A DNA stretch of 28,528 bases from positions 1-28,528 of the IMG/VR virus record IMGVR_UViG_3300043429_000647. One strand, written 5' to 3'. Below, piece after piece: positions 1 to 28,528 of this stretch. The DNA is from a virus. The position numbers and the translations under genes were made by a program. Below the pieces are notes generated by a model. That model was not told the origin of the DNA and searched no databases. It saw only the letters and a program-made list of their open reading frames with translations. How positions within the stretch are numbered: the stretch's first letter is position 1; every line of letters starts with the position of its first letter.

Positions 1-207
1 ACAACGGCCACAATCCGCCGGAACACTTGGGCCTGCACCGCAGCCGCCATCGTTAAGCAGAGCACAATCCCGACCGACACTAACACCCTCTCCCATATAC
101 TGCTGGCTGAGATTGGGATCAGTGACAGCGTCATCACGGTCGAGCAGCGGCACGACGGAATCGTCATGGCATACCCGATTTCCATCACGCAGATGGACCT
201 GTCCTAA
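1..207 (+). CDS. C-terminal fragment of an unidentified phage protein (partial)
   Basis: An open frame enters from the left edge and ends at TAA 205-207, giving 68 residues with no internal stop. The visible end reads ...TVEQRHDGIVMAYPISITQMDLS. I do not recognise the family. It is followed by 168 bp of non-coding DNA and then by early genes, so it is probably the last gene of a separate unit. It may be the end of the tail region if the phage map is circular, which is inference only. The stop codon lies inside a CCTAAC hexamer, as at many gene ends here. Confidence 0.6.
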   Translation, partial: TTATIRRNTWACTAAAIVKQSTIPTDTNTLSHILLAEIGISDSVITVEQRHDGIVMAYPISITQMDLS

Positions 208-375
208 CAGTTAGCGCCCCATTCCTAACAGGAAAACCGCCGCAAAACCTTATGCGGATTGAGGAATTGCGCAGAAAATGCGCCTAAGAACGAAAATAAG
301 TGGACGGCTGGGGAATGCGTGTTAAGGTGGTCTCGTTGCCAGCAGGCAGCATGAACAAACCAAACGCACCACATC
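208..375 (+). promoter_or_regulatory. Intergenic control region upstream of the early gene cluster
   Basis: These 168 bp carry no convincing gene. They hold an inverted repeat CCGCA/TGCGG (240-244 and 253-257), which could be a weak terminator or operator. A second inverted repeat, GCGCA/TGCGC, lies at 269-273 and 279-283 around an A-rich loop. The 14-bp stretch AACGAAAATAAGTG at 289-302 recurs at 18721-18734 ahead of another gene. The early genes all start downstream, so a promoter is expected here, but I see no textbook -35/-10 pair. Confidence 0.4.
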
Positions 376-594
376 ATGAACACGACCACCATCATCACCG
401 AACTCGACCGCCTCGCCGACTCGTTCGTCGCCCAAGACAGAATCAGCGTCATCGCCGACGCCGAACAGAACGGCGTGCAGGACGCAGCCCAGAGCCTCCG
501 CTCCATTGCCGGAGAGCAGGGCGGTCACTGGGAGCCGCTCGACAGCGACGATGGCGAGAAGGCGCTGGCGGACGCAATCCGCGACCTCCGCTAA
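376..594 (+). CDS. Small acidic hypothetical protein
   Basis: A 72-residue protein, MNTTTIITELDRLADSF..., ending KALADAIRDLR. The start ATG 376 follows an A/C-rich leader (ACGCACCACATC) with no Shine-Dalgarno sequence, as at many starts in this window. It looks helical and soluble, and no family is recognised. It is the first complete gene of the early cluster and ends just before a C-rich intergenic repeat. Confidence 0.65.
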   Translation: MNTTTIITELDRLADSFVAQDRISVIADAEQNGVQDAAQSLRSIAGEQGGHWEPLDSDDGEKALADAIRDLR

Positions 595-640
595 TCCCCA
601 ACCCCAACCTCATCCCAACCCCAACCCCACAACCCCAACC
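595..640 (+). repeat. C-rich CCCCAA(C) repeat tract between two genes
   Basis: About seven imperfect copies of C3-4AAC fill this 46-bp gap. The complementary strand is a run of GGTTGGGG blocks like some telomeric repeats, and could form a G-quadruplex or, on the + strand, an i-motif. It lies directly upstream of the leader of the 651 gene. It may be a slippage-prone linker, a transcription pause or an extreme version of the A/C-rich leaders used by this phage. The sequence is plain; its function is not known. Confidence 0.6.
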
Positions 641-654
641 ATCACACACCATGA
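637..654 (+). repeat. 18-bp leader repeat, copy 1 (matches 4330-4347)
   Basis: The 18 bp immediately before and including the start ATG 651 (AACCATCACACACCATGA) recur exactly at 4330-4347 before the exonuclease start. The copies precede unrelated genes, so the shared part is the translation leader itself. It contains no purine-rich Shine-Dalgarno motif. Confidence 0.75.
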
Positions 655-830
655 ACTCCACCGAAATCACCGCCCGCGCCAAAGCCTTCACCGGAGAGCG
701 CGTTCGGCTCCACCGCTTCAGCGTCACCAACGGCGTCGTTCGCGTCTGGGATAGCGTCGCCGGACACTACACCACATGCCACGCCATGAGCGAGCGGACA
801 CTGGCTCGCATCGCCAACCTCGCCCGCTAA
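651..830 (+). CDS. Small hypothetical protein
   Basis: A 59-residue protein, MNSTEITARAKAFTGERVRL..., ending RIANLAR. The start ATG 651 is chosen because the repeated CACACACC leader precedes it; an upstream extension of the frame runs through the C-rich intergenic tract and a conflicting frame. It is basic, with a central VTNGVVRVWDSVAGHYT segment suggesting a small beta fold. No family is recognised. After its TAA the same frame stays open to 947, where it reads like protein, but this is better explained by the damaged small gene that follows. Confidence 0.6.
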   Translation: MNSTEITARAKAFTGERVRLHRFSVTNGVVRVWDSVAGHYTTCHAMSERTLARIANLAR

Positions 831-835
831 TCTCC

Positions 836-947
836 ATGCAACGCATCACCAAAACCCAAACCGATCGCTTGCGCCACAGAGACCCTCGGGACCAGCCACG
901 AACTGGACGTCCAGATCATCCCAGCGACGGAAGGGGGTGCCCAATGA
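836..947 (+). pseudogene. Probable frameshifted small gene
   Basis: ATG 836 opens a frame reading MQRITKTQTDRL. After about 12 codons the coding-like signal moves to another frame, which reads ATETLGTSHELDVQIIPATE and then GGAQ, stopping at TGA 945-947. That stop overlaps the next start as ATGA, the usual junction of this operon. Joined by a single indel near 865-875, this would be a protein of about 36 residues. The frame that continues from 836 without a shift instead gives an Arg/Pro-rich run into the next gene. Either a mutation broke the gene or recoding is used. Confidence 0.4.
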
Positions 948-1294
948 GCGAGCAAGAAAAAATTGATGCCATCCACAGGGAGAAGGAAATGGTTATGATC
1001 AGCCGGAGAGCGGAGGAAGAGGCCCGAGAGCACGCGCGCATGCTGCTGGAATGGGCGGAAGGGAAGACGTTGCAAAGGGGCCGCGGCGCCGACAAGTGGG
1101 ACGACTATAGAGGCAGGTGGTATCCCACGATCTACAACGTCGCCAACTGGCGCATCAAGCCGGAGCCGCGCACCGTCTGGCTGGCTGATCCTAGCGGCTC
1201 GGACCTCGTCCACGTTGCAACCACGCCGGAGCAAGCCGATGAGTTGCGCAAAAAACATTTCGTCGTGACAGAGTGGAGGGAGGTGGTGTCATGA
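944..1294 (+). CDS. Phage protein with a W-x-I/YRIKPEP motif
   Basis: A 116-residue protein starting MSEQEKIDAIHREKEMVM. Residues 1-45 are a charged helix, likely coiled coil. Residues 50-80 carry GADKWDDYRGRWYPT and NVANWRIKPEPRTVWL, which resembles the 'YRIKPEPR' motif of a widespread family of small phage proteins of unknown function. ATG 944 is preferred over an upstream in-frame ATG at 836 because a purine-rich AAGGGGGTG lies at 931-939 and the upstream part is not coding-like. It overlaps the next gene by ATGA. Confidence 0.75.
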   Translation: MSEQEKIDAIHREKEMVMISRRAEEEAREHARMLLEWAEGKTLQRGRGADKWDDYRGRWYPTIYNVANWRIKPEPRTVWLADPSGSDLVHVATTPEQADELRKKHFVVTEWREVVS

Positions 1295-1599
1295 CCTGGA
1301 CCCAATGCCCACGCTGCGAAGGCGAAGTCGGCGACTGGTGCGGCGGAAACTGCCACAAAGGCGGTCTCTACATCTGCGAAGCCTGTGGGCACGCGGAAGA
1401 CGAGCAGCACGAGCAGTGCCCTAAATGCGGGGATCTGGACGTTGACGTGCGGATTGCTAGGCTGAAGGAGGAGGCGGAAGAAGGCAGCACCGAGGCCGCG
1501 GCGAATCTGTTCGCCTTGCAATCCCCGGAGCCTGACAAGGTCTCACTACAGGAAGCGTTCCTTGCCGGGGCTCGCTGGATGGAAGGGGGTGGCCAATGA
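1291..1599 (+). CDS. Zinc-ribbon protein
   Basis: A 102-residue protein. Its first half has cysteine pairs C6/C9, C17/C21, C29/C32 and C43/C46, consistent with two zinc ribbons. The second half is a charged helix ending in AFLAGARWMEGGGQ, a tail type common in small phage proteins. The start ATG 1291 overlaps the previous stop (ATGA) and follows GAGGGAGGTGG; an in-frame ATG at 1273 lies inside the previous gene and is less likely. Zinc binding is inferred from cysteine spacing. The partner (nucleic acid or protein) is unknown. Confidence 0.75.
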   Translation: MTWTQCPRCEGEVGDWCGGNCHKGGLYICEACGHAEDEQHEQCPKCGDLDVDVRIARLKEEAEEGSTEAAANLFALQSPEPDKVSLQEAFLAGARWMEGGGQ

Positions 1600-2105
1600 G
1601 CCTCAAACCCGGAGCCTGGCGCAAAACGGCCAGCAAAAAATGCCCGTACTGCCATCAGTCGTTCGGGCCTCGCGGAAACGAGTGCCTAGCAAAATGGGAA
1701 AAGCGCCGCTTCTGCGGAAACCTCTGCCGCGCCCGCAGTGGCACGGAAACGCTGAAGGCGAAATGCAAGAATATGACCATCATTCCTACAGGGACTCCGC
1801 TAGATCCTAACGAGATGACGACCCCCGGAAAGCGACTGCGCTGGCTGCGGCTCAGTTACTCAACCTGTGGCACGAAAAAAGCGTGGTCAAGTTCTGAACT
1901 GTCCGACAAATGCGGGCTTTCGGTCTACATCATTGAGGATTTAGAGAAGGATAAGCTGCGCCATCTTAAGGGTGAACGGACAGTCAAGCTCTGCGCCTCA
2001 CTGGGCGTGCCTTCCGAAATCCTAACCGTTAGCCAGAAGAAATTCGTCACCGTCGTCAAGAGCGCGGGACTCCTAGCCAAAACCATCAGCAACCAAAGAG
2101 CCTAA
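1596..2105 (+). CDS. Zinc finger plus helix-turn-helix protein, possible regulator
   Basis: A 169-residue protein. Residues 16-44 form a C-x2-C...C-x3-C finger (CPYC...FCGNLC) of a kind seen in small phage DNA-binding proteins. Residues about 75-145 (GKRLRWLRL...WSSSELSDKCGLSVYIIEDLE...LCASLGVP) look like an XRE-type helix-turn-helix. The start ATG 1596 overlaps the upstream stop and has GGAAGGGGGTGG before it. An internal ATG at 1774 could give the HTH domain alone. It is the only visible candidate for a transcriptional regulator in the early region. The two-domain reading is inference from sequence pattern. Confidence 0.65.
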   Translation: MSLKPGAWRKTASKKCPYCHQSFGPRGNECLAKWEKRRFCGNLCRARSGTETLKAKCKNMTIIPTGTPLDPNEMTTPGKRLRWLRLSYSTCGTKKAWSSSELSDKCGLSVYIIEDLEKDKLRHLKGERTVKLCASLGVPSEILTVSQKKFVTVVKSAGLLAKTISNQRA

Positions 2106-2106
2106 C

Positions 2107-2328
2107 ATGTACACCTTCGACATATTCCGCGGGGAAAACTTCTCCGTTTGCCTCGGGCATTACTCAACCCGGCACCACGCAGACTCTGCCGCTTTTGAGT
2201 CGTTTACGCGGCACGCAGCCAAGCCCGAAAACGCCGGAGCCCGCTGGCAAGTCCGCCAATGCGTCTACGACGGCGAAGGGGATTTGGACCATACGGTGCT
2301 CGTCACTGAGTACGTCGCGACCGCTTGA
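2107..2328 (+). CDS. Small hypothetical protein
   Basis: A 73-residue protein starting MYTFDIFRGENFSVCLG. It starts one base after the preceding stop, in the string CCTAACATG. The aromatic-rich, alternating sequence suggests a compact beta/alpha fold. No family is recognised. Its TGA stop lies inside TTGACA (2325-2330), one of several TTGACA hexamers at gene boundaries here, but no -10 box is evident 17 bp further on. Confidence 0.65.
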   Translation: MYTFDIFRGENFSVCLGHYSTRHHADSAAFESFTRHAAKPENAGARWQVRQCVYDGEGDLDHTVLVTEYVATA

Positions 2329-2390
2329 CAGAACCAAAAACAGAACGAGAAACCCACGCCCATGATGGGCACACCCTAACCGAAAAAACC

Positions 2391-3038
2391 ATGGAAACAC
2401 AGACACAAGCAATCGTCCAGCAAACTCCCGAAGCTGCCGCCTTCGACCTGATGCAGCGGCGGGCCAAGCTACTAGCCAACTCGTCACTCGTCCCCAAGGA
2501 ATTCGTTGGCAGCGTCGCCAACTGCGGCATTGCCTGCGAAATCGCCGACCGCCTTGGAGCCTCGCCGTTTATGGTCTGCCAGAATGTTGATATCATCCAC
2601 GGGCGACCGTCCTTCCGTGCCACGTTCCTGATTGCGATGGTCAACGCATCGGGGCGTTTCTCGCCACTCCAGTTCCGTCTGGAGGGGCAAGGCAAGGACC
2701 GCTCATGCGTTGCTCACTGCCGCGACAAGGCGACTGGAGAAATCATCGAAGGCCCGCCCGTGAGCATGGCGATGGCGGAAGCGGAAGGGTGGAGCACGAA
2801 GGCCGGATCCAAATGGAAAACCATGCCGGAACTGATGCTCAGATACCGAGCCGCGGCGTTCTTCGCTCGCCTCTATGCGCCCGACATTACGTTAGGGCTT
2901 CAGACTGCCGAGGAGGTGGAGGACATCCGCGCAACCGAGCGCAATGTGACGCCCGTCAAGCTCTCGCTGCCGGAGCCGGAGCCAGCGCTGGACGTTGCCG
3001 AGGCGCAGGAAGAGGCCGCGGAAGGAGGTGCAGAATGA
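2391..3038 (+). CDS. RecT-like single-strand annealing recombinase
   Basis: A 215-residue protein. The core (residues 18-180) has the pattern of RecT-related phage annealing proteins: FDLMQRRAKLLANSSLVPKEF, ADRLGASPFMVCQN, IIHGRPSFRATFLIAMVN, then WKTMPELMLRYRAAAFFARLYAPDITLGLQTAEE. The tail (185-215) is Glu/Ala/Pro-rich and probably disordered. Such proteins pair complementary strands at ends resected by an exonuclease, and a RecE-like nuclease lies at 4344. ATG 2391 is chosen over an in-frame start at 2325 because it follows the typical CCTAACCGAAAAAACC leader and the extra residues are not conserved-looking. It overlaps the next gene by ATGA. Confidence 0.8.
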   Translation: METQTQAIVQQTPEAAAFDLMQRRAKLLANSSLVPKEFVGSVANCGIACEIADRLGASPFMVCQNVDIIHGRPSFRATFLIAMVNASGRFSPLQFRLEGQGKDRSCVAHCRDKATGEIIEGPPVSMAMAEAEGWSTKAGSKWKTMPELMLRYRAAAFFARLYAPDITLGLQTAEEVEDIRATERNVTPVKLSLPEPEPALDVAEAQEEAAEGGAE

Positions 3039-3274
3039 GCCAGCCAATTGACGACGGTGGTCCGGCGTTTCCGTGCGAGGCGTTGGCGGATTACAGGGAC
3101 ACGGAAGCCACCAAATTCAAAGGCATGTCCCTCCGCGACTGGTTTGCCGGTCAGGCGCTGGCGGGTCTCGTATTCCACAACGACTACGGTGCGCGGTCGG
3201 ACGATGAAATAGCAAACGGCGCTTATGCCTACGCCGACGCAATGATCGCAGCACGGAAAGGAGGTGCTGAGTGA
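3035..3274 (+). CDS. Phage protein of the GGPAFP / GMSLRDxFAGQAL family
   Basis: A 79-residue protein carrying GGPAFPCE near the N-terminus and GMSLRDWFAGQALAG in the middle, followed by a helix YAYADAMIAARKGG. These two motifs define a widespread family of small phage proteins whose function is not established. The start ATG 3035 overlaps the recT-like stop and follows a strong GGAAGGAGGTG. A frame extension to 2705 is only a shadow of the recombinase gene. Confidence 0.8.
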   Translation: MSQPIDDGGPAFPCEALADYRDTEATKFKGMSLRDWFAGQALAGLVFHNDYGARSDDEIANGAYAYADAMIAARKGGAE

Positions 3275-3426
3275 AATGCTCAATCTGCGGATGCGAAATC
3301 ACAGCCGAGCAGGGTTGCGTTTGTCCCATGTTCGGGGATCCGAGCGACAGTGCTCACGCTCAGTGCGCAATTGAGCAGGAGGCGGAAAGGGTCAAAGCGG
3401 CGATGGAGACAGAGCGCCGCGATTGA
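3271..3426 (+). CDS. Short zinc-ribbon protein with GTG start
   Basis: A 51-residue protein reading (M)KCSICGCEITAEQGCVCP, then DSAHAQCAIEQEAERVK. C3, C6, C8, C16, C18 and C33 with His30 suggest a small zinc knuckle. GTG 3271 overlaps the previous TGA (GTGA) and follows GGAAAGGAGGTG, so it is very likely translated by coupling. The C-terminal third is a charged helix. The stop TGA lies inside a TTGACA hexamer. Function unknown. Confidence 0.7.
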   Translation: MKCSICGCEITAEQGCVCPMFGDPSDSAHAQCAIEQEAERVKAAMETERRD

Positions 3427-3491
3427 CAAAACCAAAAACGAAACTACCGGGGGGCGCGCATCCGACCAACGCGCATTGACTAACAAAACTC

Positions 3492-3995
3492 ATGACACTC
3501 ACGGAATTCCTCGACAAGCACGACGCCTGTCGCGACGGGCGCGTCCGCGCCGCAGTATTCGCGTCGCCGGAAGACGCTTGGCAAAATTGCACACCCGGAG
3601 ACCTAATATGGGCTGCGACCCGACCATGCGTACTAACAGATAAGGAACTCAGACTGTTCGCGGTTTTCTGCGCCCGAAGCGTGCAGCACCTCCTGAAGGA
3701 TCCTCGCTCCCGTGATGCGATTGATGTTGCTGAGCGTCACGCGGACGGCCTGGCGACCAATGACGAGTTGCGTGCCGCCTATGACGCCGCCTACGCCGCC
3801 TACGCCGCCGTCTACGCCACAGCCTCCGCAGCCGCAGCCTCCGCCGCCGTCTACGCCGCCGATGCCTGCGCCGTCTACGCCGACGCCGCCGCCGCCGCCG
3901 CCTACGCCGCCGTCTACGCCGCCGATTCCGCCGCCGACGCCCGCGAGCAACAAGCCGCATGGCTACGGCAGAACACAAAACGTAACTTCTCCTAA
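3492..3995 (+). CDS. Protein with an Ala/Tyr/Val low-complexity repeat domain
   Basis: A 167-residue protein. Residues 1-93 look globular (MTLTEFLDKHDACRDGRVRA..., PGDLIWAA..., LRLFAVFCARSVQHLL). Residues 95-150 are built of short Ala-rich units such as AAYAAY, AAVYAA and ASAAV. The end, REQQAAWLRQNTKRNFS, is ordinary. Similar Ala/Tyr repeats ending in QQAxWLR occur in other phage proteins of unknown role. The repeat is predicted to be one long helix, presumably with a Tyr stripe. The DNA repeat is GCC-rich and likely length-variable. The start ATG 3492 follows ACTAACAAAACTC. Confidence 0.7.
   Translation: MTLTEFLDKHDACRDGRVRAAVFASPEDAWQNCTPGDLIWAATRPCVLTDKELRLFAVFCARSVQHLLKDPRSRDAIDVAERHADGLATNDELRAAYDAAYAAYAAVYATASAAAASAAVYAADACAVYADAAAAAAYAAVYAADSAADAREQQAAWLRQNTKRNFS
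3780..3945 (+). repeat. GCC-TAC / GCC-GTC codon repeat inside the 3492 gene
   Basis: About 165 bp of near-tandem GCC GCC TAC, GCC GTC TAC and GCC GCA units. They encode the Ala/Tyr/Val domain and produce Arg-rich and Pro-rich shadow frames on both strands. Near-identical triplet units make slippage and length change likely. Confidence 0.75.
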
Positions 3996-3998
3996 CTC

Positions 3999-4331
3999 AT
4001 GAACACAGAACAAAAACACACACCCGGACCTTAGCGAGTCGGCAACGGCTCATTTGTTATCTCTGATCATCCGGCTCCGGGAATTACCGGGTCCGATGAT
4101 GTCCATTACTACGGTGGGCACCTGATTTGCGAATCCGTATCGCAGGCAAACGCCCGCCTCGTCGCAGCCGCGCCGGAACTGCTGGAGGCGCTGGAGGCAA
4201 TGGTTAAACGCATTGAATACTATTCCGCGATTCCGAAGTCCGAACGCCCAACGATTGAGCAATGGGAATACACTGAAGGCAGCACAGAGATGGACAAGGC
4301 CCGCGCCGCCATCGCGAAGGCGAAACCCTAA
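3999..4331 (+). pseudogene. HTPGPW-type small phage protein interrupted by an amber codon
   Basis: ATG 3999 reads MNTEQKHTPGP and then TAG (4032-4034). The same frame continues RVGNGSFVISDHP..., with ANARLVAAAPELLEALEAMV near the middle and ARAAIAKAKP before TAA 4329-4331. A widespread phage family starts with HTPGPW and has this same ANARLIAAAPELLEAL block, so the stop stands exactly where the conserved Trp (TGG) is expected; one G-to-A change explains it. Without the stop it would be 110 residues. TAG is used as an ordinary stop elsewhere in the window (17077-17079, 15136-15138, 26296-26298), so general recoding is unlikely. Confidence 0.8.
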
Positions 4332-4347
4332 CCATCACACACCATGA
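4330..4347 (+). repeat. 18-bp leader repeat, copy 2 (matches 637-654)
   Basis: An exact copy of the 637-654 leader, spanning the end of the amber-interrupted gene and the exonuclease start ATG 4344. It is another case of a reused A/C-rich start leader in front of an unrelated gene. Confidence 0.75.
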
Positions 4348-5126
4348 CCATCAGCGAATATCGCGCACATTCCGCGCTTAACTACTCACTAGCCAAGCAC
4401 TTGCTCCGCAGTCCGGCGCATTTCCGCTGGCAGGAGGAACACCCGATTGAGCCCACCGAGGAGATGCGGATGGGCACCGAAATACACAAGGTGCTGACTG
4501 GCGAGCCTGTCGTTGCCATCCAAAGGCCGGAGCACAACCCGGAAGACCCGGAAAACCTCTGGCACGGGAACAAGAAATGGTGCCGCGAATGGCTCAAGGC
4601 CCACGACCCTAACACGGTTTACGGGCTGGATGCGTTCGCCGCAATTCACGGCTGTACTGACGCCATCAACACCAGCCCGCTCGCGCAAAGCCTCCTGCGA
4701 GCCTGTGACCTCCGGGAGTTCCCGATTGTGGGCGAGTACGCCGGAACACCCATCAAGGGCTTGTTGGACGCCGTGGGGACGGACGCAAGCGGGCGACGCT
4801 TTATCCTAGATATGAAGACGACCAACGACGCCAGCGCAGAAAAATTCGGGTGGAAGGCTCGCGGCATGATGTACCACATGCAGGCTGCGTGGTATTGCTA
4901 CCTGTTGCAGCAAGCGGAGCGACTGGACTACCTGCCTGCCTTTATCTGGTTGGTCCCGGAGACTGAGGCGCCTTATGCCGTCGCTGCCTACCAGGCCGAC
5001 GAGGACGCAATGCGCCGCGGCGCCGACCTGATGGCGACCGCCGTGGACCGTTACCAGCAGGCGCAGCAGTCCGGCAAGTGGGCTGGGTATCCTAGCGAAA
5101 TTCAAACCCTAACCGTTCGCTGGTAA
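4344..5126 (+). CDS. RecE-like PD-(D/E)XK exonuclease (DUF3799/YqaJ-like)
   Basis: A 260-residue protein. Visible motifs, in order: S-K-H-LLRSPAHF-W (15-29), GTEIHKVL (44-51), GLLDAV with D142, FILDMKTT with D156 and K158 as the D...(D/E)xK pair, and YHMQAAWY (177-184) as the QxxxY motif of RecB-type nucleases. This matches phage nucleases related to exodeoxyribonuclease VIII that degrade one strand from double-strand ends and pass the other to a RecT-type annealer, here at 2391. The start has the duplicated CACACACC leader. The stop overlaps the next start (TAATG). Confidence 0.85.
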   Translation: MTISEYRAHSALNYSLAKHLLRSPAHFRWQEEHPIEPTEEMRMGTEIHKVLTGEPVVAIQRPEHNPEDPENLWHGNKKWCREWLKAHDPNTVYGLDAFAAIHGCTDAINTSPLAQSLLRACDLREFPIVGEYAGTPIKGLLDAVGTDASGRRFILDMKTTNDASAEKFGWKARGMMYHMQAAWYCYLLQQAERLDYLPAFIWLVPETEAPYAVAAYQADEDAMRRGADLMATAVDRYQQAQQSGKWAGYPSEIQTLTVRW

Positions 5127-5344
5127 TGACCCGATCCGCCACAATCACCAAGGATTGCACCGTGCAGCGATACACATCACTAGGCGACCCGCACGCAACG
5201 CTCCATCTCCAGCGCGGCACCCAAGTCCGCATCCTGCACCCGGTAGCCGAGCAGGACGGATTTATCGACTGCGTGGCGTGCCTGACTCCTAACGGATTCA
5301 CGGTCGTCGCCCCTAACAACCTCGTGGAGGAGTCAATGCTATGA
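5126..5344 (+). CDS. Small hypothetical protein between exonuclease and resolvase
   Basis: A 72-residue protein starting MTRSATITKDCTVQRYTSLG, then ATLHLQRGTQVRILHP. The pattern suggests a small beta barrel (SH3-like), but no family is recognised. It overlaps the exonuclease stop (TAATG) and the resolvase start (ATGA at 5341), so it is translationally tied to both recombination genes and may assist them, which is inference from position only. Confidence 0.7.
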   Translation: MTRSATITKDCTVQRYTSLGDPHATLHLQRGTQVRILHPVAEQDGFIDCVACLTPNGFTVVAPNNLVEESML

Positions 5345-5775
5345 GACCGCCTGTTTCCCTGATCGTTTACGGCGACCCGGTGCCTCAGCCGCGGCCGAGG
5401 ATAACTGCTCGCGGATCGTTTGCCCACGCTTACACGCCGAAGAAACACCCGGTGCATGAGTACCGCGCCCTCATTGTCAAGGGGTGGAAAACGCCATGGG
5501 TCGCGCTGCCTTACGAGTCCTTCACCGGACCCGTTACGGTCGAAATCACCTGCCACTTTGCCCGCCCGCAAAGCCAACTCCGCAAGGACGGCAGTCCGAA
5601 GCCGTCGGCTCCAGTATACCCTCGCCCAGACGTGGACAACCTCGCCAAGGCCGTGCTGGACGCGCTCACAGACGCGGGCGCATGGGGTGACGACTCGCAG
5701 GTCGTCGCTTTGACAGTCCGGAAGAAATGGAGCCAGATACCGCATACCCTGATAACAATCTCAGAATCACCCTAA
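5341..5775 (+). CDS. rusA: RusA-family Holliday junction endonuclease
   Basis: A 144-residue protein, close to the usual RusA length. It begins with a beta strand and VYGDPVPQPRPRI (residues 9-21), as in RusA. Residues 95-107 read RPDVDNLAKAVLD and residues 111-121 DAGAWGDDSQV; D97, D99, D107 and D117/D118 are candidates for the metal-binding acidic cluster. RusA enzymes are dimers that resolve four-way junctions, here suited to recombination intermediates and packaging substrates. It starts by ATGA overlap with GTGGAGGAG upstream and ends Ser-Pro-TAA inside a CCCTAAC string. Confidence 0.9.
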   Translation: MRPPVSLIVYGDPVPQPRPRITARGSFAHAYTPKKHPVHEYRALIVKGWKTPWVALPYESFTGPVTVEITCHFARPQSQLRKDGSPKPSAPVYPRPDVDNLAKAVLDALTDAGAWGDDSQVVALTVRKKWSQIPHTLITISESP

Positions 5776-5787
5776 CAAAGAAACCAA
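5765..5787 (+). repeat. 23-bp boundary repeat, copy 1 (matches 6109-6131)
   Basis: The 23 bp from the last codons of the resolvase into the next leader match 6109-6131 exactly. The first 12 bp (AATCACCCTAAC) also occur at 16258-16269, again at a gene end coding Ser-Pro-stop. A 23-bp exact match is far beyond chance in 28.5 kb, so gene-boundary duplication or exchange is likely. Confidence 0.8.
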
Positions 5788-5803
5788 CCACATCACACAA
5801 AAC

Positions 5804-6088
5804 ATGGAAATTGATCTCGAAAAACTCCAGCAGGCTGAGGATGCGTTCTGGGCATTTGATGGGAGCGGAAATGCCAATGAAATCGTAGAGCGGATCAGAA
5901 ATACTCGTCCTAGTGGGTACATAGCCCATCACGGGCAAGACAACGCATGCAGAGTTATGATCGGCAGTCGGTGCCTGACTCCCCTGTGTGGGGTCCAAGA
6001 AGCGGAGGCAATCGCACTTTGCCATGAGCATCGGATCCAGACAGAGGTCCGGTATTTAATGGCAACCAAGAAGTGGATCCGTAAGTGA
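5804..6088 (+). CDS. Small hypothetical protein
   Basis: A 94-residue protein starting MEIDLEKLQQAEDAFWAFDG, with YIAHHGQDNACRVMIGSRC in the middle and EVRYLMATKKWIRK at the end. It is cysteine- and histidine-containing but lacks a clear zinc pattern. The start ATG 5804 follows the leader CCAACCACATCACACAAAAC and has no Shine-Dalgarno sequence. It is flanked by the two copies of a 23-bp repeat, which suggests it was inserted as a cassette or duplicated with its boundary. Family not recognised. Confidence 0.65.
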   Translation: MEIDLEKLQQAEDAFWAFDGSGNANEIVERIRNTRPSGYIAHHGQDNACRVMIGSRCLTPLCGVQEAEAIALCHEHRIQTEVRYLMATKKWIRK

Positions 6089-6108
6089 TTCCAGTTCTAC
6101 TGTCGCAA

Positions 6109-6131
6109 AATCACCCTAACAAAGAAACCAA
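6109..6131 (+). repeat. 23-bp boundary repeat, copy 2 (matches 5765-5787)
   Basis: The second copy of the boundary repeat lies in non-coding DNA and ends on the first base of the next start codon (ATG 6131). In copy 1 the embedded TAA is the stop of the resolvase; here no gene ends, so this copy looks like a remnant of a former gene end or a transferred boundary. Confidence 0.8.
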
Positions 6132-6424
6132 TGCAAGAACCACTAAAAATCAGCATCGACGTAACCAAGATTGACAAATCGGCAATCTACGAAGGCAAGA
6201 AAGGCAAGTACCTGTCCCTTGTTGTGTGGCCTAACAAATCCGGAGAAGACGAGTATGGCAACATCGCCACCGTAAAGCAGGACCTCGGAGCCGAACGCAA
6301 AGGCGAGCAGACGCCTATCATCGGGAACGCCAAGCCGCTCCGGAAGCGGCAGGACGCGCCCGCACCGAAGCCGCAGCAGGCGCTGAAGGCTGACTATGAT
6401 GATGCTGACGAGGTGCCATTTTGA
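6131..6424 (+). CDS. SSB-like single-stranded-DNA-binding protein
   Basis: A 97-residue protein. The N-terminal part has KISIDVTKIDKSAIYEGKKG, then KYLSLVVWPN...EDEYGN and QTPIIGNAKPL. The C-terminus is a Pro/Gln linker followed by ADYDDADEVPF, a close parallel of the acidic 'DDDIPF' tip by which bacterial SSB recruits partners. The same layout (IDKS, GKKG-YL, EYGN, IGN, acidic -PF end) is seen in small phage single-strand-binding proteins. It is shorter than bacterial SSB (about 170 residues). It fits the recombination/replication neighbourhood. Confidence 0.75.
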   Translation: MQEPLKISIDVTKIDKSAIYEGKKGKYLSLVVWPNKSGEDEYGNIATVKQDLGAERKGEQTPIIGNAKPLRKRQDAPAPKPQQALKADYDDADEVPF

Positions 6425-6428
6425 TGCC

Positions 6429-6626
6429 ATGAACGAACGAAACTTTGGACAAGTCACCGCTTTTAAGGATAACGGCGAATGGGCATTCGAGATCCACGGT
6501 GGATGCACCTACCGCAAGAAATCAATTGAGCAACTAGAGGACGACATCCGTAGCGCCCGCATGTGGACCCGTGACCAAGAGCGCAGGCAAGCAGACACCG
6601 AAACCCCAGAACTCCCAATGGAATGA
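6429..6626 (+). CDS. Small hypothetical protein
   Basis: A 65-residue charged protein starting MNERNFGQVTAFKDNGEWAF, with IEQLEDDIRSARMWTRDQER forming a likely helix. ATG 6429 lies 4 bp after the SSB-like stop; an in-frame start at 6396 lies inside the SSB-like gene and is less likely. Its stop overlaps the next start by ATGA. Function unknown. Confidence 0.6.
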   Translation: MNERNFGQVTAFKDNGEWAFEIHGGCTYRKKSIEQLEDDIRSARMWTRDQERRQADTETPELPME

Positions 6627-7036
6627 AAACCACCACCATAATCCTAGCCGCACTCCTTGCAGGCGTCGCAAGCATCAAGCTATTCGACCACCTGACTGCC
6701 ACAAACCCCAACCTCTCCGAATCGCTCTTCACCCCCGCCGAGCATCAGGCCCGGCACGATGCCTTCGCGGAAAAACTCGCCTACTACCAAGGCGAAATTG
6801 ACCGGGGCAACAAACGGGAAAGCGAGCTCCGCAGCCGGCTCAGGGAAGAGACAAACGCGGGCCGCGTTGCGCTACTCCAGAGCGATCTTGAGGAGTGCAA
6901 ACGCGACCTCGAAACCTACCTTGAGAAATTCTCCATCGCTCACAGAGGAATGCTGCGCTCTAAGCATTGGCTGGAGTATAATGGAGATTCCGGACTGTGG
7001 AAGGACTTGGATGGCGTAACCCCGGAGGATCTGTGA
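6623..7036 (+). CDS. Membrane-anchored coiled-coil protein
   Basis: A 137-residue protein. Residues 4-20 (TTIILAALLAGVASIKL) are a hydrophobic N-terminal segment, a signal anchor. Residues about 35-105 form a charged heptad-like coiled coil (EKLAYYQGEIDRGNKRESEL...LLQSDLEECKRDLETYLEKF). This topology resembles inner-membrane spanins, but the gene sits far from the endolysin and no partner lipoprotein overlaps it, so that role is only possible. It begins by ATGA overlap. Function unresolved. Confidence 0.65.
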   Translation: MKTTTIILAALLAGVASIKLFDHLTATNPNLSESLFTPAEHQARHDAFAEKLAYYQGEIDRGNKRESELRSRLREETNAGRVALLQSDLEECKRDLETYLEKFSIAHRGMLRSKHWLEYNGDSGLWKDLDGVTPEDL

Positions 7037-7242
7037 CATTCGCCGAAGTTTACGCCGATTTCGCGGCAGGCAAAGCGATCACGCTAGGCAACGAACGAGG
7101 GCACCAAGTCATATACAAGCTGATGCGCGGGAGAATCCATATCAAATACCCTTATTGGGACACATGGATCAAGCGCGACAACATCCACATTGAGGCCCTA
7201 ACGTCTAGAGACTGGAACAAAACAACCGCAGAAGACACATGA
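7033..7242 (+). CDS. Small hypothetical protein with GTG start
   Basis: A 69-residue protein, (M)TFAEVYADFAAGKAITLGNE..., then YKLMRGRIHIKYPYWDTWIK. GTG 7033 is chosen because it overlaps the upstream TGA (GTGA) and follows GGAGG at 7023-7027. A start at 6997 would lie inside the previous gene. It overlaps the next gene (7239) by ATGA. It is aromatic and basic; family not recognised. Confidence 0.65.
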   Translation: MTFAEVYADFAAGKAITLGNERGHQVIYKLMRGRIHIKYPYWDTWIKRDNIHIEALTSRDWNKTTAEDT

Positions 7243-7457
7243 ACTGGCAACCGATTGAGAGCGCGCCGAAGGACAGCACTTGGGTCTTGCTCTGGCAAGC
7301 CGGCTGGCAGGCACCATTGACAGGATTCTGGTGCGAAGATTACTACGGAGTGCCCAAAGCTCCGCACTGGGTCTTTTGTAATCCGTGGGCATTCAGTCGC
7401 GGCCAACCAACCCACTGGATGCCGCTGCCCCCACCCCCAACCACAGAAACCGAATGA
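7239..7457 (+). CDS. DUF551-type phage protein
   Basis: A 72-residue protein with the DUF551 signature: MNWQPIESAPKDSTWVLLW at the N-terminus and THWMPLPPPP at the C-terminus. DUF551 proteins are frequent in phages and prophages; their role is unknown. It overlaps its neighbours on both sides by ATGA. The next gene starts with nearly the same residues, so the two look like a tandem duplication. Confidence 0.8.
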   Translation: MNWQPIESAPKDSTWVLLWQAGWQAPLTGFWCEDYYGVPKAPHWVFCNPWAFSRGQPTHWMPLPPPPTTETE

Positions 7458-7771
7458 ACTGGAGACCGATTGAGACAGCGCCGAAAGACCGCCCCGTGTT
7501 TGTCAGGGTGGTTGACCTTGCTGGGTTTGCTCATGCCCTGAAGTCTGGCAAGCCCAGCGAAAGCATGCTCCCCGGAATAACAGCATGGACGACCTATCAC
7601 CCGAGTGCAGGGTTTACCATTTGCGACATCCGGACTACGGTGCAGTGGGACGCCGATGCCTCGCCCCCAACCGTCAACGAATCGTTGACAGTTCCCCTCG
7701 ACAACGACCTTGACGAGCCGCTGGGCAAGGCGTGCTCGCTGGAAAACCCGGAGTGTGAATCATGCAGTTGA
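7454..7771 (+). CDS. Second DUF551-like protein, diverged
   Basis: A 105-residue protein starting MNWRPIETAPKDRPVFVRVV, clearly related to the N-terminus of its upstream neighbour, but without the WMPLP end. The C-terminal half (TVNESLTVPLDNDLDEPLGK and ENPECESCS) is different and Cys-containing. ATG 7454 overlaps the previous stop; an in-frame extension to 7385 is a shadow of the previous gene. TGA 7769-7771 is embedded in TTGACA. Confidence 0.7.
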   Translation: MNWRPIETAPKDRPVFVRVVDLAGFAHALKSGKPSESMLPGITAWTTYHPSAGFTICDIRTTVQWDADASPPTVNESLTVPLDNDLDEPLGKACSLENPECESCS

Positions 7772-7832
7772 CACCCGCCACCACCTAGCCAATCTCCGCA
7801 CAGCCATAGCGGCACCACCATCGTTCAGGCCG

Positions 7833-7874
7833 ATGGATAACCGCAAAACGATTCGCCTCCCGGATGCCGCGTAA
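7833..7874 (+). CDS. Possible 13-residue leader peptide upstream of the helicase gene
   Basis: ATG 7833 reads MDNRKTIRLPDAA and stops at TAA 7872-7874, inside the apical loop of the hairpin that precedes the helicase gene. Its translation would bring a ribosome into the hairpin stem, so it could act as an attenuation leader. It has no Shine-Dalgarno sequence, and an ORF this short is common by chance. Confidence 0.25.
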   Translation: MDNRKTIRLPDAA

Positions 7875-7907
7875 AAGCGGGCCTGACATCCGGTGAGGCA
7901 TTTTTTT
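7855..7907 (+). terminator. Terminator-like hairpin and T7 run directly before the helicase start
   Basis: GCCTCCCGGATG (7855-7866) pairs with CATCCGGTGAGGC (7887-7899) with one bulged T. An inner stem CCGC/GCGG (7867-7870, 7877-7880) closes a GTAAAA loop. Seven T follow at 7901-7907. The helicase ATG is at 7912, only four bases later, so a transcript that starts upstream must read through this element to express the helicase. The next such element is at 10331-10401. It is either the end of the early operon or an attenuator. Confidence 0.8.
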
Positions 7908-7911
7908 ACCC

Positions 7912-9276
7912 ATGAACTACGACACATTCATTCAGCAGAAATCTCACATCGGAGGCAGTCACGGTTTTGACCCCGTGTTCATGCCTGATGCCGCTTTCGA
8001 CTTCCAGCGGCACCTTGTCGAATGGGCGACCAGAAAAGGAAGGGCTGCAATCTTCGCGGATTGCGGAATGGGGAAGACGTTGATGGAACTCGCGTTCGCC
8101 GAGAACGTGGTAAGGAAGACAAACAAGCCAGTACTCCTCCTGACCCCGTTGTCGGTGGGTCACCAGACAGTGAAGGAAGCGGAGAAATTTGGGATTCATG
8201 CTGTTCGGTCACTGGATGGGAGTCATTCCGGCGCTTGCGTGGTGGTCGCGAATTACGAGAGGATTCACCTGTTTGATCCTGCGGACTTCTCTGGAACTGT
8301 CTGTGATGAGTCCAGCATTCTGAAAAACTTTGATGGCATCACAAAAAAGAACGTCACCGAATTTATGAAGCGGCACCCGTACCGATTGCTATGCACTGCC
8401 ACCGCCGCCCCTAATGACTTCATCGAACTAGGAACATCCGCAGAGGCTCTTGGTCACATGGGATACATGGACATGCTGGGCAAATTCTTCAAAAAGTCAG
8501 AGGCAACAATCAGCAGGAAGGACGAGAACCGATCCGGGATTTATCGGTTCCGGGGACATGCCGAGCGCGATTTCTGGCGCTGGGTGTGTTCGTGGTCTCG
8601 GGCAATCCGCCGTCCGTCCGACCTTGGGTTTGATGACAACAGCCTTACGCTTCCGCAGCTCATCACTAGGCAACATGTGGTTTCCGCGGAATCTCCCGCA
8701 GATGGATTCCTGTTCTCACTTCCGGCGTGCGGACTGTCAGAGCAACGCAAGGAGCGAAGCCGGACAGTAAAGGAGCGATGCGAGAAAGCTGCGGAGTGCG
8801 TTGCCGCAAATGGATCCTCATCGGTACAATGGTGCTACCTGAACAGCGAGTCATCGCTTCTTGCTAAGATGACGCGAGGAGCGGTTGAGGTATCCGGCAG
8901 CGACACCGACGAAGAAAAGGAGGAGAAGTTTGCGGCATTTGAGTCTGGTGAAATCAAGGTGCTAGTTACAAAACCAACGATTGCAGGATTTGGCCTTAAC
9001 TGGCAGCACTGTAGTCACCAGACCTTTTTCCCGTCACATTCTTTTGAGCAATGGTATCAGGCAATCCGCCGTTCATGGCGGTTCGGTCAGAAGAACCCCG
9101 TAACTGTTGACATCATCACCAGTGAAGGTGAGCGCGATGTCATGCTCAATCTCCAGCGGAAATCTGACGCCGCTGAGAAAATGTTTTCAAGTCTTGTCTC
9201 TCTTATGGGTCAAGAGTTGGAAGTAAGAAAACACAAAGCCCTAAAACAACAAACACAACTACCGTCATGGATCTGA
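7912..9276 (+). CDS. SNF2/DEAD-type superfamily 2 helicase
   Basis: A 454-residue protein. Motifs: FQ at 31-32 (Q-motif-like), Walker A ADCGMGKT (49-56), LLLTPLSVG (76-83, motif Ia), CDES at 131-134 (DExx, motif II), CTATAAPND (161-169, motif III), AGFGLNWQ (358-365, motif V) and QAIRRSWRFGQ (383-393, motif VI). It is a compact SF2 ATPase of a phage type usually found next to a DNA methyltransferase, as here: the methyltransferase start (9267) overlaps its end. It probably translocates on double-stranded DNA. The start ATG 7912 lies just after a terminator-like hairpin; no Shine-Dalgarno sequence. Confidence 0.9.
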   Translation: MNYDTFIQQKSHIGGSHGFDPVFMPDAAFDFQRHLVEWATRKGRAAIFADCGMGKTLMELAFAENVVRKTNKPVLLLTPLSVGHQTVKEAEKFGIHAVRSLDGSHSGACVVVANYERIHLFDPADFSGTVCDESSILKNFDGITKKNVTEFMKRHPYRLLCTATAAPNDFIELGTSAEALGHMGYMDMLGKFFKKSEATISRKDENRSGIYRFRGHAERDFWRWVCSWSRAIRRPSDLGFDDNSLTLPQLITRQHVVSAESPADGFLFSLPACGLSEQRKERSRTVKERCEKAAECVAANGSSSVQWCYLNSESSLLAKMTRGAVEVSGSDTDEEKEEKFAAFESGEIKVLVTKPTIAGFGLNWQHCSHQTFFPSHSFEQWYQAIRRSWRFGQKNPVTVDIITSEGERDVMLNLQRKSDAAEKMFSSLVSLMGQELEVRKHKALKQQTQLPSWI

Positions 9277-10244
9277 GCCAAGTCATCACAGACAAGTATG
9301 CACTTTACAACGGGGACTGCTGCGAGGTTATGCCTACGCTGCCAGACCAATGCGTTGACCTGTCCATTTACAGTCCGCCGTTTTGCGGCCTTTACAACTA
9401 CAGCAGCGACGAGCGCGACCTATCGAATTGCGGTAGCTACGACGAGTTTTTCAATCATTACGAATTCGTCGTCAGTCAGATTGCACGCCTAACAAAGCCG
9501 GGACGGATCACGGCGGTGCATTGCATGGACATTCCAAGCTCCGTAAACGCCGGGAATCACCTGACGGATTTTCCGGGTGACATCATCCGACTGCATGAGC
9601 GACTGGGATTCAGATACATCGCAAGGCATTGCGTGTGGAAGGAACCTCTTGGCGTGCGTCTCCGGACCATGGCAAAGGGACTTGCGCACAAGACTATCGT
9701 GGAGGATTCCAGTCTTTGCGATGTTGCGTCCGCTGACTACCTGCTTTTGTTCCGTCGCGATGGTCAGAACAAAATTCCGGTAGCTCATCCGACAGGACTC
9801 CACTCCTATGCCGGGGAAAAGCAGATGCCTGCGGAATTGTTGAAGTACAAAGGCCACGAAGGAAAGCAGACCGAAAACCGCTTCTCCCATTGGATCTGGC
9901 GAAACTACGCATCAGCCTTCTGGGATGACGTGCGCATCGGTCGCGTGCTGCCGTACAAGGATTGCAAAGACCCAGAAGACGAAAAGCACGTTCATCCGCT
10001 CCAGCTTGACGTAATTGAACGGGTGGTAGTGCTGCGGTCAAACCCCGGCGAAACCGTGCTGACTCCTTTTCTTGGTGTCGGATCAGAGGCATACGGCGCG
10101 ATCCTCAACGGTCGCCGGGCAATCGGAGTGGAGCTGAAGCGCGCCTACTTTCTCCAAGCGGTTAAGAACTGTGAGGAGGCGGCGAAGGGTAACGTGGCGG
10201 AAGAGGTTCCGCTGCTTGCCGGGGTGGATGACGAAATGGATTGA
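9267..10244 (+). CDS. DNA methyltransferase, beta-class order (N4-cytosine or N6-adenine)
   Basis: A 325-residue protein. The catalytic motif SPPF (36-39) comes near the N-terminus after YNGDCCEVMPTLPDQCVDL, and the AdoMet-binding loop TPFLGVGSEAYGA (266-278) near the C-terminus, so motif IV precedes motif I. SPPF more often goes with N4-cytosine enzymes, but N6-adenine activity cannot be excluded. The middle (RLRTMAKGLAHKT...SADYLLLFR) should hold the target recognition region. It overlaps the helicase gene by 10 bp, which suggests a joint complex. No restriction nuclease is visible, so self-protection against host restriction is the likely role. Confidence 0.85.
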   Translation: MDLSQVITDKYALYNGDCCEVMPTLPDQCVDLSIYSPPFCGLYNYSSDERDLSNCGSYDEFFNHYEFVVSQIARLTKPGRITAVHCMDIPSSVNAGNHLTDFPGDIIRLHERLGFRYIARHCVWKEPLGVRLRTMAKGLAHKTIVEDSSLCDVASADYLLLFRRDGQNKIPVAHPTGLHSYAGEKQMPAELLKYKGHEGKQTENRFSHWIWRNYASAFWDDVRIGRVLPYKDCKDPEDEKHVHPLQLDVIERVVVLRSNPGETVLTPFLGVGSEAYGAILNGRRAIGVELKRAYFLQAVKNCEEAAKGNVAEEVPLLAGVDDEMD

Positions 10245-10277
10245 CAACCGCTGCCATCGGTCGTGTCCTAACACATC

Positions 10278-10289
10278 GCGCAATTGCGC
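10278..10289 (+). promoter_or_regulatory. 12-bp perfect palindrome GCGCAATTGCGC
   Basis: A perfect palindrome in the gap between the methyltransferase and the replication gene, 27 bp before a possible leader ORF. It is a good candidate for a dimeric repressor site. A related half-site (AATTGCGCAG) occurs at 265-274 in the control region at the left, though a 10-mer match alone is not significant. Confidence 0.4.
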
Positions 10290-10315
10290 AGCCGACCTGG
10301 AAATCGGTGCCAACC

Positions 10316-10432
10316 ATGACTGAACAATTTGCCATCACCGTTACCGCGTCCACCCGTCATGGGGTGATTTCCAGCGCGGTCTTCGGTGGTGGCCTTTTTT
10401 TGACCCATGCGAATCAGAACCATCAAGCCTGA
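10316..10432 (+). CDS. Possible 38-residue leader ORF running through the hairpin into the replication gene
   Basis: ATG 10316 reads MTEQFAITVTASTRHGVISS, then AVFGGGLFLTH and a short Asn/His tail, stopping at TGA 10430-10432. It spans the whole hairpin at 10331-10393 and overlaps the first 26 bp of the initiator gene in another frame. A translating ribosome would melt the hairpin and keep RNA polymerase going, a plausible switch for the replication genes. Codon use looks coding-like but the ORF is short; it may be a chance frame. Confidence 0.35.
   Translation: MTEQFAITVTASTRHGVISSAVFGGGLFLTHANQNHQA
10331..10401 (+). terminator. Terminator-like long hairpin and T7 run directly before the replication gene
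   Basis: The outer stem GCCATCACCG (10331-10340) pairs with CGGTGGTGGC (10384-10393) with one G-U. Inside it, ACCGCG (10343-10348) pairs with CGCGGT (10375-10380), and CACCC/GGGTG form the apical part. Seven T follow at 10395-10401 and the initiator ATG is at 10407. The arrangement (GC-rich hairpin, T7, then ACCCATG) matches that before the helicase at 7855-7912, although the stems differ in sequence. It is an attenuator or a boundary terminator. Confidence 0.75.
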
Positions 10433-11351
10433 ATTTTTCACGCACGAGGAACTCTACGAAGCCGAAGCAAAAACGAAACTCCCGCTGCGCCTCGCGTACG
10501 TCGGACTGTGGTGCGTTGCCGACAGGGAAGGGCGGTTCCGGTGGCAGCCTCGCAGGCTGGGCGTCCAGATCATGCCTTACGACTCGGTGGATTTCGACGC
10601 CATCATGGAAGCGCTCCTGGCTGCTGGATTCGTGGACCGATACGGCGAGGAAGGTGAGTTCGGGGTCATTCCTAGCTTCTCCCGACACCAGTGCATCAAT
10701 GCCCGCGAAGCCGCCTCAAAGCTGCCCGATCCGGCGGTTTCACCGAAACGCACATGCATGCACGTGCATGCACATGAAACGCACGTGCAAGATTGTGACG
10801 CGCCACGTGCAGGATCGTCACGCGTGAAGTGCAAGACTGTGACGCGTGAAGTGCATACACGTGGGGAAGGGAATGGAAGGGAACAGGAAGGGAGCATGGA
10901 AGAGGAACTGTCTTCTGCGGTTCCTGCGTCGGCGATGCCGACTCCAGAGCCCGCGCCAAAAAAGCCGAAGCCAGTCAGCGATGAGGAAAAGGACCGAAGG
11001 CACCACGAAATCACATCCCGCATCCGGGGAGTCTACGAAACCGCGACAGGAAATCCGTTTATCATGGACGGGAGGTTCCTGAAGCGCCTACAAGTTTTCC
11101 TGTCGTCTGCCCCGGACATGACGGCAGACGAGTTCCTTGAGACGTACAGGCAGGCTGTCAGCGTAGAACTCGGGCAATTCACGCCCACCGAAATCATCAA
11201 GGCGCACACACCTTCGTTTTTTACGGACAACTTCATGGTCGTCCGCGGGCTCATTGAGCGAGCGCAAGCAGCATCACCACGCGGACCCAAGACCTACGAA
11301 CAACTGGAAGCCGAACACGCCCCAGACACAAACTCCGAATTCGGATTCTGA
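10407..11351 (+). CDS. Phage replication initiator (lambda O-like organisation)
   Basis: A 314-residue protein. Residues 1-110 are a winged-helix domain of the type starting RIRTIKPEFFTHEEL, with LPLRLAYVGLWCVADREGRF, LGVQIMPYD and IPSFSRHQCINAREAASKLP; this is a common phage replication-protein N-terminus. Residues 112-185 are a variable, polar linker encoded by DNA iterons and a purine-rich tract. Residues 190-300 form a helical C-terminal domain (YETATGNPFIMDGRFLKRL..., TDNFMVVRGLIERA) that may contact the loader encoded next. DNA binding to its own gene at 10764-10866, as lambda O does, is inferred from the layout. Confidence 0.8.
   Translation: MRIRTIKPEFFTHEELYEAEAKTKLPLRLAYVGLWCVADREGRFRWQPRRLGVQIMPYDSVDFDAIMEALLAAGFVDRYGEEGEFGVIPSFSRHQCINAREAASKLPDPAVSPKRTCMHVHAHETHVQDCDAPRAGSSRVKCKTVTREVHTRGEGNGREQEGSMEEELSSAVPASAMPTPEPAPKKPKPVSDEEKDRRHHEITSRIRGVYETATGNPFIMDGRFLKRLQVFLSSAPDMTADEFLETYRQAVSVELGQFTPTEIIKAHTPSFFTDNFMVVRGLIERAQAASPRGPKTYEQLEAEHAPDTNSEFGF
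10764..10866 (+). repeat. 22-bp iterons inside the initiator gene: candidate replication origin
   Basis: GTGCA-starting repeats begin at 10785, 10807, 10829 and 10851, exactly 22 bp apart, with a degenerate copy at 10764 (21 bp before the next). The three best share GTGCARGAYYGTSACGCG. A perfect 18-bp palindrome, TGCATGCACGTGCATGCA, lies at 10756-10773, and TCACGCGTGA at 10818-10827 is also palindromic. Because 22 is not a multiple of 3, the repeat moves through all reading frames, so the DNA and not the protein is what repeats. Lambda has its origin iterons at the same place in O. Confidence 0.8.
10863..10907 (+). other. Purine-rich tract next to the iterons
   Basis: A 45-base stretch with only four pyrimidines and four GGG runs (GGGGAAGGG... 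to GGAAGGGAG) follows the last iteron. Strand-asymmetric tracts beside iterons are typical places for origin opening. The four G-runs could also form a G-quadruplex, though two of the loops are long. It encodes the polar part of the linker of the initiator. Confidence 0.5.
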
Positions 11352-11356
11352 CCGCC

Positions 11357-12091
11357 ATGGAACCTAACGAATTTTCCCACCTCCTTCAGCCCGCTGGCGA
11401 TGGCGAGTGCCCCGGCTGCGGAACCGTCGTCCCCATGTTCCGTTTTTTCGGACAACTTAGGCACGAATGCGACCCCTGCCACAAGCGCGACACCGCCGAG
11501 CGCATCGCCAAACGCCGAGCCGAGGACGCCCTGGCAATCTGGGGGCGCATCACCCCTGACAATTTCCGGCAACCGATCGAGCGGGGACGCATCAGCAAAG
11601 TCCTCCTGCCTGCTTTGGAGTTTGACGGATCCCACGGCGCAGGATTCGCCGGGGCATCAGGCATGGGCAAGACTCGCGTTGCCTACGTGCTGCTCAGGCG
11701 CATGGCGCAGCGAGGTCACAAGCCGTTTGCGGTATCCGCTGCCGAGTACAGGCAAGCCGCAGCAGCAAAGCACCACAGCGACCCGGAGGTGCGCGCCGAG
11801 TCTGTCGGGATCCTCCAGAGCGCACGCAAATGCGCCGCCCTCCTGCTTGACGACGTTGGCAAGGGTACGAGCAAAAGCGGCAGCAGCAGCGACGGTAGCG
11901 CCGGCGACGAAGCGCTCTACGAACTGCTCAATGAGCGCAGAGACAATGGGCGTCTCACTGTCTGGACCGCCAACGGCGGAAGCGAGTGGCTCCGGCGCAA
12001 GTTTGGACCGGACTACGGACCCGCAATCATCCGGCGACTGGTTGACCTGAGCCGTGACGCCAGCGGAAAGCATCATGTGATGACGACCTGA
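11357..12091 (+). CDS. DnaC-like AAA+ helicase loader with N-terminal zinc motif
   Basis: A 244-residue protein. C18/C21 and C38/C41 form a zinc finger. The AAA+ ATPase part has Walker A GASGMGKT (99-106), Walker B ALLLDDVGK (161-169), a sensor-1-like TVWTANGG, and RRLVDL near the end. This is the size and layout of phage DnaC/lambda P-type loaders that deliver the host DnaB helicase to the origin. It starts 5 bp after the initiator, in the same order as O and P in lambda. A Ser/Gly insert (SKSGSSSDGSAGDE) follows Walker B. Confidence 0.85.
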   Translation: MEPNEFSHLLQPAGDGECPGCGTVVPMFRFFGQLRHECDPCHKRDTAERIAKRRAEDALAIWGRITPDNFRQPIERGRISKVLLPALEFDGSHGAGFAGASGMGKTRVAYVLLRRMAQRGHKPFAVSAAEYRQAAAAKHHSDPEVRAESVGILQSARKCAALLLDDVGKGTSKSGSSSDGSAGDEALYELLNERRDNGRLTVWTANGGSEWLRRKFGPDYGPAIIRRLVDLSRDASGKHHVMTT

Positions 12092-12156
12092 GCGAACGAA
12101 ACGAAAAACCGATTGACATCACGCAGAGCAACGCCACCGTTGCCGCACCCTAACAC

Positions 12157-12630
12157 ATGAGCGAGACCGAAACAGAAACCAACCCAGACGCCCCAGCAAC
12201 CGGAACGGAAGCCGCAGTCTGCGCCGACATTGCGCGGAGGCAGCGGCGCGGAATCGCCAAGTATGGGAAAACGGTAATGGCTAACGATTTGCCGTTTCTC
12301 CAGTGGCTTCAGCACTTTTACGAGGAACTGCTAGACGCGGCGGTGTATGCCAAACGAATCCTGACCGACCCTAACAATGAAAACCAAACTCAAAATCACT
12401 CTAGCGCTTCTGGCGTATTGCCTAGCAATCCCGGCACTGTGCGCATTCCTCGCAAACCGGGAGGCGGACGCAAGCCGCTCGTCTGCCCAAGCTGCGGAGG
12501 CGTCAAAACCATTGGAAGCTCGATGAAGGACGGCGTGCCCATCAAGCGGTGCAAGGTCTGCGGACATGTGCGCAAACGCTATCCCCACCTTGCCTATGGC
12601 AAAGCCGCCGCGAAACTGGAAGGAAACTGA
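12157..12630 (+). CDS. Phage protein with DIARRQxxGIxKYG domain fused to a zinc ribbon
   Basis: A 157-residue protein. Residues 20-68 (CADIARRQRRGIAKYGKTV..., LQWLQHFYEELLDAAVYAKR) match a frequent small phage protein family of unknown role with MazG-like helix pairs. Residues 100-140 are a basic zinc ribbon with C110/C113 and C132/C135. The linker between the two domains (75-95) overlaps another open frame with a signal-peptide look (12377), so the fusion may be recent or a product of frame wandering. The start ATG 12157 follows CACCCTAACAC; TTGACA at 12113-12118 may belong to a promoter. Confidence 0.7.
   Translation: MSETETETNPDAPATGTEAAVCADIARRQRRGIAKYGKTVMANDLPFLQWLQHFYEELLDAAVYAKRILTDPNNENQTQNHSSASGVLPSNPGTVRIPRKPGGGRKPLVCPSCGGVKTIGSSMKDGVPIKRCKVCGHVRKRYPHLAYGKAAAKLEGN
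12377..12526 (+). CDS. Overlapping ORF with signal-peptide-like N-terminus
   Basis: Within the 12157 gene, ATG 12377 opens another frame of 49 residues: MKTKLKITLALLAYCLAIPA, then LCAFLANREADASR and an Ala/Ser/Glu tail. A positively charged start followed by about 18 hydrophobic residues is what a secreted or membrane peptide looks like, and the start follows CCCTAACA like many real starts here. But the host frame across the same bases also looks real (RIPRKPGGGRKPLVCPSCG). Either the two overlap, or one is chance. Confidence 0.3.
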   Translation: MKTKLKITLALLAYCLAIPALCAFLANREADASRSSAQAAEASKPLEAR

Positions 12631-12787
12631 AATCAAGACATGCGCCTGCTGCGGCAACACATTCTGGCCATGCCCCACTGCCCGATGGGAGCGATGGGCA
12701 AACCGCACGCACTGCGCAGCCTGCGCCCCAACCGTCGCCAGATGGACCGACAGGAGGTTCATCAGCCCGACGAAGCGGGGGCGCTAA
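12596..12787 (+). CDS. Small zinc-finger protein
   Basis: A 63-residue basic protein, MAKPPRNWKETEIKTCACCG, then NTFWPC...THCAAC, ending TDRRFISPTKRGR. C16 with C18/C19, and C40/C43, could bind one zinc ion. It overlaps the end of the 12157 gene by 35 bp in another frame. It looks like a nucleic-acid-binding microprotein, but no family is identified. Confidence 0.6.
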   Translation: MAKPPRNWKETEIKTCACCGNTFWPCPTARWERWANRTHCAACAPTVARWTDRRFISPTKRGR

Positions 12788-12793
12788 CAATCT

Positions 12794-12894
12794 CCCGCGT
12801 ATCACTCGCCCCGGATCGTGTTGATCCGGCAGGGATCCTCTAACCAATAGAAAGGTCAGGCAGACGAAAAATCACCCCTGAGAGGATACGCGGG
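12794..12894 (+). ncRNA. Candidate branched structured RNA in the 12788-12924 gap
   Basis: Four mutually compatible helices can be drawn. P1 is CCCGCGTA (12794-12801) with TACGCGGG (12887-12894). P2 is the perfect hairpin CCGGATC-GTGTT-GATCCGG (12811-12829). P3 is TCCTCT (12836-12841) with AGAGGA (12881-12886), stacked directly on the 3' side of P1. P4 is CAGG (12857-12860) with CCTG (12877-12880). Together they form a three-way junction of 101 nt, 30 nt upstream of ATG 12925. There is no T-run, so it is not a terminator. It could be a cis-regulatory leader or a small RNA. No known class is recognised. Confidence 0.45.
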
Positions 12895-12924
12895 CAAACT
12901 GTCCCACTAACAAAAACCGAAACC

Positions 12925-13128
12925 ATGAAACGAACCAAGAAACAACTCGCCGAAAGAAAAGCCAAGGCCGCGGAAATCGCGGCAATGTACAACACCGTTG
13001 CCAATGGGGGGAGGATGCAGGAAAATAACGGATTCGCCGGCAGCAAGGCGTGGCAAGAAAGCGATGGTCCAACGCTCGCGGATTCACTTCTTGATTTCCG
13101 CGCAATCCCCGCCCCGAAAAAGCCATGA
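12925..13128 (+). CDS. Small basic hypothetical protein
   Basis: A 67-residue protein: a lysine-rich helix MKRTKKQLAERKAKAAEIAA, then a polar middle and LADSLLDFRAIPAPKKP. The start ATG 12925 follows ACTAACAAAAACCGAAACC, the A-rich leader type of this phage, and lies 30 nt after the structured-RNA candidate. The stop overlaps the next start by ATGA. Family not recognised. Confidence 0.65.
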   Translation: MKRTKKQLAERKAKAAEIAAMYNTVANGGRMQENNGFAGSKAWQESDGPTLADSLLDFRAIPAPKKP

Positions 13129-13322
13129 AACTCGCCCTAGTCACCCTAACACTTGCGATGCCGTCTTGCATCAGCACGGTGCCGCTCACGCTGTCGGGAT
13201 CCTACATCCTCCCCGGAGGTAAAGGCGTCGTCGCCATCAGCATCCCGCTTCGCCCAGCGCTCCCGCAGCCGCAGCAGGTCGCGGAGCCGCAAGCCGAACT
13301 CATTCCGGAGGCAACGAAATGA
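13125..13322 (+). CDS. Small secreted protein, probable lipoprotein
   Basis: A 65-residue protein. MKLALVTLTLAMPSC is a short signal peptide ending in a possible lipobox with Cys15, although Pro at -2 is unusual. The rest is beta-like, then a proline- and glutamine-rich tail. Size and Pro-rich tail would fit an outer-membrane spanin, and the endolysin lies 0.8 kb downstream, but no overlapping inner-membrane partner is seen. ATGA overlap on both sides. Confidence 0.55.
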   Translation: MKLALVTLTLAMPSCISTVPLTLSGSYILPGGKGVVAISIPLRPALPQPQQVAEPQAELIPEATK

Positions 13323-13663
13323 CAACGGACGAAATTATTGTATTCGTGGAGGCGTGGCATGACGTTGCCGCGGAAGTCCACGCTAACGCAAAAGCTAAGG
13401 GCTTCTGGGACAAGGAGCGAAACGACGGGGAGTCTCTCGCACTCATCCATTCCGAGGTGTCCGAAGCACTGGAAGCGCTCCGCAAAGGCAACCCGCCGGA
13501 CGACAAGATTCCGGCTTACTCCGGAGCCGAGGCTGAGCTTGCGGACGTCGTCATCCGCATCATGGACCTAGCAGCAGGACGAGGATGGCACATCGCGGGC
13601 GCAATCTGCGAGAAGATCAGGCACAACGCCACCCGCGAACGGCTGCATGGAAAGGAGTTTTGA
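13319..13663 (+). CDS. MazG-like nucleotide pyrophosphohydrolase
   Basis: A 114-residue protein. HANAKAKGFWD (21-31) precedes the catalytic ALIHSEVSEALEALR with E46 and E49. A second metal-binding set is E73/D76 in EAELADVVIRIMD, followed by GRGWHI and HGKEF. This is the all-alpha NTP pyrophosphohydrolase type common in phages, expected to hydrolyse (d)NTPs or alarmone-like nucleotides. The start overlaps the previous stop, with TTCCGGAGGCAACGAA before it. Confidence 0.8.
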   Translation: MTTDEIIVFVEAWHDVAAEVHANAKAKGFWDKERNDGESLALIHSEVSEALEALRKGNPPDDKIPAYSGAEAELADVVIRIMDLAAGRGWHIAGAICEKIRHNATRERLHGKEF

Positions 13664-13666
13664 CCT

Positions 13667-13936
13667 ATGTTTTTCTGCAAAGACCAAGACCAAAGCGTGA
13701 GTTTGGATGCATTTCAGGAGAGGCTCCGACAGACTCAACAGGTCCACGCCGACAACGCCGACACCCTCGCCGCCGCACTGCGGCTCATTGCCGACATCCG
13801 CGAGGCAGCAGGCGACCCCGAGGGTAAACTGATGCAGGACGAACTGGTGGAGAGGATCCGCCGGATGCGGAAGGCTCTCGAAAAAATACAAGCACTCCCA
13901 GTTGTTAGACATTTAGCCGAAGAAGCACTCAAATGA
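13667..13936 (+). CDS. Small coiled-coil hypothetical protein
   Basis: An 89-residue, mostly helical protein with heptad character: DAFQERLRQTQQVHADNADT, then LRLIADIREAAG and DELVERIRRMRKALEKIQAL. No membrane segment. It starts 3 bp after the MazG-like stop with GGAG upstream, and overlaps the endolysin start. It may be structural or regulatory; family not recognised. Confidence 0.65.
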   Translation: MFFCKDQDQSVSLDAFQERLRQTQQVHADNADTLAAALRLIADIREAAGDPEGKLMQDELVERIRRMRKALEKIQALPVVRHLAEEALK

Positions 13937-14499
13937 CTCAACAGCAGATCAAAGACATGCAGGCCCGCATCGGAGTCGTCGCTGACGGCTTCTGGGGTCC
14001 GCGCTCCATCGCCGCATGCAAAGCGCACCTGATGCGGATGATGCCAAAACCGAACCCGTGGCCCGCGACAGACCAGCGGAGCCTGCAACGGTTTTATGGG
14101 AGTCCGGGCGATGAGTCGCGGCTGGTCAATATCTCCGTCATCGGTCTTGGGATGCAGTACGAGGGCATTCCCGTAAAAACCGTGCGATGCCACAGACTCG
14201 TCAAGGAGTCGCTGACCCTGATTCTCCGAGAAATCTGGCAGTCCCGCTTTGCCTACATCCTCAAGCAGTACGAAGGATGTTACAACAATCGCCCGATGCG
14301 CGGCGGATCGCTGCCAAGCCTGCACGCACGAGGCGCCGCCATCGACTTCTGCGCCGCCACCAACGGCAACCAGACCGCATGGCCCGCCCGCGCCACCATG
14401 CCGCTCGAAGTCATGGAGATCTTCGCCCGCCACGGATGGGTCGCGGCGGGGGCGTTCTGGGGTCGTGATGCCATGCATTTCCAAGCAACGCGACCATGA
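13933..14499 (+). CDS. Endolysin, M15-type zinc peptidase
   Basis: A 188-residue protein. The N-terminus (ARIGVVADGFWGPRSIAACKAHL, 11-33) resembles a peptidoglycan-binding repeat. The C-terminal catalytic part has SLHARGAAIDF (H131, D138) and WGRDAMHFQ (H182), the zinc ligands of M15 D-Ala-D-Ala/L-Ala-D-Glu peptidases used as phage endolysins. It would cut peptide cross-links of the cell wall. There is no signal sequence, so a holin is needed; small membrane proteins lie downstream (14735) and further away (16541, 26338). Confidence 0.85.
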   Translation: MTQQQIKDMQARIGVVADGFWGPRSIAACKAHLMRMMPKPNPWPATDQRSLQRFYGSPGDESRLVNISVIGLGMQYEGIPVKTVRCHRLVKESLTLILREIWQSRFAYILKQYEGCYNNRPMRGGSLPSLHARGAAIDFCAATNGNQTAWPARATMPLEVMEIFARHGWVAAGAFWGRDAMHFQATRP

Positions 14500-14738
14500 G
14501 CATCGGGACCACAACACGCACAAAGGCATCACGAAAGGCAAAGCGTTGCTCATGGTGCGGCGAAACGATCCAAATCGGGCAACCGAAGGTTTCATTTCGT
14601 GGACTTGAGGATGGGGAATTTTACACCCTGCATCAACATCCAGAATGCCACGACGCGCAGCGCAGATGGCCCTTTGATCAAGACATTCCGGATCTGCACG
14701 TCATGCAGAGAGGCTCAACAGAATACCGAGACGAATGA
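14496..14738 (+). CDS. Small zinc-binding protein
   Basis: An 80-residue protein with a basic N-terminus, C18-x2-C21 (CSWCGETI) and H46/H48/C51 (HQHPEC), a typical C2HC zinc site of small phage proteins. It overlaps the endolysin and the next gene by ATGA. Placement in the lysis region does not by itself show a lysis role. Confidence 0.7.
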   Translation: MSIGTTTRTKASRKAKRCSWCGETIQIGQPKVSFRGLEDGEFYTLHQHPECHDAQRRWPFDQDIPDLHVMQRGSTEYRDE

Positions 14739-14995
14739 ACATTCTGAATCTCCCTCAGTCGCTGACGCTGATTGTCTTGACCATCGGCATTTTCCTTTCA
14801 ATAAAGTTGCTGAAGGGGGTTCGTCAGCTTCAAAAAGCCAACAGGGCGTACCGGGATGCGCTTTGGAAAATCCGATTCTGCAACGAAGAATCTCCAGTCC
14901 TGACGTATCAAGAGATGGAGTCGATTGCCTTGAAGGCACTGACCGAAAATGAAACTGAGCGATACGCAGCAACCTTGACCGAAAACAAAGAATGA
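14735..14995 (+). CDS. Small single-pass membrane protein, holin or spanin candidate
   Basis: An 86-residue protein with one hydrophobic segment at residues 9-26 (SLTLIVLTIGIFLSIKLL), then a basic and helical soluble part ending in EIC-type polar residues (TENETERYAATLTENKE). One transmembrane segment, a short outside part and position two genes after the endolysin make it a holin or inner-membrane spanin candidate. Topology cannot be settled from sequence. ATGA overlaps at both ends. Confidence 0.6.
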   Translation: MNILNLPQSLTLIVLTIGIFLSIKLLKGVRQLQKANRAYRDALWKIRFCNEESPVLTYQEMESIALKALTENETERYAATLTENKE

Positions 14996-15138
14996 CCTGC
15001 ACCTACTGCGATAATCCAATCCTCGCCGGACACCCGTCAGTTCCCGATCAATACGGGGAAAATGGCGAACGGATGCACCTCGACTGCGCCGTCAAACTAC
15101 AAGAGGGAGACGAACTCAATCGTGACCTTGAAGACTAG
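14992..15138 (+). CDS. 48-residue zinc-ribbon microprotein
   Basis: Reads MTCTYCDNPILAGHPSVPDQ, then ERMHLDCAVKLQEGDELN. C3/C6 with H29/C32 form a CxxC...HxxC zinc site at the very N-terminus. It overlaps the membrane-protein stop (ATGA) and ends with TAG just before the next ATG (15140). It is clearly part of the operon; its partner is unknown. Confidence 0.7.
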   Translation: MTCTYCDNPILAGHPSVPDQYGENGERMHLDCAVKLQEGDELNRDLED

Positions 15139-15139
15139 A

Positions 15140-15394
15140 ATGAACAACACAGACACTGACTTCTCAAAGCTAGGGATCGATAGCCTCGACTACCTCGACG
15201 AAACCGCACAGAACGGATCAGCAGAAGCCAGCTTCCAAGCATGGTGGATCCGAGTCGGCAGCAGAATCCAGCCACCAAGTCCGTGCGCAAGCAGGCGAAG
15301 AAGACCGCCAAGTGCGAGCGCTGCAATGGGCAGGGGTTTGTTGAGACCCCCAGCGCAATCAACCCCGGCAGGACGTTCCGGGTGCTGTGCGTGA
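15140..15394 (+). CDS. Doubtful ORF, start coding-like, end probably a shadow
   Basis: ATG 15140 follows the previous TAG directly and reads MNNTDTDFSKLGIDSLDYLD, then ETAQNGSAEASFQAWW. After about residue 40 it turns into an Arg/Pro/Ser-rich run while a different frame encodes a clean zinc ribbon (15241). The first part looks real. Either the gene truly overlaps the next one by about 150 bp, or an indel near 15250-15275 has split a single protein of about 87 residues. Confidence 0.4.
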   Translation: MNNTDTDFSKLGIDSLDYLDETAQNGSAEASFQAWWIRVGSRIQPPSPCASRRRRPPSASAAMGRGLLRPPAQSTPAGRSGCCA

Positions 15395-15405
15395 GTTGCA
15401 ACTGA
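15241..15405 (+). CDS. 54-residue zinc-ribbon protein
   Basis: MVDPSRQQNPATKSVRKQAK, then CERCNGQGFVETP...VLCVSCN. C25/C28 and C50/C53 give a DnaJ-like CxxCxGxG...CxxC zinc ribbon. ATG 15241 opens inside the 15140 frame; alternatively it is the C-terminal half of that protein after a frameshift. The coding signal of the ribbon itself is strong. Confidence 0.6.
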   Translation: MVDPSRQQNPATKSVRKQAKKTAKCERCNGQGFVETPSAINPGRTFRVLCVSCN

Positions 15406-15410
15406 TGCGC

Positions 15411-15457
15411 AAAAGCGCCCGCTTGCACTAGCAAAAGCCCGCGACTAACGGAAAAGC
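15411..15457 (+). repeat. Three AAAAGC direct repeats upstream of the small terminase
   Basis: AAAAGC starts at 15411, 15433 and 15452 (spacing 22 and 19 bp), the first two followed by a CCGC-containing stretch. The first copy is also part of the hairpin GCGC-AAAA-GCGC. Repeats next to the small terminase gene are where pac or cos recognition sites are often found, so this is a candidate terminase-binding site. The copies are short. Confidence 0.3.
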
Positions 15458-15480
15458 CAACTCGCAAACAATCCGCAATC

Positions 15481-16032
15481 ATGAAAGGCCCCGGCAATTC
15501 CCTGTTCCACCGCGTCACCGAGGCGGGACTCATGGACGCAACCATGGAACGCTTCCGCGCCGGGGAAACGCTCGCATCCGTTGCCGCATGGCTGACTGAG
15601 CAGGGAGTCAGCACCGACATCGCCCAGACCCACCGATTCAAGCGGTCGCACTACGACGACTGGATGATGGAGAAGGCGGGGATTGAAGTGAAGCCGGAAG
15701 AGGCGGGCGATGTCAATCTGGACACCATCAAGAGGCTCAGCGTCATCCTTAACCGGGAAGCCCGCGGCTTGTCAGGCATGGCGGAAATCTCCCGCTTCGT
15801 CCAGACCTTTGCCCGGTTCCACGAAATCCTCATGAGCCGGAAATCCGACATGCGCGCAGAGCACGACGCCCGCCGGAAAATGGCTATGCGCATCCTTGAC
15901 ATGCTCGACAGCGAAGAACGCCTCGCCAAGGTCAAGGACGCGGACAGCCAAGCCAGAGCCGAGGGGCTTGAGGCGCGGATTGCTAACATCTCCGAACGCA
16001 TCTGGGGAGATGTGTTTGGCAAGGCAGCATGA
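15481..16032 (+). CDS. Terminase small subunit (DUF3486, Mu gp27-like)
   Basis: A 183-residue protein. Residues 10-60 hold a helix-turn-helix-like DNA-binding part (VTEAGLMDATMERFRAGETL, ASVAAWLTEQGVSTD, RFKRSHYDDW). Residues 75-180 are long helices, likely the oligomerisation region (RREARGL..., ILDMLDSEERLAKVKDADSQ). Pattern and position ahead of terminase and a DUF935 portal fit Mu-type small terminases, which recognise the packaging site and hand DNA to the large subunit. A/C-rich leader without a Shine-Dalgarno sequence. Confidence 0.75.
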   Translation: MKGPGNSLFHRVTEAGLMDATMERFRAGETLASVAAWLTEQGVSTDIAQTHRFKRSHYDDWMMEKAGIEVKPEEAGDVNLDTIKRLSVILNREARGLSGMAEISRFVQTFARFHEILMSRKSDMRAEHDARRKMAMRILDMLDSEERLAKVKDADSQARAEGLEARIANISERIWGDVFGKAA

Positions 16033-16268
16033 AACCAGACACCTACTTCCGCCACTCCGGACGACCGCCATGCACTCCAAACGCCACCAACGCGAGCGGC
16101 AGCGCATCGCCGCCTTCCGCTTCCAATGCCGCAACGGGCGCAGAGCCTGCCCAGCACTCTGGCGATATATCGGAGCCGCTCACGCATGGCGTAATCGGAT
16201 CAAATGGCAAATCATCTTCGCATCATTGCACGCATAAGCGCAGAGGCAGGCCCAGAAAATCACCCTAA
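16029..16268 (+). CDS. Disordered protein with C-terminal AT-hook-like KRRGRPRK
   Basis: A 79-residue protein, Ser/Ala/Pro-rich and low-complexity, ending HHCTHKRRGRPRKSP; RGRP flanked by basic residues is the AT-hook core for minor-groove binding. It overlaps the small terminase stop (ATGA) and ends Ser-Pro-TAA. A second open frame, ATG 16070 to TAA about 16237, codes an Arg/Trp-rich 55-residue peptide over the same bases, and I cannot exclude that this one is used. The ATGA junction favours the longer frame. Confidence 0.5.
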   Translation: MKPDTYFRHSGRPPCTPNATNASGSASPPSASNAATGAEPAQHSGDISEPLTHGVIGSNGKSSSHHCTHKRRGRPRKSP

Positions 16269-16280
16269 CCAACCAACCAC

Positions 16281-16544
16281 ATGACCGAGACGACCAACAC
16301 AGGCAAAACCACAATCATCGAGCCGTTTCCTTGTAGCACCCTGCCGCCACCACCGAAGCCTGCGGACATTGCTGCGGCTGGCGAGTACTTCCGCGATGGC
16401 GTCAAGCAGCTACTTAACTGGTACGCAGGCAACGCCTTGTTTTTCGCGGGCGGAAACAAGCCGGCCCAGCTCGAAGCCGCAGCAAACGGCGCGAAAAAAG
16501 GCATCGCCGAATGGGAGTCGGGTAACTCGGGGCAGTTGCCATGA
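16281..16544 (+). CDS. Small hypothetical protein
   Basis: An 87-residue protein: a flexible start MTETTNTGKTTIIEPFP with PPPPKP, then helices DIAAAGEYFRDGVKQLLNWY and AQLEAAANGAKKGIAEWESG. The start follows AATCACCCTAACCAACCAAC, sharing its first 12 bp with the repeat before 5804 and 6131. It lies between small terminase and terminase. Function unknown. Confidence 0.65.
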   Translation: MTETTNTGKTTIIEPFPCSTLPPPPKPADIAAAGEYFRDGVKQLLNWYAGNALFFAGGNKPAQLEAAANGAKKGIAEWESGNSGQLP

Positions 16545-16705
16545 CGCTAAAGATATTGGAGTTAGCTATGTGCGCCGCGTTCAATGCCGCGTCTGGCTAC
16601 AATTTACACAGGGCACTAACACTTGAACAGGATGCAGACAGCATTATTTCCGGCTGGATCATTGTTGCTTCGTCGTTAGTGCTAACATTAACAGTAAAAC
16701 CCTAA
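16541..16705 (+). CDS. 54-residue membrane protein
   Basis: Reads MTLKILELAMCAAFNAASGY, then a polar middle and the hydrophobic segment SGWIIVASSLVLTLTV near the C-terminus. One transmembrane helix is likely. ATGA overlap with the previous gene. Its TTA/CTA-rich leucine codons differ from its neighbours. It ends Pro-TAA inside CCCTAAC. It may be a small holin-type or superinfection protein; no family is identified. Confidence 0.55.
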   Translation: MTLKILELAMCAAFNAASGYNLHRALTLEQDADSIISGWIIVASSLVLTLTVKP

Positions 16706-16713
16706 CAACTGCC

Positions 16714-16818
16714 ATGAGCAAGAAACCAAAACCAAAGAAAGCGCCACGGGTGCTAGTGCTGACCGCCAGTAACCCGCCAGTGAAGCCAGGGTTCTCGGGA
16801 GGGCCTTGGTTCTTCTGA
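16714..16818 (+). CDS. 34-residue Lys/Pro-rich microprotein
   Basis: MSKKPKPKKAPRVLVLTASN, then PPVKPGFSGGPWFF. The start ATG 16714 follows CCCTAACAACTGCC, the usual leader type. The basic start and the aromatic end suggest a peptide that binds an acidic partner or membrane, but that is speculation. It is short enough to be chance; leader and fit between neighbours support it. Confidence 0.45.
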   Translation: MSKKPKPKKAPRVLVLTASNPPVKPGFSGGPWFF

Positions 16819-16830
16819 CATGACCATTAC

Positions 16831-17079
16831 ATGACTGATACCCCACAAGACAAACCACTGTCGGAGATGTCCGCCGACGAGCTAATCCAGTGGCTTGAGG
16901 CCCGCGGATTCGGCTGGTCTCTGGACCATACCGGGCACCTGATTGAGGCGAGGATATGGGATTGGCCTAACGTCGTGGGACGATACCGCCCCGCAAAGGT
17001 TGAGCCACTGGCACGCATGATCCGCGCCGCGATGCTGGGCATGACCGAAGAGCAACTCAGCCGGACACCTAACGGCTAG
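16831..17079 (+). CDS. Small hypothetical protein before terminase
   Basis: An 82-residue protein: LSEMSADELIQWLEARGFGW at residues 10-29, then DHTGHLIEARIWDWPNVVGR and a helix LARMIRAAMLGMTEEQL. It ends with TAG 4 bp before the terminase start. It looks like a compact alpha/beta protein. Family not recognised; a packaging accessory role would be inference from place only. Confidence 0.65.
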   Translation: MTDTPQDKPLSEMSADELIQWLEARGFGWSLDHTGHLIEARIWDWPNVVGRYRPAKVEPLARMIRAAMLGMTEEQLSRTPNG

Positions 17080-17083
17080 CACA

Positions 17084-18709
17084 ATGCCCGCACTCAAGCT
17101 CCGCACATATCAGCTTCCCGTCTTTCTCTTCCGCGGGAAGTTTCTGTTAGTGGAGTTTGCGCGGCAGACTGGGAAGAGCTTCACGCTAGCAAACTGGGCA
17201 GTAGCCCGGATGCTTGAGCGGCTGGCAAAGCATCCTTCGTGGCTCATCGTCGTCATCAGCAACAGCCGCGCCAACGGGGTTGAGTTTGGCCAGAAGATTT
17301 CCGATGTCCTAACGACCGTTAAGGAGGTGGATAGCTTCCTTCGCGAGGAACCGGATGCCGTCACCGATGGCGACCGCGAAGCGCTAGGAGGCGACCCCAT
17401 CGAAGTCGAGGACTTCTTTCAGCGCATGGAACTGCGGATTGGCAACAGGCGAGGGCGCATCCTCGTGCTGGCTGCCAGTCCGCGGACGGCACGCGGTTTC
17501 TCCGGGGATCTGATCCTTGACGAATTCGCCTTCCATGAGCACGCGGAGCGCATATGGGACGCCGCGGAACCTATCATATCCGCCAACCCTGAATTCGTTG
17601 TTAGGATTGCCAGCACGCACAACGGGGACGGCACCCTTTTCAATCGGTGGATCAAGGAGGGGAAGCTGCCGTCGTTTTCCGTGCGCCGCTCCGACGCCTG
17701 GCACATGGGACGCGGCAGCAAGCAGCACCTAGACGCCTTCGCGGACCGCTGGCGCAAGCTGGACCCCAAAGCATGCGAGGCGTGGCTGGCTCGCTCCGGC
17801 GGTGAGGCGCAACCACAGGACCGAATTGTTATCGGGAGCCTCCACCGCATCAACGAAGACGGGACACCCGCGGAAGTCACCCCCGAGGAACGGGAGGCGG
17901 AAGCCGGCTTCGAGCGGCAGACGTACCGCCAAAACTACGAGAATGAGCCATACCATGGCGACAACCTGCCCTTCTTAAGCTGGGACTTGATCAGCCGCAG
18001 CATGACCGCACCCGCGTTTGCGCCGGACCAGCAGGCATGGGCAGACAGCACCCTTGCAAGCCTCACCAGGCACCACGGCAACGCCTCGCTCTACGTTGGG
18101 CAGGACTTCGCCCGAAACGGGGACTTGTCGGTGGTGTCCGTCCTAGCAGAATCCCAAGGCTCCTGCGTCCACGTTGCACGGCTGGAAATGCGCGACCAGA
18201 CGACGCCCCACCAACGCCGACAGATGGAGCGGCTGATGGCGACCGTGGGCGGACGCATCCAGCGGGTCGTCATGGACATGACTGGAAACGGCACCGGGCT
18301 TTCGGATGAGTTGGCGGAGCGGTACGGCAGTCTGATTCTCCCTGTCCATTTTGCCAGCACCGTGCCCCTTGATGACGTGCTGAGGACATCGGGCGACAAG
18401 CGGGCAACCATGCTGATTTCGGAGCGGATGGCAGTGGATTTGCAGCGCAGCATGGAGGACGGCAAGATTTCCCTGCCCCATGACGACGCACTCCGCGAGG
18501 ACATGCGCAAACCGTGCCGCGTCATCCGTGGGAGCCGGGTGCTGGTGGCAGCAGCCAAGGACTCTAACGACCACGCGGACAGGTTCTGGTCGATCGCCCT
18601 CGCGCTCCATGGGTACTTCACCGACGGCCTCGGCGGCTGGGACATGGCAGACCTCAATGCGGTTGAGGTCGGCGCACCTGAGTTTGACGGGTTTTTCTCG
18701 CGGTGGTGA
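17084..18709 (+). CDS. Terminase large subunit (Mu gp28-like)
   Basis: A 541-residue packaging motor. The ATPase part has Walker A ARQTGKS (26-32), Walker B LILDEFAF (143-150) and the coupling motif ASTHNGDG (176-183). The RNase-H-fold nuclease part has QDFARNGDLSV (D341, D347), VVMDMTGNGTG (D398) and DHADRFW (D499) as metal-binding acids. Length and order match phage large terminases. It would cut concatemeric DNA and pump it through the portal (19397). The start ATG 17084 lies behind TAGCACA, with no Shine-Dalgarno sequence. Confidence 0.92.
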   Translation: MPALKLRTYQLPVFLFRGKFLLVEFARQTGKSFTLANWAVARMLERLAKHPSWLIVVISNSRANGVEFGQKISDVLTTVKEVDSFLREEPDAVTDGDREALGGDPIEVEDFFQRMELRIGNRRGRILVLAASPRTARGFSGDLILDEFAFHEHAERIWDAAEPIISANPEFVVRIASTHNGDGTLFNRWIKEGKLPSFSVRRSDAWHMGRGSKQHLDAFADRWRKLDPKACEAWLARSGGEAQPQDRIVIGSLHRINEDGTPAEVTPEEREAEAGFERQTYRQNYENEPYHGDNLPFLSWDLISRSMTAPAFAPDQQAWADSTLASLTRHHGNASLYVGQDFARNGDLSVVSVLAESQGSCVHVARLEMRDQTTPHQRRQMERLMATVGGRIQRVVMDMTGNGTGLSDELAERYGSLILPVHFASTVPLDDVLRTSGDKRATMLISERMAVDLQRSMEDGKISLPHDDALREDMRKPCRVIRGSRVLVAAAKDSNDHADRFWSIALALHGYFTDGLGGWDMADLNAVEVGAPEFDGFFSRW

Positions 18710-18720
18710 CTCGCAAGAAA

Positions 18721-18734
18721 AACGAAAATAAGTG
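18721..18734 (+). promoter_or_regulatory. 14-bp element shared with 289-302, possible promoter or operator
   Basis: AACGAAAATAAGTG sits in the 61-bp gap after terminase and recurs at 289-302 before the early cluster. Both copies are followed by a GGAC and G-rich stretch. About one such 14-bp repeat is expected by chance in a window of this size, so its weight comes only from both copies being intergenic and upstream of gene starts. Confidence 0.3.
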
Positions 18735-18770
18735 TGGACAGATTGGCGGGGTGGTGTAGAGTGTCGGCAC

Positions 18771-19004
18771 ATGAAACCCCAACACTACACACTCCCCGAA
18801 GGATGGCTGATGCTCAACCGCTGCGCCGCCCCGACCGCCAGTGGGCAGATTGACCTCGTTTTGACGTTTGATTTTGCCACCGGGATTAAGCACCTTGATG
18901 AGGTGCGAGACGGCAAGCAGTCAACAATCCAGAGCGGCGAGCCAGCTCAAGCGACCTACGACAGCATAGTTGCCAAAATGCCAGGCGTGGTTGTGTTTGC
19001 GTAA
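18771..19004 (+). CDS. Small hypothetical protein, moron-like position
   Basis: A 77-residue protein, MKPQHYTLPEGWLMLNRCAA, then GQIDLVLTFDFATGIKHLDE and AKMPGVVVFA. It appears soluble with a beta-rich centre. It sits alone between terminase and portal, a place normally without a gap, has a shared 14-bp element upstream and a strong terminator 27 bp downstream. A single gene with its own signals inside a late module is the layout of a moron. Start ATG 18771; an in-frame extension to 18732 covers the gap and is less likely. Function unknown. Confidence 0.65.
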   Translation: MKPQHYTLPEGWLMLNRCAAPTASGQIDLVLTFDFATGIKHLDEVRDGKQSTIQSGEPAQATYDSIVAKMPGVVVFA

Positions 19005-19030
19005 CCACTGCCGTCACCAACCTCCGACCA

Positions 19031-19056
19031 ACCCCACCCGAAAAGGTGGGGTTTTT
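19031..19056 (+). terminator. Intrinsic terminator, hairpin 1 of 4
   Basis: ACCCCACC (19031-19038) pairs perfectly with GGTGGGGT (19045-19052) around a CGAAAA loop and is followed by TTTTC. It is a textbook rho-independent terminator for the 18771 gene. TTGACA starts 7 bp further on (19063). Confidence 0.9.
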
Positions 19057-19128
19057 CGTGTCTTGACATCGGGGCGCGGCGCGGTATCGGCGCGAAGATG
19101 CGCAGCGGGGCTCAGCCTCCGTCATCGG

Positions 19129-19161
19129 CCCCAGTCTGGAAATCTCCGGGCTGGGGTTTTT
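19129..19161 (+). terminator. Terminator-like hairpin 2 of 4
   Basis: CCCCAGTCTGG (19129-19139) pairs with CCGGGCTGGGG (19146-19156), eleven pairs with two G-U, loop AAATCT, then TTTTT (19157-19161). The 72 bp between hairpins 1 and 2 hold no clear gene. Confidence 0.8.
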
Positions 19162-19217
19162 GCTTGCGGCGGACGACTGCGGTGGCAGGGTCCGTCATGT
19201 CCCCGCCTAACAACCAA

Positions 19218-19247
19218 CCGTCACCTCTCCGGGGGTGGCGGTTTTTT
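19218..19247 (+). terminator. Terminator-like hairpin 3 of 4
   Basis: CCGTCACC (19218-19225) pairs with GGTGGCGG (19234-19241) with one G-U, loop TCTCCGGG, then six T (19242-19247). TTGACG follows 2 bp later (19250). Confidence 0.85.
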
Positions 19248-19322
19248 GTTGACGCCGCGCCTTGCCTGCGCTACCTGCTGGCACTGCCTGAGTGGGCGGT
19301 GTGTATTGTGAGTTCATGCGAG

Positions 19323-19356
19323 CGGCCCGGATTAACCCTCCGGGCCGTTTCGTTTT
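19323..19356 (+). terminator. Terminator-like hairpin 4 of 4
   Basis: CGGCCCGG (19323-19330) pairs perfectly with CCGGGCCG (19340-19347), loop ATTAACCCT, then TTTCGTTTT. TTGACA follows at 19362-19367, just ahead of the portal start. The whole 19005-19396 stretch (392 bp) holds only these four hairpins and TTGACA-like hexamers; I see no convincing gene in it. Confidence 0.8.
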
Positions 19357-19396
19357 CCCGCTTGACAAAAGACGCCAACAATATTTGCGGGCGTCA

Positions 19397-20806
19397 GTGC
19401 CTAGCAAACTCCGGACCCGCTCAAAACTTGCGCAGGGGATCACCGTGCCCGCGGACAACGATGGCGGATGGGCTGGCTCCGGGTATGTGGATGTGGTCGA
19501 GCGGCTGATTCAGCCGCAAACCGCCGAAAGCATCCTGCGCGGGGCATGGGGCGGGGACATGAGTCAGCAGTTCAACCTGTTCATGAGCATGATGGACACG
19601 TGGGCGCGGCTCGCGGACAACATGCGGACGGTCGAAAACGCCCTAACAGGTGCGCCGTTTGACGTCCAGCCCGCGACCGATGAGGAAGGCAACGCCTCAG
19701 ACATCGCCAAGGAAAAGGCGGAGTTAGTCAAAGAGGCGCTTAAAGGCATGCGCCCCAATGCAGCAAAGCGCGAACTCGGTCGCGATGGTGTGCTGAAAGC
19801 GCTCGCTCGCGGATCCGTCACCGGGCACGCCGTGCTGGAAATCCTCTGGCATCGGCGCGAGGTTGGCGGACAAGCTGCTATCTTGCCCCGTTGCTGCGTC
19901 AATGTTGGACCTCGGTGGTACGGCTACCCTAACAACACCGGACCGCTTCAGTTTCGCAATCAACAGGCGACGTGGGAAGACTTCCCGCCTAACAAATTCT
20001 TGGTGCATGTGGTGCCTGCCACAGATGCGCACCCTAGCCAAGCCGGACGCATTCGCACGCTGGTCAAATACTGGAGTTACACCACGTCAGCGTGGCAGTG
20101 GCTCCTCCAGTATACCCAGCGTTTCGGCATGCCGTTCCGTTGGGCTACCTATCGCAAAGAGTCTAGCCAGGTGCGGACCGCATTGGGGCAGATGATGCAG
20201 AATATCGGAGCTTCGGGATGGGGCGTGTTTCCGGAAGGGACGAAGCTCGAGCTCCACGAATCCGGTGCGAACGCCAAGGACCTGCCTCAATCCTACGTCA
20301 TCAGCGAAGCGGACAAGGCTTGCGATCTTGTTATCAGGGGCGAGACCGCGAGCAGTGGCACCGATGGCAATCAGGGGCTTGGCAATACTGGCGAGGTTTA
20401 CGCAGGCGTTAGGCGTGAGGCGATGCAGGGTTACTGCAACGACGCAGCAACCACACTGCAAAGCCTAGCCGAAATGGTCATCCGTCTGAACTACGGTGAG
20501 ACATCGGAGATGCCCACGGTCGTCTGTGAGATCCCATCCCCGCAGGATGCTGTGGCGCTGGCGCAACGAGACGAAATCCTTGCCAGAATGGGGCTTGCAA
20601 TCCCTGACCAATTCCTCCGCGAGCGTCACGATGTACCCGCTCCGACAGAGGGAGAAGCTACCGTTAGCGCCCCCAAGCCGCAGACGCTGACGGCAGCGAA
20701 GGCTCCAGCCGATAGCAAGCTAGAAGGCGTCATCGAGCGGCTGTTAGTCGCCGGAATCCTTGGCGGGAATGCAATCTGGGAAGAGCAAATGAAGGAGGCA
20801 GAATGA
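19397..20806 (+). CDS. Portal protein (DUF935, Mu gp29-like)
   Basis: About 469 residues. The start region reads (M)PSKLRTRSKLAQGITVPADN. The core has SQQFNLFMSMMDTWARLADN, APFDVQPA, VTGHAVLEILWHRREVGGQA, a WLLQYTQRFGMPFRWATY block and ADKACDLVIRGETASSGTDG, as in DUF935 portals. The dodecameric portal ring is the DNA gate of the head. The frame is open from 19292 (GTG) and ATG 19316, but these lie in or before hairpin 4; GTG 19397 is preferred because SKLRTR-type starts are usual in the family. TTG 19385 and GTG 19445 are alternatives. Confidence 0.85.
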   Translation: MPSKLRTRSKLAQGITVPADNDGGWAGSGYVDVVERLIQPQTAESILRGAWGGDMSQQFNLFMSMMDTWARLADNMRTVENALTGAPFDVQPATDEEGNASDIAKEKAELVKEALKGMRPNAAKRELGRDGVLKALARGSVTGHAVLEILWHRREVGGQAAILPRCCVNVGPRWYGYPNNTGPLQFRNQQATWEDFPPNKFLVHVVPATDAHPSQAGRIRTLVKYWSYTTSAWQWLLQYTQRFGMPFRWATYRKESSQVRTALGQMMQNIGASGWGVFPEGTKLELHESGANAKDLPQSYVISEADKACDLVIRGETASSGTDGNQGLGNTGEVYAGVRREAMQGYCNDAATTLQSLAEMVIRLNYGETSEMPTVVCEIPSPQDAVALAQRDEILARMGLAIPDQFLRERHDVPAPTEGEATVSAPKPQTLTAAKAPADSKLEGVIERLLVAGILGGNAIWEEQMKEAE

Positions 20807-21876
20807 AACACGAACTCGTCGCGGCGTTTGCCACTAACGAAATCAACGGAACCGCTCCGGACTGGATCATGTTTGCCCCGGCTGGAAAGCAGAGCATCCA
20901 AGCCAAGCTCGATGGCAAGCCTTCCCGGCTCACCATCACCGTAGACGCCGAGGGAGCCGCGGCACTGCAACGAGACCTTGAAGCGCGGAAGACCGAAGGG
21001 GGGCCGCAGCCGTTTTTTGATCTGCACCACGACGCACGCGAAGCGGCAGCGTATCCACAGGAATTTGAGTGGCGCGAAGGCTCCGGCATCTGGGCACGAG
21101 TCATCTGGACCCCAATGGGACTGGAGGCAACCAAGTGCGACCCTAGCAATGGAATCCTCCCGTCTGTCCGCTACTTCTCGCCCCGCTGCGCAGTCGTCCG
21201 CGGCCGCATTGTCGGGCTTCTTGATTCCTCCTCAGGCAATGCCGCGGGCGGACTTGTTAGCGACCCCGCCTTTGAAAAGATCGCGCCGCTCGTTGCGGCA
21301 AAACAACCAACCCCAACGAATACAATGGATAAAAAGCGACTGATGAAAGCCCTCGGCAAAGCCGAAGACGCCGAGATGGAAGACGAAGACCTCATGCTTG
21401 AGCTGGAGGCCGCTTGTGCCAGCCACATGAAAGGCAAGGACATGGAGGCAGGCATGGCGAAGAAGGTCGAGGAAATCACCGCATCGAAAGCGGTGGTTGA
21501 CTCCGAAGTTGCCAGCCTCAAGACGGAACTGGAAGCCGCCCGTGCCGAGATTGGCAAGGTGCGAGAAGCTGCTGCTGACGGCTTCGTGGCTGAGCTTGTC
21601 GCCTCTGGCAAGATCCCGCCGAAAGCTGCTGGCATCCACAAGCTCTATCGGACGCAGTACCTTACCGACTCCGCCGCCGCACTGGAAGCTGCAAAGGAAT
21701 TGACCACCGCTCATGCGCCGGACGGAAAGCGCATCACGGATGACAACAAAGGCAATCCCGAACCCGGCAACGCTCCGCTCGCTGACCGCATTTATGCCAA
21801 GGCCCACGAACTCGCCGCCTCAAAATCTATCTCATGGCCTGAAGCCGTTGAGATGGCTCGCACAACCCTGAAGTAA
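20803..21876 (+). CDS. Head maturation protease with C-terminal scaffold domain (Mu I-like)
   Basis: A 357-residue protein. Residues 1-165 are the protease part, beginning MKHELVAAFATNEINGTAPDW, with FFDLHHDAREAAAYP, WTPMGLEA, GILPSVRYFSP and a GNAAGGLVSDPAF stretch, as in Mu I-type phage proteases. Residues 174-357 are scaffold-like: Met, Ala, Glu and Lys-rich coiled coil (KVEEITASKAVVDSEVASLK...) and a short C-terminal domain. It would act as the internal core of the prohead, then cleave itself and others. The start overlaps the portal stop (ATGA) with AAGGAGG upstream. Confidence 0.85.
   Translation: MKHELVAAFATNEINGTAPDWIMFAPAGKQSIQAKLDGKPSRLTITVDAEGAAALQRDLEARKTEGGPQPFFDLHHDAREAAAYPQEFEWREGSGIWARVIWTPMGLEATKCDPSNGILPSVRYFSPRCAVVRGRIVGLLDSSSGNAAGGLVSDPAFEKIAPLVAAKQPTPTNTMDKKRLMKALGKAEDAEMEDEDLMLELEAACASHMKGKDMEAGMAKKVEEITASKAVVDSEVASLKTELEAARAEIGKVREAAADGFVAELVASGKIPPKAAGIHKLYRTQYLTDSAAALEAAKELTTAHAPDGKRITDDNKGNPEPGNAPLADRIYAKAHELAASKSISWPEAVEMARTTLK
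21325..21876 (+). CDS. Nested scaffold protein (internal in-frame start)
   Basis: ATG 21325, codon 175 of the protease, begins MDKKRLMKALGKAEDAEMED and would yield a 183-residue scaffold. The 24 bases before it (AACCAACCCCAACGAATACA included) look like the A/C-rich leaders before independent genes here, and encode the low-complexity linker KQPTPTNT. Lambda C/Nu3 and Mu I/Z use the same nested arrangement. Both full-length and short products are expected. Confidence 0.65.
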   Translation: MDKKRLMKALGKAEDAEMEDEDLMLELEAACASHMKGKDMEAGMAKKVEEITASKAVVDSEVASLKTELEAARAEIGKVREAAADGFVAELVASGKIPPKAAGIHKLYRTQYLTDSAAALEAAKELTTAHAPDGKRITDDNKGNPEPGNAPLADRIYAKAHELAASKSISWPEAVEMARTTLK

Positions 21877-21904
21877 GACAACCCCAACCTAACACAACAA
21901 AACT

Positions 21905-22264
21905 ATGGCTCTTGCCACACAAAACGTTCCTGAGGGGGAAGTCGTGATGACCGCATCTGGTGCGATCTCCGACGGCCAACTCGTCTATGCAACCACCACC
22001 GCCCGCACGGTCGCCCGTTCGACGGCATCCACTACCCGCAGCATCGGCATTGCTCAGAGTGATGCAGCCAGCGGCGAACAAGTGAGCATCCGGCTTTTTA
22101 AGCCAATGGCTCGCGTAAAAATCGCCACCAGCATCAACCCCGGCGTTGAACTGCAAGCCTCCGCCACCGCTGGAGTCGCCGCCGCGTTCACCACTGGCGA
22201 CAAAATCGGAGTCACTGCTGAAGCTGGCGCATCCGGCGACGCAATCCTGTTTTACGTCTACTAA
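21905..22264 (+). CDS. Capsid cement/decoration-type protein (DUF2190-like)
   Basis: A 119-residue, Ala/Thr/Gly/Val-rich beta protein starting MALATQNVPEGEVVMTASGA. Repeated short strands (ISDGQLVYATTTARTVARST, VKIATSINPGVELQASATAG, GDKIGVTAEAGASGDAILF) resemble DUF2190-type cement proteins, which trimerise on the capsid surface. Position directly between the scaffold and capsid genes supports this. The start follows AACCTAACACAACAAAACT, with no Shine-Dalgarno sequence. Confidence 0.75.
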   Translation: MALATQNVPEGEVVMTASGAISDGQLVYATTTARTVARSTASTTRSIGIAQSDAASGEQVSIRLFKPMARVKIATSINPGVELQASATAGVAAAFTTGDKIGVTAEAGASGDAILFYVY

Positions 22265-22302
22265 GCAGGAAACCAAACAACTAACAGAAAGGCCCTAACA
22301 AC

Positions 22303-23262
22303 ATGGCTACACGTCTTCAATCCGTTGCCTCTACTGAGGCAATGCGCAATTACGCCGTCGGATTCTACTCCGATTCGGCCCGCACTCAGGCGCAAATCGA
22401 CGCCGAGTTCCTCACTGGTCCGGGAATCGCGGTTTCCTCCGACTTTGAGTTCCAGATCTTTGCTCCTGGAGACTCAATCACGATTCCGAACTCCCTGACC
22501 AGCATCAACAACCCGGTCGGCACTCGCGTGACCTACGGCGGCACCAAGGTGCCTGCCCAGCTTGACCAGCACCGGGTCACGTCGGAACCGTTCTACGTCG
22601 GTCCCCGCATCAGCGACACCGACCTGCTTATGAAGCTGGAAGACAACGCGCGAAGCACGATGATGGGCCTGATCCGCGGGCGCATTGACCGAATCTTCTC
22701 CGCTGCGCTGACTGCCGCCGGGGCCGCGACGAACATCAACGTTGCCAGCACCAGCACGAACGCCGTTGACATCGTGCAGCAGGTTCTTGAGACCGTGGAA
22801 CTGAACTCTCAGGGTGCCGGGCAGCTTCGCATCCTGTTCGGTTCTTCCGCGTTTCGCAAGTTCTGCAATCACGTCAGCGTCCAAAACCGCGTGAACGGTG
22901 GCGCAACCCGTCAAAACCCTGCCACTGTCACGGAGCAGCAAGTTGCAGACCTTCTCGGAGGAAACGTTGAGGTTCGTCGCTCGCGGGCAATCAAGAACGG
23001 TGCGCAGATCGGGCAGACGCCAGCCGCGGCGTTCACGCTCGCCGACAGCATCCTCGTGGCTGCGGTTTCCAGCATCCCTAGCACCAGCGACCCGTCAGCA
23101 ATCAAGCTGTTCGTTGGGCGTGGCGACAACGACTTCCAGCCGAAGTACCGTCTCGCCTATGCGAATGATTCGGACTTTGAGGAGGCTACTTGGGGTTGGG
23201 CTGAAAAGATCGTTGCCACAAACTCGGCGGCGGTGAAGCGGCTTGACATCACCATCAGCTAA
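22303..23262 (+). CDS. Major capsid protein
   Basis: A 319-residue protein, MATRLQSVASTEAMRNYAVG..., SDFEFQIFAPGDSITIPNSL, a helical spine (RISDTDLLMKLEDNARSTMM), then VQQVLETVELNSQGAGQLRI and an Arg/Ala-rich end (RYRLAYANDSDFEEATWGWA in part). Size, position after scaffold and cement genes, and the mix of beta hinge and long helix fit an HK97-fold capsid protein; the fold is inferred. AGAAAGG plus CCCTAACAAC precede the start. A strong GC hairpin follows the stop. Confidence 0.85.
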   Translation: MATRLQSVASTEAMRNYAVGFYSDSARTQAQIDAEFLTGPGIAVSSDFEFQIFAPGDSITIPNSLTSINNPVGTRVTYGGTKVPAQLDQHRVTSEPFYVGPRISDTDLLMKLEDNARSTMMGLIRGRIDRIFSAALTAAGAATNINVASTSTNAVDIVQQVLETVELNSQGAGQLRILFGSSAFRKFCNHVSVQNRVNGGATRQNPATVTEQQVADLLGGNVEVRRSRAIKNGAQIGQTPAAAFTLADSILVAAVSSIPSTSDPSAIKLFVGRGDNDFQPKYRLAYANDSDFEEATWGWAEKIVATNSAAVKRLDITIS

Positions 23263-23282
23263 CCAATTCGGCTCGGGACATA

Positions 23283-23320
23283 GGGCGGCGGGGGCTTTCT
23301 CGGTTTCTCCCCCGCCGCCC
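23283..23320 (+). terminator. Very stable hairpin after the capsid gene, no T-run
   Basis: GGGCGGCGGGGG (23283-23294) pairs perfectly with CCCCCGCCGCCC (23309-23320), twelve G-C pairs around a 14-base loop. No T tract follows, so it is not a classical terminator. It lies 20 bp after the capsid stop and 16 bp before the next ATG. It may protect the 3' end of capsid mRNA or slow polymerase so that downstream genes are expressed less. Confidence 0.7.
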
Positions 23321-23336
23321 ACTCCTGACTAACAAA

Positions 23337-23780
23337 ATGGCTTGGAACTACCTAACGGATAAGGACGCCGCCTCACTTTTTGCTGATTGGGAGTGGCAGG
23401 CTATCAGCGCCACCGCTCGCGATTCGGGCGCTGGCGACGTCGTCCAGAAGTCCATTGACCGGACCGTTTCCCGCGTCCGGGCATACGTTAGGTCATGCGA
23501 CAGAAACCAGTTAGGCCCAGCCGGGACAATCCCTGACGAAATCCATTCGGCGGCATTGGCCCTGCTGATGGAAGACCTTGCGACCAACCTTCCGGCTTCC
23601 GGGGTCACACTGGACGACGGCAGGCAACGGCGCATTTCAGAGGCAAAGGCGGAGTTGCAGATGATCGCCAGTTGCAAACTGGACATTGAGCAGCCGACCA
23701 CGCCCGCAGCTAATTCCCCGGCCCCGGATGAAGGGCAATATGGGGGAAATGATTACTACTCTTTCGATTCTATCCGCTAA
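23337..23780 (+). CDS. Head completion protein (DUF1320, Mu gp36-like)
   Basis: A 147-residue, mainly helical protein. It starts MAWNYLTDKDAASLFADWEW and has IDRTVSRVRAYVRSCDRNQL, IPDEIHSAALALLMEDLATN and an end rich in Pro, Tyr and Gly. This is the size and helix pattern of DUF1320 proteins that follow the capsid gene in Mu-type phages and form the connector below the portal. The start ATG 23337 follows ACTAACAAA. It ends at TAA 23778-23780, directly before the fibre ATG (23781). Confidence 0.75.
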   Translation: MAWNYLTDKDAASLFADWEWQAISATARDSGAGDVVQKSIDRTVSRVRAYVRSCDRNQLGPAGTIPDEIHSAALALLMEDLATNLPASGVTLDDGRQRRISEAKAELQMIASCKLDIEQPTTPAANSPAPDEGQYGGNDYYSFDSIR

Positions 23781-25913
23781 ATGGACGCCCGCCGAATCTC
23801 CGTTTCCCTGCGCCGTGACCCGCGAGAAATCGCGGAGCGGCACAGCCAAGCCAACCCGCTAACGCTTTTCTGCGAACTTGCTAGGGGCGAGGAAGTCACG
23901 GAAACGCTGGCGCTCTACGCGGAGTTGCACACCTCAAGAACGCCTGCGTCCTCACCCGTTGCGACCGCTGGACCCGTTGCCATGACGACGGCTTCCGTGG
24001 GTCCGTGGGAACTGGACTTCAGCGCCGCGCAAATGAATCAGACGGTCCTGCCCGGTGAGGACAAGGAGTATTGGCTGGTAGTCTACGCGACCGGAGCCAG
24101 TGACCTGCTGCTTACGCTGGGGACTATCCGGCTTACGCTGGCCTACGATAACATCAGCCAAGTCACTCCCGCACCGCCCGAGCCTGCGCTGATTTTCGCG
24201 TTTCGTACAATTGCCGTTGCTGGCCAAAGCTCAATCGTTGCCGACTCGTCCGCGGACACCCTGACGATAGCTGCTGGCGACGGCATCATCCTAACAACCA
24301 ATCCGGGGACCGATACCCTGACAATTTCGTCCAACGCTTCCGGAAGCGGCGACGTGGTCGGACCAGCAAGCGCCACCGACGACGCACTTGCTAGGTTCAA
24401 TGGCACGACTGGCAAGCTCATTCAGAGCAGTACGGCGACCCTGACAGATGCGGGATTGCTGACTGTTTCTGATGCCAGCGTTACGGGCACCCTAACGGCT
24501 CCACACATCCATGGGAATCTTGCGGGCGCAGTTTATTCCCATGTCCGCAACGAGTCTGGCGGAACTCTCACAAAAGGCACACCTGTCTATATCGTAGGCT
24601 ACTCAGTTGGTCAATCGCGCCCGCTTATCGCCGCTGCCAACGCTGCGAGCGCTGCCACAATGCCAGCAATCGGCATCCTTGATGAGGATCTTGCCAATAA
24701 TGCCAGCGGGCACTGCGTCATCATCGGCACCATTGAAAACTTCAACACGGCAGCGTATTCCGTCAACGCTCCGCTTTACGTTGCCAGTGGAGGCGGGCTA
24801 ACTGCCACCGCTCCGTCGCTGCGTGCGCAATCGGTCGCCATCGTCGAGCGAGTCAACGCCAACAACGGAGCCATTATCGTGACTGCGGCGGATGTGTCAG
24901 GAAGCATGGCCCAGCAGTCATCCGCTTCCGTCAACATCACAGGCGGCACCATCACGGGAATCACTGATCTGGCTATCGCAGACGGCGGCACCGGAGCCAG
25001 CGACGCAGCGGGCGCGCGAACAAATTTGCAGGTGCCAAGCATCACCGATCTGGACAATCAGAGGGTCGATATTCAGACCTTCGGCGGGCCGTCATCCAGT
25101 GGGAACTTTACGTGGACAAAGCCCGCAGGCGCGAAACTTGTGATGGTGCGCCTGATCGGAGGCGGAGGAGGCGGCGCATCGGGAGCCTGCAATGCCACGA
25201 CCGCCGCCCGATCTGGCGGCGGCGGCGGAAGCGGCGGGCATAACTCGATGATCATCGTTTCCGCAGCCGACCTTGGCAGCACTGTTGCCATTGCGGTAGG
25301 CGCTGGCGGGTCCGGCGGCGCTGGGTCAGCCACGACAGGCGGCGGACTGGCAAATGGATCATTAGGTGATCATTCCACTTTTGGTAACTTCCGTTCAGCT
25401 CGCGGGAACGGGGCAAATGGGGCGACTGGCGGGACCGCCTTGGCTACCCACCTGTTTAACCTGTTAACAGTCCAGACTGGATCTGGTGGGGCCGGATCAA
25501 CAGGGACAGGAGGCGCGGGCACTGCGCAGCAGGGTGGATTGTTTCTGCCATGCGGTGGAGGTGGTGGCGGCGGTGCCGCAGCAAACTCAACCACGTCGGC
25601 GGCTGGCGGCGCTGGAGGGGGGCGGTCTGGGACAACTCTCGCCGTCGCCTACACGGCAGCGCTTGCAGGCGGTGCTGGCGGAACAACCGCAGGAGTGGCG
25701 GCCGAGTCCGGACAATCCCAAGACATCAGCCAAGCTGTCGGAACTGCTGGCGGAGGCGGGTTTTACATCTCCGGACAAAACGGTGGCAGCGGCGGAAATG
25801 GCGGATGGCCAGGAGGCGCGGGAGGTGGCGGCGGAGCGGCTGACGCCGGGTTTGCATCGGGCTCCGGAGGTAGCGGAGCAAACGGCATGGTGCAGGTAAT
25901 TACGTTCTACTAA
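23781..25913 (+). CDS. Tail fibre / adhesin with glycine-rich C-terminus
   Basis: A 710-residue protein. Residues 1-125 are a globular, probably virion-attaching domain (MDARRISVSLRRDPREIAER..., GEDKEYWLVVYATGASDLLL). Residues 135-425 are beta-rich Ser/Thr/Ala/Gly repeats of fibre type (DTLTIAAGDGI..., FNGTTGKLIQSSTATLTDAG, AIADGGTGASDAAGARTNL). Residues 440-710 contain many GGGGG and GGAGG blocks (LIGGGGGGASG, GGAGGGRSG, GGAGGGGGAADAG), like phage adhesins with polyglycine-II cores that bind outer-membrane proteins. It presumably decides host range. Its place between head and tail-tube genes is unusual for a fibre. Confidence 0.8.
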   Translation: MDARRISVSLRRDPREIAERHSQANPLTLFCELARGEEVTETLALYAELHTSRTPASSPVATAGPVAMTTASVGPWELDFSAAQMNQTVLPGEDKEYWLVVYATGASDLLLTLGTIRLTLAYDNISQVTPAPPEPALIFAFRTIAVAGQSSIVADSSADTLTIAAGDGIILTTNPGTDTLTISSNASGSGDVVGPASATDDALARFNGTTGKLIQSSTATLTDAGLLTVSDASVTGTLTAPHIHGNLAGAVYSHVRNESGGTLTKGTPVYIVGYSVGQSRPLIAAANAASAATMPAIGILDEDLANNASGHCVIIGTIENFNTAAYSVNAPLYVASGGGLTATAPSLRAQSVAIVERVNANNGAIIVTAADVSGSMAQQSSASVNITGGTITGITDLAIADGGTGASDAAGARTNLQVPSITDLDNQRVDIQTFGGPSSSGNFTWTKPAGAKLVMVRLIGGGGGGASGACNATTAARSGGGGGSGGHNSMIIVSAADLGSTVAIAVGAGGSGGAGSATTGGGLANGSLGDHSTFGNFRSARGNGANGATGGTALATHLFNLLTVQTGSGGAGSTGTGGAGTAQQGGLFLPCGGGGGGGAAANSTTSAAGGAGGGRSGTTLAVAYTAALAGGAGGTTAGVAAESGQSQDISQAVGTAGGGGFYISGQNGGSGGNGGWPGGAGGGGGAADAGFASGSGGSGANGMVQVITFY

Positions 25914-25914
25914 C

Positions 25915-26298
25915 ATGGCAATTATATCACCCATTCAACTCGTAAACGCACAAATCCTTGATGCTACAACGCAGACGCAGCGACTTCTAAAAGTAGCTGC
26001 AGCCCAAGGGAATGCAATGGTTTCCGTGCTTCTGTCGCTGCAAAACGACGGCCTAACGGAATGGCTTAACAGCAAACCGATGGACGAGATTTCGGCTCTG
26101 TTTGCCGACCACCTCGCAGTTGGGAATTCCATAAACTCCGCCATGTCCACCATCGGGGCGCAACTCATCGCATCGGGAACGGTCGTTCCGTATGATCCCG
26201 TCGATGTACGGTCTTTTCAAGACAAGCTCGCCGCGCAGGGGCGGCAAATCCAGATCATCGACGGAGCCTTTGTTGTGTCCGTGCTTCCGGCATCCTAG
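25915..26298 (+). CDS. Hypothetical protein after the fibre gene
   Basis: A 127-residue protein, MAIISPIQLVNAQILDATTQ..., with VAAAQGNAMVSVLLSLQNDG, ADHLAVGNSINSAMSTIGAQ and ending GAFVVSVLPAS. It looks alpha-helical with a polar C-terminal part. The start ATG 25915 lies one base behind the fibre stop (TAACATG). Possibly a fibre chaperone or a head-tail protein; no family is recognised, so this is position-based only. Confidence 0.65.
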   Translation: MAIISPIQLVNAQILDATTQTQRLLKVAAAQGNAMVSVLLSLQNDGLTEWLNSKPMDEISALFADHLAVGNSINSAMSTIGAQLIASGTVVPYDPVDVRSFQDKLAAQGRQIQIIDGAFVVSVLPAS

Positions 26299-26337
26299 CC
26301 GCTTGAAATCCATGACTTCCGCGCCCATGGCGCATCA

Positions 26338-26571
26338 ATGTTCGTAACCCTAGCACAATCGCCAATCGTGACTGACATCACCATGATTTTTGACAAGCTC
26401 GGAACTCCGGGCCTGCTTATCGGAGCCGTTTACTATATCACCCGCGAAGTGAAGAACCTTTACGACGGACGTATTAAAGCACTGGAAGCTGCCAGCATCG
26501 AGTGCGAGAAAGACCGCATCGCGCTCCGGCAGTTGATCATCAGCAAGCTGAGTAACGAGGACCAAGCCTAA
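26338..26571 (+). CDS. Small membrane protein, holin-like size
   Basis: A 77-residue protein. DKLGTPGLLIGAVYYITREV (residues 19-38) holds one short transmembrane helix; residues 39-77 are a charged helix (NLYDGRIKALEAASIECEKD...). This resembles small phage membrane proteins with one helix and a coiled tail, and a holin role is possible though the endolysin lies 12 kb upstream. It could also be a tail-region membrane factor. ATG 26338 is taken as the start; ATG 26383 is an alternative. Confidence 0.6.
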   Translation: MFVTLAQSPIVTDITMIFDKLGTPGLLIGAVYYITREVKNLYDGRIKALEAASIECEKDRIALRQLIISKLSNEDQA

Positions 26572-26574
26572 CGC

Positions 26575-27120
26575 ATGGCCGAAAACGAAGACACCCTAAC
26601 GCGTTGCCTGCTCACTGCGTGCGAGACGCTGCGGGCTAACGAGTATTTCACGCCGACCGATGGCAAGCCACGGATTCCGGTGGTGGAGGACGTGAGTGGC
26701 GACATCTTTCAGGCTATTCAGCAGTCTGAAATCCGCGGGATGCTGGTAGCTGTCGGGCTTGATGCCTTCGGGGATGTTGGGAGCGGTGGATGCGTCACTG
26801 GCAGCATTTCAGTCATTGCTAGGGTGCAGGAGATTGTGGGGCAAAACCGCAGCGCTTCCGGAGTCCTAGACAACGCGGCACGGGTCGCCGAGAAGGTCGC
26901 TATGACTCTGGCAAATACAGCATGCTGTAAGGGTAGCGACGGGGCGAAGATGACCGGAGGCTCGTGGAAACTCACAGCCATCGAGCCCGCTCAAGCACTT
27001 GGCACCGATGGCGCACCGATTCCGCAAGGCCGCGCCTACTCTGTCCGCTTGTCAGCGACGAATTTCACGCTAACAGATTTCAACCGCCTAACACATGCGC
27101 CAAAGGCAGGCGCACCCTAA
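26575..27120 (+). CDS. Probable tail terminator/head-tail joining protein
   Basis: A 181-residue protein starting MAENEDTLTRCLLTACETLR, with FQAIQQSEIRGMLVAVGLDA, SISVIARVQEIVGQNRSASG, a central GGSWKLTAIEPAQALGTDGA and RAYSVRLSATNFTL. The alternating alpha/beta pattern and place directly before the probable tail-tube gene fit a tail-completion protein, but no family signature is clear. It starts 3 bp after the preceding stop, in CCTAACGCATG. Confidence 0.55.
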   Translation: MAENEDTLTRCLLTACETLRANEYFTPTDGKPRIPVVEDVSGDIFQAIQQSEIRGMLVAVGLDAFGDVGSGGCVTGSISVIARVQEIVGQNRSASGVLDNAARVAEKVAMTLANTACCKGSDGAKMTGGSWKLTAIEPAQALGTDGAPIPQGRAYSVRLSATNFTLTDFNRLTHAPKAGAP

Positions 27121-27132
27121 CCAATACTATCT

Positions 27133-28404
27133 ATGAGTTGCGACTGCACTGTCATTTCCGGGCCTTGCCTTGTCGGCTGGCAAAACTACTGGACCCGCAC
27201 CAAGGGGGACGTGACCATCACAAAGGAAACCACACTTTCCCCCGTCACCATTGACTCGGCTGGCATCACTGACCAGCGGGTCAACCTTGTCAGGCACACC
27301 GTCAGCTTCACGCCAGCCGGGACGCTGTCAGATATGGCCGTGTTTCTTGATAAGTACGCACTTGGGTCGGTTGGGGTAGTTGAGCCGCAGCCAGGGCAAA
27401 GCCTTTTCAAGTGGGCGACCCTGGCAATCACCGCTTACGCTACTGCTGACGCTGGCGCGGCTACGACCATCACTGTTTCGTCCACTGTTGGCTTTGTGGT
27501 CGGTCAGTACGTGACCATTTCCGGTTCCAACGTCGCCGGGTATAACGGCACATGGCGCATCTCGGCGGTCACTAGCTCAACTCAGCTTAAACTCGCCGTT
27601 GCCTACATCAGCAGCCCGGCAACACCCGGATCGCTTCGCTACTCCGACACGCTGGTTATTCACCCGCTTTTTGAGTCGGGCGGGACGGAGAAAATCATTA
27701 CGTTTCAAAACGTTGCGCTTACGGGTCTGCCTACGCTGACGCTCAACGCGACTGATACAATCATGGGTGCCGTCACCTTTACGGCGATCTACCATCGGAG
27801 CCTAGAGGCGGATGATGCCGCATCGCTGATTGACTATCGCGCTTGGACGGCTCCGACATCAACCCAGCTCGCGTCTTTTGCGCCGGAAAGCATCAAGACC
27901 CTGCCGCCTAGAATTCGCTACGCCACCGTTAACGTTAATGCATGGAACCCGTCTGACCCAGCTCCGGCACCGTGGAAGGAATTTTGCACGGCGAACGGGG
28001 CGACCATCAATCTGAGCCTAAGCACTAACGACCATGTAACGGATTCGTGCGGGTTGGTTGACGTCAAGTTTACAGACCTGGCAGTCACTGTGACGGCTCA
28101 GCCTGTCGGCGAGCTGATGACTGATGAGGAAATCCAGAAGATACTCAACCAGCAAAACAGTGGCGGCAGTTACACCGGACGGCTTCGTGGGCGCAGCATG
28201 AGGGCGGCGACCGCCATGCAGCTTTGGCTTCGCATCGAGGACGACGACGACACCTTGGACTTTAAGCTGCCAAGTGCAGCCGTTTCCGCTGGCGGGTCCG
28301 TCTATGGCATCACATCCATGCGTAATTCTGATCTGACTTGGCAATCGCTGCGCACATACACGGGCGGCGTGCGAAATCGAGTCATTGAGGCCGTTATTCC
28401 ATGA
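27133..28404 (+). CDS. Probable major tail (tube) protein with inserted Ig-like domain
   Basis: A 423-residue, beta-rich protein. It starts MSCDCTVISGPCLVGWQNYW, has VTITKETTLSPVTID and RHTVSFTPAGTL, as in tail-tube proteins. Residues about 95-150 (ATLAITAYATADAGAATTIT, SGSNVAGYNGTWRISAVTSS) look like an inserted Ig-like or fibronectin-like surface domain. The last 120 residues include TDEEIQKILNQQNSGGSYTG and RLRGRSMRAATAMQLWLRIE. Position after a tail-completion candidate supports a tail role. It overlaps the next gene by ATGA. Confidence 0.65.
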   Translation: MSCDCTVISGPCLVGWQNYWTRTKGDVTITKETTLSPVTIDSAGITDQRVNLVRHTVSFTPAGTLSDMAVFLDKYALGSVGVVEPQPGQSLFKWATLAITAYATADAGAATTITVSSTVGFVVGQYVTISGSNVAGYNGTWRISAVTSSTQLKLAVAYISSPATPGSLRYSDTLVIHPLFESGGTEKIITFQNVALTGLPTLTLNATDTIMGAVTFTAIYHRSLEADDAASLIDYRAWTAPTSTQLASFAPESIKTLPPRIRYATVNVNAWNPSDPAPAPWKEFCTANGATINLSLSTNDHVTDSCGLVDVKFTDLAVTVTAQPVGELMTDEEIQKILNQQNSGGSYTGRLRGRSMRAATAMQLWLRIEDDDDTLDFKLPSAAVSAGGSVYGITSMRNSDLTWQSLRTYTGGVRNRVIEAVIP

Positions 28405-28528
28405 CCATTACAGCAGGAGGCATTGCGATAGCTGGGGCCGACTCCGGCAAAGTCGAGGATGAACAGGGGTTTACCCTGTCATTCTCCGACGCCGATTCCG
28501 TTGAGCCTATCATTGGCGCGGACGGTCC
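28401..28528 (+). CDS. N-terminal fragment of a tail-region protein (partial)
   Basis: ATG 28401 overlaps the stop of the tail protein and reads MTITAGGIAIAGADSGKVED, then EQGFTLSFSDADSVEPIIG up to the window edge. Only 42 residues are visible. It begins beta-rich. It probably continues the tail module; the family cannot be named. Confidence 0.6.
   Translation, partial: MTITAGGIAIAGADSGKVEDEQGFTLSFSDADSVEPIIGADG

Follow-up and report, generated by a model that had tools for sequence, protein, structure and literature searches.

Why four terminator-like hairpins should stand in a row between the terminase and portal genes of a phage is the question raised by positions 19005 to 19396 of a 28.5-kb virus record, which was analyzed over its whole length and is called the window here. 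It touches on a wider and unsettled one, namely by what route small accessory genes enter and leave phage genomes while the operons around them stay intact. The portal gene to the right of the interval is of the Mu type, as is the protease gene of the same phage. Searching IMG/VR revealed six relatives (G001 to G006). G001 is approximately the same phage, with 1 base differing over the 900 bp compared. The portal proteins of the others are identical to that of the window at 97% (G002), 70% (G003), and 57% (G004 to G006) of amino acids. A search of a phage collection with the window DNA revealed no similar DNA, and alignments of the portal and terminase against genome_contigs revealed no relative. 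Among the characterized portals listed, that of Akkermansia phage Chantilly had the top bit score, with 25% identity; in this phage, an endolysin gene precedes the portal gene.

Table 1. Features of the terminase-portal interval, its flanks, the recombination genes, and an element in three relatives
Feature	Position	Strand	Remarks
RecT-like annealing protein	2325..3038	+	phrog_561, E 1.1e-71
Exonuclease VIII-like protein, likely RecT partner	4344..5126	+	phrog_412, E 3.9e-53; DUF3799
Terminase large subunit gene	17084..18709	+	PF03237/PF17289, phrog_2; left flank of array
P1, predicted promoter	18735..18762	+	TGGACA-16-TAGAGT; ATG 8 bp past -10 (near-leaderless)
Slot 1 cargo, predicted 77-aa ORF	18771..19004	+	Upstream of hairpin 1; no known family
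Hairpin/putative terminator 1	19030..19053	+	Fold, filter, G002 comparison
P2, promoter-like	19063..19090	+	TTGACA-16-TATCGG; weak -10
Slot 2, nearly empty	19091..19126	+	Unrelated DNA in G002
Hairpin/putative terminator 2	19127..19158	+	Fold, filter; in island 19128-19203, 92%
P3, predicted promoter	19164..19200	+	TTGCGG-16-CAGGGT, TG before -10, then ATG
Slot 3, empty	19201..19212	+	Genes in G002
Hairpin/putative terminator 3	19216..19243	+	Fold, filter, G002 comparison
P4, promoter-like, weak	19249..19277	+	TTGACG-17-TACCTG
Slot 4, candidate structured RNA of ~79 nt	19278..19356	+	5' hairpin 19282-19301, linker, hairpin 4
Hairpin/putative terminator 4	19322..19348	+	Fold, filter
TTGACA before portal	19362..19396	+	~35 bp ahead of portal start; weak -10
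Mu-type portal gene	19397..20806	+	PF06074, E 2.4e-62; GTG start; right flank of array
Candidate antisense element, G004 to G006	L031:9790-10010, L034:755-975, L033:4530-4750	-	Follows promoter-ORF-terminator unit

Hairpins and promoter-like elements

Folding of the four hairpins gave minimum free energies of -16.3, -24.9, about -22, and -24.3 kcal/mol for hairpins 1 to 4, with z-scores between -2.8 and -5.2. Both strands of the window were passed through a strict filter, which required a stem of at least about 8 pairs, at least 5 G-C pairs, and a T-rich tail. The plus strand of the 392-bp interval contained five matches, compared to a mean of 0.022 (maximum, 1) in 1,000 dinucleotide shuffles; the fifth match is the weak hairpin at 19282-19301. 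The whole window contained eight matches versus 1.4 in shuffles, and the three matches outside the interval are close to this shuffle figure. Hairpins 1 to 4 are strong intrinsic-terminator-like structures and are predicted to stop transcription. BLAST comparison of the junctions, each comprising a hairpin and the element behind it, aligned only the T-tract and its neighbors (7 to 21 nt; E of 0.02 or worse). The first-pass annotation, made from the letters alone, had reported four such hairpins, TTGAC behind hairpins 1, 3, and 4, and stems that share no sequence, and it was correct on all of these points. The idea of a repeated mobile motif was rejected because the junctions are common only in short stretches around the T-tract. 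A search of Rfam with the window and five relative loci revealed nothing at the gathering threshold, and the subthreshold matches of the array (Trp_leader, 21.8 bits versus a cutoff of 41) were taken as chance.

Analysis of the DNA behind the hairpins revealed TTGACA or TTGACG at 19063, 19249, and 19362 (hairpins 1, 3, and 4) and TTGCGG at 19164 (hairpin 2). TTGAC occurs 46 times on the plus strand of the 28.5 kb; by arithmetic from these 46 sites, its presence within 15 nt behind three of four hairpins has a chance probability of roughly 6e-5. A promoter model was trained on the sigma-70 consensus together with cassette promoters taken from G002 and from G004 to G006, with the window sequence left out. 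Among 56,976 window positions, it ranked P3 5th and P1 76th (top 0.13%), followed by P2 at 262 and P4 at 365 (top 0.7%) and the portal-proximal element at 2736 (top 5%), the last three having poor -10 elements. P3 resembles the cassette promoters of G004 to G006. An ATG lies about 6 to 9 bp past the -10 element of P1, of P3, and of two counterparts in G002 and G004, and this distance suggests near-leaderless transcripts. For P1 to P4, promoter activity is a prediction from these motifs and ranks. Inspection by eye placed TTGACA roughly 35 to 56 bp before the portal start in the window and in G002 to G006; the portal-proximal TTGACA is likely a late promoter.

Conserved junctions and replaced cargo in a related phage

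Comparison with G002 revealed that all four hairpins are kept, each with a promoter-like stretch behind it, in islands whose DNA is 92 to 97% identical; the series occupies about 1.4 kb there, compared to 0.37 kb in the window. Each island begins at a hairpin foot and holds the hairpin, the T-tract, and the promoter-like element. Positions 19032-19090 correspond to 9516-9574 of G002 (94.9% identity), 19128-19203 to 9696-9771 (92.1%), and 19213 onward to 10765 onward. The tail of hairpin 1 and P2 are identical over about 39 bp. The three cargo segments of G002 all end at hairpin feet (to within about 4 nt), and none is related to the cargo of the window.

Stem covariation, which the first-pass annotation had proposed as a check, was examined against G002 by eye. 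In hairpin 1, both bases of an A-U pair have been substituted to give G-C, and a second pair has become a G-U wobble. Hairpin 3 carries three single-sided substitutions, all of which leave the stem paired. No change was seen in hairpin 4, and the one in hairpin 2 affects its outermost base, the only place in the four stems where a pair is broken. Thus, there is one compensatory change, and the remaining stem changes, apart from this outermost base, keep the pairs. The junctions are conserved at 92 to 97% versus 78 to 80% in the adjacent terminase gene, and third codon positions of the portal gene are 71% identical. The two phages share identical stretches in coding DNA as well, the longest being 609 bp, so junction identity alone is weak evidence of constraint.

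The slots between the junctions hold different DNA in the two phages. For the predicted 77-aa ORF in slot 1 of the window, searches of Pfam, PHROGs (all E values 0.19 or higher), and the phage collection revealed no match, and no homolog was found beyond near-identical G001; G002 carries another 77-aa ORF here, unrelated to that of the window. Slot 2 measures about 37 bp in the window versus about 122 unrelated bp in G002. Slot 3 measures about 10 bp, whereas its G002 counterpart spans about 990 bp and carries protein genes, namely, a 111-aa ORF, the gene of a staphylococcal-nuclease-like protein (SNase; PF00565), and then, behind a further promoter, a 79-aa gene at 10509-10748 (L027/L028). 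The 79-aa protein belongs to phrog_22104, whose members also occur in Pseudomonas, Stenotrophomonas, Xanthomonas, and Variovorax phages and are about 47 to 50% like it; it also has a weak SM-ATX similarity. Slot 4 lies inside a 142-bp run that is identical in G002, and its fold has a z-score of -4.5. The G+C content of slot 1 is 0.566, compared to 0.622 for the terminase gene, 0.600 for the portal gene, and 0.585 for the whole window; the cargo ORFs (0.54 to 0.59) are only slightly lower than 0.59. A long ORF running through hairpins 2 to 4 (19098-19508) was rejected as coding because, by eye, five of the six affected junction-2 codons differ nonsynonymously from G002.

Interpretation of the array and rival explanations

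Since G002 keeps the junctions while the cargo between them differs, the interval is probably a series of four terminator-promoter junctions that, between the terminase and portal genes, bracket "moron" slots with exchangeable contents. On entering a slot, a transcript would run to the hairpin that closes it and stop there, and the promoter right behind this hairpin would start the next slot, so that cargo could be expressed independently. In the window, slot 1 would be filled by the 77-aa gene, slots 2 and 3 would be nearly empty, and slot 4 would be a fixed, structured, and possibly RNA-coding unit; the last junction would open into the portal operon. The near-empty slots would account for a row of four terminators with no genes between them, and slots 2 and 3 would have lost cargo rather than never have carried any. 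Over evolution, the junctions would be kept and the cargo swapped. Two related phages with the same insulated joints and different or no cargo thus offer a concrete picture in which cargo is loaded while the promoter before it and the terminator after it are both retained.

The first-pass annotation had offered tandem short transcription units, that is, a set of small RNAs, or a strengthened barrier ahead of the late genes. Tandem units are the right kind of structure, with a promoter-like element for each hairpin and joints kept in G002, but the cargo consists partly of protein genes. Four small regulatory RNAs of 50 to 100 nt, each with its own promoter and terminator, are an unlikely explanation. 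The promoter-like element behind each hairpin would suit them, as would the fold of slot 4 and its identity in G002, and the fold of slot 2 together with hairpin 2 is more stable than those of shuffles (z of -3.2). However, slot 1 carries an ORF, slots 2 and 3 differ from their G002 counterparts, which in slot 3 contain protein genes, the G002 slot 2 folds no better than shuffles (z of -0.9), and no Rfam family reached threshold. With an ORF in one slot, protein genes in G002, and near-empty slots, most of the proposed units lack support as small RNAs; slot 4 is the only good small-RNA candidate of the array and a plausible one.

The barrier reading, in which several terminators in series separate the early or terminase genes from the portal operon or are passed only with a late antiterminator, would fit four strong terminators, and the TTGACA ahead of the portal gene in every relative could restart transcription behind them. 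We nevertheless consider it improbable. A simple barrier has no need of promoter-like elements among its hairpins and would be undone by them, and G002 has cargo genes between the terminators. The terminase and portal genes flank the spot in G002 to G006, each with different small genes in between, and in none of these relatives were the two genes found next to each other. In the more distant G003, an SNase gene without terminator-like hairpins occupies the spot, so the array is unlikely to be a required barrier. G004 to G006 have one plus-strand terminator hairpin in a promoter-small ORF-terminator unit whose ORF is different in each, an arrangement that also favors the slot reading. A third explanation, that the hairpins are decaying leftovers, terminators of formerly held cassettes that are now functionless except for unit 1, would agree with the nearly empty slots 2 and 3 and with the weak -10 elements of P2 and P4. 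It is very improbable, given that the stem substitutions preserve pairing and that the junctions are better conserved than the adjacent terminase gene.

In G004 to G006, a hairpin-rich element of about 190 nt was also seen on the minus strand, antisense to the portal operon. It ends in a terminator-like hairpin and is strongly conserved, although the flanking proteins are just 57 to 60% identical to those of the window. Searching Rfam revealed no family at the gathering threshold; the best subthreshold match was ctRNA_pGA1 (29.1 bits versus 45), mostly through the terminator hairpin. The element is a candidate antisense RNA.

Known modular systems and recombination genes

A moron is described as an accessory unit with its own promoter and terminator, placed between genes that are adjacent in relatives (PMC4378225; Juhala 2000 as cited in PMC7067206). 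Further marks of a moron are a base composition that differs from its neighbors, expression from the prophage, and dispensability for growth. Judged by sequence, P1, the 77-aa ORF, and hairpin 1 form a unit with its own predicted promoter and terminator. As with morons, small unrelated ORFs are swapped among relatives at one spot between conserved genes, each preceded by a promoter-like element and closed by a terminator-like hairpin; unlike in morons, the units stand in tandem, share kept terminator-promoter joints around changing cargo, and may be nearly empty. In Pseudomonas Mu-like phages, regions of genomic plasticity are known for which no common flanking sequence was found (PMC4378225). 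These phages have a related portal family and small accessory ORFs at fixed genome places, whereas the cargo here is flanked by conserved terminator-promoter joints. In the head-gene module of SPP1, moron genes are known that have transcription signals on either side (PMC6316719), so the genome position of the array is not unheard of.

In T4-like phages, the PeSL combines a terminator stem-loop with a promoter between accessory genes and is a proposed mediator of gene shuffling (Arbiol 2010 and Comeau 2014, as the passages citing them in PMC4503421 and PMC3950731 present them). To the extent of that description, the four junctions are alike in joining a terminator stem-loop to a promoter-like element (weak in P2 and P4) and in the replacement of cargo between conserved junctions in the window and G002. 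PeSLs recur many times in a genome as copies of a single conserved motif; the four junctions, in contrast, are not copies of one motif, and the phage, with its Mu-type portal and protease, is not a T4-like myovirus. The array works like a moron cluster or a set of PeSL linkers, but it falls outside the PeSL definition in phage type and in the single repeated motif.

Scanning IMG/VR with hairpin 4 and junction 2 matched G001 and G002 alone, and the array was seen in one lineage, comprising the window, G001, and G002; elsewhere, the only recurrence of a junction is in G006, where 30 bp match hairpin 1. Because they are not one motif, exchange would run between matching junctions of related phages. 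The conserved joints probably provide the homology for it, and the phage's own RecT/exonuclease pair, encoded by genes about 1.3 kb apart, may perhaps carry it out. Annealing proteins of the RecT type recombine diverged sequences (PMC3945230), which would make joints of 40 to 140 bp plausible exchange points. We tentatively propose, as a possibility, that the position-specific joints are recombination linkers of a multislot array, driven by RecT and the exonuclease, through which cargo is loaded or lost with both signals intact. If so, a PeSL-like system would exist in an unrelated phage group, and the finding would bear on the acquisition of morons, called "mysterious" in PMC4378225. RecT was found in the window and G005 only, several of the records being fragments. 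A search of five records, fragments among them, for a phage integrase (PF00589) and a resolvase (PF00239) revealed neither.

Two further observations concern repeats. A 55-bp stretch, noticed in the comparison with G001, occurs twice in the window (7223-7277 and 7438-7492, about 215 bp apart, 80% alike). Direct end repeats of 127 bp are present in G003 (33.6 kb; L029/L030) and in G006 (34.3 kb; L034/L035), which, judging from these repeats, are probably complete circular assemblies.
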